From contig NZ_CALPDB010000001.1 in NCBI RefSeq assembly GCF_943193155.1, positions 310,001 through 374,000 on the forward strand: DNA of 64,000 bases, given 5' to 3'. This document shows, in pieces, positions 1-64,000 of this stretch. The notes below the pieces were generated by a model. That model ran no database searches, had not been told where the DNA came from, and saw nothing but the letters and a program-made list of their open reading frames with translations. The DNA is from Veillonella intestinalis (GTDB lineage Bacteria > Bacillota > Negativicutes > Veillonellales > Veillonellaceae). The position numbers and the translations under genes are program-made. The stretch's first letter is position 1, and each line of letters opens with the position of its first letter.

Positions 1-214
1 CTTTTTTCCTGTTAATCGTATTATTTGTGAACGGGAATTTAGTGAGTTTCTTTATGAAGGGCAACAGATTCATATTAAGCGATCGTATTATAAAGGGCAG
101 TTAGTCAATACTTCGTTAGAGTATGAAGATTTAAAGCAAGCATCTCACGTATTACAAATTCCTTTAAAGGATTTACAGCAGAAAGTTTGGCAAGCTTTGC
201 CGAAAGAACTTTAA
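1..214 (+). CDS. larC: LarC, nickel-pincer cofactor biosynthesis protein (C-terminal end only)
   Basis: Open frame entering from the left edge (first full codon at 2) and ending at TAA 212-214; about 70 residues are visible. The stretch HIKRSYYKGQLVNTSLEYED followed by a helix ending KVWQALPKEL matches the C-terminal end of the LarC (DUF111) family, which inserts nickel into the pincer cofactor of lactate racemase-type enzymes. Most of the protein lies outside the window. A role in lactate metabolism fits the dehydrogenase at 32.2-35.0 kb. The call rests on a short C-terminal fragment. Confidence 0.7.
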   Translation, partial: FFPVNRIICEREFSEFLYEGQQIHIKRSYYKGQLVNTSLEYEDLKQASHVLQIPLKDLQQKVWQALPKEL

Positions 215-228
215 ATTTTGTGGTTATT

Positions 229-258
229 TTGCAAGTATTCTTAAAATTATAGTATATT
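229..258 (+). promoter_or_regulatory. Predicted sigma-A promoter for chbG
   Basis: TTGCAA at 229-234 and TATATT at 253-258 are separated by 18 bp. They lie in the gap between larC and the chbG-like gene. Sequence match only; the leader would carry the palindrome at 290-308. Confidence 0.45.
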
Positions 259-289
259 CACAAAATAACACTATACACTACCAATAGAC

Positions 290-308
290 ATATGTTAAAA
301 TAACATAT
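290..308. repeat. Short palindrome in the chbG leader
   Basis: ATATGTTA and TAACATAT form a perfect 8-bp inverted repeat around AAA, about 30 bp downstream of the predicted -10 box. It could be an operator or a weak RNA hairpin; all-A/T composition makes chance plausible. Confidence 0.3.
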
Positions 309-351
309 ATCCTCTTTATATGAACAAGGATTAAAAGAATAGAAGGTGCGT

Positions 352-1203
352 ATGATTCGATTAATAGTTAATGCCGACGATTTTGGCTTACATGAAGCTG
401 TCAACGAAGGTATCATTAAAGGGCATACCGAGGGGATTATTACAAGTACATCATTATTAGCAAATGGGGAGGCTTTTGATCAAGCTGTAACTCTTGCAAA
501 AACTGTTCCTCAGTTAGGTATTGGTGTACATACAGCCTTAGTAGGTGGTTTAAAGCCTCTATGTGACCCTGAGGAAGTACCTACTTTGTTAGAAAATGGA
601 CGCTTTCTCAACTCCTATCCAGACTTTATAAAAAAAGCTATGACGGGAGCCATTAACTTTGAAGAAGTGTATAAGGAATTAGACAAACAATTTGAAAAAG
701 TTGTTTCCTCTGGTTTACCTATTACTCATGCGGATGGTCATCAACATCTTCATGTGTTACCACAAATAACACCGATTATGGTTACGCTATTGCGGCGTTA
801 TGGGATTAAAAAAATGAGAATTCCTGCAGAAGATCGTTTTTTCCGTAATGGCATAACGCAATGGGAACGTCTTGCTGGTAAGGTAGGGTTAGCTGAAGTG
901 GCTGATAAAGCCTATACATTATCCAGTAAAATGGGGATTTGGTCGCCCCGTTATTTTTGGGGGATGATGAGTGGTGGTCAGTTAACTGAAGACCGATTGA
1001 TGGAAATTCTTCAGCGTATTGCTACGACACGTGGTAGTCATGAAATTATGACTCATCCAGGTAATAATGATAGACTTCTTAATTCATTATACCCATGGAA
1101 TTATCATTGGGAAGGCGAATTAGCCGCAATGTGTGCAGAACCAGTAAAACAATTTATTCAGTTCCACCAAATTCAGCTAGTTAATTATGGTGAGTGTGAA
1201 TGA
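352..1203 (+). CDS. ChbG/YdjC-family carbohydrate deacetylase
   Basis: A 283-residue protein of the YdjC/ChbG family, metal-dependent deacetylases acting on N-acetylated oligosaccharides; related enzymes deacetylate lipid-linked sugars. The metal-binding signatures are visible: NADDFGL at the N-terminus and HADGHQHLHV near residue 125, plus a late MTHPG segment. I chose ATG 352, with AGAAGG at 341-346 at normal distance; an upstream GTG at 346 would overlap that ribosome site. It overlaps the next gene by ATGA and so is translationally coupled to a flippase-like membrane protein. That pairing suggests a lipid-linked or envelope sugar substrate, but the substrate is unknown. Confidence 0.85.
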   Translation: MIRLIVNADDFGLHEAVNEGIIKGHTEGIITSTSLLANGEAFDQAVTLAKTVPQLGIGVHTALVGGLKPLCDPEEVPTLLENGRFLNSYPDFIKKAMTGAINFEEVYKELDKQFEKVVSSGLPITHADGHQHLHVLPQITPIMVTLLRRYGIKKMRIPAEDRFFRNGITQWERLAGKVGLAEVADKAYTLSSKMGIWSPRYFWGMMSGGQLTEDRLMEILQRIATTRGSHEIMTHPGNNDRLLNSLYPWNYHWEGELAAMCAEPVKQFIQFHQIQLVNYGECE

Positions 1204-2216
1204 ATAAAGTTTTAAAACGAGGCCTAATATTAGGTTTGGTGCTGGTAGTTATTTCAGGACTCACCATTTACTTTACTATTGATTTAGATTCTTTAGCTAC
1301 GCTTGAAACATTCAATCTCAGTTCTTTGCTTTTGGCTTTGGTAGCCTTAGCAGTAGGAATGTATTTTGATGGTTTGCGATTACAACGGCTCGTGCATATC
1401 GGTGGTTATGATTTACCGATTATTGCCATTTTGCGAGTAATTTTTGGCAACTATTTTATGGCCATGTTAACTCCCGGGGCTAGCGGTGGTGCTGTAGCTC
1501 AAGTGCTAATTCTTAAAAGTTATGGTGTGCCAGTCATGAAAGGGGCTCCCATTGTACTGATTCGTACTGTATTTTCAATTTTGTTTTTAATTGTAATGTT
1601 ACCAGTTATCTTTTTACATAGTTCCATTACAATTCCCTATATTAGTCGTGAAGCGTTACTAGAAATATCTTTATTTTTAGTCGTTTGCACAATTGTTGGT
1701 CTCTATGTATTGCGGACCAATTTAATGAAGCGTTTTGTCTATATGTTGGCAGAACGATTCAAAAAAGGCAATCCTAAAGCGTGGTTAGCTAAACTGACTG
1801 AACTTAATGAAGGGTTTTCATTGTTATATGCAAAACCATTACAATCATTATTAGTTTTTATCGAATCAGGGCTTAGTTTATTAGCTTTATATGCGATTGC
1901 TCCAGCACTGATGTGCGCCTTTACTTGGGATATACCGATTGTGGAAGTCCTCAGTCGGATGATATTATTAAATTTAATTCTGTATTTTGCGCCAACACCT
2001 GGTGGTACTGGCGTGGCAGAGGGATTATTTATTTATTTGTTTACTTCATTCTTGCCCGTAGGGACTGTTGGCATCGTTGCTGTCGGTTGGCGAGTAATTG
2101 CCGAGTATTTGCCGTTTTTTATAGGTATGTATTCCGTATTTACATTATATGGCCGACAATTCGTAGCTGGCGCAGCGGCAATTGAAGGAGAAAATGGAGG
2201 TAAGAACATTGGCTAA
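1200..2216 (+). CDS. Flippase-like integral membrane protein (UPF0104/LPG-synthase TM family)
   Basis: A 338-residue, very hydrophobic protein with about eight predicted membrane segments. It belongs to the family that includes the membrane domain of lysylphosphatidylglycerol synthase and other flippase-like proteins. Family-typical segments are MLTPGASGGAVAQ near residue 90 and PTPGGTGVAEG near residue 265. The start ATG overlaps the stop of the deacetylase gene (ATGA). It lacks the cytoplasmic aminoacyl-transferase domain of MprF, so lysinylation of lipids is not indicated. It probably moves or modifies a lipid-linked intermediate together with the upstream deacetylase; that role is inferred. 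Confidence 0.8.
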   Translation: MNKVLKRGLILGLVLVVISGLTIYFTIDLDSLATLETFNLSSLLLALVALAVGMYFDGLRLQRLVHIGGYDLPIIAILRVIFGNYFMAMLTPGASGGAVAQVLILKSYGVPVMKGAPIVLIRTVFSILFLIVMLPVIFLHSSITIPYISREALLEISLFLVVCTIVGLYVLRTNLMKRFVYMLAERFKKGNPKAWLAKLTELNEGFSLLYAKPLQSLLVFIESGLSLLALYAIAPALMCAFTWDIPIVEVLSRMILLNLILYFAPTPGGTGVAEGLFIYLFTSFLPVGTVGIVAVGWRVIAEYLPFFIGMYSVFTLYGRQFVAGAAAIEGENGGKNIG

Positions 2217-2658
2217 GTTAAAGAAAGACAAATTCTATTTGGTACAAGAAGATATTCTTCCAGAAGCAATTAAAAAGACAATTAAAGTAAAAGAAATTTT
2301 AAAATTAGGGGAAGCTAAAACAATTAATGAAGCTGTAGAACGTATGGATTTAAGTCGTTCTGCTTATTATAAATATAAAGATTATGTATTCCCATTCTAT
2401 GAAATTGCACAGGGTAAAATCGTATCAATTACTATTTCTATGTCTAATGAAGCTGGTATGTTATCTAGTATTTTGCGCACCATTGCTGAAAGTAATGGTA
2501 GCATTTTAACAATTAATCAGGATATTCCATTACAAGGGATTGCGAATGTAACGATTGCCTTTGAAACTAAGGATTTATCCACCCCATTAGAAGAATGCTT
2601 GAATAATATCCGTTCTATTCGTGGGATTTTACGTGTAGAAATTTTAGGCCAAGCTTAA
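2209..2658 (+). CDS. pheB: ACT-domain protein PheB (UPF0735)
   Basis: A 149-residue protein with an N-terminal helical segment (LVQEDILPEAIKKTIKVKEI, then LSRSAYYKYKDYVFPF) and a C-terminal ACT domain (about residues 70-147, SNEAGMLSSILRTIAESNGS). This is the PheB/UPF0735 family, regulatory proteins usually next to aromatic or threonine biosynthesis genes. The start is taken as TTG 2209, with GGAGG at 2196-2200 eight bases upstream, giving the family-like beginning MAKLKKDKFYLV. An ATG at 2194 is possible. It overlaps the preceding gene by 8 bp and precedes hom and thrB, a common pheB-hom-thrB arrangement. Confidence 0.85.
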   Translation: MAKLKKDKFYLVQEDILPEAIKKTIKVKEILKLGEAKTINEAVERMDLSRSAYYKYKDYVFPFYEIAQGKIVSITISMSNEAGMLSSILRTIAESNGSILTINQDIPLQGIANVTIAFETKDLSTPLEECLNNIRSIRGILRVEILGQA

Positions 2659-2709
2659 TCACGTTAACTTAGAGTATATTGTTAGACAGTAATTATACAT
2701 ATAGGTGTA

Positions 2710-2737
2710 GCCCCGACTTATATTAATAGGCCGGGGC
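2710..2737. other. GC-rich hairpin between pheB and hom
   Basis: GCCCCG (2710-2715) can pair with CGGGGC (2732-2737) around an AT-rich loop. There is no following T-run, so a simple intrinsic terminator is unlikely. It stands out in an AT-rich gap and may stabilise a processed mRNA end or modulate hom translation. Confidence 0.4.
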
Positions 2738-2762
2738 ACTCCTATAAAGAGAGAGGGATAGT

Positions 2763-4052
2763 ATGGAACCAATTAAAGTAGCCTTATTAGGTTTCGGCAC
2801 AGTAGGACAAGGGACTTTTGAACTACTTGTAAAAAATGCTGATTTAATTGCTAATCGAGTAGGCGCGCCTGTTGAAGTAGCTAAAATCTATGTGCGCAAT
2901 AAAGAAAAATATAGTCATGTAGCGTTACCAGCTAATACAGTTTTTGTTGAACAAGTGGATGAGGTATTAGATGATGCTACCATTCAAGTGGTAGTAGAAG
3001 TTATGGGGGGCACCACCTTTGCTCGCGAATGTATCGAAAAAGCGCTCACTAAAGGTAAAAGTGTAGTTACCGCTAATAAAGACTTATTAGCTGAAGCTGG
3101 CCCTTATCTTTTAGACTTAGCAGCTAAGCACAACGTTGATTTACGCTATGAAGCAAGCGTTTTAGGGGGCATTCCGATTATTCGTACTCTCTATGAATCG
3201 TTAGCAGGGAATCGAATTACGGAAATCGTAGGAATTTTGAATGGTACGACGAATTTTATTTTGTCCAATATGACTGAAAAAGGAGCTGGCTATCAGGAAG
3301 TACTAGCTGAAGCGCAAGCCTTAGGGTATGCGGAAGCAGACCCAACTGCTGACGTTGAAGGTCTTGATGCAGCTCGTAAATTAGCTATTTTATCATCCAT
3401 TGCCTTCAATCGACGTATTTTCTTCGAAGATGTATCGGTTGAGGGGATCACTAAGATTGATGCTACCGATATCGCTTTTGGTAAAGAATTTGGCTATACC
3501 ATTAAATTATTGGGGATTGCTAAAGAGACTAAAAAAGGGTTGTCCTTAAATGTACATCCTTCGTTCATTTCGAGTAATCATCCATTAGCTTCAGTACGTG
3601 GTTCTTATAATGCTTTATATGTAAAAGGTAATGGCATTGATGATGCTATGTTCTACGGTCGGGGTGCGGGGAGCTTACCAACTGGTAGTTCTATTGTAGG
3701 CGATATTATGGAAGTGGCTAAAAATATTCGCACTAATCATTTAGGGGCCTTAGCGCCATTCTATTTTTCCGAGAAAAATCTGTATTCTTCTGGCAAAATT
3801 GAATCGTCCTACTATATCCGTATTTTAGTAGATAACTCTACAGGTGTATTGGCTAAAGTAGCAACTAAATTAGCAGAACAACGAATTTCGGTGCAAGCTG
3901 TTACACAGCGTAACGAAAGTGAAACAACATCGACTATTGCGATTGTTACTTCTTCTTGTCCACGTTCTTATATTGTAAATGTAATTAATGCCTTTAATAA
4001 TTTGCGTGTAGTTCGTGAAGTTGGCAGTGTTATTCCTATTATGGCAGATTAG
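2763..4052 (+). CDS. hom: Homoserine dehydrogenase
   Basis: A 429-residue enzyme reducing aspartate semialdehyde to homoserine, the branch point to threonine and methionine. The NAD(P)-binding start GFGTVGQGTFELL, the catalytic-domain segments GGIPIIRTLYESLAGNR and GILNGTTNFIL, and a C-terminal ACT domain (about residues 350-428, ILVDNSTGVLAKVATKLAEQ) are in the normal order and length. The ACT domain implies allosteric feedback, probably by threonine. RBS GAGAGAGGG precedes ATG 2763. The substrate would come from the asd product at 27.4 kb. Followed 10 bp later by thrB. Confidence 0.96.
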   Translation: MEPIKVALLGFGTVGQGTFELLVKNADLIANRVGAPVEVAKIYVRNKEKYSHVALPANTVFVEQVDEVLDDATIQVVVEVMGGTTFARECIEKALTKGKSVVTANKDLLAEAGPYLLDLAAKHNVDLRYEASVLGGIPIIRTLYESLAGNRITEIVGILNGTTNFILSNMTEKGAGYQEVLAEAQALGYAEADPTADVEGLDAARKLAILSSIAFNRRIFFEDVSVEGITKIDATDIAFGKEFGYTIKLLGIAKETKKGLSLNVHPSFISSNHPLASVRGSYNALYVKGNGIDDAMFYGRGAGSLPTGSSIVGDIMEVAKNIRTNHLGALAPFYFSEKNLYSSGKIESSYYIRILVDNSTGVLAKVATKLAEQRISVQAVTQRNESETTSTIAIVTSSCPRSYIVNVINAFNNLRVVREVGSVIPIMAD

Positions 4053-4062
4053 GAGGCAAGGA

Positions 4063-4989
4063 ATGGAATCTATTGTTGTACAAGTGCCAGCCACAAGTGC
4101 TAACTGTGGTCCTGGTTTTGATTCATTAGGCCTTGCTTTAGAATTATATAATACATTTTCTTTCACGCCTGATGAAATGGCTACTACTAATACGTATACC
4201 TTTGCCGGTTTTGATGCCAATTTATTAGCTAAAGAAGATCAGACTCATAATTTAGTTGGCTTTGCGATGGCGCAAGTATTTAAAAAAGCTAACGTAAAGC
4301 CTTTATATGGCACAATTCATAGTGAAGCTGCTATTCCGCCATCAAGAGGTCTTGGCAGTAGTTCTACAGCTATTGTAGCGGGCCTAATGTTAGCTAATGC
4401 AACGTTAAGTTCACCTTTGAGCACGCATGATTTACTAATACTTGCTAATGAAATTGAAGGTCATCCTGACAATGTAGCACCAGCTTTATTAGGAAATTTA
4501 GTATGTTCTGTGAATCATGAAAGTGGTTTATTATATACTACTGTTGACTTGCCAGAGGAATTGGTATTTGCTGTAGTTGTACCGGAAGTAACTGTGGCAA
4601 CAGAGTATGCACGCAGCGTTTTACCTAAAGAAATTGCTCATAAGGAAGCTGTAGCTAATGTAAGTCACGCTACTTTGTTTGTTACGGCTTTATTGCAACA
4701 TAAGTTGGAGTATTTAAGCGTTGCTCTAGAAGATTATCTTCATGTACCTTATCGTAAAGCCTTAATTCCTCATTGTGAGGAAGTCTTTGCGGCTGCTTTA
4801 GCTAATGGTGCGTATGGTGCGACTATTAGTGGTTCTGGTTCAACGTTAATTGCCTATTGTCCTAGATCATCTGCTGAACTCGTAAAAGATGCTATGGCAC
4901 AAGTATTTACCGAAAATGGCATTGCGTCCCATGCGTATGTAGTAGAAGCTGATACAGAGGGTGCTAAGTATGTAAATTGCCAAAATTAG
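4063..4989 (+). CDS. thrB: Homoserine kinase
   Basis: A 308-residue GHMP kinase that phosphorylates homoserine for threonine synthesis. The opening VQVPATSANCGPGFDSLGLA and the ATP-binding loop PPSRGLGSSSTAIVAGL are diagnostic, with the C-terminal GHMP motif GAYGATISGSGSTLIA. ATG 4063 is chosen because AGGAGG at 4051-4056 sits directly upstream; the frame is open further up, but that stretch is inside hom and lacks a ribosome site. Same operon as hom. Confidence 0.95.
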   Translation: MESIVVQVPATSANCGPGFDSLGLALELYNTFSFTPDEMATTNTYTFAGFDANLLAKEDQTHNLVGFAMAQVFKKANVKPLYGTIHSEAAIPPSRGLGSSSTAIVAGLMLANATLSSPLSTHDLLILANEIEGHPDNVAPALLGNLVCSVNHESGLLYTTVDLPEELVFAVVVPEVTVATEYARSVLPKEIAHKEAVANVSHATLFVTALLQHKLEYLSVALEDYLHVPYRKALIPHCEEVFAAALANGAYGATISGSGSTLIAYCPRSSAELVKDAMAQVFTENGIASHAYVVEADTEGAKYVNCQN

Positions 4990-5016
4990 GCAATTACTAT
5001 ATAATTATAGTGTGAA

Positions 5017-5045
5017 TAGATATTTTTCAAAATTGTTGATATAAT
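5017..5045 (+). promoter_or_regulatory. Predicted promoter of tRNA-Pro
   Basis: TAGATA (5017-5022), 17-bp spacer, consensus TATAAT (5040-5045), about 10 bp before the mature 5' end of the tRNA. The -10 is perfect, the -35 matches 4 of 6. Confidence 0.55.
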
Positions 5046-5054
5046 ACTATTCAT

Positions 5055-5131
5055 CGGGGCGTAGCTCAGCTTGGTAGAGCGCTACCTTGGGGTGGTAGAG
5101 GTCGCAAGTTCAAATCTTGTCGTTCCGACCA
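5055..5131 (+). tRNA. tRNA-Pro, anticodon GGG
   Basis: All 77 nt fold as a cloverleaf. The acceptor CGGGGCG pairs with CGTTCCG (two G-U pairs). The D-arm is GCTC/GAGC with loop AGCTTGGTA. The anticodon stem CTACC/GGTAG holds loop TTGGGGT, which gives anticodon GGG. The T-arm is GCAAG/CTTGT with loop TTCAAAT. The CCA end is encoded (ACCA, 5128-5131). It decodes CCC and CCU. It lies alone, 44 bp before htpX. Confidence 0.95.
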
Positions 5132-5175
5132 TGTGTGTATGAAGGATACATTGAAGAAAGAGGCAAGTATAAATT

Positions 5176-6039
5176 ATGAATAATGTAAAGACAGCTGTTT
5201 TACTGGCATTAATGACTGGCTTATTGATGGTAATCGGACAGTTGGTCGCTGGCAGGACTGGTCTTTTGACGATGTTTATTATTTCTATGGGGATGAACTT
5301 GTTCAGTTATTGGAATAGTGACAAGCTTGTTCTCAGCATGTATAATGCACGTCAAATATCGGCGACAGATAATCCCGAGTTATATAATATGGTAGCAAGT
5401 TTAGCTAAGCGTGGTAATTTACCAATGCCAAAGGTATATATTATTGAATCTAAGGTACCTAATGCTTTTGCTACTGGGCGCAATCCTGAACATGGGGCTG
5501 TGGCGGTTACTACAGGCATTATGGAGCTGTTGACTGATGATGAAATTGAAGGGGTATTAGCGCATGAATTAACCCATATTAAGCATCGTGATACTTTAAT
5601 TAGTACCATTGCGGCAAGTATAGCTGGGGTTATTACTATGATTGCTAATATGATGCAATTTTTTGCTATCTTTGGTCGCAGTGACGATCGTGAAGGGGCT
5701 AATCCTATTGCTATGTTGGCAACGATTATTTTAGCACCTATTGCAGCAGCTTTAATTCAAATGGCTATTTCTAGATCAAGAGAATATTTAGCTGATGAAG
5801 GTGGGGCTGAAATGAGTGGCAAACCATTATCGTTAGCATCAGCGTTAGGCAAAATTGATTATTATGCTAAGTATGGTGCACTGCCAACTAGTGAATCACA
5901 AGTAGGTACAACGGCTCATATGTTCATTATCAATCCATTAAGCAATGTAAAGGACTTTACTAGTTCTTTATTTAGTACTCATCCAAGTACAGTATCTCGT
6001 ATTGAAAAGTTAAAAGAATTAGCTGCGCGTATGCGCTAG
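5176..6039 (+). CDS. htpX: Membrane zinc metalloprotease HtpX
   Basis: A 287-residue M48 protease of membrane quality control. Two N-terminal membrane segments (about residues 5-45) are followed by the zinc-binding HELTH of LAHELTHIKHRD near residue 130. Two more hydrophobic segments follow, then the third ligand region SRSREYLADEGGAE, which supplies a glutamate. Length is typical. The ribosome site before ATG 5176 is weak. There is no obvious heat-shock element upstream. Followed 9 bp later by ndk. Confidence 0.94.
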   Translation: MNNVKTAVLLALMTGLLMVIGQLVAGRTGLLTMFIISMGMNLFSYWNSDKLVLSMYNARQISATDNPELYNMVASLAKRGNLPMPKVYIIESKVPNAFATGRNPEHGAVAVTTGIMELLTDDEIEGVLAHELTHIKHRDTLISTIAASIAGVITMIANMMQFFAIFGRSDDREGANPIAMLATIILAPIAAALIQMAISRSREYLADEGGAEMSGKPLSLASALGKIDYYAKYGALPTSESQVGTTAHMFIINPLSNVKDFTSSLFSTHPSTVSRIEKLKELAARMR

Positions 6040-6048
6040 GAGGGAATC

Positions 6049-6453
6049 ATGGAACACACGTTAGTACTCGTAAAACCTGATGGAGTAAAGAAAAAACTTT
6101 GTGGTGAAATTTTAGCTCGTTATGAGCGCAAAGGCTTAACAATTAGTGCCCTAAAATTAATGCAAGTACCGTGTGAGTTAGCGGCCGAACATTATGCAGA
6201 GCATAAAGAAAAACCGTTTTTCCAAGAATTAATCGATTTTATTACGTCTGGTCCTGTACTAGCTATGGTGTTGAGTGGTGAAAACGCTGTAGCTGCTGTA
6301 CGTCAGTTGAATGGGGCTACCGATCCATTAAAAGCAAATCCTGGTTCAATTCGTGGGGACTATGGCTTGGCTATTGATGAAAATGTAGTACATGCTTCTG
6401 ATGCTGTTGATACAGCAAAACGTGAAATTGCGTTGTGGTTCCCTGAATTTTAA
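6049..6453 (+). CDS. ndk: Nucleoside diphosphate kinase
   Basis: A 134-residue NDK exchanging gamma-phosphates between nucleotides through a phosphohistidine. Seen are [11 protein letters not shown], the GATDP motif, PGSIRGDYG, and the catalytic histidine in [17 protein letters not shown]. The family usually reads NxxHGSDS there, so HASDA is a mild variation around an intact His. The slightly short length (usual 135-150) is normal. RBS AGGAGGG is 5 bp before ATG 6049. Confidence 0.93.
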
Positions 6454-6479
6454 TTATTTATATTACAAGAGGTGATAGT

Positions 6480-6986
6480 ATGAACGCAAAGGTATATACT
6501 AAAACAGGTGATAAAGGTTCAACTTCTTTGTATACTGGTGAACGTCTTTCTAAAGCGTCACTTCGCGTAGAGGCTTATGGTACGATTGATGAGCTTCAAG
6601 CGGTGTTGGGCGTTGCTCGTGCTTTCTCTGAGCATGATGACATTCAGCAAGTAATTTATGGAATCCAAAAAGAATTATGGCAATTAATGGCTGATGTAGC
6701 TAGCTTAGGTCAAGAACCAACCATTACCGATGCTCATATTGAAAATCTTGAAAAAATTATCGATAGCTATGATGCTAAAATGGAGCCACTTACTAAATTC
6801 ATCGTTCCTGGTGATAAGAAAAGTTCGGCTTTATTGCATCAATGTCGTACTGTAACGCGTCGTGCAGAGCGAGCTTTATGGCGAGCTGCTGAATCAGGTG
6901 AAGCAATCCACGATGTAAATATTCGTTATTTAAATCGTTTATCTGATTGTTGCTATATGTTAGCTCGTGCTGAGTTTGAACTATAA
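6480..6986 (+). CDS. PduO-type ATP:cob(I)alamin adenosyltransferase
   Basis: A 168-residue enzyme that transfers the adenosyl group of ATP to cob(I)alamin or cobinamide. The N-terminal signature KVYTKTGDKGSTSLYTGERL and the C-terminal TVTRRAERALWRAAES with NRLSDCCYMLAR are typical of the PduO/Cob_adeno_trans family (not the unrelated CobA/BtuR). RBS AGAGGTGAT before ATG 6480. It opens the cobalamin-related part of the window, separated from cobU by a structured 3' region and one opposing gene. Confidence 0.93.
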   Translation: MNAKVYTKTGDKGSTSLYTGERLSKASLRVEAYGTIDELQAVLGVARAFSEHDDIQQVIYGIQKELWQLMADVASLGQEPTITDAHIENLEKIIDSYDAKMEPLTKFIVPGDKKSSALLHQCRTVTRRAERALWRAAESGEAIHDVNIRYLNRLSDCCYMLARAEFEL

Positions 6987-7000
6987 TAGGCCATCTCTAT

Positions 7001-7091
7001 GTATTCATTGTGTTCTTGTGTTTCACGTAGTTGAAGTGGCAGTAACTTCATACTTGCTGGACGCGTGAATACGGAATATGGTCAACCATAT
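7001..7091 (+). ncRNA. Structured intergenic segment, candidate 3'-UTR RNA
   Basis: Between the adenosyltransferase stop and the terminator at 7094 there are several self-complementary segments. GTATTCA (7001-7007) pairs with TGAATAC (7066-7072), or alternatively TTCACG (7022-7027) with CGTGAA (7064-7069). TGAAGT (7032-7037) pairs with ACTTCA (7045-7050), and ATATGG (7076-7081) with CCATAT (7086-7091). I recognise no known riboswitch class. Nothing here codes convincingly for protein. It could be a 3'-UTR-derived small RNA. Confidence 0.3.
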
Positions 7092-7093
7092 AA

Positions 7094-7133
7094 AAAAGCT
7101 ATGTTACCGAATTATTCGCGTAACATAGCTTTT
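7094..7133. terminator. Bidirectional intrinsic terminator
   Basis: AAAAGCTATGTTAC (7094-7107) pairs perfectly with GTAACATAGCTTTT (7120-7133), with an extra CGA/TCG pairing in the loop and A/T runs on both sides. It lies between convergent genes and can serve both. Confidence 0.9.
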
Positions 7134-7174
7134 ATTATTGACTAAAATTAGTTGTATTGTATCTTATTGAACCT

Positions 7175-7522
7175 TTATTCTGGTTTTAAGTCAATAGTAC
7201 CTGTATTGAGTACATCTTCAGGGCTTGGATAATAGAAAAATACAGTGCTAATTTCATATTGGAATTTTTCACGGATTTTAGCCGCTAGAATAGTTTCAAA
7301 TTCAATTAAATTTTCTGGTTCAATAGTGCCATCTTCAATGAGCACTAGTAATTGTGGTTCTACTGCAGGGGCGTTATCAGGTAATACTTCAGGCGGTAGG
7401 GGAATATTTACGATGACACGAGCTGTAGCAGCATATTGCTCATTTTGGTCAGTAATGACAGCTCGATAGGTATTCTCCCATAAAGTGGCCATTAGTTTAA
7501 CATAAAAATTTTTCATTTCCAT
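7175..7522 (-). CDS. Hypothetical protein, 115 residues
   Basis: I do not recognise this family. The protein is soluble, acidic, without signal peptide, membrane segment or cysteines. It carries hydrophobic strands (ARVIVNIPLP, QLLVLIEDG) and a helix LIEFETILAAKIREKFQYEI. The frame has AAAGGAG ten bases before ATG 7522, coding-like codon use and its own terminator, so it is probably real. It points against the surrounding cobalamin genes. The ATG at 7516 is an alternative start. Confidence 0.65.
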   Translation of the reverse strand: MEMKNFYVKLMATLWENTYRAVITDQNEQYAATARVIVNIPLPPEVLPDNAPAVEPQLLVLIEDGTIEPENLIEFETILAAKIREKFQYEISTVFFYYPSPEDVLNTGTIDLKPE

Positions 7523-7544
7523 AAAATAAACACTCCTTTTTTAT

Positions 7545-7580
7545 TCTCCCTAGATTTCCTAAACGGTGTATAATGGGAGA
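7545..7580. promoter_or_regulatory. Inverted repeat around a TATAAT box between divergent genes
   Basis: TCTCCC (7545-7550) and GGGAGA (7575-7580) flank a segment containing TATAAT (7569-7574), in the 147-bp gap between the hypothetical gene and cobU. It has the position of a shared operator/promoter; no good -35 box is visible. No B12-riboswitch box is visible in this gap. Confidence 0.3.
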
Positions 7581-7669
7581 TATGGGTATTGATATGAAGT
7601 TATTGTATACTTATAGCGACCCAAAAAGCAAGTAGTGTCTATTAATTAACAGTAGGAGTATAGCGGTTC

Positions 7670-8245
7670 ATGACAGATGAAAAGAGTAAAATCATCCTAT
7701 GCACTGGTGGCGCTCGTAGCGGTAAGAGCGAATTTGCGGAACAGTTAGTATTATCATTACCAGGAACGAAGGGATATGTTGCAACGAGTCAAATTTTTGA
7801 CGATGAAATGGAAGATCGGGTAGCTAAGCATAAAGCACGCCGTGGTTTAATATGGCACAATTATGAAATTCCCTATGATCTGCCCGCTTCATGGCCAAAG
7901 GTTTTAGAACAATGCGATGTCATTTTGGTAGACTGTTTAACAATGTATGCTACCAATGCCATGCTCAAATCAGAACCTCACACGCAAGCTGCGTGTAATG
8001 AAATAGCAGAGGCCTTAGTAGGTCAAGTCGAAACAATTCTTTCACAAAGTCGTGAAGCTCAAAAAACAGTTGTATTTGTGACTAATGAATTAGGTTTAGG
8101 CATTGTACCGGAAAATCGATTAGCTCGTTTTTTCCGTGATATAGCAGGCCTACTTAATCAAGCCGTAGCCAAAGCAGCTGATGAGGTGTATTTTACCATT
8201 AGTGGTATTACAACAGAACTTAAATCCAAGGAGGTTCATATATAA
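7670..8245 (+). CDS. cobU: Adenosylcobinamide kinase/adenosylcobinamide-phosphate guanylyltransferase
   Basis: A 191-residue bifunctional enzyme that phosphorylates adenosylcobinamide and then activates it with GTP. The P-loop ILCTGGARSGKSEFAEQL, the guanylylation-site region KHKARRGLIWHNYEIP, the segment VILVDCLTMYATN and the C-terminal FVTNELGLGIVPENRLAR are all family hallmarks. RBS TAGGAG lies about 11 bases before ATG 7670. It overlaps cobQ by one base (TAATG), the first of a chain of coupled cobalamin genes. Confidence 0.94.
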   Translation: MTDEKSKIILCTGGARSGKSEFAEQLVLSLPGTKGYVATSQIFDDEMEDRVAKHKARRGLIWHNYEIPYDLPASWPKVLEQCDVILVDCLTMYATNAMLKSEPHTQAACNEIAEALVGQVETILSQSREAQKTVVFVTNELGLGIVPENRLARFFRDIAGLLNQAVAKAADEVYFTISGITTELKSKEVHI

Positions 8246-9768
8246 TGGCTAAGAAAATCATGTTTCAAGGAACAAGCTCTAATGTTGGTAAAAGTATTTT
8301 GACAACGGCACTGTGCCGTATTTTTTATCGTAGAGGGTTAAAGACAGTTCCTTTTAAAGCGCAAAATATGGCCTTAAATTCTTATGTAACGCGCTGGGGC
8401 GATGAAATCGGTCGTGCTCAGGTAGCACAAGCGGAAGCGGCAGGAATTGACCCTATTGTGCAGATGAACCCAGTGCTATTGAAGCCTACAGGTAATCAAT
8501 CTTCACAAGTAGTATTAATGGGAAAACCTGTAGGGGTTTATAGTGCTAAAGAATATCATACACAATATTCTTTAACGGCCCTTGATAAGGTGAAAGAAAG
8601 TCTCCAATTTTTAGATGAAAATTTTGACATGATTGTCATTGAAGGGGCTGGCAGTCCTGCTGAAGTGAATCTTAAAGCCAATGATATTGTAAATATGCGT
8701 GTAGCTAAGATGACAAATTGTCCAGTTATGCTTATTGCTGATATTGATCGTGGTGGCGCTATTGCCTCTATTGTAGGTACTTTAGAATTATTAGAACCAG
8801 AAGAACGTAACCTTGTAAAAGGGATTGTGATTAACAAATTCCGTGGTGATATTAATTTATTAAAACCTGCTTTAGATTTTATTGAAGAACGAACTGGTCG
8901 TAAAGTAGTAGGGGTTATTCCTGCTATTGAAAACCTTGATATTGATGAAGAAGATTCGGTAGCGCTTGAAAGTAAACATACTACTATTAATCGTGATATT
9001 ACGATTGCTGTTATGCAGACTCCTAAGATTTCTAACTTTACTGATTTTGATGCGTTAGCTTATGAGCCGGATGTAGCAGTTCGCTTTGTAAAACCTGGCG
9101 ATGCCATTGGGGACCCAGATTTAATTATTTTACCAGGGTCAAAAAATACATTGGCTGATTTGAAGTATCTACAGGATCGTGGGTATGATAAAGATATTCA
9201 AGCTTTAGTCGCAAAGGGAACTCCAGTGCTTGGCGTATGTGGTGGCTACCAAATGTTAGGTGAAAAGCTACATGATCCAGATGGTGTTGAAGGAGATATT
9301 CCAGAATTAAACGGCCTAGGTTTATTGCCAACTGAAACAACTATGACTGGTACTAAAATGACACATCAAGTTACATTTAATACAACAAAGTTAGCATTTT
9401 TAGGTATGAATTATAGTGGCGAAGGACTACGCGGCTATGAAATTCATATGGGCGATACGCGAGGTGTTGGTGCTGTAGCTGAGTGCTTTAATATTACTTC
9501 AAGAAGTGAGCAACCAGTAAATGTAATGGATGGGTTTACTAATGAATCAGGCCAAGTTATGGGTACCTATATTCATGGTATTTTAGATAATGATAGTTTG
9601 CGCCGTCATTTAATCAATGCGTTACGCACTAAAAAAGGATTGGCACCACTTGATGAAGTATTCCATTATTTTGAACACAAAGATGCAGCCTATAACCGCT
9701 TAGCGGATATTGTAGAAAAGCATTTAGATATGGATTATATTGATAGTTTATTAGAGGAACAAGCCTAA
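8245..9768 (+). CDS. cobQ: Cobyric acid synthase (glutamine-hydrolysing)
   Basis: A 507-residue enzyme that amidates four carboxylates of adenosylcobyrinic diamide. The N-terminal dethiobiotin-synthetase-like ATPase domain starts MFQGTSSNVGKSILTTALCR. The C-terminal class-I glutamine amidotransferase domain carries the nucleophile in GVCGGYQMLGE and the histidine in TYIHGILDND. Length is normal. AAGGAGGT precedes ATG 8245; the start overlaps the cobU stop and the stop overlaps the next start (TAATGG). Also called cbiP. Confidence 0.96.
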   Translation: MAKKIMFQGTSSNVGKSILTTALCRIFYRRGLKTVPFKAQNMALNSYVTRWGDEIGRAQVAQAEAAGIDPIVQMNPVLLKPTGNQSSQVVLMGKPVGVYSAKEYHTQYSLTALDKVKESLQFLDENFDMIVIEGAGSPAEVNLKANDIVNMRVAKMTNCPVMLIADIDRGGAIASIVGTLELLEPEERNLVKGIVINKFRGDINLLKPALDFIEERTGRKVVGVIPAIENLDIDEEDSVALESKHTTINRDITIAVMQTPKISNFTDFDALAYEPDVAVRFVKPGDAIGDPDLIILPGSKNTLADLKYLQDRGYDKDIQALVAKGTPVLGVCGGYQMLGEKLHDPDGVEGDIPELNGLGLLPTETTMTGTKMTHQVTFNTTKLAFLGMNYSGEGLRGYEIHMGDTRGVGAVAECFNITSRSEQPVNVMDGFTNESGQVMGTYIHGILDNDSLRRHLINALRTKKGLAPLDEVFHYFEHKDAAYNRLADIVEKHLDMDYIDSLLEEQA

Positions 9769-10745
9769 TGGAGTGGTTTGTAAATAATGCCTACTTTTTT
9801 ATTCCTGTGTGGGCCTTTTTATTAGATTGCTTGTTAGGTGATCCTAAAAGTCAATATCACCCAGTTGTATTGATTGGTAAGGTTATATCTTTTTATGAAA
9901 ATTTGTTATATGGTCAAACAGATTCGTCTAGAAAGAAAATAGCATATGGTGCTTTAACTGTATGTTTAACACTTCTTACGGTCACTGGAATTGGTTTTAT
10001 AGTGCTTCTTATTGCTGGTACTATTCATCCATGGATTGCATATATAGTGGAAATTATTATTGTATATATTACAATTAGCCCTCGGTCACTGGCTGAAGCA
10101 GGTCTTGAATTGGCTCGTTTGTTACAGCAAAAAAACTTGCCAGAAGCACGACGCAAAGTGGGCTGGATTGTAGGACGTGACACCTCGGAATTAGATGAAA
10201 GTGAGATTACACGTGCTACTATTGAAACAGTGGCTGAAAATACTGTAGATGGCATTATATCGCCTTTGCTTTTCTTTGCTGTTTTTGGACCATTAGGCGC
10301 TTTATTTTATCGTACAGCCAATACAATGGATTCCATGTTAGGCTATAAAAATGAACGCTATCTTTATTTTGGTAGGGTAGCAGCTCTTTTTGATGATCTT
10401 GTTAACTGGATTCCTGCCCGAATTACGTTATTCCTATATATTGCAACCGCTTATATTTTGCGCCATGACTGGCGTAATGCTTGGCATATAGCGAAACGAG
10501 ATGCGGCTAAACATCCTAGTCCTAATGGTGGCTATGCAGAAGCACCCGTAGCAGGTGCGTTGCATATTCGTTTAGGTGGCTATAACAAGTATGGTGATAC
10601 CATGACATTTCGGGAATATATGGGTAATCCTGATGTGCCTATGAGAGGAATTCATATCCAACAGACTATTGGTATGATGTATGTATGTTCTTTATTAGGG
10701 GTTGTTTTAGCAGCCTTAATTTCTAGAATCTTGGTGATAGTATGA
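9768..10745 (+). CDS. cbiB: Adenosylcobinamide-phosphate synthase
   Basis: A 325-residue integral membrane enzyme that attaches (R)-1-aminopropan-2-ol phosphate to adenosylcobyric acid. Typical parts are LLDCLLGDPKSQYHPVVLIG at the N-terminus, VGRDTSELDESEITRATIET near residue 145, AENTVDGIISPLLF and NTMDSMLGYKNERY. Four to five hydrophobic segments are visible. Its substrate arm would come from pduX and cobD downstream. Overlaps cobS by ATGA. Also called cobD in other naming schemes. Confidence 0.95.
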   Translation: MEWFVNNAYFFIPVWAFLLDCLLGDPKSQYHPVVLIGKVISFYENLLYGQTDSSRKKIAYGALTVCLTLLTVTGIGFIVLLIAGTIHPWIAYIVEIIIVYITISPRSLAEAGLELARLLQQKNLPEARRKVGWIVGRDTSELDESEITRATIETVAENTVDGIISPLLFFAVFGPLGALFYRTANTMDSMLGYKNERYLYFGRVAALFDDLVNWIPARITLFLYIATAYILRHDWRNAWHIAKRDAAKHPSPNGGYAEAPVAGALHIRLGGYNKYGDTMTFREYMGNPDVPMRGIHIQQTIGMMYVCSLLGVVLAALISRILVIV

Positions 10746-11488
10746 AGTCATTTTTTATTGGCTTACAATTTTTGACTCGCCTTAAAATTGTGAATCAGAC
10801 AGAATGGGATATTCATGATTTTGGCAAAAGTGTAATTTCTTTTCCTTTAGTAGGTTTGGTTATTGGGGCCTTTATGGCAGTATTATATTGGCTATTAGCT
10901 GATGTATTACCTATTCAATTACTTGCTTTATTATTGGTTATTTTTGAATTTTTATTTACTGGTGGCCTCCATGCTGATGGATTTATGGACACTTGTGATG
11001 GCTTATTTTCTGGTCGCGATCGAGAACGTAAGCTAGAAATTATGAAAGACAGTAGAGTAGGTTCTAATGGCGTAGTAGGCTTTGTATTCCTTACTTTGTT
11101 AAAATGGCAATTATTAGCCCATGTAAGTCCACAATTTTTATGCGCCTTGTTACTGTTCTTACCTATTATTAGCCGATATACATTGGTGTTAAGTATACGT
11201 TTATTCCCATATGCAAGACCTGAAGGGATGGGGAAGGCCTTTGCCGTTTATTCACCAAAGAGTACTCTTTGGTGGTCTACTTTATTTGTACTTTTACCAG
11301 CTCTTTATTTTCATTGGGAGTATGCTACTTTTTTAGGAATTGGTATTATTCTTAATATAATATTAAATACTTATATTTCTAAACATTTAGGCGGTGTGAC
11401 TGGTGATACTTACGGGTTCGTTATTGAAACTACGGAAGTATTATTAGTTTTAGCTGCTATTGCAATGGGATTCGGGTTTTTACAATAA
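10742..11488 (+). CDS. cobS: Adenosylcobinamide-GDP ribazoletransferase (cobalamin synthase)
   Basis: A 248-residue multi-pass membrane enzyme joining adenosylcobinamide-GDP and alpha-ribazole in the last assembly steps. FIGLQFLTRLKI near the start and the acidic active-site signature GGLHADGFMDTCDGLFSGR (about residues 75-95) with KDSRVGSNGVVG are diagnostic; a late GGVTGDTYG motif is also present. Overlaps cbiB by 4 bases. Followed by a roughly 80-bp gap before pduX. Confidence 0.95.
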   Translation: MKSFFIGLQFLTRLKIVNQTEWDIHDFGKSVISFPLVGLVIGAFMAVLYWLLADVLPIQLLALLLVIFEFLFTGGLHADGFMDTCDGLFSGRDRERKLEIMKDSRVGSNGVVGFVFLTLLKWQLLAHVSPQFLCALLLFLPIISRYTLVLSIRLFPYARPEGMGKAFAVYSPKSTLWWSTLFVLLPALYFHWEYATFLGIGIILNIILNTYISKHLGGVTGDTYGFVIETTEVLLVLAAIAMGFGFLQ

Positions 11489-11567
11489 AAACAGTTTACA
11501 AGAGTTTTACTGATTATTTACTGTGTGATTTTATATTTTTTTGTATATTAGTATGGAGGAACGACAG

Positions 11568-12476
11568 GTGTCATATTATGTGCGAGCACCAGGGACGTGC
11601 GGTGAATTTTTGCAAGGTTCCATTGATGGTCAACCATTTTTGGTTACCTGTCCAATCAATCGCTATTCGTATGCTCTTAGTGAGGTCAAACAACCATTAC
11701 GGCCTTATTTTTGTTCATTGCAACCAAAGGCTGCCTTAGCGGCGCAACAAGTAAAACGGTTATTGATGAATGAACGTCCTTTTGATTCCGTAATGTGGAG
11801 CCAAGAAACGCCAGGGCCTACAGTCTATGTACGATCAGATATTGTTCAGGGGAAAGGCATGGCTTCGAGTAGTGCTGATATTAGTGTAGCTGCTATGGCT
11901 ACTGCATTAGCTCATGGGCGACCTTTGACTTTGGAAGAGTTAAAAGATATTTGTCTTAGTATCGAACCGAGTGATGCATCCTTTTATCCTGGTGTTGTTC
12001 AATTTGATTATATATCTGGTGTTATTACAGAGCCATTGGGGCAGTGTCCGCCTATGAAAATCATGATTTTTGATGAAGGTGGCGAAATTGATACGGTAGC
12101 TTTTAATGCTCAAGTTGGTTTGCATGATTTGATTGCTGAAAAAGAGCCTTATATTTTAGAATCATTGGCTTTATTTAAAGAGGGCTTAGCACAGCATAAC
12201 GTGTCGCTTATTGGTCAAGCTGCTACCTTAAGTGCCTTTGCTAATCAGCGTATTCTATATAAGCCTTTGCTCTATGAATTTCATGAAATAGGAAATCATT
12301 TTAATAGCGTTGGGACTATTATTGCCCATAGTGGTACTATAATGGGATTACTTTTTCCGTCAGATGGTTCACCGTTAGCTGATTGTCGAGCGGCAGTGCA
12401 GCAAGCGTTACCAACATTACATTATTTAGATACGGTTGAGACAACGAATGAAGGTATTACGTTTATGAAACGCTAG
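11568..12476 (+). CDS. pduX: L-threonine kinase, PduX-like GHMP kinase
   Basis: A 302-residue GHMP kinase. The opening VRAPGTCGEFLQGSIDG followed by FLVTCPINRYSYA is characteristic of PduX, which makes L-threonine O-3-phosphate for the cobalamin aminopropanol arm. The ATP loop appears as QGKGMASSSADISVAAMA. I chose GTG 11568 because GGAGG at 11555-11559 is eight bases upstream and the translation then begins as in the family. Its product is the substrate of the adjacent cobD, so function and context agree. Confidence 0.88.
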   Translation: MSYYVRAPGTCGEFLQGSIDGQPFLVTCPINRYSYALSEVKQPLRPYFCSLQPKAALAAQQVKRLLMNERPFDSVMWSQETPGPTVYVRSDIVQGKGMASSSADISVAAMATALAHGRPLTLEELKDICLSIEPSDASFYPGVVQFDYISGVITEPLGQCPPMKIMIFDEGGEIDTVAFNAQVGLHDLIAEKEPYILESLALFKEGLAQHNVSLIGQAATLSAFANQRILYKPLLYEFHEIGNHFNSVGTIIAHSGTIMGLLFPSDGSPLADCRAAVQQALPTLHYLDTVETTNEGITFMKR

Positions 12477-12490
12477 GGAGGTGCTAACTT

Positions 12491-13627
12491 ATGAAAAATA
12501 TACATGGTGGTAATATTTATAAAATAGCTGCAGCCCATGGCGTTAATCCCCAAGATATTGTTGATTTTAGTGCCAATATTAATCCGCAAGGATTAAGTCC
12601 TAAGGGAAAAGAAGCTCTTTTAGGGCATGTGGAGGAAGTTATTCACTATCCAGATCCTAATAATGAGGCTTTATTAGAGGTAGCTGCCAAATTATTAGCC
12701 GTGCCAAAAGATAATATTTTATTTGGTAATGGGGCCGCTCAGTTGCTATATGCTTTAATGGAGTTACAGAGAATCGCGCAAGTATTGGTTCCAGCTCCTG
12801 GTTTTTCAGAATATGCGTTAGCTGCTATGGCCCAGAATATTAAAGTTCAATCGTATTCATTACGATTGGAAGAGTCACCTACCTATCATTTTGAGGTTCC
12901 TTACGATGTATTGCGTGAATATTTAGTGGCAGCAAAAGAAAATAATACTCAAACACTGCTTTGTTTGGGTAATCCTAATAATCCAGATGGTAGTTTACAG
13001 ATGGTTAGTGAAGTAATTGAGTTAGCTAAATTAGCTGAAGAATCCGGTAGTTTATTACTGGTGGATGAATCATTTATTGAATTTACCAATGAAAGTCATA
13101 GTTTGCGGCCTTATATTGAAGAAAATCCCAATATCCTAGTTCTTCATTCATTTACAAAGTTTTATGCCATTCCTGGTTTACGTTTAGGTGCTTTGTTAGG
13201 ACAGCCTCAAATTTTAAACGCTATAAAACAATTTATTCCTGCTTGGTCAGTGAACCATTTAGCGGCACAGTATGGTATAGGGGCTCTTCAAGACGAAGTA
13301 TATCGTCAGAAAAGTCGCGCTGTAGTGGCAAGAGAAAAGGAATGGCTTTATGGCGCTATAAAAGCCTTTCACTTTTTAACCGTTTTACCACCAAGTGTTA
13401 ATTTTATGCTATTGCATTGGCAACCAGAGTCTCCAAGTTTGCAGGACTTTATGGAATTTTTAGAGACAAAAAATCTATTAATTCGTAGTTGTGAGGCCTA
13501 TGAAGGTTTGGGAACTGGTTGGTTTCGTATAGCAGTTAAAGATAGAGCTAATAATGAATTATTAATCTCATATGTAAAGGAGTTCGCCCATGCACACAAT
13601 TTATTTAGTACGTCACGGTCAAACTGA
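12491..13627 (+). CDS. cobD: Threonine-phosphate decarboxylase
   Basis: A 378-residue fold-type-I PLP enzyme that decarboxylates threonine phosphate to aminopropanol phosphate. It begins IHGGNIYKIAAAHG, a CobD hallmark. It shows DFSANINPQG, the GNPNNPDG segment, and the PLP lysine in HSFTKFYAIPGLRLG near residue 220. Histidinol-phosphate aminotransferase (HisC) is the nearest alternative; context with pduX and cbiB decides. RBS GGGAGGTG upstream. Its last 38 bp overlap the next gene. Confidence 0.92.
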   Translation: MKNIHGGNIYKIAAAHGVNPQDIVDFSANINPQGLSPKGKEALLGHVEEVIHYPDPNNEALLEVAAKLLAVPKDNILFGNGAAQLLYALMELQRIAQVLVPAPGFSEYALAAMAQNIKVQSYSLRLEESPTYHFEVPYDVLREYLVAAKENNTQTLLCLGNPNNPDGSLQMVSEVIELAKLAEESGSLLLVDESFIEFTNESHSLRPYIEENPNILVLHSFTKFYAIPGLRLGALLGQPQILNAIKQFIPAWSVNHLAAQYGIGALQDEVYRQKSRAVVAREKEWLYGAIKAFHFLTVLPPSVNFMLLHWQPESPSLQDFMEFLETKNLLIRSCEAYEGLGTGWFRIAVKDRANNELLISYVKEFAHAHNLFSTSRSN

Positions 13628-14225
13628 ATGGAATAGTACAGGTTTTTATCAAGGTTATACTAATGTTCCTTTAAATGAAACTGGTATTGCTCAGGCAGAA
13701 GCGGTTGCCAAAGAATTAGCCTCTGTTCATTTTGATACGATTATTGCCAGTGACTTAGATCGAGCTCGCATTACGGCTGAGACAATTTTAGGGGAGCGCC
13801 AAATCCCATTCCGTACCGATGAGCGCTTACGAGAAATTAATTTTGGCGATTGGGAAGGTTTAACGTATGATCAAATTGAAGCTAAATGGCCACAAGCTGT
13901 TTACACAATGTATCGTAGCCCTGATAAAGTGAAAATCTCTAATGGTGAATCGTTTCAAGATGTGCAACTTCGAGCTTGGGAAGCTTTACGGGAAGAAATG
14001 AGTCAAGTAGGTGAAGATAAAACGATTCTAGTTGTTGCTCATGGCGGTACTAATCGTACACTGATTTGTAAAATGTTAAATTTACCACTTCATTTTGCTT
14101 GGAATTTTAGTCAAGGGAACACATCGATTAGTCGTATAGAATTCTATGGCTTAACAGAAGATGATCATAACACATTAAGTTTATTAAACTATACGAAACA
14201 TTTAGAAAGTTTAACTATAAAGTAG
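13590..14225 (+). CDS. cobC: Histidine-phosphatase-family protein, probable alpha-ribazole phosphatase
   Basis: A 211-residue member of the phosphoglycerate-mutase/histidine-phosphatase superfamily. The phosphohistidine motif YLVRHGQTEWN starts the protein, DRARITAETI follows, and the second catalytic histidine is in VVAHGGTNRTLI. The position directly after cobD supports alpha-ribazole-5'-phosphate phosphatase, but sequence alone does not separate it from other phosphatases of the family. AAAGGAG lies seven bases before ATG 13590, inside the cobD coding end. Confidence 0.75.
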   Translation: MHTIYLVRHGQTEWNSTGFYQGYTNVPLNETGIAQAEAVAKELASVHFDTIIASDLDRARITAETILGERQIPFRTDERLREINFGDWEGLTYDQIEAKWPQAVYTMYRSPDKVKISNGESFQDVQLRAWEALREEMSQVGEDKTILVVAHGGTNRTLICKMLNLPLHFAWNFSQGNTSISRIEFYGLTEDDHNTLSLLNYTKHLESLTIK

Positions 14226-14236
14226 TAGGTTGAAGC

Positions 14237-14935
14237 ATGCGTTTACGTTTAGATAAATTTCTTGTTAATAAAGCGTTGGGTAGTCGTAAAGAAGTTCATG
14301 GCTTAATTAAGCAAGGTTTAGTTACTGTTGATGGAATAGTTGCTACTAAAAAAGACCAAGCCATTAATATTCCAGAACAGGTTATTGCTGTAAATGGTGA
14401 AGTTATCGATAGTCGTCAGAATTATTATGTCAAGCTCAATAAACCAGCTGGCTATGTATGTGCCGTAGAAGATGCACGTCATCCCACAGTAATGGAACTA
14501 TTGCCACCTGAATTTTTAACCATGGGTGTTGTTCCAGTGGGACGATTAGATAAGGATACAGAAGGCTTATTATTGTTATCTAATGATGGTGTGTGGGCTC
14601 ATCGTATTATAAATGGTAAAAAACATATTTCTAAATTGTATTATATTGAATATGCCGGTGAACTCACTGACACTGGTTTGGCACGTATACAAGAAGGTAT
14701 TGTTCTAGGCGATGGCACAGTATGTAAACCAGCTATTCTCGAGGTATTAGAGCCAGGTAAAGCTCAAATCAGTATTGAAGAAGGTAAATATCATCAAGTA
14801 AAACGGATGATAGGGGCTGCTGGTGGTGAGGTTACTTATTTACGGCGTCTATCAGTAGGTCATTTAACTTTAGCTGGAATTGAAAATTTAGGTGATTTTG
14901 CATATCTTGATGAGGAAGACGTGGAAAAACTATAG
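14237..14935 (+). CDS. rsuA: RsuA-family 16S rRNA pseudouridine synthase
   Basis: A 232-residue RsuA/RluB-family enzyme. The N-terminal S4 RNA-binding domain (RLDKFLVNKALGSRKEVHGL) is followed by the catalytic motif GRLDKDTEGLLLLSNDG with the essential Asp. Length and lack of extra domains suit RsuA (pseudouridine 516 in 16S rRNA); the 23S-specific RluB/E/F enzymes cannot be fully excluded. It follows cobC by 11 bp. Confidence 0.85.
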   Translation: MRLRLDKFLVNKALGSRKEVHGLIKQGLVTVDGIVATKKDQAINIPEQVIAVNGEVIDSRQNYYVKLNKPAGYVCAVEDARHPTVMELLPPEFLTMGVVPVGRLDKDTEGLLLLSNDGVWAHRIINGKKHISKLYYIEYAGELTDTGLARIQEGIVLGDGTVCKPAILEVLEPGKAQISIEEGKYHQVKRMIGAAGGEVTYLRRLSVGHLTLAGIENLGDFAYLDEEDVEKL

Positions 14936-14995
14936 TCAAAATACGTAATTTATGGTATCATGAAATGAAAAAATTTATAGCAAGGGAGTCTTATC

Positions 14996-16066
14996 ATGAA
15001 TGGCTTATTACGCCTACAGGATTATTTGACTGCGCACCAGTATGATGGCATACTCTTGCTTAGCCAGACCAATCTTAGGTATTTTGCTGGTTTTACAGGT
15101 ACTACGGCAGTAGGCTTTGTAACACCTAAACAAGCGTATATAATTACAGATAGTCGCTATACAGAACAGGCACAGCAACAATGCGAAGGCTATGAAGTAA
15201 TTCAGTATACTTCGTCAGTATGGGACAGTATTACAACAATATGCAAGGAGCAACAAATTTCCTTAGCTGTATGTGCTTTTGAAGGGAACTATGTGCCAGT
15301 AGATACATACCAAACCTTTTCAGAAGTGCTTACTGATAGTCAGTTTGCGTCAGTGAATTTAACTTCATTACGGGCCGTGAAACGACCGGATGAGTTGGCT
15401 TTAATGCGCAAGGCGGCTCAGATTGCTGATGAAGCTTTTGCTGCTATGCTACCTCAATTAAAAGTAGGTATGACTGAACAAGAAGTGCGTGTTATTTTAG
15501 AAATTGAAATGATGCGTCGTGGTTCTGAAGAACCATCTTTTGAAACCATTGTAGCCTCAGGACATCGCTCTAGCATGCCGCATGGTGTTGCGTCTAATAA
15601 AGTGATTGAAAGGGGCGACTTTGTTACCTTTGATTTTGGGGCCGTTTATAAAGGGTATCATTCAGATATGACTCGTACGATTGTTATGGGTGAGGCTTCA
15701 GAAATACAACGTAATTTATACGACGTAGTTCTTACGGCCCAACTACTGGGATTAGCGGCTGTTAAAGCTGGTGTGACTGGTAAGGTTGTAGATGCTGCTT
15801 GTCGTGATAGTATTTATAAGGCTGGCTATGAAGGCTATTTTAATCATGGCACAGGTCATGGTGTTGGTCTTGATATTCATGAAGAGCCAGTGGCCTCACC
15901 AAAATCTAATACAGTATTAGAATCTAATATGATTGTTACTGTAGAGCCAGGGGTATATTTGCCTGGTGAAATGGGTCTTCGCATTGAAGACAGTGTTATT
16001 GTTACTGACGAGGGTTATGAACTATTGACTCATACCTCGAAAGAATTAATAGAAGTAAAAGGTTAA
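14996..16066 (+). CDS. M24 aminopeptidase P/Xaa-Pro dipeptidase
   Basis: A 356-residue two-domain metallopeptidase, creatinase-like N-terminal domain then pita-bread catalytic domain. Metal ligands appear in the usual order: FDFGAVYKGYHSDMTRT (two Asp), NHGTGHGVGLDIHEEP (His), TVEPGVYLPG (Glu) and RIEDSVIV (Glu). It cleaves peptides with proline at the second position. Location immediately before efp is the standard Firmicute pairing. RBS AAGGGAG before ATG 14996. Confidence 0.92.
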   Translation: MNGLLRLQDYLTAHQYDGILLLSQTNLRYFAGFTGTTAVGFVTPKQAYIITDSRYTEQAQQQCEGYEVIQYTSSVWDSITTICKEQQISLAVCAFEGNYVPVDTYQTFSEVLTDSQFASVNLTSLRAVKRPDELALMRKAAQIADEAFAAMLPQLKVGMTEQEVRVILEIEMMRRGSEEPSFETIVASGHRSSMPHGVASNKVIERGDFVTFDFGAVYKGYHSDMTRTIVMGEASEIQRNLYDVVLTAQLLGLAAVKAGVTGKVVDAACRDSIYKAGYEGYFNHGTGHGVGLDIHEEPVASPKSNTVLESNMIVTVEPGVYLPGEMGLRIEDSVIVTDEGYELLTHTSKELIEVKG

Positions 16067-16080
16067 ACGGAGGGATTTAA

Positions 16081-16638
16081 ATGATTTCTAGTAATGATTT
16101 TCGTCCGGGCGTAACAGTTGAGCTCGATGGCAACGTGTGGCAAGTAGTTGACTTCCAACACGTAAAACCAGGGAAAGGGGCTGCTTTCGTTCGTTGTAAA
16201 TTGAAAAATTTGCAAACTGGCGCTGTAGTTGAACGTACATTCAATGCTGGTGAAAAAGTACCTAAAGCTCATGTAGACCGTCGTCGTATGCAATATTTAT
16301 ACGAAGCTGATGGTGCCTATACCTTCATGGATAGCGAAACATATGATCAAGTTGAACTAACTCTTGAACAATTAGGTGAAGCTAAGAATTTCTTACTTGA
16401 AAATATGGAAGTAAGCATTATGTTCTTCCAAGGTATTGTAATTGGTCTTGATTTGCCAGTAGCCGTAGAACTTCGTGTAGTTGAAACTGATCCTGGTATC
16501 CGTGGTGATACTGCCACTGGTGGTAACAAACCAGCTACGCTTGAAACTGGCTATGTAGTTAAAGTACCGATGTTCATCGAAGTTGACGATGTGCTTCGCG
16601 TTGATACTCGCACTGGTCAGTACATTGAACGTGCGTAA
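16081..16638 (+). CDS. efp: Elongation factor P
   Basis: A 185-residue factor that relieves ribosome stalling on polyproline. Three beta-barrel domains are present: [18 protein letters not shown], the domain II part with [11 protein letters not shown], and the C-terminal [20 protein letters not shown] signature. The tip loop reads [10 protein letters not shown] with lysine at residue 32. CGGAGGG before ATG 16081. Ends at a strong terminator. Confidence 0.97.
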
Positions 16639-16652
16639 TTTCATTTAAATTT

Positions 16653-16697
16653 AAAAGCATTTGTCTTTAACGCACTATGTGAGAGGCAAATGCTTTT
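16653..16697. terminator. Intrinsic terminator after efp
   Basis: AAAAGCATTTG (16653-16663) pairs with CAAATGCTTTT (16687-16697) around a 23-nt loop; it ends the peptidase-efp transcript. Confidence 0.8.
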
Positions 16698-16724
16698 ATG
16701 CTATGACAGAAAGGCTGGCGTACT

Positions 16725-17120
16725 ATGAGTGAAGAGACTACATTCTTTGAAGGAAAAACCAAAATTAGTGACACTGTGTATGGTACTATTGCTCTATTAA
16801 AGGCATTAGAGATTAAAGGAGTTGCCTCTATGAGTACGACTGCTGGTGATGATTTTGCCAATTTTATTGGTATGAAAAGCCAGTGGGAAGGAGTTAAATT
16901 ACAACATGTATCCGATACGTCAATTTCGCTAGATTTATATTTAGTAGCTCGGTATGGATATCGTATTCCTGATGTGGCCTTACGCGTTCAAGAAAATGTA
17001 AAGACTGGAATTGAAACGTTAACGGGAACTACCGTAGAGGGTGTTAATATTTTTATTCAAGATATTGCGTTTGATAGTGCCTTAGGCACAACTACTACTG
17101 ATGGAAGGAGTGATACTTAG
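16725..17120 (+). CDS. Asp23/Gls24-family protein (first copy)
   Basis: A 131-residue Asp23/Gls24 (DUF322) protein, envelope-stress-associated in Gram-positives. The pattern is typical: ISDTVYGTIALLKALEIKGV, a mid-protein VSDTSISLDLYLVARYG, and IPDVALRVQENVKTGIETLTG followed by VEGVNIFIQDIAFD. No signal peptide or membrane segment. A second, more divergent copy follows with a one-base overlap, so the two may act as a pair. Gene location just before nusB is common in Firmicutes. Confidence 0.85.
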   Translation: MSEETTFFEGKTKISDTVYGTIALLKALEIKGVASMSTTAGDDFANFIGMKSQWEGVKLQHVSDTSISLDLYLVARYGYRIPDVALRVQENVKTGIETLTGTTVEGVNIFIQDIAFDSALGTTTTDGRSDT

Positions 17121-17506
17121 TGGATAATAAAAATAAACAGGTTGAAGTATCAGATGAGGTTATTTTACAAATTACCAATCATGCACTCACACTAATCCCT
17201 GGCTATCATTCCTTAAATAGTAATTTTTATTATGGCATGGTGGATGGTATTGCTCGTAATTTTGGGCAAAAACGCTTACCAGGTGTAAATGTAAAACATC
17301 GTAAAGAAGGTCTGGAAGTTAATATTTATATTAATGTCCTTTACGGATATCCTTTAATGACGATGGCAGAGCAAATTCGTCAACAAATTCGCAAAGATTT
17401 AAAAGAAAAGGCTGCCATAGATAAAGTACGTATTGACGTACATTTTGAACATATTATTGATCCAAATCAAAAGTTCGAGGAGACAAGCAATGAAACAAAA
17501 TCGTAA
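17120..17506 (+). CDS. Asp23/Gls24-like protein (second copy)
   Basis: A 128-residue protein with the same general plan as its upstream neighbour: VSDEVILQITNHAL, GLEVNIYINVLYGYPLMTMA and IDKVRIDVHFEHIID. It is a divergent Asp23-like member; the match is weaker than for the first copy. The GTG start at 17120 overlaps the preceding TAG, with GAAGGAG ten bases upstream. Its end overlaps nusB by 17 bp, so all three are probably co-translated. Confidence 0.75.
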   Translation: MDNKNKQVEVSDEVILQITNHALTLIPGYHSLNSNFYYGMVDGIARNFGQKRLPGVNVKHRKEGLEVNIYINVLYGYPLMTMAEQIRQQIRKDLKEKAAIDKVRIDVHFEHIIDPNQKFEETSNETKS

Positions 17507-17930
17507 TCGTCGCCAAGCACGATTGTATGCATTTCAAAGTTTATATGCAAAAGAATTTCATAATGTAGAAGATACTATTTCAGTTCCTGTAGCGGAAGAA
17601 GTACATACAACACAAGGCATGGATGTAGCCTATGCAGAAGCTATTATTCAAGGTGTAGAAGCCAATAAGACGACTATTGATAAACTATTACAAAGCTATT
17701 CACCAAAGCGTAAAATCTCTCAGTTAGGAGCGGTGGAACGCAATGTATTGCGTTTAGCAACATGGGAACTTATCCTGTCTAATGAAGCTATTGACCCTCG
17801 CATTATTATTAATGAAGCCATTCAATTAACTAAAGACTATGGTGCAGAAAAAAGTTATAAATTTGTAAATGCAGTACTTGATACAATTGCTAAAAATAAA
17901 ACAACTGTATCTACCTCTACAGAGGCCTAA
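17490..17930 (+). CDS. nusB: Transcription antitermination factor NusB
   Basis: A 146-residue all-helical RNA-binding factor for rRNA antitermination. RRQARLYAFQSLYAKEF at the N-terminus and the C-terminal AVERNVLRLATWEL, INEAIQLTKDYGAEKSYKFV define the family. ATG 17490 follows CGAGGAGA; an open frame extends further upstream but without a ribosome site. Confidence 0.95.
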   Translation: MKQNRNRRQARLYAFQSLYAKEFHNVEDTISVPVAEEVHTTQGMDVAYAEAIIQGVEANKTTIDKLLQSYSPKRKISQLGAVERNVLRLATWELILSNEAIDPRIIINEAIQLTKDYGAEKSYKFVNAVLDTIAKNKTTVSTSTEA

Positions 17931-17939
17931 GAGGCTATT

Positions 17940-18962
17940 ATGAAAGTATTTTTAGGGATAGATACTAGTTGTTATACAACGTCTTGTGCACTTGTAAGCG
18001 AAGATGGCAAGTTAATAGGGGAAGCACGTAAACTATTAGAGGTGAAACCTGGCGCCCGTGGGCTTCAGCAATCGCAAATGGTATTCCAACATACCCGTGC
18101 TTTACCTAGTTTAATTGAGCAATTACCTCAGGACTATACCCTAGCTGGCATTGGTGTGAGTGCGTTTCCTAGACGGGAAGCTAATTCATATATGCCAGCT
18201 TTTCTTGTGGGGCATGGTTTAGGTAGAAGTTTGAGTCATATGCATAATGTTCCTTTATTTGAATTTTCTCATCAAGAAAATCATATTTTAGCAGCTTTGC
18301 GTGTACTACAGACAATTCCTTCCGAACCATTTTTTAGTCTCCATGTATCAGGGGGCACGACAGAACTTTTATATTGTGTGCCTCATGAAGGTCATTTTTT
18401 TACGGCTCAACTAGTTAATGGTGCTATAGATTTACATGGCGGACAATTCGTAGATCGTGTTGGAGTTGCTTTAGGATTACCGTTTCCTGCTGGACCAAAG
18501 CTAGAGTTATTAGCCAAAACGCTTTGTACTAATCCAGCTAATTTAGCAGAAACAGTAAAAACCTTAGTTAAGGAAGAACGGTTTAAACCATTGCCTGTAG
18601 CGGTCAAAAAGGGAGCTTTAAGCTTTGGCGGCCCTTGCAGTGAAGCTATGCGTCGTCTTGAACGCTTAAAAAATAAGGATCATCAAGGTGATGTGGTTTC
18701 AGAAGATATACAAGCACAAATGAGCTTAGCTGTGTTTCATTGTATTTGTGAATCATTAACCAAAATGCTTACCTATGAGTGGTCTCAGCGACCAGCTAAT
18801 CGTTTAATTGCTGTTGGTGGAGTTATGGCTAACAGCTATTTGCGAGAAGCTTTACTCGCTTTTGGGCAGAAACAGGAGGTAACACTAGAGTTTGCACCAC
18901 CTCAATATAGTTCAGATAATGCGACGGGTGTAGCTTATGGCGCCGCTTTATTAGGAAAGTAG
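17940..18962 (+). CDS. TsaD/Kae1-like paralogue (M22 family)
   Basis: A 340-residue ASKHA-fold protein related to TsaD. It keeps GIDTSCYTTSCALVSEDGK, a metal-type histidine pair in FSHQENHILAAL, a glycine loop SGGTTELLY (TsaD has SGGHT) and GGVMANSYLREAL. The true TsaD of this organism is at 48.5-49.5 kb beside tsaB and tsaE, so this is a distinct paralogue. Placement between nusB and xseA is known in Clostridia and Negativicutes. Its function is unknown; t6A synthesis is unlikely to be its role. Confidence 0.8.
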   Translation: MKVFLGIDTSCYTTSCALVSEDGKLIGEARKLLEVKPGARGLQQSQMVFQHTRALPSLIEQLPQDYTLAGIGVSAFPRREANSYMPAFLVGHGLGRSLSHMHNVPLFEFSHQENHILAALRVLQTIPSEPFFSLHVSGGTTELLYCVPHEGHFFTAQLVNGAIDLHGGQFVDRVGVALGLPFPAGPKLELLAKTLCTNPANLAETVKTLVKEERFKPLPVAVKKGALSFGGPCSEAMRRLERLKNKDHQGDVVSEDIQAQMSLAVFHCICESLTKMLTYEWSQRPANRLIAVGGVMANSYLREALLAFGQKQEVTLEFAPPQYSSDNATGVAYGAALLGK

Positions 18963-18970
18963 AGGTCTTT

Positions 18971-20176
18971 ATGGATGTTTTTTCTGTAGCTCGTTTAAAT
19001 TCATTAATTAAACGGGTATTAGAGCGTGAATATATTTTAAAAAATTGTTATGTTGCTGGCACTATTTCAAATTTAAAACGACATAGTACGGGGCATTATT
19101 ATTTTTCCCTTAAAGATGAAGATGCTTCTGTAGACGTGGCTCTTTGGGCTGGAACGGCTCAGAAAAAGAATTTAGTAGGTGCTTTAGAAAATGGTCTTTT
19201 TGTTACCATGCGAGCAACTATTAATTTTTATGAAAAAACAGGTCGTTTAAGCTTAATTTGTAATGATATGGAAATAGGCCAAAAGAGTCCTTACCAATTA
19301 GCGTACGAAGCTTTAAAAAAAGAATTAACTGCTTTAGGGTATTTAGATGATCTTCATAAACAACCATTGCCAGTCATGCCTACTTGTATAGGTCTTGTTA
19401 CCTCTGAATCTGGCGCTGTACTGCATGATATTTTACATGTAGCGAAGCAACGTAATCCATGGGTTCACTTTAAATTATTTGCTGTACCAGTGCAAGGGGA
19501 TAAAGCAGGTCCTATTATTGCCAAAGGCATTGAACGGGCAGATCGAGATAAAGAGGTAGAATTAATTATTGTTGGTCGTGGTGGTGGCTCTATGGAAGAT
19601 TTATGGTGCTTTAATGATAGAGCTGTTGTAGAAGCTGTTTATCATTGTAAAACACCAATTGTTTCAGCCGTAGGTCATGAGACGGACTATACCTTATGCG
19701 ATTTTGCTGCTGATGTTCGAGGCGTTACGCCTAGTCATGCTGCTGAATTAACTGTATACCCTGTAACTTTACTGTGGCAACAACTCAAAGACAAAGAAGA
19801 GTATTTGCACCAATTTATGAAGCAAATGATAGAGTCGAAGAAGCAAGATTTACAAGCAATTTTTAATCGTAAGTTAGGGATTCCAGCTCTTACGCTTATT
19901 CATAAAGAAAGTGCTAAATTAACAGCTTTACAACATGAATTACAGACTAGCCTTACTAAAGGCTTAGGGAAAAAGCAAAATGATATTGTGCTATTAGCAC
20001 AACAACTAGAGTTACTAAATCCGCTTCACCTATTAGTAAAAGGGTATACAAAAGTTGAGCATAAGGGTTTACCAATTCGATCTACGAAAGAATTGAACCC
20101 TGGTAATCATATAGATATAACCATGCAAGATGGTACATTAGAAGCTGTAATAGAGGAGATTCATAGCAATGGCTAA
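18971..20176 (+). CDS. xseA: Exodeoxyribonuclease VII large subunit
   Basis: A 401-residue nuclease subunit. The N-terminal OB fold (YVAGTISNLKRHSTGHYYFS) is followed by the catalytic domain with GLVTSESGAVLHDIL, IVGRGGGSMEDLWCFND and SAVGHETDYTLCDFAAD, then a coiled helical region and a short C-terminal segment. Acts with XseB on single-stranded DNA. Overlaps xseB by 8 bp, implying coupled synthesis. Confidence 0.96.
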   Translation: MDVFSVARLNSLIKRVLEREYILKNCYVAGTISNLKRHSTGHYYFSLKDEDASVDVALWAGTAQKKNLVGALENGLFVTMRATINFYEKTGRLSLICNDMEIGQKSPYQLAYEALKKELTALGYLDDLHKQPLPVMPTCIGLVTSESGAVLHDILHVAKQRNPWVHFKLFAVPVQGDKAGPIIAKGIERADRDKEVELIIVGRGGGSMEDLWCFNDRAVVEAVYHCKTPIVSAVGHETDYTLCDFAADVRGVTPSHAAELTVYPVTLLWQQLKDKEEYLHQFMKQMIESKKQDLQAIFNRKLGIPALTLIHKESAKLTALQHELQTSLTKGLGKKQNDIVLLAQQLELLNPLHLLVKGYTKVEHKGLPIRSTKELNPGNHIDITMQDGTLEAVIEEIHSNG

Positions 20177-20381
20177 TACATTAAAAAACTACGAAAAGAA
20201 ATATGCAGCCTTAGAAGAAATTGTTCGAACATTGGATGCTAATGAATTATCAGTCAATGAATTGCTAACACAATATAAAAAAGGCTTAACTTTGGTAAAA
20301 GAATGCTCTGATATGCTACAAAGTGTAGAAGGCGAAGTGCGTCAGATTATTGAAGAAGTACGAATTGGCGATGAAATGTAG
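20169..20381 (+). CDS. xseB: Exodeoxyribonuclease VII small subunit
   Basis: A 70-residue two-helix protein (KNYEKKYAALEEIVRTLDAN, then LLTQYKKGLTLVKECSDML), standard size for XseB, starting inside the end of xseA. GAGGAG at 20154-20159 is its ribosome site. Confidence 0.93.
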   Translation: MANTLKNYEKKYAALEEIVRTLDANELSVNELLTQYKKGLTLVKECSDMLQSVEGEVRQIIEEVRIGDEM

Positions 20382-20451
20382 ATTTATAATTTCTATCTAT
20401 TAATACATAAAATGTTATCTACTGGTGCATACCTATAGGGTAGGAGGAACT

Positions 20452-21330
20452 ATGCTAACAGAATATTTAAAAGCCAGTAAAGCTTGGACAGAATCGTATT
20501 TGGCCTCCCTATTAGAGTCGCCCAATGCAGAGTATGCTAAGTTATACGAAGCTATGCGTTATAGTTTACTAATGGGGGGCAAACGAATCCGTCCGATTTT
20601 AACAAAAGCGGTTATGGAGTCATTAGGTGTTTCGCCGGAACCTTATAAAGAAATCGTTTGTGCTATTGAATTAATTCATACATATTCGTTGGTACATGAT
20701 GATTTACCAGCCATGGATAATGACGATTATCGTCGTGGAAGTTTAACGAATCATAAAGTATATGGTGATGGTCTTGCTATCCTAGCCGGTGATGGTTTAT
20801 TGACGTATGCATTTCAATTAATGTGTCAAAATACGGTTGCCACACCTAGTCAACAATTGTCTTGTGTATTGGCGTTAGCCAAAGCAGCTGGTCCAGAAGG
20901 AATGGTTGGTGGGCAAGCGTTTGATTTAGAGTCAGAAGGTCGTCATATACCACTTGAAGAATTACAAGTATTACATCGTGGTAAAACAGGTGCTTTATTT
21001 TTAGCTGCCATAGAGATTGGGCTTATTTTAAGTAATGCGACCCCACAAGTGCAGGCTTCGTATCGTACATATGGTGATCACTTAGGTTTATTGTTCCAAA
21101 TCACTGATGATATTCTTGATGTAACAGGAACTATTGAAGATTTGGGTAAAATGCCTGGAAGTGATGAAAAACAAGATAAATCCACCTATGTATCCGAATT
21201 AGGTGAGGCTGGTGCTAGAGCCAAAGTAGCGGAAACAGCAGCTGCGGCTAAAGCGGCCCTCTCAGAAATTGATGGTGATACTACTATATTAGAAGCCTTA
21301 GTAGATTATCTAGTGCATAGGACAAATTAA
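20452..21330 (+). CDS. ispA: Polyprenyl (farnesyl/geranyl) diphosphate synthase
   Basis: A 292-residue all-helical trans-prenyltransferase. It carries MGGKRIRPIL, the first aspartate-rich motif HDDLPAMDNDDYRRG, the GGQAFDLESEG segment and the second aspartate motif ITDDILDVTG. Chain length cannot be read with confidence, but the genomic position (xseB, then tlyA) is that of IspA. TAGGAGG lies six bases before ATG 20452. It supplies precursor for undecaprenyl phosphate and quinones. Confidence 0.93.
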   Translation: MLTEYLKASKAWTESYLASLLESPNAEYAKLYEAMRYSLLMGGKRIRPILTKAVMESLGVSPEPYKEIVCAIELIHTYSLVHDDLPAMDNDDYRRGSLTNHKVYGDGLAILAGDGLLTYAFQLMCQNTVATPSQQLSCVLALAKAAGPEGMVGGQAFDLESEGRHIPLEELQVLHRGKTGALFLAAIEIGLILSNATPQVQASYRTYGDHLGLLFQITDDILDVTGTIEDLGKMPGSDEKQDKSTYVSELGEAGARAKVAETAAAAKAALSEIDGDTTILEALVDYLVHRTN

Positions 21331-21332
21331 TT

Positions 21333-21800
21333 ATGCAATTCTTAAATGAACTCTTTAGTAACTATATAGCTATTAGTGCGTTTTGGGGTTGGTTTTTAGC
21401 CCAAGCTTTAAAGTTTGTCATTGTGCTATTACAAATTCGCCGTTTGCAATGGGAACGCCTTATTGGGTCTGGTGGGTTTCCGAGTTCTCATACATCTTTA
21501 GTGGTAGCTCTATCAACGGCAACGGCATATCAACATGGACCAACATCTGATTTGTTTGTTATTTGCTTAACCTTTTCTTTGATTGTTATGTACGATGCAT
21601 CTGGTGTGCGCCGTGAAGCTGGTCGCCAAGCACAAATTCTCAATCAATTGATGGAACATTTCAAGAAACGAAACATTCCTGTTCATATTGAAGGAGGGCA
21701 AGTGCTTAAAGAACTATTAGGTCATACTCCATTTGAAGTGTTTGGCGGAGCCATTTTAGGTTATGCAGTAGCATCAATTATTTATTATAATTTTCTTTAA
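21333..21800 (+). CDS. Divergent PAP2-family membrane protein (DUF212)
   Basis: A 155-residue protein with about four hydrophobic segments and the family signature GSGGFPSSHTSLVVALSTA, then MYDASGVRREAGRQAQILN. This is the divergent PAP2/acid-phosphatase-like group that often follows ispA. It may act on isoprenoid pyrophosphates, which the neighbour would make; that is inference. The ribosome site is weak and the start lies 2 bp after the ispA stop, suggesting translational coupling. Confidence 0.85.
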   Translation: MQFLNELFSNYIAISAFWGWFLAQALKFVIVLLQIRRLQWERLIGSGGFPSSHTSLVVALSTATAYQHGPTSDLFVICLTFSLIVMYDASGVRREAGRQAQILNQLMEHFKKRNIPVHIEGGQVLKELLGHTPFEVFGGAILGYAVASIIYYNFL

Positions 21801-21815
21801 TTGTAAGGGAGTTTT

Positions 21816-22619
21816 ATGAGTACTAAAGAACGTTTAGACGTACTGCTAGTTAACCGTGGTTTATTTGAAAGCCGAGAAAAAGCAAAAACTGCAATTATGG
21901 CTGGTCAAATTTTCATGGGCACAGTATGCGTTGATAAAGCGGGCACTAAAATTCCCATAGATGCTGATTTATCAGTAAAGGGAAATACGTTGCCTTATGT
22001 TAGCCGTGGTGGGTTAAAATTAGAAAAAGCATTGCAACTCTATCCCATTGATTTAACAGACGCTGTCATGGTAGATATTGGCGCATCAACTGGCGGTTTT
22101 ACAGATTGTGCTTTACAAAATGGAGCCGCTAAAGTGTTTGCTATTGATGTAGGGTATAATCAATTAGCTTGGTCACTGCGTCAAGATCCACGCGTTGTTA
22201 ATATGGAAAAACAAAATATCCGTACTGTAACAGCTGAACAATTAGGGGAGCTTGTTGACTTTATCTCTATTGATGTGGCCTTTATATCCTTAGATAAAGT
22301 ACTACCGGTAGCGGTTACCTTGCTTAAAGACAGCGGTTCTTTAGTTGCTTTGATTAAACCACAGTTTGAAGCAGGCCGTGAAAAAGTAGGTAAAGGTGGT
22401 ATTGTTCGTGAAGCCAGTACTCATAGAGAGGTATTATTACGTATCTTACAAGTGGCTGAAGCTTGTGGCTTATATTTGCATGGTGCTACATATTCCCCTA
22501 TTAAAGGGACAGAAGGAAATATAGAATTTTTAGGATTTTTTAAGAAGACAAAGGAAGGGGCTTTGCCAATAACTGATGAATTAGTAGAGTCAGTGGTTGC
22601 AGCCGCTCATGAAATGTAG
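21816..22619 (+). CDS. tlyA: TlyA-family rRNA (cytidine-2'-O)-methyltransferase
   Basis: A 267-residue protein with an N-terminal S4 domain (ERLDVLLVNRGLFESREKAK) and an FtsJ-like SAM methyltransferase domain (MVDIGASTGGFTDCALQNGA). The K-D-K-E tetrad is consistent with K in VSRGGLKLEKAL, D in SIDVAFIS, K in LIKPQFE and E in GNIEFLGF. Expected to 2'-O-methylate cytidines in rRNA; hemolysin annotations are historical. Confidence 0.92.
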   Translation: MSTKERLDVLLVNRGLFESREKAKTAIMAGQIFMGTVCVDKAGTKIPIDADLSVKGNTLPYVSRGGLKLEKALQLYPIDLTDAVMVDIGASTGGFTDCALQNGAAKVFAIDVGYNQLAWSLRQDPRVVNMEKQNIRTVTAEQLGELVDFISIDVAFISLDKVLPVAVTLLKDSGSLVALIKPQFEAGREKVGKGGIVREASTHREVLLRILQVAEACGLYLHGATYSPIKGTEGNIEFLGFFKKTKEGALPITDELVESVVAAAHEM

Positions 22620-22627
22620 GTGATGAT

Positions 22628-23509
22628 ATGCGAGTAGGTTTTATCCCTAATATGGGCAAAGAGAATATTATAGCTGTGCTACAAGAAGCAAAACGTATTT
22701 GCGATAATTGTGGTATAGAAGTTTGGCTTCCTGAAGATCTTAAAGAATTTGATTTGCCAAAATTGCTTAATGTTTCCGATGATCAAGTATTACCAAGACC
22801 TGAAATTTTTAAGCATTTAGATATTGCCTTTAGTTTTGGTGGTGATGGTACGCTCATTCATTTAGCTCGCCAAATTTATATGCATGATGTGCCAATTTGT
22901 GGCATTAATCTTGGTGAATTGGGATTTCTTAATCAAATAGAATTGGCAGATATGGAAGATAGGATTACAAAGATTGCTAAGGGTGATTATCGAGTAGAAA
23001 ATCGAATTCATTTAGCTGCTGAAATTCGGACTGCCGAAGGGGCTAAGAAATTAACCCCTATCATTAATGAAATCGTTATTACTCATGAAAAACCAGGTCG
23101 CATGGCTCGCATTAATTTATCAATTAATGAGGGCTATACGCAAATGTATCCCGCTGATGGTTTGATTGTTGCCTGTTCGACTGGTTCAACGGGGTACAAT
23201 CTATCCGCTGGAGGTCCTATAATGGCACCAGATAATCATTCGATTATTGTAACACCTATAGCACCACATCTACTACAGAGTGTCTCATTAGTGCTTAAAG
23301 AAAGTGCCCGCGTTGATTTAACCATGCCAAAGCGTCAAGAAAAATTACATATTTGTATTGATGGTACTTTTGATTATGAATTTACTAATGAAGATACGTT
23401 ACATATAGAAGCGAGTGCTCTTTATAGCCGTTATGTACGTTTTTACGAGCAAAAATTCTTTGCTACCTTATTCCGTAAGTTATCGGCTCGGCGAGATGAA
23501 TTATTATGA
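22628..23509 (+). CDS. nadK: NAD kinase
   Basis: A 293-residue enzyme making NADP from NAD. The GGDG motif is in FSFGGDGTLIHLARQ, followed by GINLGELGFLNQIE, the substrate-binding NE of PIINEIVITHEKPGRMA, and VACSTGSTGYNLSAGGPI. Overlaps the next gene by ATGA. Confidence 0.96.
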   Translation: MRVGFIPNMGKENIIAVLQEAKRICDNCGIEVWLPEDLKEFDLPKLLNVSDDQVLPRPEIFKHLDIAFSFGGDGTLIHLARQIYMHDVPICGINLGELGFLNQIELADMEDRITKIAKGDYRVENRIHLAAEIRTAEGAKKLTPIINEIVITHEKPGRMARINLSINEGYTQMYPADGLIVACSTGSTGYNLSAGGPIMAPDNHSIIVTPIAPHLLQSVSLVLKESARVDLTMPKRQEKLHICIDGTFDYEFTNEDTLHIEASALYSRYVRFYEQKFFATLFRKLSARRDELL

Positions 23510-24084
23510 TTAATTTTAATCATGCTGTACAATTTCAACGTACTTTGTGGCTTGATCAATTACGACAAGCACGCACTATTGTAGATGCAACGGTAGGCAA
23601 TGGTCATGATTTACTTTATTTAGCTACTCATTGTGAGTCCGGAACTTCTTTATATGGTTTAGATAAACAGAAAAAAGCGATTGAAACTGCTACTGTTAGA
23701 TTAGCAAGAGAATGTGAGCGAAAGGATATTGACTGTTACTTTATCGAAGGTTCTCATGAAATTCTATTAGGTACTACAGATTGGTTAACACAACCAATTG
23801 ACTTACTTATTTTTAATCTAGGATATTTACCCGGTAGTTCTCATGAATTAATGACACAACCGGATACTACCATTGAAGCTATTTCTAAAGGGCTTACTTG
23901 TTTAGCACCAAAGGGGCTCATTACAGTGGTAGCCTACCCAGGTACAGCTATAGGCGAGGCCGAAGCAAAGGCGGTACATACATTTTTATCAACCTTGCCA
24001 CAGCAAGCTTATGATGTGGCAACATGGATGCCAGTTAATCAAATTAACAAGCCTCCTATTTTATATATTATTAAAGGACGGTGA
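23506..24084 (+). CDS. mnmM: SAM-dependent methyltransferase, MnmM/YtqB-like
   Basis: A 192-residue class-I methyltransferase. The opening VDATVGNGHDLLYLA and LIFNLGYLPGSSHE match the YtqB family, shown in B. subtilis and S. aureus to methylate nm5s2U34 of tRNA (MnmM). No extra domain. The substrate assignment is by family membership only. Starts within the nadK stop (ATGA). Confidence 0.82.
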   Translation: MINFNHAVQFQRTLWLDQLRQARTIVDATVGNGHDLLYLATHCESGTSLYGLDKQKKAIETATVRLARECERKDIDCYFIEGSHEILLGTTDWLTQPIDLLIFNLGYLPGSSHELMTQPDTTIEAISKGLTCLAPKGLITVVAYPGTAIGEAEAKAVHTFLSTLPQQAYDVATWMPVNQINKPPILYIIKGR

Positions 24085-24087
24085 CCT

Positions 24088-24543
24088 ATGAAACGCTACA
24101 GATATAACAAGATTAAAGAAATCGTACAATCCCGCTCGATTGAAACGCAAGAAGAGTTAGCGGCTGCTTTAGCAGATGAAGGGATTGAAGTAACACAAGC
24201 TACCGTATCTCGTGATATAAAAGAATTGATGCTTATTAAAATTCCTACCGGTGATGGTCACTATCGCTATGCTTTATCACCTGAAGAAAATGTCTTGCTT
24301 ATTGGCAATCGAATTAGTCGTCTATTCCAAGACTCTATTACTCGTGTAGATTACAGCTTAAATCAAGTGGTATTGCATACATTGCCAGGCTCGGCTCAAT
24401 CAGTAGCATTTGCTATTGATCATGCTAAATGGGGCGAATTAATTGGAACTTTGGCAGGGGACGATACGATTTTACTTATTGCTCGTTCTGTTGAAGATGT
24501 GCAACCAATTTTAAAACGTATTTCGGATTTAATGAAAGACTAA
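24088..24543 (+). CDS. argR: Arginine repressor
   Basis: A 151-residue ArgR/AhrC protein. The N-terminal winged helix (TQEELAAALADEGIEVTQAT then VSRDIKELMLIK) precedes the C-terminal arginine-binding oligomerisation domain with LPGSAQSVAFAIDHAKW and GTLAGDDTILLIARS. Its position before recN is conserved in Firmicutes. Starts 3 bp after the mnmM stop, with GGACGGTGA as ribosome site. Confidence 0.95.
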   Translation: MKRYRYNKIKEIVQSRSIETQEELAAALADEGIEVTQATVSRDIKELMLIKIPTGDGHYRYALSPEENVLLIGNRISRLFQDSITRVDYSLNQVVLHTLPGSAQSVAFAIDHAKWGELIGTLAGDDTILLIARSVEDVQPILKRISDLMKD

Positions 24544-24555
24544 GGCTATTAAACT

Positions 24556-26232
24556 ATGCTTACACATATGGGGATTCGTAATTTTGCTTTAATAGAACAG
24601 ATGAATTTACAATTTTCTGATGGAATTACTATCTTTACTGGTGAAACTGGGGCTGGTAAATCCATTTTAATGGACGCCTTCAGTATATTGCTAGGTGAAC
24701 GAGCTAGTAGTGAGTTTATTCGCCATGGTAAAGACGCTTTTGTGATAGAAGGGGTTTTTGACGTAACTGGTGATTCGGCTTTATTAGAGTTATTAGGGAG
24801 TAAAAATATTTTAGTTGAAGAGAATCAACTTATTTTATCACGCTCCTTTAATCGTCAAGGTAAATCTACTATTTTAGCAAATGACCAAGCAATCCCCTTA
24901 AAAGCATTGCGTGAAATAGGACTTTATTTGGCGGATATTCATGGACAATATAGTAATCAGCTACTTTTGGATCCAGAGGTACATCACCGCTATTTAGACG
25001 AATATAGCCAAGAAGGTCAGATTGCTTTTGAAACCTATGTAGCAGCGTATAAAGTCTATAAAACAGCTAAACAGCAGTTGGATGGTATGGAAGCCATGGC
25101 TGCTGAACGAGCTCGTGAATTAGATATGTTGCGCTTTCAGATTGATGAAATTGAAGAAGCACAATTAAAAGTTGGTGAAGATGAAGCCTTAACTGCGGAA
25201 TTGAAACGTCTGGATAGTTTTGAGCATTTAGATAAAGTACTGGGTGCTTGTTATAATGCTTTTTATAGTGATCGTCATGCTATTTTAGAAGCTGTTAATA
25301 GTATTAAAGCTGAAGTACAGGACTTAGTTCGCTATGATGACAGTTTAAAAGAATTATCAGAATTGGTAAATTCGGCTTACTTTCAATTAGAAGAAGCAGC
25401 GCAAGGTCTTGATCGTTATCGTGACACTATTTCTTATGACGAAGAGCGCTATGCCTATTGCCAAGAACGGGATTCTTTAATCTATGGACTAAAACGGAAA
25501 TATGGCGATACGATAGAGGCTATTTTAGAATTTGAAACGCAAGCGCAAACGCGTTTAGAAGAATTAGAGGCACAGAGTTTTGCTAAAGAAGATTTAGAAA
25601 AAGCGGTTGCTATGGCAGAAGAGAAAGCTAATGCTGCATTAGTTAATTTAACAACTATACGTCAAGCTAATAGTGCTATTATAGCGGCTCAATTAAAAGA
25701 ACAGTTAACTGATTTAGGGATGCCTAAGGCGGAGTTACAATTTGCCTTAGAACTTAGTGAAGAGTTAACACCGTTAGGTGCTAAGCATATAGAATTACTT
25801 TTTAGTGCCAATGCAGGTGAAGGCTTATTACCGCTTCATAAAGTAGCTTCTGGTGGTGAAATTTCTCGTATTGCATTAGCTTTTAAATCTGTATTTAATG
25901 TTAAAACCTTTAAAACCCTAGTGTTTGATGAAATCGATGTAGGGATTAGTGGTGATATAGCATTACAAGTGGCGGCAAAAATTCAACAATTAAGTAATAG
26001 TACACAAGTATTTTGTATTACACACTTACCGCAAACAGCGAGTATTGCTAAACATCACTATCATTTAGCTAAACATGAAGAAGAAGGGCGTACCGTATCA
26101 AGCTTAACTGAACTATCTGAAACAGAGCATGTTGAGCAAATTGCACGTATGATGTCAGGACAAAACTTTTCTCATACAGCCTTAGCAACAGCTAAAGAGA
26201 TGATTGCTCATTTTAAAAATAAACAGGCCTAA
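24556..26232 (+). CDS. recN: DNA repair protein RecN
   Basis: A 558-residue SMC-like ATPase of double-strand-break repair. The Walker A is GETGAGKSILMDAF, followed by a long coiled-coil arm (about residues 150-370), the ABC signature KVASGGEISRIALAFK, Walker B LVFDEIDVGISG and the switch histidine in ITHLPQTA. Full length. Its start follows argR by 12 bp. I see no LexA-box-like site immediately upstream. Confidence 0.96.
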   Translation: MLTHMGIRNFALIEQMNLQFSDGITIFTGETGAGKSILMDAFSILLGERASSEFIRHGKDAFVIEGVFDVTGDSALLELLGSKNILVEENQLILSRSFNRQGKSTILANDQAIPLKALREIGLYLADIHGQYSNQLLLDPEVHHRYLDEYSQEGQIAFETYVAAYKVYKTAKQQLDGMEAMAAERARELDMLRFQIDEIEEAQLKVGEDEALTAELKRLDSFEHLDKVLGACYNAFYSDRHAILEAVNSIKAEVQDLVRYDDSLKELSELVNSAYFQLEEAAQGLDRYRDTISYDEERYAYCQERDSLIYGLKRKYGDTIEAILEFETQAQTRLEELEAQSFAKEDLEKAVAMAEEKANAALVNLTTIRQANSAIIAAQLKEQLTDLGMPKAELQFALELSEELTPLGAKHIELLFSANAGEGLLPLHKVASGGEISRIALAFKSVFNVKTFKTLVFDEIDVGISGDIALQVAAKIQQLSNSTQVFCITHLPQTASIAKHHYHLAKHEEEGRTVSSLTELSETEHVEQIARMMSGQNFSHTALATAKEMIAHFKNKQA

Positions 26233-26275
26233 GAAAGATTGTTATTAAGCATTTATAATGTATACATAATAAAAT

Positions 26276-26304
26276 TTGACGATATTAAAAAATAAATGTA
26301 TACT
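26276..26304 (+). promoter_or_regulatory. Promoter of the lysine-riboswitch/dap operon
   Basis: TTGACG (26276-26281), exactly 17 bp, then TATACT (26299-26304). Transcription would start near 26311, just before the L-box aptamer. Confidence 0.8.
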
Positions 26305-26334
26305 AATAGTAATCATTTTTTAATTGAATAGATG

Positions 26335-26493
26335 GAGATAGAGGCGCGAAGGTTAAGAGTATTCATATTGAGTGAGGCACATGTAGACGTATGAAGAAAG
26401 GAAGTTTCGCCGAAGCCTGTTTGAGCCAACAAACAGTGCTGGTTGTGCATCGAATAGGTGTATGACTGTCATCGTTAGATGGAGTGCTAGCTC
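26335..26493 (+). promoter_or_regulatory. Lysine riboswitch (L-box) aptamer
   Basis: The leader contains the L-box landmarks in order. P1 is GAGATAG with CTAGCTC (26335-26341 and 26487-26493, one mismatch). Then come AGAGGCGCGAAGG, TTAAGAGTAT, TTTCGCCGAAGC, GTGCTGGTTGTGCATCGAATA, GACTGTCA and TGGAGTGCTAGCTC. These correspond segment by segment with the known lysC leader of Bacillus as I recall it. Lysine binding should favour the terminator at 26564. It controls dapB-asd-dapA. Confidence 0.93.
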
Positions 26494-26563
26494 ATTGTTC
26501 CGACTATCCTAGTCTTGATACTTAGTAATCAAGTAAGATAGCTCGTTCAGGTAATCATACCAA

Positions 26564-26596
26564 GATCAGTGGCAGCTATGCGCTGGTCTTTTTTTT
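26564..26596 (+). terminator. Lysine-riboswitch expression-platform terminator
   Basis: GATCAGTG (26564-26571) pairs with CGCTGGTC (26581-26588), including G-U pairs, followed by eight T (26589-26596), 13 bp before the dapB start. Upstream CTTGAT/ATCAAG and GATAGCTC segments offer alternative pairing with the aptamer end. Confidence 0.88.
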
Positions 26597-26609
26597 AGGA
26601 GGAATGCAT

Positions 26610-27407
26610 ATGATTACGGTAATGGTATGTGGCGCCACCGGTAAAATGGGGCGTGAAGTAGTAAAGGCTGTTCATAATGATCCAGAGCTTACCTTTATTG
26701 GTGGTATTGATCCAAAGCAAGCTGGAGAAGATGCTGGCAAGGCTGCTGGCTTAGAAGAATTGGGACTTCCATTATATAAGGATCTTACATCTGCCTTGGC
26801 TGATAAAAAAACAGATGTAGTAGTAGATTTTACAAATCCTGCTATTATTTTTGAAAATGCCAAAACTGTGTTAGCAGCAGGTGTTCATATTGTAATTGGT
26901 ACTACTGGTCTTACGGCAGAGCAACGTGATGAATTAGCTGCTATTGGTAAAGCTAATAAGGCCAATTGTTTAGTGGCTCCTAATTTTTCACTAGGTGCTG
27001 TTATGATGATGAAAACAGCTGCCAATTTAGCGCCTTATTTTCCTAATGTAGAAATCATTGAATTACATCATAATCACAAATATGATGCACCCTCCGGTAC
27101 GGCTGTATTAACAGCTAAATTAATTAATGAAGCCAAACAGGCCGCTGGTGCTCAAGGGGCAGAAGACTTAACTAAAGAAAGTCTACCTGGTGCACGAGGC
27201 GCTAAAGTAGATGAAGTAACGATTCACAGTGTTCGTTTACCAGGTTATGTGGCTCATCAAGAGGTTTTATTTGGGGGTTATGATGAAACCTTAACCATTC
27301 GCCATGACTCACTTAGTCGCTTATCCTTTATGCCTGGCGTTATCTTAGCTTGTAAAAAGATTATGGATAAACCAGGTCTTACATATGGCTTAGAACATTA
27401 TTTATAA
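26610..27407 (+). CDS. dapB: 4-hydroxy-tetrahydrodipicolinate reductase
   Basis: A 265-residue NAD(P)H-dependent reductase of the lysine/diaminopimelate pathway. It carries VMVCGATGKMGREV, DFTNPAIIFENAKTVL, GTTGLTAEQ, NFSLGAVMMMK, and the catalytic signature ELHHNHKYDAPSGTA. ATG 26610 is preferred over ATG 26604 because GGAGG (26598-26602) lies seven bases before it and only one before the other. First gene under the L-box. Confidence 0.96.
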   Translation: MITVMVCGATGKMGREVVKAVHNDPELTFIGGIDPKQAGEDAGKAAGLEELGLPLYKDLTSALADKKTDVVVDFTNPAIIFENAKTVLAAGVHIVIGTTGLTAEQRDELAAIGKANKANCLVAPNFSLGAVMMMKTAANLAPYFPNVEIIELHHNHKYDAPSGTAVLTAKLINEAKQAAGAQGAEDLTKESLPGARGAKVDEVTIHSVRLPGYVAHQEVLFGGYDETLTIRHDSLSRLSFMPGVILACKKIMDKPGLTYGLEHYL

Positions 27408-27428
27408 TTTTTAGTGGGAGAGATACAC

Positions 27429-28460
27429 ATGAGAAAACCAAATGTTGCAATTTTAGGCGCTACAGGCGCTGTAGGTCAAGAGTTTATTAACCTATTTGAA
27501 GAACGTAATTTTCCATTTGCAGACTTAAAATTATTGGCATCCGCTCGTTCAGCTGGTACTGAATTAACTGTATGTGGTAAGTCATATATCGTTGAGGAAG
27601 CAACACCTGAATCTTTTGAAGGCATTGATATTGCTTTGTTTGCTGGTGGTTCTATCTCGAAGACTTTAGCACCAGAAGCGGTTAAACGAGGGGCTATTGT
27701 TATTGATAATTCCAGTACATTCCGCATGGATCCAGAAGTTCCATTAGTAGTGCCAGAAGTGAATCCAGAAGATATTGATACACATAAAGGTATTATTGCT
27801 AATCCAAATTGTTCTACAATTATTATGGCATTAGGTTTGAAACCGCTTCATGATTTATCACCAATTAAGCGAATTGTAGTCAGCACCTATCAAGCTGTTT
27901 CCGGTGCCGGTAAAGAGGGTATTGATGAATTAGATAATCAAGTAAAATCACATATGGCTGGCGAAGAAATGGTAGCTAATATTTTACCAAGTGGTTCATT
28001 ACCAAAACATTATCCTATTGCTTTTAATGTAATTCCACAAATTGATGTATTTATGGATAATGACTACACTAAAGAAGAAATGAAAATGGTACTAGAAACG
28101 CAAAAGATTTTGCATGATGATACAATTCAAGTAGTACCAACAACGATTCGTATTCCAGTATATCGTTCGCATTCTGAATCTGTGCTAGTAGAAACAGAAG
28201 CACCTGTTAGTGTAGCTGATTTTAAAGCTGCTTGTGATAACTTCCCAGGCTTGATTGTAAAAGATAATCCACAAGAACAAGAGTATCCAATGCCATTATA
28301 TACGTCTGGCAAAGATGATTGTGAAATAGGCCGTATTCGCAAAGATTTATATAATGACAAAGGTATGAATTTCTGGATTGTAGGGGATCAAATTCGTAAG
28401 GGTGCAGCACTTAATGCATTACAAATTGCGGAATACCTTGTAGAAAACCAATCTTTTTAA
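27429..28460 (+). CDS. asd: Aspartate-semialdehyde dehydrogenase
   Basis: A 343-residue enzyme producing aspartate semialdehyde for lysine, threonine and methionine. NADP-binding VAILGATGAVGQEF, the catalytic cysteine in NPNCSTIIMALGL near residue 130, and the substrate-binding RIPVYRSHSESV are visible. GGGAGAG lies before ATG 27429. It feeds both dapA in this operon and hom at 2.8 kb, so the L-box also touches threonine supply unless asd has another promoter. Confidence 0.96.
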   Translation: MRKPNVAILGATGAVGQEFINLFEERNFPFADLKLLASARSAGTELTVCGKSYIVEEATPESFEGIDIALFAGGSISKTLAPEAVKRGAIVIDNSSTFRMDPEVPLVVPEVNPEDIDTHKGIIANPNCSTIIMALGLKPLHDLSPIKRIVVSTYQAVSGAGKEGIDELDNQVKSHMAGEEMVANILPSGSLPKHYPIAFNVIPQIDVFMDNDYTKEEMKMVLETQKILHDDTIQVVPTTIRIPVYRSHSESVLVETEAPVSVADFKAACDNFPGLIVKDNPQEQEYPMPLYTSGKDDCEIGRIRKDLYNDKGMNFWIVGDQIRKGAALNALQIAEYLVENQSF

Positions 28461-28484
28461 ATGAAATTATTAGAGGAGGTTCTT

Positions 28485-29366
28485 ATGAAAACCTTAGGTC
28501 GTGTTTTAACTGCTATGATTACACCATTCCACGCAGATGGTTCAGTAGATTTTGAGGGCGCTGTAGTACTTGCTAAGCATTTATTAGCAAATGGCTCTGA
28601 TGGCCTTATTGTATGTGGTACTACTGGGGAAAGCCCAACTATCAGCAATGAGGATAAGTTAAAGCTCTTTAAGACTATTGCGCAAGAATGTGGTCATATT
28701 GGTGCAATCGTGGCCAATACAGGGTCTAATGATACTGCTAAAACAGTTGCTTTTACAAAGGAAGCTAGTAAAACTGGTGTTCATGCAGTAATGGGAGTCG
28801 TACCTTATTATAATAAACCAAATCAACAAGGGGTATTTTTACACTTCAAAGCTATGGCTGAAGCGACTGATTTACCAGTTATAGTTTATAATGTACCAGG
28901 GCGTACAGGTGGTAAAATTTTGCCAGCTACCTTAGCAAAACTTCGTGCTACTTGTGAAAATATAGCTGCTGTAAAAGAAGCAAGTGGTGATATTAATGTA
29001 GCTTCAGAAATTTATCATTTACTACCAGATGATTTTATGATTTATAGTGGTGATGATGGTTTGACCTTACCTATGTTAGCTGTAGGGGGCTGTGGTGTCA
29101 TTTCAGTAGCGGGTCATGTGGTTGGTAATGAAATGAATGAAATGATTCAAGCTTATGAAGCTGGCGATGTAGCAAAAGCTAAAGCTATACATCGGGAATT
29201 ATATCCTGTATTTAGTGCTATGTTTGTTACAACTAACCCAATTCCTGTTAAATATGCAGTCCGTCAAATGGGCTTGCCAGCAGGTCCATATCATTTACCA
29301 ATGTGTGAACCATCAGCTGAAGAAGTTGCTGTAGTGGACGCCGCTATTAAACCATATATGAAGTAA
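28485..29366 (+). CDS. dapA: 4-hydroxy-tetrahydrodipicolinate synthase
   Basis: A 293-residue TIM-barrel aldolase condensing pyruvate with aspartate semialdehyde. GRVLTAMITPFHADGSVD begins the protein; CGTTGESPT, the tyrosine in YNVPGRTGGK and the Schiff-base lysine in AAVKEASGD are in place. GAGGAGG is five bases before ATG 28485. The stop codon is the first TAA of a 9-bp tandem repeat. Confidence 0.96.
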   Translation: MKTLGRVLTAMITPFHADGSVDFEGAVVLAKHLLANGSDGLIVCGTTGESPTISNEDKLKLFKTIAQECGHIGAIVANTGSNDTAKTVAFTKEASKTGVHAVMGVVPYYNKPNQQGVFLHFKAMAEATDLPVIVYNVPGRTGGKILPATLAKLRATCENIAAVKEASGDINVASEIYHLLPDDFMIYSGDDGLTLPMLAVGGCGVISVAGHVVGNEMNEMIQAYEAGDVAKAKAIHRELYPVFSAMFVTTNPIPVKYAVRQMGLPAGPYHLPMCEPSAEEVAVVDAAIKPYMK

Positions 29367-29426
29367 GTATAGTAAATACAGTAAATATAGTAAGTATAGT
29401 AAATATAGTAAATATACTAAGTATAA
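29364..29426 (+). repeat. Seven tandem 9-bp units at the dapA stop
   Basis: Seven consecutive nonamers of consensus TAARTATAG, each beginning with TAA; the first supplies the dapA stop. Units vary at the fourth, seventh and ninth bases. No coding role; repeat number could vary by slippage without changing the protein. Confidence 0.9.
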
Positions 29427-29481
29427 AACGAACACCTGTTTAGTTGCTTGAAAATAGGGCAGCCAAACAGGTGTTCGTTTT
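29425..29481. terminator. Bidirectional terminator between dapA and lexA
   Basis: AAAACGAACACCTGTTT (29425-29441) pairs perfectly with AAACAGGTGTTCGTTTT (29465-29481), a 17-bp stem with T-rich flanks on both strands. It serves the convergent dapA and lexA. The stem contains the LexA-box-like CGAACACCTGTTTA (29429-29442). Confidence 0.92.
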
Positions 29482-29564
29482 TATGTTTCTTGTTATATAG
29501 TTTTATTTAAGCAAAAATAGTTAACATTTACTGGATAAGTTAGTCATATTTTGTAACTATATGG

Positions 29565-30248
29565 CTAAATATGATCGCGAATAAGTCCGATTACCTTACC
29601 TTCAATAACACAATTATCAGTATAAATTGGCTCAAAATCGCTATTTTCTGGTTGTAAACGAATACGATTACTTTCGCGATAGAACCGTTTAACAGTAGCT
29701 TCATCATCAATGCGAGCAACTACAATATCACCATTATTAGCAGTCGATTGATTGCGAACAATTAATAAATCCCCTTCGTATATACCAATATCACGCATAG
29801 ACTCACCACGAACACGAAGTAAGAAACATTCAGAGTTACCAATGAGTGTCATAGGTAATGGAATTTGAGCTTCTTGATTTTGATAAGCTGTTACGGGTAA
29901 ACCGGCTTGGACAGTCCCAATCAGTGGTACATTTTTCAATTTCATATCCATAAAATCAAAGGCATCAGAAGAGGTAACTTGACCATCTGTAGATGTGTTA
30001 ACTTCAGGAATAACTTTTGGCTTCATACCAACGACCGTAATAGAACGGTTTTTATTTACATCCCGTTTAATATAGCCAAAACGTTCTAATGTATTTAAGT
30101 GGCTTTGAACAGTAGAGGTGGAGCTTAGGCCCATATGATTGCAAATTTCACGTACACTAGGGCAACGATATTCTGTCTGTAGGGATTCAGTAATAAAATC
30201 TAGAATCTTTTGTTGTTTGGAGTTAATATCGGTAGCTGGACGTCTCAC
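29565..30248 (-). CDS. lexA: SOS repressor LexA
   Basis: A 227-residue repressor/self-cleaving peptidase. The N-terminal winged helix spans about residues 8-62 (CPSVREICNHMGLSSTSTVQ). The cleavage bond is A115-G116 in GTVQAGLPVT, the catalytic serine S150 in VRGESMRDIG and the lysine K187 in DDEATVKRF. GTG 30248 follows GAGAGG by eight to nine bases. Divergent from the yneA-like gene with LexA boxes between, so it is predicted to repress itself. Confidence 0.96.
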   Translation of the reverse strand: MRRPATDINSKQQKILDFITESLQTEYRCPSVREICNHMGLSSTSTVQSHLNTLERFGYIKRDVNKNRSITVVGMKPKVIPEVNTSTDGQVTSSDAFDFMDMKLKNVPLIGTVQAGLPVTAYQNQEAQIPLPMTLIGNSECFLLRVRGESMRDIGIYEGDLLIVRNQSTANNGDIVVARIDDEATVKRFYRESNRIRLQPENSDFEPIYTDNCVIEGKVIGLIRDHI

Positions 30249-30306
30249 TGTTAAAACCTCTCATTCTGTAGTAAAAAGTTGCAAATATATAAATAATCTC
30301 ATCATT

Positions 30307-30347
30307 ATTATAGAACGTAAGGTAAAGTTTTGTCAAATAATTGTTCG
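30307..30347 (-). promoter_or_regulatory. lexA promoter with overlapping LexA box
   Basis: On the minus strand, consensus TTGACA (30336-30331) and TATAAT (30312-30307) are 18 bp apart. CGAACAATTATTTG (30347-30334) overlaps the -35 and matches the Gram-positive CGAAC-N4-GTTCG box at 8 of 10 positions. Confidence 0.75.
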
Positions 30348-30355
30348 ATTAAGTA

Positions 30356-30385
30356 TTGACCGAACATTTATTCGTGTGGTATACT
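30356..30385 (+). promoter_or_regulatory. yneA-like gene promoter with embedded LexA box
   Basis: TTGACC (30356-30361), 18-bp spacer, TATACT (30380-30385). CGAACATTTATTCG (30361-30374) lies in the spacer and matches CGAAC-N4-GTTCG at 9 of 10 positions, ideal for repression. Confidence 0.8.
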
Positions 30386-30409
30386 AATTTCATAAACGAA
30401 CATACATAC

Positions 30410-30423
30410 CGTTGAAATGTTCG
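30410..30423. promoter_or_regulatory. Second, weaker LexA-like box
   Basis: CGTTGAAATGTTCG has a perfect right half (GTTCG) and a 3-of-5 match in its left half (CGTTG for CGAAC). It lies in the leader of the yneA-like gene. Confidence 0.5.
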
Positions 30424-30499
30424 TAAGTATTGCTCTTATTTTAGATAATAATACATGTATGTTAGGGGCCTGGGATTAGTTTATTAATGAGGTGATAGT

Positions 30500-30814
30500 A
30501 TGAAACGTGATTTTTTAATCGTTTTCAGCATGTTTTTAACATTAACAATGGGTTATTTTATTAATACACCGACTATTGAATTAGATACACAAAATGTTCG
30601 TACTGTAACTGTTAAAGCTGGCGATACTGTTTGGGGTATTGCGACTGAACACAGCAATAGCAACATCGATGTGCGTGAAATGGTTCATGTCGTAAAATCA
30701 CTGAATCAGTTGGATGAAAGAGCTAATTTAGAACCTGGTAGCCAAATTAAAGTGCCAACTATTAAAACACCAAATCATAAATTACCTGTTGATTATTTAG
30801 CACAGAATGAATAA
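30500..30814 (+). CDS. yneA: LysM-domain membrane protein, probable SOS cell-division inhibitor (YneA-like)
   Basis: A 104-residue protein with one N-terminal membrane segment (LIVFSMFLTLTMGYFI) and an extracytoplasmic LysM domain (about residues 34-86, VTVKAGDTVWGIATEHS to LEPGSQIKVP). Size, topology and divergent placement beside lexA are those of YneA, which delays division during the SOS response. LexA boxes at its promoter support this. YneA orthologues diverge strongly, so the name is by architecture and context. GAGGTGAT precedes ATG 30500. Confidence 0.8.
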   Translation: MKRDFLIVFSMFLTLTMGYFINTPTIELDTQNVRTVTVKAGDTVWGIATEHSNSNIDVREMVHVVKSLNQLDERANLEPGSQIKVPTIKTPNHKLPVDYLAQNE

Positions 30815-30874
30815 AGTAATAGATCCACTATGAGTTATTTTACTCTAGGGTTTATATAGACAATTGAATACAAT

Positions 30875-30913
30875 AAAACGGTGATACTTAGGCGGCTAGG
30901 TATCACCGTTTTT
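30875..30913. terminator. Bidirectional terminator between convergent genes
   Basis: AAAACGGTGATAC (30875-30887) pairs with GTATCACCGTTTT (30900-30912), followed by T. It separates the rightward yneA-like gene from the leftward recombinase gene and marks the point where the two gene blocks converge. Confidence 0.9.
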
Positions 30914-30951
30914 CTATTGTTACTATATAGTATTGATTCTATAGAAATATG

Positions 30952-31950
30952 TTAGCGTTTTCTACTACCAAATATAGTACTAATTGGGTTATCGACAAAT
31001 TTATTGGCTTCATTAATATATCTTCGTACCATATTGACACTATGATGGCGAGTTTGGCGCATAATATTACGTTCTTCTACACCATAAGTAGCTGCTGTTG
31101 TAGCAAAACCATGACGTAGGCTATGGGCTCCATACATAGCCGGGTCTAAACCAATAAGGGAAATATATTTTTTTACTATATCAGCAATACTTTTATCACT
31201 TAATGCATTCTTACGAATGTCCATTTTTTTCGTAAAACCTCTAAAAATTGGACCACTTTTAATACCAGTATACCGGAGCCATGCCTTAACGGCCCTTACA
31301 GCGCAAAATTCAGCGTTTTCTATATAAGGGATAGCTACAACGGCTCCTTGACCTTCTTGGTCGGCTTTTGAAGAGCGTATAAACACTTCTAAGCCTTGTG
31401 GAGAGAAGGTAAGGTCCTCTACAGTTAAAGCACTAATTTCACTTCGTCTAAAAGCACCCATAAAGCCGATTAATAGAATAGCTTTATCTCGTAGTAGTTG
31501 AATCTCTGGTAAGCCAAGAGAATCCATTTCTTGAAAAATATCTTCTAAATCTTCTAGTAGAATAGGAGTTTTACCTTGTTGATAGGTTCCTTTAGCACGA
31601 CGAATGCCACGCAAAGCCTGACTGACTAGCGAAGATTTACAAGGATTATCCGATATACCAGAAGCATTAAAGTTTTCAGAAATAGCACTAATGCGGCGAG
31701 ATATGGTATTAGCTTTGGCATGATCAGCTAAGTCATTAATATAGTTAACAATGGTTTCAGGGGTAGCCGGAAAAAATGAAACGTGCCGAGATTCACACCA
31801 ATATACAAAATCATCCCAATCTGACTCATACGCATCAACTGTATTTTCAGATTTAGATAAGAGAATGCTTTGTTTAGCTTTTTCAGAGAGTTTGCTGCTA
31901 GCCTTGAGGATTTCATTGTCTCGTAAGTAAAAATGCTTGTTAGCGCTCAT
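30952..31950 (-). CDS. Cre-like solo tyrosine recombinase
   Basis: A 332-residue tyrosine recombinase. The N-terminal core-binding domain covers about residues 30-120 (NTVDAYESDWDDFVYWC, TISRRISAISENF). The catalytic domain keeps all six active residues: R168 in GAFRRSE, K195 in SSKADQEG, H276 and R279 in HSLRHGF, H302 in TRHHSVNMVRR and nucleophile Y311. The long N-terminal region and the phrases LRGIRRAKG and MVRRYI resemble the Cre-like solo group more than XerC/XerD (about 300 residues). AAGGAG precedes ATG 31950. No phage, transposon or integron gene adjoins it. A palindromic candidate target site lies about 115 bp upstream. Confidence 0.9.
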   Translation of the reverse strand: MSANKHFYLRDNEILKASSKLSEKAKQSILLSKSENTVDAYESDWDDFVYWCESRHVSFFPATPETIVNYINDLADHAKANTISRRISAISENFNASGISDNPCKSSLVSQALRGIRRAKGTYQQGKTPILLEDLEDIFQEMDSLGLPEIQLLRDKAILLIGFMGAFRRSEISALTVEDLTFSPQGLEVFIRSSKADQEGQGAVVAIPYIENAEFCAVRAVKAWLRYTGIKSGPIFRGFTKKMDIRKNALSDKSIADIVKKYISLIGLDPAMYGAHSLRHGFATTAATYGVEERNIMRQTRHHSVNMVRRYINEANKFVDNPISTIFGSRKR

Positions 31951-32063
31951 AATAGGAAACTCCTTATAATACGATAAAATTCCAAGATAGTATAATAGTA
32001 TATAATAGTTGTAAAATACGAATAAACCTTGATATTGCTTAATTCATTGTAAAATAACCTAAA

Positions 32064-32100
32064 AATTACTTCCGATAATATATCGTTATCGGAAGTAATT
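32064..32100. other. Candidate dif/lox-like recombination site
   Basis: AATTACTTCCGATAA (32064-32078) and TTATCGGAAGTAATT (32086-32100) form a perfect 15-bp inverted repeat around TATATCG. It resembles a recombinase site more than a terminator because neither flank has a clear T-run. From memory, the left arm plus spacer matches the B. subtilis dif start (ACTTCC, then a TA-rich core), and the arms also recall loxP (ATAACTTCG). Upstream of the tyrosine recombinase gene and near the orientation switch. Confidence 0.6.
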
Positions 32101-32153
32101 ATATCATAAAGCTAAAAAGAGTTCAATAATAAGCTCTAAGCTATTACCTATAT

Positions 32154-32185
32154 AAATAGCCCTCGACATGTATCGAAGGCTATTT
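32154..32185. terminator. Hairpin after the FAD/Fe-S dehydrogenase gene
   Basis: AAATAGCC (32154-32161) pairs with GGCTATTT (32178-32185), with inner TCGA/TCGA pairing. It probably ends the leftward dehydrogenase transcript, although the T-rich tail is better on the plus strand. Confidence 0.65.
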
Positions 32186-32204
32186 TTTATGAATTGTTCA
32201 AATT

Positions 32205-35024
32205 TTATTTTCTTGTAGAACAACGGTCTAATAAGTAAGCAATACTTACAAATGGAATACCGCCATTTTCACCAAGACCAATTTCACAAGTGGAACTGGA
32301 ACTTACACCTAAAGTGCAACCATATTTTTTAACTTCATCAGCTAAATCTTTAGTGGCACATTTATTAAGTTCTGGTGTAAAGAAACCTTTTTGACCAGCA
32401 AAACCATCACAAGCAAATGATTTAATATTGAATACTTTATCTGTACATGCACGAGCTAAATTTTCAATATAATCGCCTTTGTTTAATGTTTTAATTTTAC
32501 ATTGTTTGTGGACAATTACTGATTCATTGCATTTAGTTACATTTAGGTTTGGTAAAATTGTATACAAGAATTCAGAAATATCAAGGATTTTTAAGCCTTT
32601 AATGTGTTTAAATGCATGGTTAAAGCAAGCGGAATGGTCAATAACGACTGGATAAACGCCACCTTCACTAGCTTTCATTAAAGAAGCTGTTAAATCTGCT
32701 AACGCTTGTTTATCAATTTCTTCATAATTTTCAAAACTTAGGCCACAGCAAAGATTTTCAATATGTGGTGGATAAATTACATTATAACCGGCTTTATCAC
32801 ATAAACTTTCAAATACTTGTTGTAAGCTACGAGTATCATCATAGCCTTGATTTTGGCGGAATGCACGGTTAGCACAAGTACTGAAATATACTACATTCTT
32901 CTGGAATAATGGATTCCGTTTATTGCTCAATTTATAAGTATTAGCCTTAGGCATTGTTTTTGGTAAATAAGGTGTTAAGCCAGTTAATTGATGGGCATCT
33001 TCTGAAATCTTAGCTAATAAAGTTTTAGTAGCTACTTTTCCTGCTACCCCACCTAAGGTTACCCCTACTCTAGCCGCTTTTAAAGTCGTGCTAAAGTTAT
33101 TATAAATAGCTTGCGCCAAACTACGTCCTTTAGGATCAATTTTACGCATAGAAATAGCAATCTGAGCTGTATCAATCCCTAATGGGCAAAGTTGTGAACA
33201 CATAGAGCAAGCAGCACAAGTGTCTACACCATAATATTCATAGCCTTTTTTAAGCTCCGCTGCCATTTCAGTGTTGCCTTCTTTAAGCAAGCGTTGTTCT
33301 TCGCGAAGTAAAGAAATGCGTTGACGTGGTGTTAAGGTTAAATTACGACTTGGACAGTTCTTTTCACAGAAGCCACATTCCATACACATATTGTATAGTG
33401 GATCAATATCATTCATGGCTTTTAGATTTTTCTTATAAACGTCTGGGTTATCAGTAATAATAACATCTGGGTTTAGTAGACGTAGTGGGTCAAAGATTTC
33501 TTTAATGCGACGGTTAACAGCATATGCTTTTTTACCCCACTCTAATTCTACGAATGGTGCTACCATGCGACCTGTACCATGTTCAGCTTTAATAGAGCCT
33601 TCTACGCCAGCTACTCGTTCTGCCATTTCTTTAACAAGACCAGCAAAGTTGTCCATTTCTTTTTGTTCATTAAAGTTAGGTGTAATGATAAAGTGAACAT
33701 TACCACTTAAAGCATGACCGAAGATAATACCACTATCTACAAAATCATATTTGTGGAATAATTCAGTAATCATTTCGATACCGTCAGTAAAGTCTTCAAT
33801 TTTGAAGCATACGTCTTCTGTAATAACAGTTGTACCAGGACGACGAAGACCAGCTGCAATTGGTAATAAACCTTTACGAATCATCCACCAGGAGTTATAT
33901 TCAGCTGCATCTTTGGAATATAAACTTGGGATTACAGTTGGAATATCTTTTAAATGTTCTTTGATATATTCTAAGTTTTGATCTAATGTAGCTTCGTCAT
34001 TGCTTTCAGATTGGAATAAAATACAGCTAGTGCCTTCAGGTACACCGCGTACAAATGATGGCACTTCTGGCAATTGCTGTACACTTTTTAGACTTAAATA
34101 GTCCATCATTTCAGCAGCTACTACCTTTTCACGAGACATATTAGCTAAGGCAACTACTGCGCGAGATGCATCATTTAATTTTTCAAAGAATAAGAGACCA
34201 CAGCCTTTGTATTTAGCGTCTTCTACGCAATTATATGTAACTTCACTAACAAAGCCTAATGTACCTTCACTACCGATAAATAAATGGTTTAAAATGTCTA
34301 CTATATTTTCAAAATCAACTAATGAGTTAATACCATAGCCAGTTGTATTTTTGATTTTATATTTACGGTTAATTAAATCTACTAATTCTTGATCAGCCAT
34401 GATTTGACTACGTAGGTTAAGAATATCTTCAATCATCTTACCATGAGTACGCATGAAGTCATTAACGCTTTGCGCATCACCGGTATCAAGAATAGTACCG
34501 TCGGCTAGCACGACGCGCATAGAACGAACTGTTTTATAGGAGTTTTGAGCAGTACCGCAACACATACCGCTGGAGTTATTATTAAAAATCCCCCCTACTA
34601 AGGCTGTAGTAATTGTAGCTGGATCCGGCCCAATTTTTTTACCATAAGGAAGTAAAGCTTCATTAGCATCAGCCCCAATTACGCCACAGGCTAAGCGAAT
34701 TGCATTGCCGTTTTCTAATACATGAGCATATTTGAACCCGTCATTAGCTACGATTAATACATCTTCAGATGAGCATTGCCCTGATAAGGAACTACCTGCA
34801 GCGCGGAAAGTAACAGGTGTGCCACAGCGATTAGCTAACAAAACTAATTGTACTACTTCTGCTTCCGTATTTGGTTTTACTACTACTTTTGGCAAATAGC
34901 TATAACACGATGCATCTATGCCATAAGCATAACGTAATAAATAATCTGTAAAAACACGATCTGGTGAAATCTTTTTGGCTTCTGATACAAAGGTATCAAA
35001 ATCACGTTTCAAATATAAGCTCAT
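32205..35024 (-). CDS. FAD- and [4Fe-4S]-containing oxidoreductase, probable D-lactate dehydrogenase
   Basis: A 939-residue fusion protein. The N-terminal PCMH-type FAD domain (about 40-270) contains PVTFRAAGSSLSGQC. An FAD-linked oxidase C-terminal domain follows to about 530, with HALSGNVHFIITPNF and GSIKAEHGTGRM. Next are two ferredoxin clusters, CMECGFCEKNCP and CAACSMCSQLCP, and a cysteine-rich C-terminal half with ENLCCGLSFENYEE. This is the GlcD-GlcF-like fusion of D-lactate/glycolate dehydrogenases. D-lactate is the likely substrate in a lactate fermenter; substrate is inferred. AGGAGGT precedes ATG 35024. Confidence 0.85.
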   Translation of the reverse strand: MSLYLKRDFDTFVSEAKKISPDRVFTDYLLRYAYGIDASCYSYLPKVVVKPNTEAEVVQLVLLANRCGTPVTFRAAGSSLSGQCSSEDVLIVANDGFKYAHVLENGNAIRLACGVIGADANEALLPYGKKIGPDPATITTALVGGIFNNNSSGMCCGTAQNSYKTVRSMRVVLADGTILDTGDAQSVNDFMRTHGKMIEDILNLRSQIMADQELVDLINRKYKIKNTTGYGINSLVDFENIVDILNHLFIGSEGTLGFVSEVTYNCVEDAKYKGCGLLFFEKLNDASRAVVALANMSREKVVAAEMMDYLSLKSVQQLPEVPSFVRGVPEGTSCILFQSESNDEATLDQNLEYIKEHLKDIPTVIPSLYSKDAAEYNSWWMIRKGLLPIAAGLRRPGTTVITEDVCFKIEDFTDGIEMITELFHKYDFVDSGIIFGHALSGNVHFIITPNFNEQKEMDNFAGLVKEMAERVAGVEGSIKAEHGTGRMVAPFVELEWGKKAYAVNRRIKEIFDPLRLLNPDVIITDNPDVYKKNLKAMNDIDPLYNMCMECGFCEKNCPSRNLTLTPRQRISLLREEQRLLKEGNTEMAAELKKGYEYYGVDTCAACSMCSQLCPLGIDTAQIAISMRKIDPKGRSLAQAIYNNFSTTLKAARVGVTLGGVAGKVATKTLLAKISEDAHQLTGLTPYLPKTMPKANTYKLSNKRNPLFQKNVVYFSTCANRAFRQNQGYDDTRSLQQVFESLCDKAGYNVIYPPHIENLCCGLSFENYEEIDKQALADLTASLMKASEGGVYPVVIDHSACFNHAFKHIKGLKILDISEFLYTILPNLNVTKCNESVIVHKQCKIKTLNKGDYIENLARACTDKVFNIKSFACDGFAGQKGFFTPELNKCATKDLADEVKKYGCTLGVSSSSTCEIGLGENGGIPFVSIAYLLDRCSTRK

Positions 35025-35086
35025 ATGTTAGGACCTCCTACCTATTGTTATGCTACTAAGCACGACGCATAGTCTAATATAAACTT

Positions 35087-35115
35087 AGAATAGCATACTG
35101 AAGTTATCATGTAAA
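35087..35115 (-). promoter_or_regulatory. Predicted promoter of the FAD/Fe-S dehydrogenase
   Basis: On the minus strand TTTACA (35115-35110), 17 bp, TATTCT (35092-35087), with about 60 bp of leader to the ATG. Confidence 0.5.
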
Positions 35116-35415
35116 TCAATGATATACCTATGCTCTAGAGTCATATATAAATAATTACCATTAAATCCCTAATAAACTCATAAAATAAAAAATATGTTCT
35201 TATAAATAATTACACGAATTGAATAATTTTTAAAAATATTGTTTCAATAATTCATGAAACTCATCATTTATCTAATTAATAAATCTTCTCACTAACTCAT
35301 TATAAGTCCCATAAATATAGGAAATTTATAAATTATATTTCAAAAAGTTATTAAGAAAAATTTAAACTATATATTCAAATTATTCGTTTTATAATATGAA
35401 AAATATATTTGATAT
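35116..35415. other. Very AT-rich non-coding gap
   Basis: Three hundred bases with no credible open frame, tRNA or strong hairpin. Base composition is visibly more AT-rich than the neighbouring genes. It separates the leftward dehydrogenase from the rightward SpeD-like gene. Confidence 0.6.
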
Positions 35416-35444
35416 TTTACAATTTTTAAGGTTCACGGTATAAT
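35416..35444 (+). promoter_or_regulatory. Predicted promoter of the SpeD-like gene
   Basis: TTTACA (35416-35421), 17-bp spacer, consensus TATAAT (35439-35444). The start would be near 35451, leaving a leader of about 100 nt. Confidence 0.7.
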
Positions 35445-35496
35445 ATAATGATATAAAAATACATAAAATGCATATGTTGTATGTTTTTCATAAATC

Positions 35497-35518
35497 ACAA
35501 GCTGTTGAATCAGCTTGT
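35497..35518 (+). promoter_or_regulatory. Leader hairpin before the SpeD-like gene
   Basis: ACAAGCTG (35497-35504) and CAGCTTGT (35511-35518) form a perfect 8-bp stem with loop TTGAAT, 20 bases before the ribosome site. No T-run follows, so it may affect mRNA stability or translation. Confidence 0.5.
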
Positions 35519-35553
35519 CACTATATATTAATGCTTATAAGGAAGGTGTCACA

Positions 35554-36072
35554 GTGTCAAATTCAATTGGAACTCATTTACTTATTGATTTATATACTTG
35601 TTTAGAAGATGCGATTAACTCCCCTCTTATTATTCAGGAAAGTGTTACTAATGCCCTAGAAGCAGCCCAACAGCCGATTGATGAAATTAGCTGCCAAGTG
35701 TTAGATGATGAAATTGTTTTATTTGCTGTATCCCCTCATTGCCATATTGCAGTTCATGCGTATCCTGAAATGGGCTATGTAGCCGTTGATATTTACACCT
35801 TTAATATTTCTTTGCAGGCCACTTTGATTATGCGTGTTTTAAAACAATCCTTTGGTGCTGATCGAGTAAAAGCGACTAGCATTAATCGTGGTGATTTTGG
35901 CTCAGTTAAAGATATGAAACCACGGAAGAAATCGTCTGTTTCTGCCCTAGCCCGCGTGACTAGAACACGGATGCGCTTACAGCAAACAGGTACAAAATTA
36001 AAGTCTACAGGAGCTAAAGTATTCAAGGTTATTTCTTCTAAAAAAAATCGCCATGAGCAACCTTTAGATTAA
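35554..36072 (+). CDS. SpeD-like protein with altered active site and basic tail
   Basis: A 172-residue protein whose first about 115 residues follow the bacterial S-adenosylmethionine decarboxylase (SpeD) pattern: IGTHLLIDLYTCLEDA, HIAVHAYPEMGYVAVDIYT, SINRGDFG. In Thermotoga numbering, which aligns here without shift, the autocleavage/pyruvoyl Ser63 is Cys63 (in SPHCHIAVH). His68 is kept and catalytic Cys83 is Phe83 (YTFN). The usual ESH at the cleavage site is HCH. A Lys/Arg-rich tail of about 50 residues follows. GTG 35554 is chosen behind GGAAGGTG. It is probably not a standard decarboxylase; its role is unknown. Confidence 0.75.
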   Translation: MSNSIGTHLLIDLYTCLEDAINSPLIIQESVTNALEAAQQPIDEISCQVLDDEIVLFAVSPHCHIAVHAYPEMGYVAVDIYTFNISLQATLIMRVLKQSFGADRVKATSINRGDFGSVKDMKPRKKSSVSALARVTRTRMRLQQTGTKLKSTGAKVFKVISSKKNRHEQPLD

Positions 36073-36080
36073 ACAATACA

Positions 36081-36120
36081 AAAGACTATCCCAAAGCAAA
36101 TTGCTAACGGGATAGTCTTT
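36081..36120. terminator. Bidirectional terminator
   Basis: AAAGACTATCCC (36081-36092) pairs with GGGATAGTCTTT (36109-36120), followed by more T; ends the SpeD-like gene and can serve the convergent phosphatase gene. Confidence 0.9.
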
Positions 36121-36140
36121 TTTTATATAAATTCTAATTA

Positions 36141-36818
36141 TTATAATAAGGTATCAACAGCAATATTTAAAATTACATCAGAAGGGGTATGACAAATATA
36201 ATCAGCCCCAGCTGCTTCTAATTCCTCTTGTGTTCCATAACCATAGGTAACGGCAACTGCACGACAATTTAGCTTTTTAGCAGCTTCCATATCATATTTT
36301 CGGTCCCCTACCATGTACCAGCCTGTAATTTCTTTTTTTGTGCGATTTGAAGAAATTTCTTTCATGTCTGCTAAGGCTTCTTTTAGAATATCTTCTTTAT
36401 GCACTATACCACGGGCATTATCAGCCCCTTTGATAATTTCAAAGTACTTAGTTAAACCAAAATGGTCTAGCACTTCTTTGGCCAACGGTTCTGGTTTGGC
36501 AGTAGCTACAGCAACATACGTATTAGTTTGACGTAAAGTTACTAACATGCGTTCTACATCTTCATATACTTTATTTTCAAATTTCCCAACTGTATTATAC
36601 CGTTCTTTGAAGTATCCATAAGTCTCTTCCGCATCAGCATCGTTCATATGACAATGTTCTCGCAAGGAATCAACAATTGGTGGCCCAATGAATAACGTAA
36701 GAATTTCATCAGACGGTACCGGTACACCTTTTTTTTCTAATGCATAAATAACAGATTTTTTAATACCTTCGGCTGAATCTGTTAAAGTGCCATCCAAATC
36801 AAATAAAACACAAATCAT
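36141..36818 (-). CDS. HAD-superfamily phosphatase, Gph-like
   Basis: A 225-residue haloacid-dehalogenase phosphatase. Motif I is VLFDLDGTLTDSAEGI with the nucleophile Asp at residue 7. A helical cap with FIGPPIVDSL follows, then motif II in VAVATAKPE, motif III lysine region in ADNARGIVHKEDI, and motif IV in YMVGDRKYDMEAAKKL. It resembles phosphoglycolate phosphatase; the true substrate cannot be read. AAAGGA lies before ATG 36818. Confidence 0.88.
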   Translation of the reverse strand: MICVLFDLDGTLTDSAEGIKKSVIYALEKKGVPVPSDEILTLFIGPPIVDSLREHCHMNDADAEETYGYFKERYNTVGKFENKVYEDVERMLVTLRQTNTYVAVATAKPEPLAKEVLDHFGLTKYFEIIKGADNARGIVHKEDILKEALADMKEISSNRTKKEITGWYMVGDRKYDMEAAKKLNCRAVAVTYGYGTQEELEAAGADYICHTPSDVILNIAVDTLL

Positions 36819-36969
36819 ATTTGAATCCTTTCTTAACTATACATAGAATTAAAAATCTGTGGTACAATAAATTTATATAGTAGCCCTTATTTATATCTTA
36901 TACATTGGATTTGGTATACCCTATTCCTATTTTTAGATATTATAAGCCTAACTACTATTAAATTAATAG

Positions 36970-36987
36970 CTATACTAAGTAGTATAG
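36970..36987 (+). promoter_or_regulatory. Hairpin touching the ribosome site of the BFD-like gene
   Basis: CTATACT (36970-36976) and AGTATAG (36981-36987) form a 7-bp stem whose 3' end abuts GGGAGG (36987-36992). Folding would partly hide the ribosome site, so translational control is possible. Confidence 0.4.
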
Positions 36988-37000
36988 GGAGGTAATACAG

Positions 37001-37252
37001 ATGGAGTTTGAAGAACAAAAAGTACCCGATAGTATTTTAGACAAATATACTAAAGTCTGCACTTGTCGTAGCATTTCACGTAAAACCATTAAAGAAGCCA
37101 TTAATGATGGTTGTGATACGATCCCTAAAATTAGAGAGCGTACTGGTGCTGGTACCGGATCTTGTGGTGGCAAAAATTGTGGTGTCCGTATTGTTAAACT
37201 ATTACAGGACATGGGCAAATTGCCAAAACCAGGTGCACCGAAAGAAGACTAA
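37001..37252 (+). CDS. BFD-like [2Fe-2S]-binding small protein
   Basis: An 83-residue protein built almost wholly of one BFD-type domain. Four cysteines sit in the BFD arrangement: C-x-C in KVCTCRSISRKTIKEAI and two in GAGTGSCGGKNCGVRIV. BFD domains act in bacterioferritin iron release or as modules of nitrite reductases and dehydrogenases. Here it is free-standing, one of only two rightward genes in this half, with its own terminator, close to the suf operon. A role in Fe-S or iron handling is plausible but inferred. Confidence 0.85.
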   Translation: MEFEEQKVPDSILDKYTKVCTCRSISRKTIKEAINDGCDTIPKIRERTGAGTGSCGGKNCGVRIVKLLQDMGKLPKPGAPKED

Positions 37253-37268
37253 TTTATAGGTTTGGTAA

Positions 37269-37318
37269 AAAAGGAGTTAACTCATAGCAACAGCAGTTGT
37301 TATTGGTTAACTCCTTTT
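37269..37318. terminator. Bidirectional terminator between BFD-like gene and sufU
   Basis: AAAAGGAGTTAAC (37269-37281) pairs with GTTAACTCCTTTT (37306-37318). Confidence 0.9.
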
Positions 37319-37344
37319 ATTATACATGATTATATGTTAAGTAA

Positions 37345-37785
37345 CTAGCTATGAGATTCTTCCTTTTTTAACGCTTCTTTTAAGGTATGCCAAGCTAATA
37401 CAGCACATTTTACACGAGCTGGCATATTAGAAATATTTTGAAGAGCAATAGCATCTTCTAATTCTTCTAATTCAGCTTCATCAGTTACTTCTTTTTTGAT
37501 CATGCCTAAGAAAATATCGACTAAACGAAAGGCTTCAGTCACAGATTTACCTTTAATAATGTCAATCATCATAGAAGCCGATGCTTGACTAATAGCACAA
37601 CCAGAACCAGTGTAAGCGGCATCTTTTACTACGCCATCAGCTACATCTAATTGCAAGGTTAAATCATCACCACAACTTGGATTATGACCATGTTCTGATA
37701 CTGTGAATACGTCTAAAAGACGTTTATTTCGTTTATCTTGATTATGTTCTAAAATTAACTCAGTATATAACTGATCCATTTCCAT
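37345..37785 (-). CDS. sufU: SufU, sulfur-transfer/Fe-S assembly protein
   Basis: A 146-residue SufU protein. Zinc/Fe ligands are visible: NPSCGDDLTL, GSGCAISQASASMM and PARVKCAVLAWHTL, in the usual order with the Asp of CGD. SufU accepts persulfide from SufS in Gram-positive SUF systems. It is the last gene of the sufCBDSU operon. RBS AAAGGAG nine bases before ATG 37785. Confidence 0.95.
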   Translation of the reverse strand: MEMDQLYTELILEHNQDKRNKRLLDVFTVSEHGHNPSCGDDLTLQLDVADGVVKDAAYTGSGCAISQASASMMIDIIKGKSVTEAFRLVDIFLGMIKKEVTDEAELEELEDAIALQNISNMPARVKCAVLAWHTLKEALKKEESHS

Positions 37786-37858
37786 AAGTAGGAACTCCTT
37801 TATACTTGCTTATTTCCCCCTCGTCAATACTTAGGGATATGGTTTACTTTAGTCTTCT

Positions 37859-39088
37859 TTAGTCTTTAAGACCCATTGTAGGTCGTACTTGTTTTACTGC
37901 ATCTAAGAAAATATCTAAATCTTCTTTACGGGTATAAATGTACATGCTTAAACGATTAGAAGCAGGTACTTTATAATAGGCACCTAATGGTTGAGCACAA
38001 TGATGACCGGAACGAATACAAACACCATAGCTATCTAAAATAGTAGCTACATCATGAGGATGTACATCGTCAATCGTAAATGCAATTACACCATGTTTCT
38101 CTTTTGGATCTTCAGAGCCGAGCACATGAACATGTGGAATGGCTAATAGTTTTGGCAATACATAAGCTACTAATTCCTTTTCGTAGGCATTAATATTATC
38201 CATGCCATATTCTTCTAAATATTCAATAGCAGCCTTCAAAGTTACAGCCCCATGTGCATTTGGTGTGCCTGCTTCAAATTTATAAGGCACTTCATTATAG
38301 GTTGTACTTTGTTCTTGTACATACTCAATCATATCACCACCTAATAAGAATGGTGGCATAGATTCTAGTAGATGGCGTTTACCATACATAACACCAATAC
38401 CTTGAGATGCACACATTTTGTGGCCTGAGAATACAAAGAAATCACAGTCAAGGGCTTGCACATCGATTTTTTTGTGAGGCGCTGACTGAGCACCATCAAG
38501 AATAGCAATAGCACCTACAGCGTGAGCTCGTTTAATTAGCTCATCTACAGGAAACTCCATGCCTAGTACATTACTTACATGGGCGAAGGATACGATTTTT
38601 GTATGGCTATCAATCTTATCCATCTCACCATCTTTCAAATGGCCCGTTTCATCTAAGTACATATATTCTAAAATAGCCCCAGTTGTTTCCGCTACACGTT
38701 GCCAAGTTACTAGATTAGCATGGTGTTCGGCAATGGTAATGACGATTTTATCACCTTTTTTTAGATTATGTAAGCCATAGCTAAAGGCGATTAAGTTTAA
38801 GCTTTCTGTCGTATTGCGTGTTAATACAATTTCTTCCCTAGCTTTGGCATTGATGAAACGTTGCACCGCATCGCGTGCTGTTTCATACGCCTCAGATGCT
38901 TCCACAGCCAACACATGGGCTCCTCGATGAGGATTACCATTATGATGTTTTAAATGGGTTTCAAGGGCATTAATAACCACTTCTGGTACTTGTGTAGTTG
39001 CTCCACTATCTAAATACACTAAACGGTGACCTTTATGCTCTCTTTGTAATATAGGAAAATCTTTATATGCTTCTGCAATCGACTTCAT
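37859..39088 (-). CDS. sufS: Cysteine desulfurase SufS
   Basis: A 409-residue group-II cysteine desulfurase. It carries YLDSGATTQVP, TRNTTESLNLIA, the PLP-lysine motif FFVFSGHKMCASQGIGV and the catalytic cysteine in CIRSGHHCAQPLG. Supplies sulfur to SufU and the SufBCD scaffold. AGAAGGTG precedes ATG 39088; sits 39 bp after sufD. Confidence 0.96.
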   Translation of the reverse strand: MKSIAEAYKDFPILQREHKGHRLVYLDSGATTQVPEVVINALETHLKHHNGNPHRGAHVLAVEASEAYETARDAVQRFINAKAREEIVLTRNTTESLNLIAFSYGLHNLKKGDKIVITIAEHHANLVTWQRVAETTGAILEYMYLDETGHLKDGEMDKIDSHTKIVSFAHVSNVLGMEFPVDELIKRAHAVGAIAILDGAQSAPHKKIDVQALDCDFFVFSGHKMCASQGIGVMYGKRHLLESMPPFLLGGDMIEYVQEQSTTYNEVPYKFEAGTPNAHGAVTLKAAIEYLEEYGMDNINAYEKELVAYVLPKLLAIPHVHVLGSEDPKEKHGVIAFTIDDVHPHDVATILDSYGVCIRSGHHCAQPLGAYYKVPASNRLSMYIYTRKEDLDIFLDAVKQVRPTMGLKD

Positions 39089-39127
39089 AATACACCTTCT
39101 CTATTCTATCTTATTACTACGGCCCAA

Positions 39128-40177
39128 TTAAATCTTAGCTCGTACCGCAGCTAATACTACTTCTTCTAACTCAGCATCTTCGAGTCGATCAATAACTGGA
39201 CGTAACATAGATTCTACAATGATATGTTTAGCTTCTTCTTCACTGAAACCACGGCTCATTAAGTAGAATAATTTAGTCTTATCCAATTGGCCGGCACTAG
39301 CCGCATGATTCCCCACTACATTATCTTCTTTACAAAGAAGTAATGGCAAAGATACAGATTTTACTGTTGGATCAAGTAATACACAAGTATCTTCTTCAGC
39401 CCCTTCAGCAGCTACGCTACCACGAATGAAATCTAAAGTACCGCGGAAGGATTTTTTAGAATTATCGGCTAAAGCGCCTAATACGTGAATATCACTTACT
39501 GACTTAGGTGCTACATGAGACATCAACATAGAAATGTCAAAGCGCTGTTCATTGTCACCTAAATAGGCTAAATCATGTTCAATATGAGCTTCTTTACCTA
39601 CTAAATCTTGTGTATAATGCAAGAAGTTTTCGCCCCCACCTAATTCTACATTGAGAAAGGCAACATGGCTGTTGTCAGCTAATTTTGTATAACGGTGTTC
39701 AATTTGTTGTACCCCTTCATTCAATAGCTGAACTTTTTTGAATACTACATTTGCATTTTCTGCAGTATTTACTTCTGTTAAAAGGTTTAAACCACCTTCA
39801 GTGGCGTTGCCTTTAACTACATATAATACTTCTAAAGAAGCACCCTCAGCTACATCAATAGCTAAGCGAGTTTTATCACCTACACTAGCATTGTCCGCAT
39901 CAATGGTGATGACTACTTTTTCAGAAGCCCCAGCAGGCACGGTAATAGCTAGACCTTTAGTATAGTCATTAGTAACAGCTGCTAATGAGGTTGTTTCAGC
40001 CCCTTCAAAATCAGCTTTTAATAATGCATTATTACTTAACTCCGTTACTACACCCGGATTAGCATCTACTGTTACAATCGCAGGTTTACTACCAGTAGCA
40101 ACTACCCCTTCCGTATGATTTACCTTTAACCACCGGAAAGTAGGTCTAGGGAGTTCATTAAATAGTACGTTACTCAT
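39128..40177 (-). CDS. sufD: SufD, Fe-S scaffold subunit
   Basis: A 349-residue member of the SufB/SufD family with the C-terminal beta-helix segments DNSKKSFRGTLDFIRGS, ALLLCKEDNVVGNHAASAG-like region and YLMSRGFSEEEAKHIIVES. Shorter than typical (about 420), with a reduced N-terminal part. Order after sufB and before sufS fits. AGGAGGT lies before ATG 40177. Confidence 0.92.
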   Translation of the reverse strand: MSNVLFNELPRPTFRWLKVNHTEGVVATGSKPAIVTVDANPGVVTELSNNALLKADFEGAETTSLAAVTNDYTKGLAITVPAGASEKVVITIDADNASVGDKTRLAIDVAEGASLEVLYVVKGNATEGGLNLLTEVNTAENANVVFKKVQLLNEGVQQIEHRYTKLADNSHVAFLNVELGGGENFLHYTQDLVGKEAHIEHDLAYLGDNEQRFDISMLMSHVAPKSVSDIHVLGALADNSKKSFRGTLDFIRGSVAAEGAEEDTCVLLDPTVKSVSLPLLLCKEDNVVGNHAASAGQLDKTKLFYLMSRGFSEEEAKHIIVESMLRPVIDRLEDAELEEVVLAAVRAKI

Positions 40178-40186
40178 CAGTACCTC

Positions 40187-41596
40187 CTAACCGATAGAGC
40201 CTTCAAGCTCTAAGGAAATCAAATTATTCATTTCAACAGCGTATTCCAATGGTAATTCTTTAGAAATTGGTTCTACGAAACCACGAACTAACATAGCACG
40301 AGCTTCTTCTTCACTAATACCACGAGTCATTAAGTAGAAGATAGCTTCGTCTGAAATACGACCGATTTTTGCTTCGTGACCTAAGTCAACATTATCATTT
40401 TCAATAGAAATGGATGGAATTGTATCGGACTGAGAGATTTCATCTAGCATCAAGGATTCACAAGACACTGTAGCTTTCGCATGTTCTGCTTTTTTACCAA
40501 TATTTAACACGCCGCGATAAATAGCAGCGCCACCACTCTTAGAAATGGATTTAGAATTAATATTGGATGTAGTATGTGGAGCCACATGAACTACTTTAGC
40601 ACCTGTATCTAAGAACTGTCCTTCACCAGCAAAGGTTACACCAGTAAATTCACAGTGAGCGCCTTCACCTGCTAAGATACTCATTGGATATAAACAAGAT
40701 ACTTTGGAACCAAAGGAACCACTTACCCATTCAATAGTACCATTTTTACCGACAGTTGAACGTTTGGTGTTCAAGTTATACATATTCTTAGACCAGTTTT
40801 CAATTGTGGAATAACGAAGGGTTGCATTATCTTTAACAAATAATTCTACACAACCAGCATGTAAGTTAGCTACATTATACTTAGGTGCAGAACAACCTTC
40901 GATGAAATGAGCTTTAGCCCCTTCTTCGATAATAATTAAGGTATGTTCAAACTGACCAGCCCCTGGCGCATTTAAGCGGAAATAGGACTGTAATGGAATG
41001 TCAACTTGTACACCTTTTGGCACATATACGAAGGACCCACCAGACCAAACCGCACCATGTAAGGCTGCAAATTTGTGGTCCGTTGGCGGAACTAAGGTCA
41101 TGAAATATTGACGTACAAGATCTTCATGCTCATGAAGGGCTGTTTCAATATCAGTATACACAACACCTTGCTTTACCAAATCTTCTTGAATACTATGATA
41201 TACTACTTCAGAGTCATACTGCGCACCAACACCAGCTAGTGATGTTTTCTCAGCTTCAGGAATCCCTAAGCGATCAAACGTGCTTTTAATATCTTCTGGT
41301 ACTTCATTCCAGTCACCTTTCATGTCAACTTTTGGTTTAACATAGGTAACAATATTAGCCATATCAAGACCGCTAATATCAGGAATCCAAGTTGGAATAT
41401 CTAATTCATTATAAATTTTTAAAGATTTTAAACGGAAGTCAAGCATCCATTCCGGTTCATTTTTATTTGACCAAATTTCGCGGATAATATCTTCCGTAAG
41501 GCCTGCATTCGATTTAAAAGAATATTCAAATTCATTCTTTATATCGTAGACGCCACGGTCCATATCCTCCACATAGGTTTTTTTTCTAGTTTCCAT
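40187..41596 (-). CDS. sufB: SufB, Fe-S scaffold subunit
   Basis: A 469-residue SufB. Family stretches are WMLDFRLKSLKIYNELDIP, YHSIQEDLVKQGVVYTDI, CSAPKYNVANLHAGCVE, GSFGSKVSCLYPMSIL and YLMTRGISEEEARAMLVRGF. Forms the SufBC2D scaffold with its neighbours. AGGAGGC before ATG 41596. Confidence 0.97.
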   Translation of the reverse strand: METRKKTYVEDMDRGVYDIKNEFEYSFKSNAGLTEDIIREIWSNKNEPEWMLDFRLKSLKIYNELDIPTWIPDISGLDMANIVTYVKPKVDMKGDWNEVPEDIKSTFDRLGIPEAEKTSLAGVGAQYDSEVVYHSIQEDLVKQGVVYTDIETALHEHEDLVRQYFMTLVPPTDHKFAALHGAVWSGGSFVYVPKGVQVDIPLQSYFRLNAPGAGQFEHTLIIIEEGAKAHFIEGCSAPKYNVANLHAGCVELFVKDNATLRYSTIENWSKNMYNLNTKRSTVGKNGTIEWVSGSFGSKVSCLYPMSILAGEGAHCEFTGVTFAGEGQFLDTGAKVVHVAPHTTSNINSKSISKSGGAAIYRGVLNIGKKAEHAKATVSCESLMLDEISQSDTIPSISIENDNVDLGHEAKIGRISDEAIFYLMTRGISEEEARAMLVRGFVEPISKELPLEYAVEMNNLISLELEGSIG

Positions 41597-41605
41597 GAGT
41601 GCCTC

Positions 41606-42349
41606 CTAAACTAACGCTTTGTAAGCATCGTAGCCTTTGCTTTCAATGTCTGCTACTAAGGATGCGTCCCCAGTTTTTACGATTTTACCATTAATTAAAA
41701 CATGTACAAAATCTGGTTTTAATTTTTGTAAGATGGAGTTATGATGCGTAATAATAAGTACGGCATTTTCTTTAGTATGGAAGCGATCAACCCCATCTGA
41801 TACAATACGTACTGCATCAACGTCAAGACCAGAGTCTGTTTCATCAAGCATAGCTAATTTTGGATTCAAGATGGACATTTGTAGAATTTCATTCTTTTTG
41901 CGTTCACCGCCACTAAAGCCTTCGTTAACATAACGTTGTGCATAAGATGCATCAAAGGATAATTCATCCATTTTTTCTTTTAATTCTTTTTTGAAGGCTA
42001 ACGCACGAACATTTTCACCGGTTACAGTAGCTTTAGATGTTCTAATAAAGTTTTCTACAGTAATACCAGGAATAGCAATTGGATTTTGGAAGGACATAAA
42101 AATACCAGCCTTAGCACGATCATTTACGGCTTCGTCTGTAATATCTTCACCATCAAATGTAATAGAACCTTCGGTTACTTCATATACAGGATTCCCCATA
42201 ATAGCATTTGCTAATGTGGATTTACCAGCACCATTAGTACCCATTACAACATGGATTTCACCTTTATTAATAGTTAAATCAATACCTTTTAGGATTTCTT
42301 TGCCCTCAACGGACACGTGTAGATTCTCTACGCGAAGTAATTCTGACAC
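41606..42349 (-). CDS. sufC: SufC ATPase
   Basis: A 247-residue ABC-type ATPase without membrane partner. Walker A VMGTNGAGKSTLANAI, signature FSGGERKKNEI, Walker B PKLAMLDETDSGLDVDAV and the switch His in ITHHNS are present. First gene of the operon; starts at GTG 42349 with AAAGGAG ten bases upstream. The leader before it contains a terminator-like hairpin. Confidence 0.97.
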   Translation of the reverse strand: MSELLRVENLHVSVEGKEILKGIDLTINKGEIHVVMGTNGAGKSTLANAIMGNPVYEVTEGSITFDGEDITDEAVNDRAKAGIFMSFQNPIAIPGITVENFIRTSKATVTGENVRALAFKKELKEKMDELSFDASYAQRYVNEGFSGGERKKNEILQMSILNPKLAMLDETDSGLDVDAVRIVSDGVDRFHTKENAVLIITHHNSILQKLKPDFVHVLINGKIVKTGDASLVADIESKGYDAYKALV

Positions 42350-42420
42350 AGTACAGTCACTCCTTTTATTCTTAATTATGTCTTTAAGTTATATATTATG
42401 TATTCGTTAGATTTTATAAG

Positions 42421-42456
42421 AAAAGCGGTATCCCACCAAAGTGAAACACCGCTTTT
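42421..42456 (-). terminator. Terminator-like hairpin in the suf leader
   Basis: AAAAGCGGT (42421-42429) pairs with ACCGCTTTT (42448-42456), with inner CAC/GTG. On the minus strand a short T-run follows. It lies between the predicted suf promoter and sufC, about 70 bp before the start codon. It either ends lysA read-through or acts as an attenuator of suf. Confidence 0.7.
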
Positions 42457-42520
42457 AACAGCAAAAATATTCTACCACTTCGGTAAACAGCAAATCTTAC
42501 AACATCTATTCCTAATAAAC

Positions 42521-42549
42521 ATTATACAATCTAACTGTATCCAGTGCAA
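42521..42549 (-). promoter_or_regulatory. Predicted suf operon promoter
   Basis: On the minus strand TTGCAC (42549-42544), 17 bp, TATAAT (42526-42521). It lies in the 365-bp gap between lysA and sufC; the rest of this gap holds the hairpin at 42421-42456 and no gene. Confidence 0.72.
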
Positions 42550-42714
42550 GTTAATTTCTACTATTTTACTATGAATTTGTTTATATTATCGAATTTTTTG
42601 AATTTTATCAAAAAATATGACTCTCATTAGCTTTATTAAACTAGTGATTTTTGGGCAAACTTTGAAATTACCTTTTAATTATAACATATTATCATTAGAA
42701 ATGATAGTTTTTCC

Positions 42715-43968
42715 TTATAAATCAGTAAAATCTAATGTTGCAAATAAATCATCCAAGGTTTCAGCTCGACGAATTTGAGTAATGGACCCATCTTCATTTA
42801 ATAATAGTTCAGCTGATTTTAGTTTACCATTATAATTAAACCCCATAGAATGTCCATGAGCACCTGCATCATGAATTATAATGCGATCACCTCTATCGAT
42901 TTTCGGTAATTTACGATCAATGGCAAATTTGTCATTATTTTCACAAAGTGAGCCTGTTACATCATATACATGATTAAGGGGCGCATCTTCCTTACCAACT
43001 ACGGTAATATGATGATAAGAACCATATAAAGCAGGACGCATTAAATTAGCCATACAAGCATCTAAACCTATATAGTTTTTATAAATATTTTTATGGTGAA
43101 TGGCTGTTGTAACTAAATAGCCATAAGGACCTGTTACCATACGGCCACATTCAAAGGCCAAGGCAATAGGGCTATGATTATTACCTATAATCATACGGTC
43201 ATAGGCTTCTTTAATCCCTGCACTCAAGGCTTCATAGTCAACTGGTGTTTCTTCTGGTCGATAGGCTACACCAATACCGCCACCAAAATCAATGAAATCT
43301 ACTTCTATGCCTGTTTCTTCTTTTACACGAAGAGCTAAATCAAACATTAACTCAGCTGTGCCAATGAGCCCTTTGATATCTAATTCATTAGATACTACCA
43401 TAGTGTGTAAGCCAAAACGGGATACACCACGAGTTTTGCAATAATTAATAGCTTCAATAATTTGATCTGCCATCATACCATATTTAGCTTCTTCAGGAAG
43501 ACCAATAATTGTATTACCACCATGCTTTAAAGAGCCTGGATTATAGCGGAAAGCTAAACGGTTAGGTAAACTACCATGTTCTTCTAAATAAGCGACATGA
43601 GTAATGTCATCAAGATTAATAATGGCCCCTAATTCCATGGCTTTGGCATACTCTTCATACGGTGTATCATTGGATGAAAAGATGATATTATTCCCCATTA
43701 TACCAACTTTTTCACACAATACGAGTTCTGCCATAGAAGAACAGTCTGCACCTACGCCTTCGCGTTGTAATAAACGCATAATATATGGATTAGGTGTTGC
43801 CTTTACGGCAAAATACTCTTTAAAATCTTTAGCCCAACTAAAGGCTTTAATAAAGCGACGAATATTATTTACAATTCCTTGTGCATCATATAAATGAAAT
43901 GGTGTCGGATATTCAGCAATAATTTCTTCTAAACGGGCCGCTGTAATGGGTAATTTTTTCTCATTCAT
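42715..43968 (-). CDS. lysA: Diaminopimelate decarboxylase
   Basis: A 417-residue fold-type-III PLP decarboxylase. The PLP lysine is in YFAVKATPNPYIM, the glycine loop in FIDFGGGIGVAY, FECGRMVTGPYG follows, and the C-terminal substrate segment is VTGSLCENNDKFA with HDAGAHGHSMGFNYN. These fit LysA; the ornithine/lysine decarboxylases of Negativicutes are a related alternative. ATG 43968 is preferred over TTG 43971 because GAGGAG is eight bases away. Last enzyme of the lysine pathway; monocistronic, away from the L-box operon. Confidence 0.88.
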   Translation of the reverse strand: MNEKKLPITAARLEEIIAEYPTPFHLYDAQGIVNNIRRFIKAFSWAKDFKEYFAVKATPNPYIMRLLQREGVGADCSSMAELVLCEKVGIMGNNIIFSSNDTPYEEYAKAMELGAIINLDDITHVAYLEEHGSLPNRLAFRYNPGSLKHGGNTIIGLPEEAKYGMMADQIIEAINYCKTRGVSRFGLHTMVVSNELDIKGLIGTAELMFDLALRVKEETGIEVDFIDFGGGIGVAYRPEETPVDYEALSAGIKEAYDRMIIGNNHSPIALAFECGRMVTGPYGYLVTTAIHHKNIYKNYIGLDACMANLMRPALYGSYHHITVVGKEDAPLNHVYDVTGSLCENNDKFAIDRKLPKIDRGDRIIIHDAGAHGHSMGFNYNGKLKSAELLLNEDGSITQIRRAETLDDLFATLDFTDL

Positions 43969-44040
43969 CAATCTTTCTCCTCACTCAATGACCTTGCAAT
44001 TAGTAATAATTGTCAGCCCTTGTTTTATTTTGTAATAATG

Positions 44041-44089
44041 AATCTTAAGTATATGTAAGATTATACTTAATTTTATTGGCGTTCGTCAA
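44041..44089 (-). promoter_or_regulatory. lysA promoter with overlapping inverted repeat
   Basis: On the minus strand TTGACG (44089-44084), 18 bp, TATAAT (44065-44060). AATCTTA (44041-44047) and TAAGATT (44056-44062) form an inverted repeat that overlaps the -10 box, the position of an operator. Confidence 0.65.
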
Positions 44090-44106
44090 TTCTATAGAAA
44101 AAAATA

Positions 44107-44138
44107 AAAATACCCACATCAATTGATGTGGGTATTTT
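44107..44138. terminator. Terminator after groEL
   Basis: AAAATACCCACATCAA (44107-44122) and TTGATGTGGGTATTTT (44123-44138) are a perfect 16-bp palindrome with A/T-rich flanks; it ends the leftward groESL transcript. Confidence 0.92.
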
Positions 44139-44209
44139 ATTAAATGCCATGTAGCAGCATAATTACATATTAGCTGAGCTAACTATTACTAGGTATAAAA
44201 TAATCTAGA

Positions 44210-45841
<1,632 letters not shown>

Positions 45842-45913
45842 CTATTACCTCCTAAGGTTAATTACATAACCTCAATATATAAATTAGTGAATATATAGTA
45901 GCTACTTGCTAGA

Positions 45914-46195
45914 TTATAAAATAGCTAAAATATCACGTTCGCTAATTACTAGATGATCTACACCATCAATTTTAACTTCTGTACCGGCATATTTGGAGAA
46001 CATTACTTTGTCACCAACAGCTACTTCAGGAGCAACACGTTGACCATTGTCATATACTTTACCAGCGCCAACAGCTACTACTTCACCTTCGGAAGGTTTT
46101 TCTTTTGCTGTATCTGGTAAAAAGATGCCACTTTTTGTTTTTTCTTCTTTTTCAAGGACACGAATTATAACACGGTCGCCTAAAGGTTTCATCAT
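45914..46195 (-). CDS. groS: Co-chaperonin GroES
   Basis: A 93-residue Hsp10 with [19 protein letters not shown], the mobile loop [19 protein letters not shown] and [16 protein letters not shown] 46195 lies nicely behind AAGGAGAG; the TTG six bases earlier is too close to that site, and ATG 46192 is also possible. Confidence 0.97.
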
Positions 46196-46240
46196 TGTCA
46201 ATCTCTCCTTTGAACTAATGGATTGTAAATTTTTATTTTG

Positions 46241-46267
46241 TTAGCACTCACTAACCTCGAGTGCTAA
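46241..46267. promoter_or_regulatory. CIRCE element (HrcA operator) of groESL
   Basis: Perfect CIRCE: TTAGCACTC (46241-46249), 9-bp spacer, GAGTGCTAA (46259-46267). HrcA repression of groESL is therefore expected. Confidence 0.97.
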
Positions 46268-46278
46268 CTACAAGTATT

Positions 46279-46306
46279 ATTATATCCGAATTGAAAATAA
46301 TTGCAA
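46279..46306 (-). promoter_or_regulatory. groESL promoter
   Basis: On the minus strand TTGCAA (46306-46301), 16 bp, TATAAT (46284-46279), placed so the start falls just before CIRCE. Confidence 0.75.
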
Positions 46307-46339
46307 GTATTATTTTTGATTTTTTGACTTTTTGTCACT

Positions 46340-46365
46340 AAAAAAAGCAGTGCTTATACACTGCT
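46340..46365 (-). terminator. Terminator overlapping the end of the ANTAR regulator gene
   Basis: CACTGCT (46359-46365) pairs with AGCAGTG (46346-46352), and a T-run follows on the minus strand (46345-46340). The TAA stop of the regulator lies in the loop/stem, so the terminator is partly coding. Confidence 0.85.
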
Positions 46366-46929
46366 CTTTTTAGCGGCGGCTATAATTTTTTGACAAGTTT
46401 CAACAATTGTTATGTGTTTATCCATACTAAAAGAGCGCAAACGTTTATAGGCGTCGTCTTCACTTATTTTATAAAGATTTTGTAAAATTCCCGTCGCTTT
46501 CGCAATTAATTTTCTTTCTTCTAAGGTATTTTCTAAGGCCTCAATGTTGGTTTTTAAGGTTTGCTCTTCGGTATACCGATGATACGCCATTTCTAAAGTA
46601 GGAATGAGTTGATCTTCTCGCACAGGCTTAATCAAATAGCCATATACGCCCGACTGGCCAGCTTTTTTGACTAAATCTTGCTGACTATAGGCTGTTAGTA
46701 GTACAACCGGTCCCCACTGATTATGGCGAATTTGTCGAGCCGCTTCAATGCCGTCTAATTCTGGCATTTTAACATCCATTACAATCACATCAGGTTTTAA
46801 ACTTTTTGCTTTAGCAAGGGCTTCGACCCCATTTTTACCTTCCCCAATTACTTCATAGCCTGCCGCTTCTAATTGATCGCGTATATCCATACGAATTAAA
46901 GATTCGTCATCTACAATAAGGACTCTCAT
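46354..46929 (-). CDS. Response regulator with ANTAR RNA-binding domain
   Basis: A 191-residue protein. The receiver domain (1-120) has acidic residues D7/D8, phospho-acceptor D52 in VIVMDVKMPE, threonine in VVLLTAY and lysine in GYLIKPV. The ANTAR domain (about 130-187) reads RKLIAKATGILQNLYKISED then AYKRLRSFS. Such regulators (EutV, NasT, AmiR) bind paired hairpins in mRNA to prevent termination. The partner kinase is encoded 61 bp upstream. GAGGAG precedes ATG 46929. Targets are not evident in the window. Confidence 0.92.
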   Translation of the reverse strand: MRVLIVDDESLIRMDIRDQLEAAGYEVIGEGKNGVEALAKAKSLKPDVIVMDVKMPELDGIEAARQIRHNQWGPVVLLTAYSQQDLVKKAGQSGVYGYLIKPVREDQLIPTLEMAYHRYTEEQTLKTNIEALENTLEERKLIAKATGILQNLYKISEDDAYKRLRSFSMDKHITIVETCQKIIAAAKKSSV

Positions 46930-46990
46930 GACATTCTCCTCAATTTTAACTCACTATTAACTTTTCTATTACCTCACTTTTAAAGCTTCG

Positions 46991-48490
46991 TTATAATTCA
47001 GTCTCTTCTGGAAATTGAATTATAACTACAGTACCTTTAATCTCACCTGGTCCAATTTGAAAAGTACCAGCAAGTTCATTAGTGACTAAATTTTTTATTA
47101 TTTGTAAGCCTAGTCTACTAGAAGCTATACTGTCAAAATCTGCAGGTAAACCCTGTCCATTATCACTAACCCTTAGGGTAATCAAACCTGACTGTATGCT
47201 CCCTTGTATTTCTAAAGTTGGTATATTTTGCGAAGTTAAGTTATTTATATCATCTGTAATTGCGGTAGTTCGTTTAGCTAATAAGGCAGAACGACCAAGA
47301 GCAAAGCCGTGTTCAAAGCTATTAGAAATTAGTTCATTTAAAATGAGAGATATGTAGCCCGCTCGATGAGACGACAATAAAATAGGTGGTCCTATATATT
47401 CACAGTTAATTACATCATCAGCTTGTAATAAAGCTCGTTTTAAAAGTCGAATGAGCTCTTCGGCAATAGTTCGTAAATCAATATAATCTTCTTCATAATG
47501 AGAAATTACTTCATGGACTAAGGCCATGCTTTCAATACGACTTACCCCTTCTTGAAGTGCTTTTTTCACTTGCTCTGAGTCAGAACGACGAGCTTCCATA
47601 CGTAGTAAGCCGGCCACAGTTTGTAGATTATTTTTTACTCGATGGTGTATTTCTTTTATAACAGAATTTTTTACCAATAATTCTTGTTCCTTACGGCGTA
47701 AGGCTGTTTTATCTTTTAAAAATAAAAAACTTCGTTTAGTACGACTACTACCTGTAATAGGTAGTATTGTTTGTTCTACGATAATATCGCCATAAATTTC
47801 TTCGGCAATGGACCCACGGTGTTCACGAATCGCTTGTTTAACCCAGCTCATTTTTAAAGCGCCACCATAAATGGAAGTTCCTAATAAACGACGATCAAAG
47901 CCTAATAAATCCACTAAATGAGAAGCCGCTTCATTGGCATATAAAATGATTCCAGCCTCGTCAAAGATAATAATGCCATCTTGATACGATAAGGGTTTAT
48001 ATAAATCATCTTGATTCTGTTGTGGTACAATCATGGCCATATACGTCGTCTCTGCCAAGACATCAGAAGCCGCTAATAAAAGTGCATCTGTTTGAGGTTC
48101 TAAGCCATTGTGAATGATAGCTAACCCAGCAATACATTTTCCCCCATTATCTACAATAGGAAATGCCAATAATCGAGCTAATTGGCCATAATGACGCTCC
48201 ATAAAGCCTTTAACCGGTTGTCCCTGTTGTAATAGTTCTTGCCATAAACTCACTTCATAAGGGTTTAACAGTATAGTTTCACCATCAAGCTGCTGTTGCG
48301 GCCAGTCTTTCAAGGAACCTAACACTAAAATTTGTTTATCGTTAGTGCCAGTAAATATGCAAACTTCTTGCTGTGGCAAAGAAGCACCAAATGGTAATAA
48401 TTGAGCCACTTGTAATAATAGGCGCTGTTGTGGTTCTGATAAATCCGTATATTGTTGTAATCGCTCTGCTAGTATGGATTTTTCATTCAT
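46991..48490 (-). CDS. Sensor histidine kinase, EutW-like (HisKA_2 type)
   Basis: A 499-residue cytoplasmic kinase with no membrane segment. Domain order is an N-terminal GAF-like region (about 20-160) and a PAS domain (about 165-265, DGIIIFDEAGIILYANEAAS). The HisKA_2 phospho-acceptor segment IKEIHHRVKNNLQTVAGLL follows, then HATPase_c with LILNELISNSFEHGF and SDNGQGLP. Partner of the ANTAR regulator downstream. The input ligand is unknown; ethanolamine is the EutW precedent but no eut genes are seen here. Starts 10 bp after tsaD. Confidence 0.88.
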   Translation of the reverse strand: MNEKSILAERLQQYTDLSEPQQRLLLQVAQLLPFGASLPQQEVCIFTGTNDKQILVLGSLKDWPQQQLDGETILLNPYEVSLWQELLQQGQPVKGFMERHYGQLARLLAFPIVDNGGKCIAGLAIIHNGLEPQTDALLLAASDVLAETTYMAMIVPQQNQDDLYKPLSYQDGIIIFDEAGIILYANEAASHLVDLLGFDRRLLGTSIYGGALKMSWVKQAIREHRGSIAEEIYGDIIVEQTILPITGSSRTKRSFLFLKDKTALRRKEQELLVKNSVIKEIHHRVKNNLQTVAGLLRMEARRSDSEQVKKALQEGVSRIESMALVHEVISHYEEDYIDLRTIAEELIRLLKRALLQADDVINCEYIGPPILLSSHRAGYISLILNELISNSFEHGFALGRSALLAKRTTAITDDINNLTSQNIPTLEIQGSIQSGLITLRVSDNGQGLPADFDSIASSRLGLQIIKNLVTNELAGTFQIGPGEIKGTVVIIQFPEETEL

Positions 48491-48500
48491 AGCTTATACC

Positions 48501-49520
48501 TTATGCTTGACCTAGCGGTATAGCTGGTTTGGCATTTAAATGTAAATCACTAAATTTGCCAGCCTTAGCCATATAATAGGCACGACAACCAATCATTGCT
48601 GCATTATCTGTGGCTAAAATACCACTTGGGCGATAAAAGGTGAAGCCTTCTTGTTCACACATAGTAGCTAAGGCATCTTGTAAATGTTTATTAGCTGATA
48701 CACCGCCAGCTAAGGTAATTTTCAGTTGTCCCGTGGCATGAGCAGCTTCACAAGTCTTATGAACTAGCACATCAATAATGGCTTGCTGAAAAGAGGCAGC
48801 TACATCGGCTTCATTAATAGGTTCCCCTTTTTGTTTAGCACTATTTAAATAATTAAGAACCGCTGATTTTAAACCACTAAAACTAAATTCAAAATTCCCC
48901 TTCTCTTGTAAAGCTTTAGGAAATTCAATAGCAAAAGGGTTTCCAGTAGAACCTACTTTTTCAATTTGTGGCCCTCCTGGATACGGATACCCCATAACAC
49001 GAGCTATTTTATCAAAAGCTTCGCCTGCTGCATCATCACGAGTTTGGCCTAATACTTCAAACGTTTCATAATCTTTAACTACGACTAACATAGTATGGCC
49101 ACCAGAAACAACTAAACTTAAAAAAGGTGGTTCTAAGTCAGGATGAGCCAAAAAGTTAGCAAAAATATGACCTTCCATATGGTGAACCCCAATAAGTGGA
49201 ATGCCAGTAGCAAAGGATAAGCCTTTAGCAGCAGCCACGCCAACTAATAAGGAGCCTACTAAGCCCGGGCCATAGGTAACGCCAATATGATCCATATCTT
49301 CTAATTTCACATTAGCATCTAATAAGGCTTGATCTACTACAGGAATAACTTGTTCTATATGATGACGGGATGCAATTTCAGGCACAACGCCACCAAATCT
49401 TTGATGAATGGGCACTTGACTAGAAATTACATTCGATAAAACCTGACGACCATTTACTAATACGGCCGCCGATGTTTCATCACAACTACTTTCGATGGCT
49501 AAGGTATATACATCGTTCAC
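48501..49520 (-). CDS. tsaD: tRNA t6A37 threonylcarbamoyltransferase TsaD
   Basis: A 339-residue TsaD/Gcp. AIESSCDETSAAVLVNG, the metal site in GVHHMEGHIFANFL, LVVSGGHTMLVVV and LAGGVSANKHLQ are canonical. Works with TsaB and TsaE encoded just upstream to make t6A37 in tRNA. The GTG start overlaps the rimI stop (GTGA), with GAGGAGG upstream. Confidence 0.97.
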   Translation of the reverse strand: MNDVYTLAIESSCDETSAAVLVNGRQVLSNVISSQVPIHQRFGGVVPEIASRHHIEQVIPVVDQALLDANVKLEDMDHIGVTYGPGLVGSLLVGVAAAKGLSFATGIPLIGVHHMEGHIFANFLAHPDLEPPFLSLVVSGGHTMLVVVKDYETFEVLGQTRDDAAGEAFDKIARVMGYPYPGGPQIEKVGSTGNPFAIEFPKALQEKGNFEFSFSGLKSAVLNYLNSAKQKGEPINEADVAASFQQAIIDVLVHKTCEAAHATGQLKITLAGGVSANKHLQDALATMCEQEGFTFYRPSGILATDNAAMIGCRAYYMAKAGKFSDLHLNAKPAIPLGQA

Positions 49521-49972
49521 ACCAGGGCCTCCTCTCTTATAATAGACATAATATAGGCATCTTCAATAGGTTCGGTATAATAATTCTTCCGAATCCCTTT
49601 AACGGTAAGACCTAAACGGCGATACATTGTAAGAGCTGCTACATTAGAAATGCGCACTTCTAAAAATATTTCATTCATGCCCCGTTTAAATAATTCTTTT
49701 ATGAGTTTACGCGTAAGCATAGCGCCATATCCTTCGCGCCGAAAATCAGGATGAATGGCTATATTTGTAATTTGACCTTCATCTAAGACAAGCCAAGCAC
49801 CAGCATAGCCAATAATTCGATTATCTTCTTCAGCTACTAAATATAAACGTTGTTCTGTTTCCGTTAGTTCAGTCGTAATTGAGTCTAAGGACCAAGGTAC
49901 AGAAAAGCAGGCTTTTTCGATTTCAAAAATAGCTTCTATATCGTCTAATGTAGCCAGCCGTAAACTAAGCAT
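49517..49972 (-). CDS. rimI: Ribosomal-protein-alanine N-acetyltransferase RimI
   Basis: A 151-residue GNAT acetyltransferase. LRLATLDDIEAIFEIEKACF, the acetyl-CoA loop region IHPDFRREGYGAMLTRKL and EVRISNVAALTMYRRLGL match RimI. I chose ATG 49972, behind GAGGTGG; an open frame continues upstream inside tsaB. The tsaB-rimI-tsaD order is widespread. Confidence 0.93.
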   Translation of the reverse strand: MLSLRLATLDDIEAIFEIEKACFSVPWSLDSITTELTETEQRLYLVAEEDNRIIGYAGAWLVLDEGQITNIAIHPDFRREGYGAMLTRKLIKELFKRGMNEIFLEVRISNVAALTMYRRLGLTVKGIRKNYYTEPIEDAYIMSIIREEALV

Positions 49973-50747
49973 GATCCACCTCATCATGCAATGTAGAGGC
50001 TGCTTCAGTAACAACTACAGTAGGTTCTTGCCCTTTCATTTGAGCCGCTAATTCAGGATGTTTAGCATCCCAAACAACTTCCGCTTCAGAACGGCGAATA
50101 TAATAAGGGGCTATAGCATTGGCTTCATCAGGTGCACCTTGTAAAAAGCGTGGTAAAGCTGCAAGCAATAAACTGCTAGCCCTAGGAATGCGCAAAGACA
50201 AGGGGCTTAGTAAAAGTTGTGAACCATATTCAGAAATTGCACTAGCTACTTTAGTAATACCATCACCCACAAGAGTTACCATTTCGTTACGCTCAGCCAG
50301 TTCTGCTAAGGCTTCTGCACGTACTTTTACAGTTGGTTCTTGAATACACTGTAAATGCCCTTCTTGCCAACGATATAAACCTTCATATACATTCTTTTTC
50401 TGTGCATCAATCATAACAGCTAATAAGCCATTAGCTTGCCAAAAGTTATGAGCCAGTACTTCCATAGTCATTACACCTAATAAAGGTACCTGCCAAGCAT
50501 AGGCTAACGCCTTAGCTGTTCCTAAACCAATTCGTAATCCTGTAAAAGAGCCAGGTCCTATACTTACTGCAATCCCTTGAATGGCATCTTTTGTGACGCT
50601 ACATTGTTTCATTAATAATTCAATATGAGGTACTAATTGCTCTGAATGTGTTAAACCCGCTTGAATGGTCAACTCGCCGACTAATTTTTCTTCAGTCATG
50701 AGTGCTACGCTAGATACAGCGCTGCTTGTTTCAATGCCCAGATACAT
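49965..50747 (-). CDS. tsaB: t6A biosynthesis protein TsaB
   Basis: A 260-residue ASKHA-fold partner of TsaD. LGIETSSAVSSVALMTEEK and VSIGPGSFTGLRIGLGTAKA are diagnostic. The C-terminal region APYYIRRSEAEVVWDAK is also typical. Overlaps tsaE by 17 bp and rimI by 8 bp. Confidence 0.96.
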   Translation of the reverse strand: MYLGIETSSAVSSVALMTEEKLVGELTIQAGLTHSEQLVPHIELLMKQCSVTKDAIQGIAVSIGPGSFTGLRIGLGTAKALAYAWQVPLLGVMTMEVLAHNFWQANGLLAVMIDAQKKNVYEGLYRWQEGHLQCIQEPTVKVRAEALAELAERNEMVTLVGDGITKVASAISEYGSQLLLSPLSLRIPRASSLLLAALPRFLQGAPDEANAIAPYYIRRSEAEVVWDAKHPELAAQMKGQEPTVVVTEAASTLHDEVDHA

Positions 50748-51237
50748 ATTGTCCTCCTATTGTTATAAGTTCATCTTGTGTAAGTTCTGATGTCTGCCAA
50801 ATGCTCTCTCTACTGCCATCTGGTTGCGCCATTAAGGTAATCCATAATACTTCTAAGGGCAATGCATCAGGGAATTTATCAGCCCATTCTACCAAACTTA
50901 AGGTATCTTCAGTAAATTCACCAAAACCAATATTTTCTAATTCATACACATCATCTAAACGGTACACATCAAAATGATATAAAGTGCCGGCTTCTGTTTC
51001 ATATGTATTCATTAATGCAAAGGTTGGGCTTGTTACTTCATCAGTTACACCAAAACCACGAGCTACGCCTTGTGAAAAATGAGTTTTGCCCGTACCTAAA
51101 TCACCAACTAAAGCAATACAAAGGGGCTTATTATATGTTTTTAAAAAAGTACCTAATTGATACCCTAATTGTTCCGTATCGCTAACAGTATTAGTATTAC
51201 AATGTAGGACTTGAGTATCTTTAGTCGTATTTATCAT
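50731..51237 (-). CDS. tsaE: t6A biosynthesis ATPase TsaE
   Basis: A 168-residue P-loop ATPase. ALVGDLGTGKTHFSQGVARG is the Walker A; TSPTFALMNTYE and LYHFDVYRLDDVYELENIG follow, then LVEWADKFPDALP. ATG 51237 is preferred over ATG 51246 because the AAAGGAG site is only two bases from the latter. Needed for turnover of the TsaBD complex. Confidence 0.95.
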   Translation of the reverse strand: MINTTKDTQVLHCNTNTVSDTEQLGYQLGTFLKTYNKPLCIALVGDLGTGKTHFSQGVARGFGVTDEVTSPTFALMNTYETEAGTLYHFDVYRLDDVYELENIGFGEFTEDTLSLVEWADKFPDALPLEVLWITLMAQPDGSRESIWQTSELTQDELITIGGQYVSGH

Positions 51238-51245
51238 ATATTTCA

Positions 51246-52250
51246 TTACTCCTTTGATTGATGTTGTTTAAAATGATCATATCCTTTAGCGTATAAAGAG
51301 ATTGTTGTATTAGAGCCAGTACGTAATATAACATGATTTGCGTTATTGCTACTATTAGAGGTAACTAGTCCAATACAATGCAGTGACTCCTGAGCGTCTA
51401 TTAAAGGACGTAATTTAGCTGGTACAGTAGCAACTAATTGAAAATCTTCGCCTCCATATAAGGCCCAATTTAGAGGATCAACACTTAATTGCTCTGCCAA
51501 AGTTATAACTTCTTTATGAAGCGGAATTGATTCTGCTTCAATCTCAATTGATACGTTTGAAGCCTTAGCGATTTCATGAAGTTCACTGCTAAGGCCATCG
51601 CTAATATCATTTAGTGCTGTAACTCCTTGTTGGCGTAACCATTGACCCCAATATATTTGTGGCTCTGGTTGTTGATGTGCTTTCTTACAGAAATTAAAAC
51701 CTTCACATTTCTCTAATAGAGCAGCTAAGCCGGCCGCACTACTACCTATTTCATTTGTAACTACCACAATATCGCCTACCTGAGCACCACTTCGTAATAC
51801 AGCTTGTCCGCTTGGTACTTCACCAATTACAGTAACATTCAAAGCTAACGAACCTTTCGTTGTTACAGTATCGCCACCAATAAGATTTACCTTATATTTA
51901 CTGCAGATAGCTTTTAGGCCTGTAAAAATAGACTCCATATAAGCTAGTTCCGTAGCCTGAGGAATGGCTACTGCAATGACGGCTTGTTTAGGTACACCCC
52001 CCATAGCTGCAATATCGCTAATATTAGCAGCCCCTAAGCGATAACCTACATCAAAGGGATTCGTTGTTTCAGCAGAAAAGTGTATGCCTTCAACCATCAT
52101 ATCCGTTGTAATGAGTTGCTCATAGTCTGGCGTGGCTCGATAAACAGCACAATCATCACCGATGCCTTGTATAACCGACGATGTATCATAGAGGGTATTT
52201 GTACTAATGGCATCAATAAAACCAAATTCACCTGTTTCTGAAACCTTCAT
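51246..52250 (-). CDS. thiL: Thiamine-monophosphate kinase
   Basis: A 334-residue ThiL. IGDDCAVY, TTDMMVEGIHF, the GGDTVTTKGSLALNVTVIG segment, NDISDGLSSELHEIA and LYGGEDFQLVATVP are all characteristic. Phosphorylates thiamine monophosphate to the active cofactor. Heads the leftward thiL-tsaE-tsaB-rimI-tsaD-kinase chain. AGGAGGG before ATG 52250. Confidence 0.96.
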   Translation of the reverse strand: MKVSETGEFGFIDAISTNTLYDTSSVIQGIGDDCAVYRATPDYEQLITTDMMVEGIHFSAETTNPFDVGYRLGAANISDIAAMGGVPKQAVIAVAIPQATELAYMESIFTGLKAICSKYKVNLIGGDTVTTKGSLALNVTVIGEVPSGQAVLRSGAQVGDIVVVTNEIGSSAAGLAALLEKCEGFNFCKKAHQQPEPQIYWGQWLRQQGVTALNDISDGLSSELHEIAKASNVSIEIEAESIPLHKEVITLAEQLSVDPLNWALYGGEDFQLVATVPAKLRPLIDAQESLHCIGLVTSNSSNNANHVILRTGSNTTISLYAKGYDHFKQHQSKE

Positions 52251-52356
52251 AACGCCCTCCTAACTATAAAAGTATTTATAAGTATATTTCTATTTCATAG
52301 AATCGTTATTATTATAGCATACTTTAAAAAATGGTTCAGCGTACAACAGATAAAAA

Positions 52357-52418
52357 GGACACATCATTGGTTATTCAAAAGTTATAAAAACTTTTAAACC
52401 ATAACCAACGATATGTCC
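52357..52418. terminator. Long hairpin terminator between thiL and the GerMN gene
   Basis: GGACACATCATTGGTTAT (from 52357) pairs with ATAACCAACGATATGTCC (to 52418) with two mismatches, plus inner AAAAGTT/AACTTTT. On the minus strand GTCC is followed by TTTTTA, so it ends the GerMN-lipoprotein transcript. Confidence 0.85.
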
Positions 52419-52460
52419 ATAATTATGTGAGGATTAAAATATACGAGTTGTATGATACTC

Positions 52461-53027
52461 TTATTTTACAATTTGTTGTTCCATACGACTCATAGGTTCA
52501 CTTACATCATAGCCACCATAGGTTTCAATTCGTTCACCATCTACGAGAAGTAGAACTTTTTTGACAGAGTCAAAACTAGTAGCCGTATTTACGATTGAGG
52601 CTAAGCGAAGTTGTGCAGATAAGCCATCTACTTTGCCCCCTTCTAAGAATTCTTTAGACAAGTTAATACGAGCTACATCATCTTTAATTGCCACATCTTT
52701 AACTGTTACCTTCTTTGGAAACACAGGATATTTTTGACGACTATCTTCATCAAACAAGAAAGAAATCGCATATTTTAAAGTTTTCTTCTCTGTATCTACC
52801 GTAATAGTCTGTGGGCGAACACCCTTACCATCATCTCGAGGCACATAAACTACCATTTTTGACATGGAATCTTTAACATCCTTGTCATTTGTAGTTTGGC
52901 TACTTGATGTAGTCACAGCTTGTTTAGAACCCTCGGCTGATTCAGTGGCAATTGAACTACAGCCAGCTATTACAAATAGCATAACTGCCAGGAGGGTAGT
53001 ATATACGAGTTTTATATTATGAAACAT
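52461..53027 (-). CDS. GerMN-domain lipoprotein
   Basis: A 188-residue exported lipoprotein. The signal peptide ends in a lipobox FVIAGCSS with cysteine at about residue 23. After a Ser/Thr-rich linker comes a GerMN domain (about 75-170; TLKYAISFLFDEDSRQ, VARINLSKEFLEGG, LRLASIVNTATSF, LLLVDGERIETYGGYD). GerMN domains occur in spore-germination and cell-wall proteins; in this organism, next to an amidase, an envelope role is likelier. Starts 5 bp after the amidase stop. Confidence 0.88.
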   Translation of the reverse strand: MFHNIKLVYTTLLAVMLFVIAGCSSIATESAEGSKQAVTTSSSQTTNDKDVKDSMSKMVVYVPRDDGKGVRPQTITVDTEKKTLKYAISFLFDEDSRQKYPVFPKKVTVKDVAIKDDVARINLSKEFLEGGKVDGLSAQLRLASIVNTATSFDSVKKVLLLVDGERIETYGGYDVSEPMSRMEQQIVK

Positions 53028-53032
53028 AATTA

Positions 53033-54232
53033 TTACCCCCTAAAATAGTTTTCAATGCCATCGGCAATTTCATCAGCAAATTCTTGTTGTACTTTATCGG
53101 ATTTCAATAAAGCTTCTTCCTTAGGATTAGAGATAAAACCTAATTCAACTAAAGCAGCTGGCATTAAAGAGCGACGTAACACATATAAGTTACCTGGTTG
53201 GATACCACGATCGCCACCAAAGCCTGTTTCATCAGCAATTTGAGCTTGAATACGAGATGCTAAACGCGTATCATACTGAGTTTTATCATAATAATAAGTT
53301 GAAATGCCACCTACATTTGGATTACTGAAAGAATTAATATGTACACTAATAAATAAATCAGATTTATTAGCTGTACCTACATCAACGCGTGCCTGTAATT
53401 CATCAGGACCAGATGCATTAGGGCCGTATACATCGACATCAGTAGTACGAGTCATGTTAACTTTTGCCCCTTTAGCTTCTAAGGCTTTTTTCAATTTCAT
53501 AGAAATTGGTAAGGTAACATTCTTTTCCATTAAACCAGTTGGACCAATTGCACCTGGGTCACTACCACCATGACCAGGGTCAATAGTAATCACTTTACCT
53601 GCAATGCCACCACTTGTTTTGTAATCAATCGTTATTGCCTTAGGTTGACTGGCCGTAGCAACAACAGTTGGCGCTTTAGCTGGTTGCGTAGTGCTTGCAG
53701 TTTGGTTAGATTTTTTATTTGATTTCTTATCTGTATTGACTGTTGTGGTTGTTGTTTTAGGTGTAGTTACTTTTGGTGTACTACCATAGTATACACTTCT
53801 TGGTGCAACCCCTTTTTGTTGAATATCAATAACCATACGATCTGGTTTATTATTCACCTTATCCTTTTTAAGGGAAAAGACTTTAATATCTCCCACATCA
53901 ATAGCAGTTGGTGTGTTGAGAACAACATTAACATGTTTACTCTTTTGGCTTAATTGAGCTTTGGATACAATTTTTGGATCCATTGATAATGATGTTTCTT
54001 TTGTTTTTAACTTTACATTTTTTAATTGCACTGTTGTTGTTGTCCCTGCTTTATCAATGGAAGCTGAAGCTTCTACTGGCGCAGTTAAACTTAAAACCAC
54101 CCGTACAAAAGGAATTGGTGCATCATTTCGTGTCACCCAATTAACATCTGTTACATCCGCTGCGCGTACAGACATAGCCCATAAGGGAAATGCTATTACT
54201 GTAAACAACAGGGCTAACCATAGTTTTCGCAA
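53033..54232 (-). CDS. N-acetylmuramoyl-L-alanine amidase with AMIN domain
   Basis: A secreted, about 399-residue peptidoglycan amidase. The signal peptide LALLFTVIAFPLWAMSVRA is followed by an AMIN domain (about 30-140), a Thr/Lys-rich linker and an Amidase_3 domain (about 215-397). Zinc ligands are in TIDPGHGGSDPGAIG, LMEKNVTLP and ISVHINSF; the catalytic Glu is in ALVELGFISNPKEE. The start is uncertain: TTG 54232 or 54235 follow AGGAG at good distance; GTG 54250 would precede that site. Acts in daughter-cell separation. Confidence 0.92.
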   Translation of the reverse strand: MRKLWLALLFTVIAFPLWAMSVRAADVTDVNWVTRNDAPIPFVRVVLSLTAPVEASASIDKAGTTTTVQLKNVKLKTKETSLSMDPKIVSKAQLSQKSKHVNVVLNTPTAIDVGDIKVFSLKKDKVNNKPDRMVIDIQQKGVAPRSVYYGSTPKVTTPKTTTTTVNTDKKSNKKSNQTASTTQPAKAPTVVATASQPKAITIDYKTSGGIAGKVITIDPGHGGSDPGAIGPTGLMEKNVTLPISMKLKKALEAKGAKVNMTRTTDVDVYGPNASGPDELQARVDVGTANKSDLFISVHINSFSNPNVGGISTYYYDKTQYDTRLASRIQAQIADETGFGGDRGIQPGNLYVLRRSLMPAALVELGFISNPKEEALLKSDKVQQEFADEIADGIENYFRG

Positions 54233-54437
54233 CAATCTCACTCCTATCACTGGCCTTATAGTAAAAAAGACCCCTTATTTGATTTCTAAGTAATTTACAT
54301 ACACAACACATATATTCTTACAGTCCCTATTGTTCAACACAAAGTCTGAAAACCATATGGACATGTTTAGTTTATTATAACATAGGTTTTCCAAGATTCT
54401 TGAAAAGCCCATGATTTTCATAGACTGTTCACAAAGC

Positions 54438-54508
54438 AAACATACGCTCCTATAGCGTGTAAAGCCCGATTCAAAAGGGTTTTACCATTCCTATAGGAGC
54501 GTATGTTT
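54438..54508. terminator. Long perfect inverted repeat after the MBL-fold gene
   Basis: AAACATACGCTCCTATAG (54438-54455) and CTATAGGAGCGTATGTTT (54491-54508) pair over 18 bp without mismatch. Inner GTAAA-GCCC/GGG-TTTTAC pairing extends the stem. It most likely ends the leftward MBL gene, but the T-run on that strand is weak. Confidence 0.7.
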
Positions 54509-54543
54509 TAAATAATAGTCTTTTAGTTTTTACTTGACAAGAT

Positions 54544-55488
54544 TTATCGTTCCGTTGTTACATTCCAAGTATTGCCATCTGTATGAATGCGAATTGTCCC
54601 TTGCGTATCTGTACGGTATACTAAAATATTCTCAGAATTGAGACGTTTTAAGGCCTGTGATGTAGGATGTCCATAATCATTATGTAAGCCTACCGAGATC
54701 ACAGCCAGTTCTGGTCGAACAGAGCGTAAAAAGTCTTTTTGTGATGAACTAGCACTACCGTGGTGGCCTACTTTAATAACTCGGCTTGATAGTTTAGTAT
54801 TTTCCTCTTTTGTTAAACGGTTTTCTTCCGCTCGAGAGGCATCACCAGTAAAGAGCATAGAAAATTTGCCAAACACTAATTTACCTACAATGCTATTATC
54901 ATTAGGATCAGATCGACCTTTATTATCCAGTATATAATCTCCTTTTGTAGGCGCATATACAGTGAAGGTTGCCCCATTGCCTAAATCAACTGTATCCCCT
55001 TTATATAGAGCTGTAAGAGGAATTTTTTTATTAGTAATATTCTTTACATATGTTTTATATACGGATGTAGTAGCGTCCATGCCATTATCATATACGTGAC
55101 TAATAGGAATCCCCGCTTTAATTAAGGCATAAAAACCACCCATATGATCCGCATGAGGATGAGTAATAATTACATTTTTTAAGGATTTTACATTGTACTG
55201 TTTTAATAAGGCAATTAAACGCTCTCGATGATCAACCTCACCAGTATCAATTAAGGTATACTCATCACCTACTTTAATTAAATGCGCATCCCCTTGCCCT
55301 ATATCTAATGTATATACATCGAGTGTACCTGATATGTCAGCACTTTGACTTGATGCGGTGCTATGACCACTTTGACCTAAATTAGGAATATTAGCTTGTA
55401 AATTACAGCCACTAACTGTTAAAGAGCCAACAACTAAAGCAATTACGAGTGTAATATACGTAAGCCAACGTTTAATATAATATTGCAT
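54544..55488 (-). CDS. Secreted lipoprotein with ComEC-like metallo-beta-lactamase fold
   Basis: A 314-residue protein with a signal peptide and lipobox LTVSGCNLQ (Cys near residue 28), a Ser-rich linker, and a metallo-beta-lactamase domain. Metal ligands are seen in THPHADHMGG and later in LFTGDASRAEE and VGHHGSASSSQ. It resembles the soluble C-terminal domain of ComEC/Rec2 without the channel; such free proteins are annotated ComEC/Rec2-related hydrolases. A nuclease-type role outside the membrane is possible, not shown. Starts 12 bp after nnr. Confidence 0.88.
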   Translation of the reverse strand: MQYYIKRWLTYITLVIALVVGSLTVSGCNLQANIPNLGQSGHSTASSQSADISGTLDVYTLDIGQGDAHLIKVGDEYTLIDTGEVDHRERLIALLKQYNVKSLKNVIITHPHADHMGGFYALIKAGIPISHVYDNGMDATTSVYKTYVKNITNKKIPLTALYKGDTVDLGNGATFTVYAPTKGDYILDNKGRSDPNDNSIVGKLVFGKFSMLFTGDASRAEENRLTKEENTKLSSRVIKVGHHGSASSSQKDFLRSVRPELAVISVGLHNDYGHPTSQALKRLNSENILVYRTDTQGTIRIHTDGNTWNVTTER

Positions 55489-55500
55489 ACTTCACCTGAC

Positions 55501-57045
55501 TTATTCTTCTTCCATTAAAGCTGTCATTACATACGGTACCTGACGACTTACTTCAGACGGGGTAAATCCTTGATGACGCTCTTCATATAATACATCAGCC
55601 GCAGCTCCATGAAGATATACACCGGCCATAGCGGCTTCTACTTCTTCTAAGCCTTGACCTAATAAACTTGCAATAATACCGGTTAACGCATCACCCATAC
55701 CACCAGTGCCCATACCTTCATTGCCACTGTTGTTAACAGCTACTAAACCATCTGGTGAAGCTATAACTGTAGGAGCTCCTTTTAGAACTAATACGACTTG
55801 GTATTTTATAGCAAATTGACGTGCTGCTTCAATACGGTTAGCTTCTATCGTTTCAATGGTGAGTCCTGTAAGGCGAGCAAATTCACCAGGATGAGGGGTC
55901 ATAATCACAGGGCGCTCTCGCTTACTAAATTCAGCCCCTATAATATCCATATGACCTAAAGCCCAAAGAGCATCTGCATCAATTATGAGAGGAACCGCTG
56001 TGGTTGTCATAAAATTCTTAGCCAATGTAGTCGTTTCTTCATTGCGGCCTAAGCCAGGGCCAATAACAACCGCTTCTTTATCCACACTATGCATGCGTAA
56101 ATGAAGTAAATTGCCAAAAGAACCGGTCATAACTTCAGGCATTACTTTAGTCTGTAGCATAGTCAAACAATTAGAAGGAACCACTGTAGTTACTTTACCA
56201 GCGCCCGTATAAATGGCAGCTTCTGCCGCTAGTAATGGGGCCCCTATCATACCATCTGAACCACCAATAATCAAAGTATGACCATTAGTCCCTTTATGAG
56301 CTGTTGGCTCGCGTTCTGGCAATAAAGCAGCTACTAAATCAGCTGTAATCAATTCTGTAGGAAAATATTCATTACTCTCATCTAAGAGCGCAGTTTCCCA
56401 CGCAAAGCCCAAACCTTTGATAATAATTTCACCACAATAGGATTTTCCAGGATACAGGCACATTCCCTGTTTAGGAGCCCCAAAGGTAACTGTCATATCC
56501 ACGCCTAACGTTCCTGTAGCGACAGCACCAGTATTGGCATCAAGCCCTGATGGCACATCAATCGCTACTAAGAGAGTATCTGGATATGTATCAACATGAG
56601 CTTCCATGCGATCCAATAATTCTAAAATAGGCTCTTGTAATTCCCCACTTAAGCCTGTGCCAACTAATCCATCAACAATAACATGAGCAGCTTCAAAAAC
56701 ATCGCCGTCCTCTAGGGTGAGCACAGGAATTTCTAAAGCTTCAATGGTAGCCAGTTGTGCCTGAAATAAGGGGGAACCTGCTTTATTATCATTAGGAACA
56801 ACGATGCGAACTTCGTGCCCCCATTCTTCTAATTGGCGAGCCGCTACTAAACCATCAGCACCATTATTACCTTTACCAGCTACAATAACGACTTCTAAAG
56901 GTCCTTCTACTTCTTCAAAAGCAGTTACAATTGCTTCGGCCACACCACGTCCAGCATTTTCCATGAGCACAGCTAACGGTAAATGACCTTTTGTGGGAGC
57001 CCATTGATCAATAAATTGAGCCTCTTCTTTGGCTAAAATACGCAT
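55501..57045 (-). CDS. nnr: Bifunctional NAD(P)H-hydrate epimerase/dehydratase
   Basis: A 514-residue fusion repairing hydrated NAD(P)H. The N-terminal YjeF epimerase half (1-220) has VIVAGKGNNGADGLVAARQL and AIDVPSGLDANTGAV. The C-terminal ADP-dependent dehydratase half (about 230-510) has TLIIGGSDGMIGAPLLAAEA, VIGPGLGRN, TPHPGEFARLTG and GMGTGGMGDALTGIIA. Both active sites look intact. AAGGAG before ATG 57045. Confidence 0.95.
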   Translation of the reverse strand: MRILAKEEAQFIDQWAPTKGHLPLAVLMENAGRGVAEAIVTAFEEVEGPLEVVIVAGKGNNGADGLVAARQLEEWGHEVRIVVPNDNKAGSPLFQAQLATIEALEIPVLTLEDGDVFEAAHVIVDGLVGTGLSGELQEPILELLDRMEAHVDTYPDTLLVAIDVPSGLDANTGAVATGTLGVDMTVTFGAPKQGMCLYPGKSYCGEIIIKGLGFAWETALLDESNEYFPTELITADLVAALLPEREPTAHKGTNGHTLIIGGSDGMIGAPLLAAEAAIYTGAGKVTTVVPSNCLTMLQTKVMPEVMTGSFGNLLHLRMHSVDKEAVVIGPGLGRNEETTTLAKNFMTTTAVPLIIDADALWALGHMDIIGAEFSKRERPVIMTPHPGEFARLTGLTIETIEANRIEAARQFAIKYQVVLVLKGAPTVIASPDGLVAVNNSGNEGMGTGGMGDALTGIIASLLGQGLEEVEAAMAGVYLHGAAADVLYEERHQGFTPSEVSRQVPYVMTALMEEE

Positions 57046-57120
57046 AAAAACTCCTTTCTAACCCTGTAGCAATCTTTTATATACTATATTTGTTTAAGCA
57101 TACATCCCTTGGATAAGCAA

Positions 57121-57483
57121 TTATACCAACAGTACTGTAGCCACTGCGTAGGTATGACAATGACTAATCGTGACTTCGATTTGAGTAAATCCCCTAGCCT
57201 CAAATATATCTTTGAATTTACCTTGCAAGATAAAATGTGGAGCGCCTAGTTTATCTCGGCGTATTTCCAAATCTTGCCAAGAACCTTCTCTAAAACCTGT
57301 TCCTAAGGCCTTAACAAATGCTTCTTTTGCCGCATACATCCCAGCCAACGACGCAGCTTCTTGCTTACCACGACTATTTGCATACTTTAATTCTTCTACT
57401 GTATACACACGATTTGCAAAATTATCTTTAGTTACAGCCTTAGCAATTCTTGCAATTTCAATTATATCTGTGCCAATTTTCAT
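57121..57483 (-). CDS. acpS: Holo-[acyl-carrier-protein] synthase
   Basis: A 120-residue phosphopantetheinyl transferase: IGTDIIEIARIAKAV holds the metal-binding Asp, and LAGMYAAKEAFVKALGTGF holds the Glu/Lys motif. Ends VTISHCHTYAVATVLL. Precedes nnr, a common acpS-nnr pairing. Confidence 0.95.
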   Translation of the reverse strand: MKIGTDIIEIARIAKAVTKDNFANRVYTVEELKYANSRGKQEAASLAGMYAAKEAFVKALGTGFREGSWQDLEIRRDKLGAPHFILQGKFKDIFEARGFTQIEVTISHCHTYAVATVLLV

Positions 57484-57512
57484 GGAATTACCTTTCCCAT
57501 TGCGTCTAAAAT

Positions 57513-57539
57513 AAAAGCCCCTGAAAATCAGGAGCTTTT
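57513..57539 (-). terminator. Terminator after rpe
   Basis: AAAAGC-CCCTGA pairs with TCAGG-AGCTTTT around AAA (57513-57539); on the minus strand TTTTATTTTA follows. Ends the leftward rsmB-rpe gene string just after the rpe stop. Confidence 0.8.
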
Positions 57540-57543
57540 CTCA

Positions 57544-58191
57544 CTAACCGCGTAAAGAACGAATCATATCTGCTCTATCAGTTGCCCCAAAGACAGCTGA
57601 ACCAGCCACTAAAATATCTGCACCAGCTTCACGAACTAAAGGAGCCGTTTCTAAATTAACACCGCCATCCACTTCAACAACGGCATTTGTGTTTTCAAAA
57701 TACTCAAATAAAGCTTTTGCTTTTTTTATTTTGCGAACTGCATGAGGAATAAATGATTGTCCCCCAAAACCAGGATTGACGCTCATAATTAAAATCATAT
57801 CTAAATCACCAGCAATGTCTTCCAATACAGCTACTGGTGTGGATGGATTTAAAGATACCCCTGCTTTCATACCATAGGATTTAATTTCCTGTACTAAGCG
57901 GTGCATATGAGGTGTGGCCTCAGCATGAAATGTAAAATATTCAGTCCCAATATCAGCAAAGGCTTTAACATAATCAGCAGGATTAGTTACCATTAAATGC
58001 ACATCAAAAGGCAATGCTGTATGTTTGCGTAATGCCTTAATTACGGGAGCACCAAATGTGAGATTTGGCACAAAATGTCCATCCATGATATCAATATGTA
58101 ATAAATCAGCTCCACTTAATTCAATGCTTTTTATTTCTTCTTGTAGACGCGCAAAATCAGCGGATAACATAGAAGGTGCAATTTTTACCAT
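57544..58191 (-). CDS. rpe: Ribulose-phosphate 3-epimerase
   Basis: A 215-residue TIM-barrel epimerase of the pentose phosphate pathway. IAPSMLSADFARL, LLHIDIMDGHFVPNLTFG, FDVHLMVTNP, MSVNPGFGGQSFIP and VEVDGGVN carry the metal and acid/base residues. Five bases after rsgA. Confidence 0.97.
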   Translation of the reverse strand: MVKIAPSMLSADFARLQEEIKSIELSGADLLHIDIMDGHFVPNLTFGAPVIKALRKHTALPFDVHLMVTNPADYVKAFADIGTEYFTFHAEATPHMHRLVQEIKSYGMKAGVSLNPSTPVAVLEDIAGDLDMILIMSVNPGFGGQSFIPHAVRKIKKAKALFEYFENTNAVVEVDGGVNLETAPLVREAGADILVAGSAVFGATDRADMIRSLRG

Positions 58192-58195
58192 ATTC

Positions 58196-59056
58196 TCACC
58201 ATTTCCTTTGACTGCGAATTTCTTCGCGAATGACTAAATACGATTCATATCGGCCAGCACTAATTTGACCATTTTCTAACGCTTCTTTTACGCCACACAC
58301 AGGCTCATGTTCATGGTAGCAAGGGCTAAATTTACAGGATTCTTCCGCAGCTAAGAATTCAGGATATAAAGACGGTAAACGTTCTTCAGATATATCGCTA
58401 AAGTCAATAGCACTAAAACCAGGCGTATCCATGATAAAAGAGTCGCCGTCTAAACTATATAAAGAGGCATGACGGGTTGTGTGACGTCCTCTTTTTATTT
58501 TATCACTCACTTCCCCAGTTTGAAAAGCAAAAGACGGTTCAATACCATTAAGTAAACTACTTTTACCTACACCGGAAGGACCTGCAAAAGCACTTACTTT
58601 ATGATGTAATTGCACTTTTAAATCTTCAAGGCCTTCGCCTGTTCGCGTTGAAGTAAGAATTACAGTATAACCAATTTTACGATATACCGCCGCTAAAGCA
58701 GCGGTACTCTCATCTTTTAAGTCACATTTATTAATACAAAGTACTAACGGAATATCGGCATGCTCAATCATTACAATTAGCTTATTAAGTAATAATTCAT
58801 TAATATCAGGCTCATGAGCTGCTACTACTAAAATTACTTGATCTAAATTAGCTACATGAGGTCGTTTCAACTCATTATGACGTGGGAGTATTTTTTCAAT
58901 TGTTCCAGCAGGGTCAAATGTTACTCGATCACCTACTAATAAAGAGTAACGTCCTTGTTTTAAACGACCACGTACTTTACATTCATGAACATTCCCCACT
59001 TCATCCTGTACATAGAAATAACCGTTCATATTTTTAATGACAATGCCTGTATTCAT
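58196..59056 (-). CDS. rsgA: Ribosome small-subunit-dependent GTPase RsgA
   Basis: A 286-residue circularly permuted GTPase in 30S maturation. N-terminal OB fold, then G4 LCINKCDL, G1 AFAGPSGVGKSSLLNGI, G3 MDTPGFSAI in permuted order, and a C-terminal zinc finger with CKFSPCYHEHEPVCGV. Located between pknB and rpe as in many Firmicutes. AGGAGG precedes ATG 59056. Confidence 0.96.
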   Translation of the reverse strand: MNTGIVIKNMNGYFYVQDEVGNVHECKVRGRLKQGRYSLLVGDRVTFDPAGTIEKILPRHNELKRPHVANLDQVILVVAAHEPDINELLLNKLIVMIEHADIPLVLCINKCDLKDESTAALAAVYRKIGYTVILTSTRTGEGLEDLKVQLHHKVSAFAGPSGVGKSSLLNGIEPSFAFQTGEVSDKIKRGRHTTRHASLYSLDGDSFIMDTPGFSAIDFSDISEERLPSLYPEFLAAEESCKFSPCYHEHEPVCGVKEALENGQISAGRYESYLVIREEIRSQRKW

Positions 59057-59063
59057 AGTCCTC

Positions 59064-60992
59064 CTATAATGTTTGATCTTGTACTAAAGCGCCATTTAAA
59101 TATACTTGAATTTGAACTTTTCCAGTACCCGACACATCTTTTACAATTCGTTCGCCCGGTTGAGCTGTTCCATCAAAGACTGTATTCGAGCCAGCATCAT
59201 CGGTTACAACAATACGAACGGATTGATTAGCTTTTCCAGATGGAACTGTAATATCTACTGTGCCCTTAGTTACGGAACTATCACTTGGTTTTGGGTCAGC
59301 CTTTTTCTTCACTTCTCCAGTTAAGGATACGGCTGTATTAGCATCTAAGGAACTACCCGATTCTGGATTTTGTTGTGTTACAACTGCTGTATCTTCACTA
59401 CTTCCACTAATTGGACCTACTGTAAGGCCTAAAGCAGTCAATGCTTCTTTAGCCTCTTTAATAGTCATTCCTACTAAATTAGGTAATTCTATTTTTTGAA
59501 CTTTAACTCGATTAACAGTAACATCGACAGTGGTTCCTTTAGTCACCTTTGAATCACTCGGTGGTGATTGCATTAAAATGACCCCATCTTCCTTGCCATC
59601 TTCAGAAGCTGTTGTTATCTTACCTACAACTAAGCCTAGCCCTTTTAAACGACTCTTAGCTTGTTCTAAGGTCATCCCTGTAATATCTGGCATAGTAATA
59701 TCGCCTACACCTTTACTTACTACTAAATGAACTGTCCGCTGTTCTTTAACTTGTTCGCCAGCTTCAGGGCTTTGTGAAATAACTTGTCCTGCTGGAACAT
59801 CAGGATTAGACACTTCACTTGTAGAAACACGTAGGTGATTATCCTCTAAAATATGTTTAGCTACCGATACTTGTTTCCCCACTACATTTGGTACATCGAC
59901 AGTAGCATTGCTCCAGAAATTACCAAAACTTAAAAAGGCCCAAGCAAACGCTAATAAAAAGACGAAAAAAGCCCCTAACAAAATATATTTTTGTGGTAAG
60001 CGAGATAATTTAGTAAGCCAACTTTCTTTAACTGGCTCGTTTCCATAATAAACATCATCCTCTTCTAATTCACCATATGGTGATTCACTAACAGGCACCA
60101 TAACTTGAGTACCAAAGTCATGCGGTACGCGTCGACCACTATTACTACTTACAAAGCCTTGTGACATGCGCAGTGCTGAAATCATTTCAGATATATTATT
60201 AAAACGATCCTCTGGTCGTTTCGCTAATGATTTAATAACCGCTGACTCTAATAAAGTAGGAATACTCGGATTATAACGAGTTGGGGATATTAATTTTTCT
60301 CTTACATGTTTTAAAGCAACGCTAATCGGCGTTTCACCTTCATAAGGAACTCGGCCTGTTAGCATTTCATAAAGCACAGCCCCTAAGGAATAGATATCAG
60401 TGCTTCCATTAACTGGCTTGCCACTAGCTTGCTCGGGTGATAAATAATGAGCAGATCCCATAATGGAATTTGTATACATCATAGTTGTGCCAGCATTCAT
60501 AGCACGGGCAATACCAAAATCAGTAACCTTAATGCGACCTTGTTTAGTTATTAATACATTATGGGGTTTTATATCACAATGAACAATTCCCATTGCATGG
60601 GCATGTTCTAACCCTTCAGCAATAGCGATTGTAAATTTAACTGCATTATCAATAGGCAATCGTTCATGTCGAGTAATATATTCTTTTAAGGTTTCCCCTT
60701 CAATGTATTCCATGACAATATAGTGATATCCTTGATCAAATCCTACATCGTACATGCTCACAATATTAGGATGGCTTAGTTTACCAGCTGCTTGAGCCTC
60801 TCGTTTGAAGCGGGCTACGAAATCATCATCACCAGCAAAGTTTTGGTGCAATACTTTAATAGCTACAGGACGGCCTAATAATAAGTCTTCCCCTTTAAAT
60901 ACATCAGCCATGCCACCAACGCCAATTTTAGAAATTATTTTATAGCGATTATCAAGAACTAAGTCTTGTAATTTTGTTGCTGTTTCTTTCAT
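59064..60992 (-). CDS. pknB: PASTA-domain serine/threonine kinase
   Basis: A 642-residue membrane kinase sensing cell-wall fragments. Kinase domain about 17-275: glycine loop IGVGGMADVFKG, K46 in VAIK, catalytic D140, DFG 158-160. The catalytic loop reads HCDIKPHN instead of HRD. A membrane segment (about 335-355, ILLGAFFVFLLAFAWAFL) precedes three PASTA repeats (about 366-555) and a C-terminal beta-rich domain. Paired with the PP2C phosphatase upstream. Known relatives control division and wall synthesis. Confidence 0.95.
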   Translation of the reverse strand: MKETATKLQDLVLDNRYKIISKIGVGGMADVFKGEDLLLGRPVAIKVLHQNFAGDDDFVARFKREAQAAGKLSHPNIVSMYDVGFDQGYHYIVMEYIEGETLKEYITRHERLPIDNAVKFTIAIAEGLEHAHAMGIVHCDIKPHNVLITKQGRIKVTDFGIARAMNAGTTMMYTNSIMGSAHYLSPEQASGKPVNGSTDIYSLGAVLYEMLTGRVPYEGETPISVALKHVREKLISPTRYNPSIPTLLESAVIKSLAKRPEDRFNNISEMISALRMSQGFVSSNSGRRVPHDFGTQVMVPVSESPYGELEEDDVYYGNEPVKESWLTKLSRLPQKYILLGAFFVFLLAFAWAFLSFGNFWSNATVDVPNVVGKQVSVAKHILEDNHLRVSTSEVSNPDVPAGQVISQSPEAGEQVKEQRTVHLVVSKGVGDITMPDITGMTLEQAKSRLKGLGLVVGKITTASEDGKEDGVILMQSPPSDSKVTKGTTVDVTVNRVKVQKIELPNLVGMTIKEAKEALTALGLTVGPISGSSEDTAVVTQQNPESGSSLDANTAVSLTGEVKKKADPKPSDSSVTKGTVDITVPSGKANQSVRIVVTDDAGSNTVFDGTAQPGERIVKDVSGTGKVQIQVYLNGALVQDQTL

Positions 60993-61007
60993 GTTCTCAC
61001 CTCACTC

Positions 61008-61709
61008 CTAGTCAACAGTACCTATCACTATTGTCACATTATCTCGAGCCCCATGATCGTAAACTAAGGTCATTAAGTCCTCAATAAGACGTTCATCTTT
61101 TGCTTCCTTACGGAAGGCTTCTTCAATTATACTTTGCTCGATGTAACCAGTGAGGCCATCAGAACACAACAAAATTCTATCCCCTGGAGCTAACTTATAT
61201 TCACCGCCATCTATATCGACGACTGCCCCTACGCCAACCGCACGAGTTAATACATTGCGTTGCGGATGTTGTAACATATCGTCAGCAGCTAATTCACCAG
61301 CATCATACAAAACTTGTACCATCGAATGGTCAATACTTATTTGTGTAAGTTCTCCCTCATGAAAAACATAAAGCCGACTATCGCCTACATTAGCCCAATA
61401 TAAAGTAGTCCCCACTACATAGGCTACAACAGCCGTTGTTCCCATTCCTTCTAATTCTGGTGTAGCTTGTACTCGATCAAAAACAGCTATATTCGCTTTA
61501 GCCACTGCTTGACGTAACGTGTCTACAGAAATAGTGTCTGCTGCCTGTAATTCTGCCGATATAGTATCGACTACCATGGTACTTGCGATTTCACCACCTT
61601 TATAGCCACCCATTCCATCAGTGACTATACAAAAGGAATCGCCAATATAAAATCGGTCTTCATTGCGCTGACGCACTAAACCAATTTTACTCATGCCTAT
61701 ACTTTTCAT
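61008..61709 (-). CDS. prpC: PP2C-family serine/threonine phosphatase
   Basis: A 233-residue PP2C phosphatase: VRQRNEDRFYIGD, TDGMGGYKGGEIAS, WANVGDSRLYVFHEGELT, LCSDGLTGYIEQ and ARDNVTIVIGTVD supply the metal-binding aspartates. ATG 61709 follows GAAGGAGG; an upstream open extension lacks a site. It reverses the kinase encoded 15 bp downstream. Confidence 0.96.
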   Translation of the reverse strand: MKSIGMSKIGLVRQRNEDRFYIGDSFCIVTDGMGGYKGGEIASTMVVDTISAELQAADTISVDTLRQAVAKANIAVFDRVQATPELEGMGTTAVVAYVVGTTLYWANVGDSRLYVFHEGELTQISIDHSMVQVLYDAGELAADDMLQHPQRNVLTRAVGVGAVVDIDGGEYKLAPGDRILLCSDGLTGYIEQSIIEEAFRKEAKDERLIEDLMTLVYDHGARDNVTIVIGTVD

Positions 61710-61734
61710 AGGTCCTCCTTCACACATGTTTCAA

Positions 61735-62775
61735 TCATTCAGACTGTTTCTGAGCGTGTTGCACTTTTAATTGTCCACAGGCAGCTTGAATAGCATCGCC
61801 CATTTCTTTACGCACAGTTACAGCTACACCATAAGAAGCTACAATATTTTTAAAAGCTTCCATTTGGCGTCGTGACGGTTTAAACAGTTGAATATGTTCA
61901 TTCCCATTAACAGGAATTAAATTAACATTACAATTTGGAAAATCTTTTACCAATTCACCTAATTCATGTGCATTTTCAATAGATGAATTAATACCATCAA
62001 TTAATATATATTCAAATGTAACTCGACGATCAGTTTTTTCATAATAAGTTTTTACTGATGCCAATACATCTTCTAAATTATAGTGAGCACCAATTGGCAT
62101 AATTTCACATCGAATAGTATCATTTGGGGCATGTAAACTAAGTGCTAAGGTAATAGGAATACCTTCATCAGCTAGCAAATAGATATTCTCTACAACACCA
62201 CAAGTAGATAAGGTCATACGACGATAGCCAATATCAAAGGCTTCTTTTTCATGAAGCAGACGAAGTGCATTAATAGTGTTGGTATAATTTTGTAGTGGTT
62301 CGCCGGCTCCCATGACTACGATGGAGTGAATCCGCTCTTTTAGTAAAGCACCAAAAAGTAGTACTTGTGCCACAATTTCATGAGTTTCTAAATTCCGGTA
62401 TAAGCCACCTGTGGTAGAAGCGCAAAACACACAACCCATAGCACAGCCTACTTGTGAAGATACACAAACTGAATTACCATAATGCTGTTTCATTAACACT
62501 GTTTCCACTTGATTACCATCTGAAAGTTTTAACAGTAATTTTTTGGTTAGACCATCGGGCGCAGTCTTTTCAGTCACCACTTCTGGAATAGAAATTACGC
62601 ACTCCTTTACTAACCAGTCACGCATATTGCTTGGTAATTGTTGCATCGCTTCGAAATCAAAAACATAACGTTTATATATGTAATCCATAATTTGCTTGGC
62701 ACGAAACTTTGGAAATCCTGCTTCCACAATTATGGTTTGTAATTCTGTGAGGTTCTTACCTAATAATTCTATCAT
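61735..62775 (-). CDS. rlmN: Dual-specificity rRNA/tRNA m2A methyltransferase RlmN
   Basis: A 346-residue radical SAM enzyme methylating A2503 of 23S rRNA and A37 of some tRNAs. The cluster motif is GCAMGCVFCASTTGG; VVMGAGEPLQNY, LSTCGVV and the acceptor cysteine near the C-terminus in AIQAACGQLKVQ are present. Confidence 0.97.
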   Translation of the reverse strand: MIELLGKNLTELQTIIVEAGFPKFRAKQIMDYIYKRYVFDFEAMQQLPSNMRDWLVKECVISIPEVVTEKTAPDGLTKKLLLKLSDGNQVETVLMKQHYGNSVCVSSQVGCAMGCVFCASTTGGLYRNLETHEIVAQVLLFGALLKERIHSIVVMGAGEPLQNYTNTINALRLLHEKEAFDIGYRRMTLSTCGVVENIYLLADEGIPITLALSLHAPNDTIRCEIMPIGAHYNLEDVLASVKTYYEKTDRRVTFEYILIDGINSSIENAHELGELVKDFPNCNVNLIPVNGNEHIQLFKPSRRQMEAFKNIVASYGVAVTVRKEMGDAIQAACGQLKVQHAQKQSE

Positions 62776-62808
62776 AATTATATCCTTAAGTAATCAATTT
62801 TGTAAGTA

Positions 62809-64000
62809 TTAACCCTGTTTACGTAGGCGTGCTATAAAAAAGCCATCCATTTCATCTCGTTGCGGCCATAACGTAATCATTGGACCTGTTACAGGAAATG
62901 GTAAAAACGGAGCACTATCTTCTAAGACAAATTCACTATGAGTAGCTAAAAATTTATTAACTACCTCTTCGTTTTCGGCTTCATTAATAGTACAAGTTGA
63001 ATATACAAGTACACCGCCGTTCTTTACTGTTTTAGCAGCTTGTTCTAAAATATCAAACTGTAAAAGCGGTAATGATTGTAAAGACTCGGCTGTTTTATGC
63101 CAACGCATATCTAGCTTCCGCTGTAAAATACCTAGACCTGAGCAAGGCGCATCTACTAATACTTTATCAAATGTTTCTTGCCACTCAGAAGGTAGCTTTG
63201 TGGCGTCTTGCAATTTAAACTCAGCGTTAGTAACACCTAATCGTTTCGCATTTGTAGCCATGAGCCCTAATTTATGCTCATGAATATCATCAGCTATAAT
63301 ACGACCCTCATTATTCATGCGAGCTGCCATATGCATTGTTTTCCCCCCTGGAGCGGCACAGCAATCAAGAATATGCTCACCCGGCTTAGGATCCACTACA
63401 TAGGCTACGGCCATAGAAGCTTCATCAGAAAAGGTTAAAATACCATCTTTTACTAATGAAGAGTTTTCTAAAGACCCATGATGGCGCGTAATATGTACTG
63501 CTTCTGGCAGTTTACCCGTTGGCTCTACTTCCCAGCCAGCCTCTTCTATCGCCTTCAGTGCTTCAGGAATGGAAAGCTTTAAAGTATTGATGCGGGCGGT
63601 CAGTTTAGGTCGTTCGTTAAACCAAGCACATAGACCAAGGGTTTTTTCTTCACCATAAATAGTTAGCCAATGTTCTAATAGCCAAAGAGGCTGGTTATAA
63701 ATAAATGCTAAACGCTCCACTTCACTTGTAGCTAATTCATCAATGCTAAAGCTATCACGATTACGAATAAAATTGCGCAATACACCATTTACAAAACCAT
63801 CAAGGCCTCTAGCCATTTTTTTAGCCAGCTTAACACTTTCATTGACAGCAGCACTATCAGGTACTTTATCCATATAAATAAGCTGATAAAGCCCTAATCG
63901 TAAAATTTCAACTACAATCGAAGATAATTTGCGTAAAGGTCTTTTGGCTAAGCCTTCAATAATAGCATCTAAATAGTTTTTTCGACGAACTACACCATAC
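62809..64000 (-). CDS. rsmB: 16S rRNA (cytosine-967-C5)-methyltransferase RsmB (N-terminus beyond the window)
   Basis: About 397 residues are visible; the frame stays open through 64000. The upstream extension VVRRKNYLDAIIEGLAKRPL is clearly NusB-like RsmB N-terminal sequence, so an internal ATG at 63873 is not the start. Catalytic domain motifs: LDCCAAPGGKTMHMA, DAPCSGLGILQRK with one active cysteine, and VYSTCTINEAENE with the second. Family length is about 450, so roughly 50 residues are missing at the edge. Confidence 0.94.
   Translation of the reverse strand, partial: YGVVRRKNYLDAIIEGLAKRPLRKLSSIVVEILRLGLYQLIYMDKVPDSAAVNESVKLAKKMARGLDGFVNGVLRNFIRNRDSFSIDELATSEVERLAFIYNQPLWLLEHWLTIYGEEKTLGLCAWFNERPKLTARINTLKLSIPEALKAIEEAGWEVEPTGKLPEAVHITRHHGSLENSSLVKDGILTFSDEASMAVAYVVDPKPGEHILDCCAAPGGKTMHMAARMNNEGRIIADDIHEHKLGLMATNAKRLGVTNAEFKLQDATKLPSEWQETFDKVLVDAPCSGLGILQRKLDMRWHKTAESLQSLPLLQFDILEQAAKTVKNGGVLVYSTCTINEAENEEVVNKFLATHSEFVLEDSAPFLPFPVTGPMITLWPQRDEMDGFFIARLRKQG

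Follow-up and report, generated by a model that had tools for sequence, protein, structure and literature searches.

A candidate chromosomal dif site and its single Cre-like tyrosine recombinase in Veillonella intestinalis and related Negativicutes

Introduction

In the 64,000-nucleotide stretch of Veillonella intestinalis DNA analysed here (the window), a perfect palindrome lies just upstream of a gene for a tyrosine recombinase, which raises the question of whether the two are the site and the enzyme of a chromosome dimer resolution system. To our knowledge, dimer resolution is near-universal in bacteria with circular chromosomes. Most bacteria carry it out with a pair of recombinases, XerC and XerD. 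According to the available part of a published account, XerS/difSL of streptococci and lactococci and XerH/difH of epsilon-proteobacteria instead use one recombinase, often encoded beside its site, with the site near the terminus (PMC5357621). An earlier note on the window, made from its letters alone, had proposed that the palindrome is the chromosomal site of the adjacent recombinase. Here we follow up that proposal across the class Negativicutes.

Results

The palindrome occupies 32064..32100 (no strand assigned) and reads AATTACTTCCGATAA-TATATCG-TTATCGGAAGTAATT, two perfect inverted 15-bp arms around an asymmetric 7-bp spacer, exactly as the earlier note had described it. The arm at 32064..32078 is the inferred binding site of one recombinase monomer, the spacer at 32079..32085 is the inferred strand-exchange region that gives the site its direction, and the second arm lies at 32086..32100, none of them with an assigned strand. 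A conserved core, ACTTCCGATAA-N7-TTATCGGAAGT, lies within the site at 32068-32096. From the site to the ATG of the recombinase gene we measured 113 bp, where about 115 bp had been estimated. A perfect palindrome with arms of 15 and a spacer of at most 10 occurred in 0 of 300 first-order Markov windows; by the same criteria the real window holds the 32064-32100 palindrome and one overlapping pair at 44107-44138, itself a further perfect palindrome with 15-bp arms. Within the whole genome assembly (2,033,391 bases, 13 contigs), the palindrome is the sole match at up to 3 mismatches.

The recombinase gene (30952..31950, minus strand) encodes a single Cre/Xer-like tyrosine recombinase of 332 aa, inferred to be the cognate enzyme of the site, with a Phage_integrase domain and an N-terminal SAM-like domain. 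It is complete, as first thought: the frame is intact and the putative catalytic residues do not vary, R168/R169, K195, H276, R279, H302 and Y311 being invariant across 41 alignment rows. Their catalytic role is assigned by analogy with the family. The description of the enzyme as solo stands among Xer-type enzymes: the genome has 2 Phage_integrase matches, and the XerD model finds only this protein in it (50.9 bits against a cut-off of 329.6). Against curated XerC, XerD, XerS and archaeal XerA models the recombinase scored 52.2, 54.5, 45.8 and 59.1 bits and passed none of the cut-offs of 335.15, 329.6, 267 and 220 bits; the XerC model was run on the window recombinase only.

Two conserved neighbours accompany the gene, one for a yneA-like LysM protein (30500..30814, plus strand; 57.5 bits, just below the NCBIfam cut-off of 60) and lexA (29565..30248, minus strand). 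A survey of this neighbourhood, equivalent to 29565-31950 of the window, covered loci L081-L111, L126 and L128 (also L127 and L132). The recombinase gene adjoins yneA in 32/33 Veillonellales loci and lexA in 30/33, the three loci without lexA not having been checked singly for contig ends, and the same neighbourhood recurs in two Sporomusaceae-like loci. The inferred dimer-resolution enzyme is thus placed beside the SOS regulator lexA and the SOS division inhibitor yneA.

Alignment of the intergenic gap across 6 of 7 genus genomes (V. seminalis, G003, was left out as its site is interrupted) showed the palindrome conserved while the rest of the gap drifts, with 40 consecutive invariant columns, TATAATTACTTCCGATAACGATATATTATCGGAAGTAATT, covering the site in an alignment of 61% mean column identity. 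Absence of the palindrome from close relatives that keep the recombinase would have refuted the proposal, and the relatives keep both. More widely, the core lies upstream of the gene with 0-2 mismatches in 29 of 52 named loci (L081-L132); nine more have a diverged palindrome in the same layout (L104, L110, L112-L116, L127 and L129, those of L112-L115 and L127 being imperfect), L081 and L111 retain a half site, and 12 show none, all within the stretches fetched. Arm changes come in pairs: ACTTCC/GGAAGT and AGTTCC/GGAACT, with GGTTCC/GGAACC in a Dialister, AATAAC/GTTATT in Negativicoccus and ACTAGT/ACTAGT in Sporomusa sp. KB1, while the inner GATAA/TTATC is unchanged across these variants. Spacers change little among members of a genus for the most part, and vary by family (CGATATA, CGTTAAA, CATTAAA, CTATAAA, GTATAAA). 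In Sporomusa sp. KB1 the diverged site, ACTAGTGATAA-N7-TTATCACTAGT, stands 44 bp before the recombinase gene, which is located at 0.549 from dnaA. The palindrome thus fits the description of a short site of ~28-31 bp, with two arms and a spacer, usually present once per chromosome.

The recombinase was found in 57 of 60 genomes sampled around the window genome and in 52 of the 53 of good quality. The three exceptions are G054 (75% complete), G057 (83%) and G016, which is 99% complete and has no recombinase, site or lexA; its sister G012 holds lexA, site and recombinase within one 2.5-kb block, and because lexA is also absent from G016, a missing assembly block and a deletion are both possible. 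Across the class, 130/300 genomes have the recombinase (E<=1e-30) and 119/300 pass the XerD cut-off, 0 of them in the order Veillonellales. Nine genomes of the order have XerD-model matches at E<=1e-30, the best at 3.9e-45, against matches of about 1e-100 or better in genomes above the cut-off. Six genomes of the order (G015, G020, G035, G042, G044, G050) have one Phage_integrase match in total (E<=0.001), and each has the recombinase. The order therefore meets the definition of a single-recombinase system, one chromosomal recombinase and no canonical XerD.

Outside the order that definition fails in 25 of 72 recombinase-positive genomes, which are also above the XerD cut-off, so the recombinase need not be the sole resolution system there. 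Eleven of these 25 have only a divergent recombinase (<332 bits); the other 14 have a high-scoring one, and 7 of the 14 have the site. G154, G166 and G181 are examples with XerD above the cut-off together with the recombinase. The remaining 47 positives lack such a XerD, and 45 of them belong to one family (f14), presumed to be Selenomonadaceae, as its rows cluster with Schwartzia in the sequence tree. Many members of this family without the recombinase (G104, G112, G140, G188 and others) have one sub-cut-off XerD-like match near E 1e-35, perhaps another single-recombinase system.

Site and recombinase occur together. The core arms, at up to 3 mismatches, were found in 98 of 130 recombinase-positive and 5 of 50 recombinase-negative class genomes (Fisher P 4e-16, uncorrected for kinship), and a reversed control pattern matched in 7/180 of the same genomes; 27 of the negatives were hand-picked, mostly from two families, and were not random. 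In the order alone the counts are 51/58 and 0/3. The 32 positives without a site at 3 mismatches comprise 7 of 58 in the order and 25 of 72 outside, and 11 of the latter 25 have a divergent enzyme (<332 bits). Negativicoccus and Sporomusa loci carry a diverged palindrome; the other siteless positives are unexplained. The five recombinase-negative genomes with a site are G061, G082, G084, G110 and G137. In G061, G082 and G084 the core site is perfect and no recombinase was detected, nor any in the stretches around the site; incomplete assemblies may explain some of these.

Whether the palindrome is single-copy depends on the genome. It is so in its own genome and in 56/61 and 25/42 site-bearing genomes, and elsewhere there are extra copies (5/61 and 17/42, up to six in G200); these proportions indicate that extra copies are common in one family. 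Several extra sites with differing spacers occur in G200, G254, G230 and G005, and the two extra ones of G005 each have an integrase gene in the same stretch. Such sites are possibly mobile elements with spacer variants of their own.

Taking dnaA as the origin marker (GC skew was not used), we found the site at 0.476-0.576 of the chromosome from dnaA in 16/16 assemblies, and at 0.476-0.522 in 15 of them. Six of 22 genomes were excluded from this placement: the window genome, whose dnaA is on another of its 13 contigs, and G029, G064, G083, G087 and G181, which have no site at <=3 mismatches. For G001, G031 and G039, with 5, 6 and 2 contigs, we treated the contig that carries both dnaA and the site as a closed chromosome. 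The diverged palindrome of G029 (Negativicoccus) would fall at 0.526. Gene and site are linked in the window genus and many others, and are apart in G039, G134, G161 and G182, by 102, 167, 224 and 241 kb; in each of these the site is closer than the gene to the half-way point (0.5). The terminus position has been kept though the gene moved, which argues against an operator or a chance palindrome, and it is the strongest argument for dif function. The spacer has no fixed polarity relative to dnaA: it points one way in 11/16 assemblies and the opposite way in 5, with both orientations inside Veillonella, which is what a symmetric site would be expected to show.

Mobile elements enter the site. 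An insert of 40.4 kb in G048 has the full site at one end (contig position 51037) and a half site at the other (91439), and the two share a 20-bp direct repeat, CATTAAATTATCGGAAGTAA; an integrase-domain match at 90785-91321 lies within the insert next to the half site, and the chromosomal recombinase lies close by on the outer side of the half site. In V. seminalis one contig keeps the window gene order up to the FAD-oxidase gene and the site with one mismatch, and another has a half site and an integrase open frame of 179 aa ahead of the chromosomal recombinase; by inference, each contig carries one end of a single insert. The viral contig L148 starts at the site with the V. atypica spacer, and its phage integrase gene ends on the site. 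A blastn search of phage records, with the site as query, gave 7 weak matches. Known dif sites are likewise exploited by IMEX elements, as the available parts of two reports describe (PMC9765430, PMC5357621).

Other phage copies have different surroundings. On the phage contigs L144 (site 6133) and L145 (site 5209) the site lies ~30 bp upstream of a terminase small subunit-like gene, scanned in L144 only, and no recombinase-profile match was found in the stretch available for either; these are possible phages that borrow the host recombinase. On the viral contigs L141 (3937-3965) and L143 (1158-1186) it lies ~40 bp upstream of a recombinase of the broader group, at 128 bits to the profile.

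The affinities of the enzyme point away from XerC and XerD. Its best sequence matches in the PDB were an archaeal Xer (1.9e-8), Cre (2.2e-8) and XerD (6.2e-7). With an AlphaFold model of the recombinase (pLDDT 83), the first 32 Foldseek rows were all Cre or Cre variants, followed by archaeal Xer, lambda Int and XerH; VIA-align gave the predicted structure Z values of ~20 for Cre, 17 for archaeal Xer and 16 for XerH, with rmsd values of 17-20 A that probably reflect a different hinging of the two domains. By its nearest solved structures the protein would have a Cre-type fold. XerH was compared only as a solved structure. In a 50-row tree, the 23 chromosomal Negativicutes rows form one group (90/95), nine XerC/XerD rows form a separate clade (100/100) that does not include the recombinase, and the plasmid recombinases, four divergent class rows (L189-L192) and a Proteobacteria-labelled MAG row (L129) fall outside both. 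Cre is a very long branch with fork support of 49/90, and the deep forks are weak; the gene tree broadly tracks host families. On these alignments the recombinase appears to lie outside the XerC/XerD clade and to belong with a mainly plasmid-borne, Cre-like group, as far as weak deep forks allow.

A tblastn search of a plasmid collection returned the closest relatives, at up to 48.8% identity; matches in the phage records listed are all at <30% identity. The plasmid relatives, annotated as site-specific integrases (Alicyclobacillus, Paenibacillus, Niallia and others; 39-49% identity for those named), differ from the chromosomal enzyme studied here in being on plasmids. Three have a site of the same design near the recombinase gene: TGATGTCCGATAA-GTGATTG-TTATCGGACATCA on pAACI01, 854 bp upstream; ACTTCCGATAATTTAACGTTATCAGAAGT on the A. 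dauci plasmid, 21 bp before the annotated start; and ACTTCCGATAATATATAGTTATCGGAAGT on pMEGANia, adjoining the open frame of a 308-bit relative. No such site was found in the flanks fetched for the plasmid relatives L150, L151, L152 and L154. Remoter relatives on Rhizobium, Shinella, Xanthomonas and Komagataeibacter plasmids (50-216 bits, where XerC/XerD rows score 45-57 bits) have similar palindromes nearby. The blastn E-values of plasmid site matches are mostly near or >0.1, so only sites beside a recombinase carry weight. Among the eight such matches fetched, L160, L161 and L163 had no good recombinase of this group beside the site (L160 only 26.5 bits), and the L161 match was set aside, as it is not a palindrome of this design. 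RinQ of Rhizobium was likewise dropped as a tyrosine-recombinase relative: the available part of PMC10194956 places it in the invertase/resolvase family, and there calls another rhizobial plasmid recombinase Cre-like.

The palindrome could instead be an operator only, at which the recombinase or another dimeric protein controls the recombinase promoter. A sigma-70-like promoter into the gene does overlap it (32098..32126, minus strand; TTGAAC at 32126-32121, 17 nt, TATAAT at 32103-32098), with the TATAAT on the palindrome end and within the 40 invariant columns, so that transcription would start inside the site. The promoter is a consensus match only, with 3 in the region against 2.7 expected in shuffles, and the gene is not always close by: gene and site are 2.3 kb apart in eight named loci of Veillonella proper and 3.7 kb apart in L090, and the four genomes with separations of 102-241 kb still have it at the terminus. 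We regard an operator alone as highly improbable. Expression control may be an added effect in the window genus, where binding of the recombinase may also repress its own gene, a guess from the consensus match. We give still less credence, indeed almost none, to the reading that the palindrome gives the upstream FAD-oxidase transcript its intrinsic terminator or an RNA hairpin. The earlier note held that neither flank looks like a terminator, which is only partly right: on the minus strand the palindrome is scored as terminator-like by a consensus scan, owing to the TTT behind it, and as RNA its 37 nt reach -16.8 kcal/mol (z -6.5), a stability to be expected of any palindrome of this kind. The upstream gene has a 14-bp hairpin of its own at 32154-32185, directly after its stop, not itself flagged by the scan. 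The same letters recur in other genera, families and gene contexts, the T-run is missing after some copies (L004, L023, L029), the palindrome is single-copy in its own genome, and a scan of 30800-32400 found no Rfam family at gathering score.

That gene and site are a fixed mobile-element remnant or a DNA-inversion switch with no chromosomal role finds some support in the plasmid "integrases" that are the closest relatives outside the class, and in the inserts and extra copies found in some genomes. We nevertheless consider it very unlikely: the gene is near-universal and single-copy in the order and its tree broadly follows the host families, the site keeps to the terminus, no canonical XerD is present in the order, and the window genome has no second copy within 3 mismatches. 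Operator, terminator and remnant are each rejected as sole explanations. A different question is whether dimers are resolved without FtsK. Cre resolves P1 plasmid dimers, and archaeal XerA has been reported to be FtsK-independent. The Cre-like fold, the plasmid kin, the symmetric arms and the unfixed site polarity would suit such a reaction, while the strict terminus position suggests control by segregation, and the FtsK gamma domain was found in 33/33 sampled genomes, a finding that is only permissive for FtsK dependence as FtsK has other roles. We hold FtsK independence to be possible, and doubtful on present evidence.

Discussion

We conclude, with a probability of about 0.88, that 32064-32100 is a chromosomal dif site and that the gene at 30952-31950 encodes its single recombinase, although there are no binding or recombination data. 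The computed support is a conserved pair of gene and site, their co-occurrence, the terminus position, compensating arm changes, the lack of a canonical XerD in the order and insertion of mobile elements at the site; the proposed pairing of palindrome and adjacent gene is supported. Binding, cut positions, dimer resolution and FtsK control are inferred, without bench data. In the inferred mechanism, one recombinase monomer would sit on each arm and the two sites of a dimeric chromosome would pair as a tetramer. Y311 would then cut at the edges of the 7-bp spacer and strands would be exchanged, so that two monomers are present before division. With identical arms, only the spacer would set site polarity. 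FtsK, encoded in these genomes with its gamma domain, would probably gather the sites and switch the reaction on at the septum.

The system appears to work like XerS/difSL and XerH/difH without membership of the XerC/XerD family, on the model and tree tests. It resembles both in its one recombinase, gene-site linkage, terminus site and, by inference, dimer resolution. It differs in its mostly perfect inverted arms, 7-bp spacer and gene-site gap of up to 241 kb, and its recombinase scores 45.8 against 267 bits on the XerS model. XerL/dif of Legionellales, in the available part of its description, has a single recombinase missed by homology searches, a palindromic site and an inserted mobile element (PMC9765430); it shares all of these with the system here, in another phylum, the XerL sequence not having been compared.

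Likeness to Cre/loxP lies in two identical arms for one enzyme, an asymmetric spacer and the top structural matches. The impression that the arms recall loxP held up, with 10/13 letters alike to the P1 lox arm and 11/13 for G008 (best of 9 offsets), and may be more than recall. The spacer of loxP is 8 bp, and that between the conserved arms here is 7. Identity to Cre is only about 22-25%, and the recombinase here is chromosomal and vertically inherited. Nigri/nox and Panto/pox, as far as the accessible part of PMC4957104 goes, also pair Cre-like recombinases with lox-like sites.

No such module in Negativicutes was known to the earlier note, and we found no description of a Negativicutes or Veillonella dif or Xer system in the open-licence literature, judged by titles, which does not exclude a prior one. 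In the parts of the sources available, neither Veillonella nor Negativicutes appears in Kono 2011 (PMC3025954), PMC9765430 or PMC5357621, nor Negativicutes in PMC8138268, and literature matched by the arm letters concerned, from its titles, other subjects only.

The enzyme's nearest kin outside the class sit on plasmids, so the chromosome may have adopted a resolution module of the plasmid Cre/lox type. We lean somewhat towards a history in which such a module entered the chromosome in an ancestor of much of Negativicutes, first beside XerCD and then replacing it (in the sampled Veillonellales and in 45 genomes of the Selenomonadaceae-like family), with the core arms and their N7 spacer still in use on plasmids and mobile elements of several phyla. 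The direction from plasmid to chromosome is a guess, because the deep forks are weak and the Cre branch very long.

If the main reading is true, a whole order of common gut and mouth bacteria resolves chromosome dimers by a different enzyme, which would explain the failure of XerC and XerD models there and would add a chromosomal system with a symmetric site as a natural relative of Cre/lox. Genomes with both systems would be an apparent intermediate state in which to study the replacement of one resolution system by another, and the site would be an insertion spot for mobile elements in these bacteria. The complete chromosome of V. parvula SKV38 carries both recombinase and site, which makes the system testable. 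If the plasmid origin also proves true, chromosomal dif systems can arise from plasmid resolution systems, and Cre/lox would have a living chromosomal counterpart.
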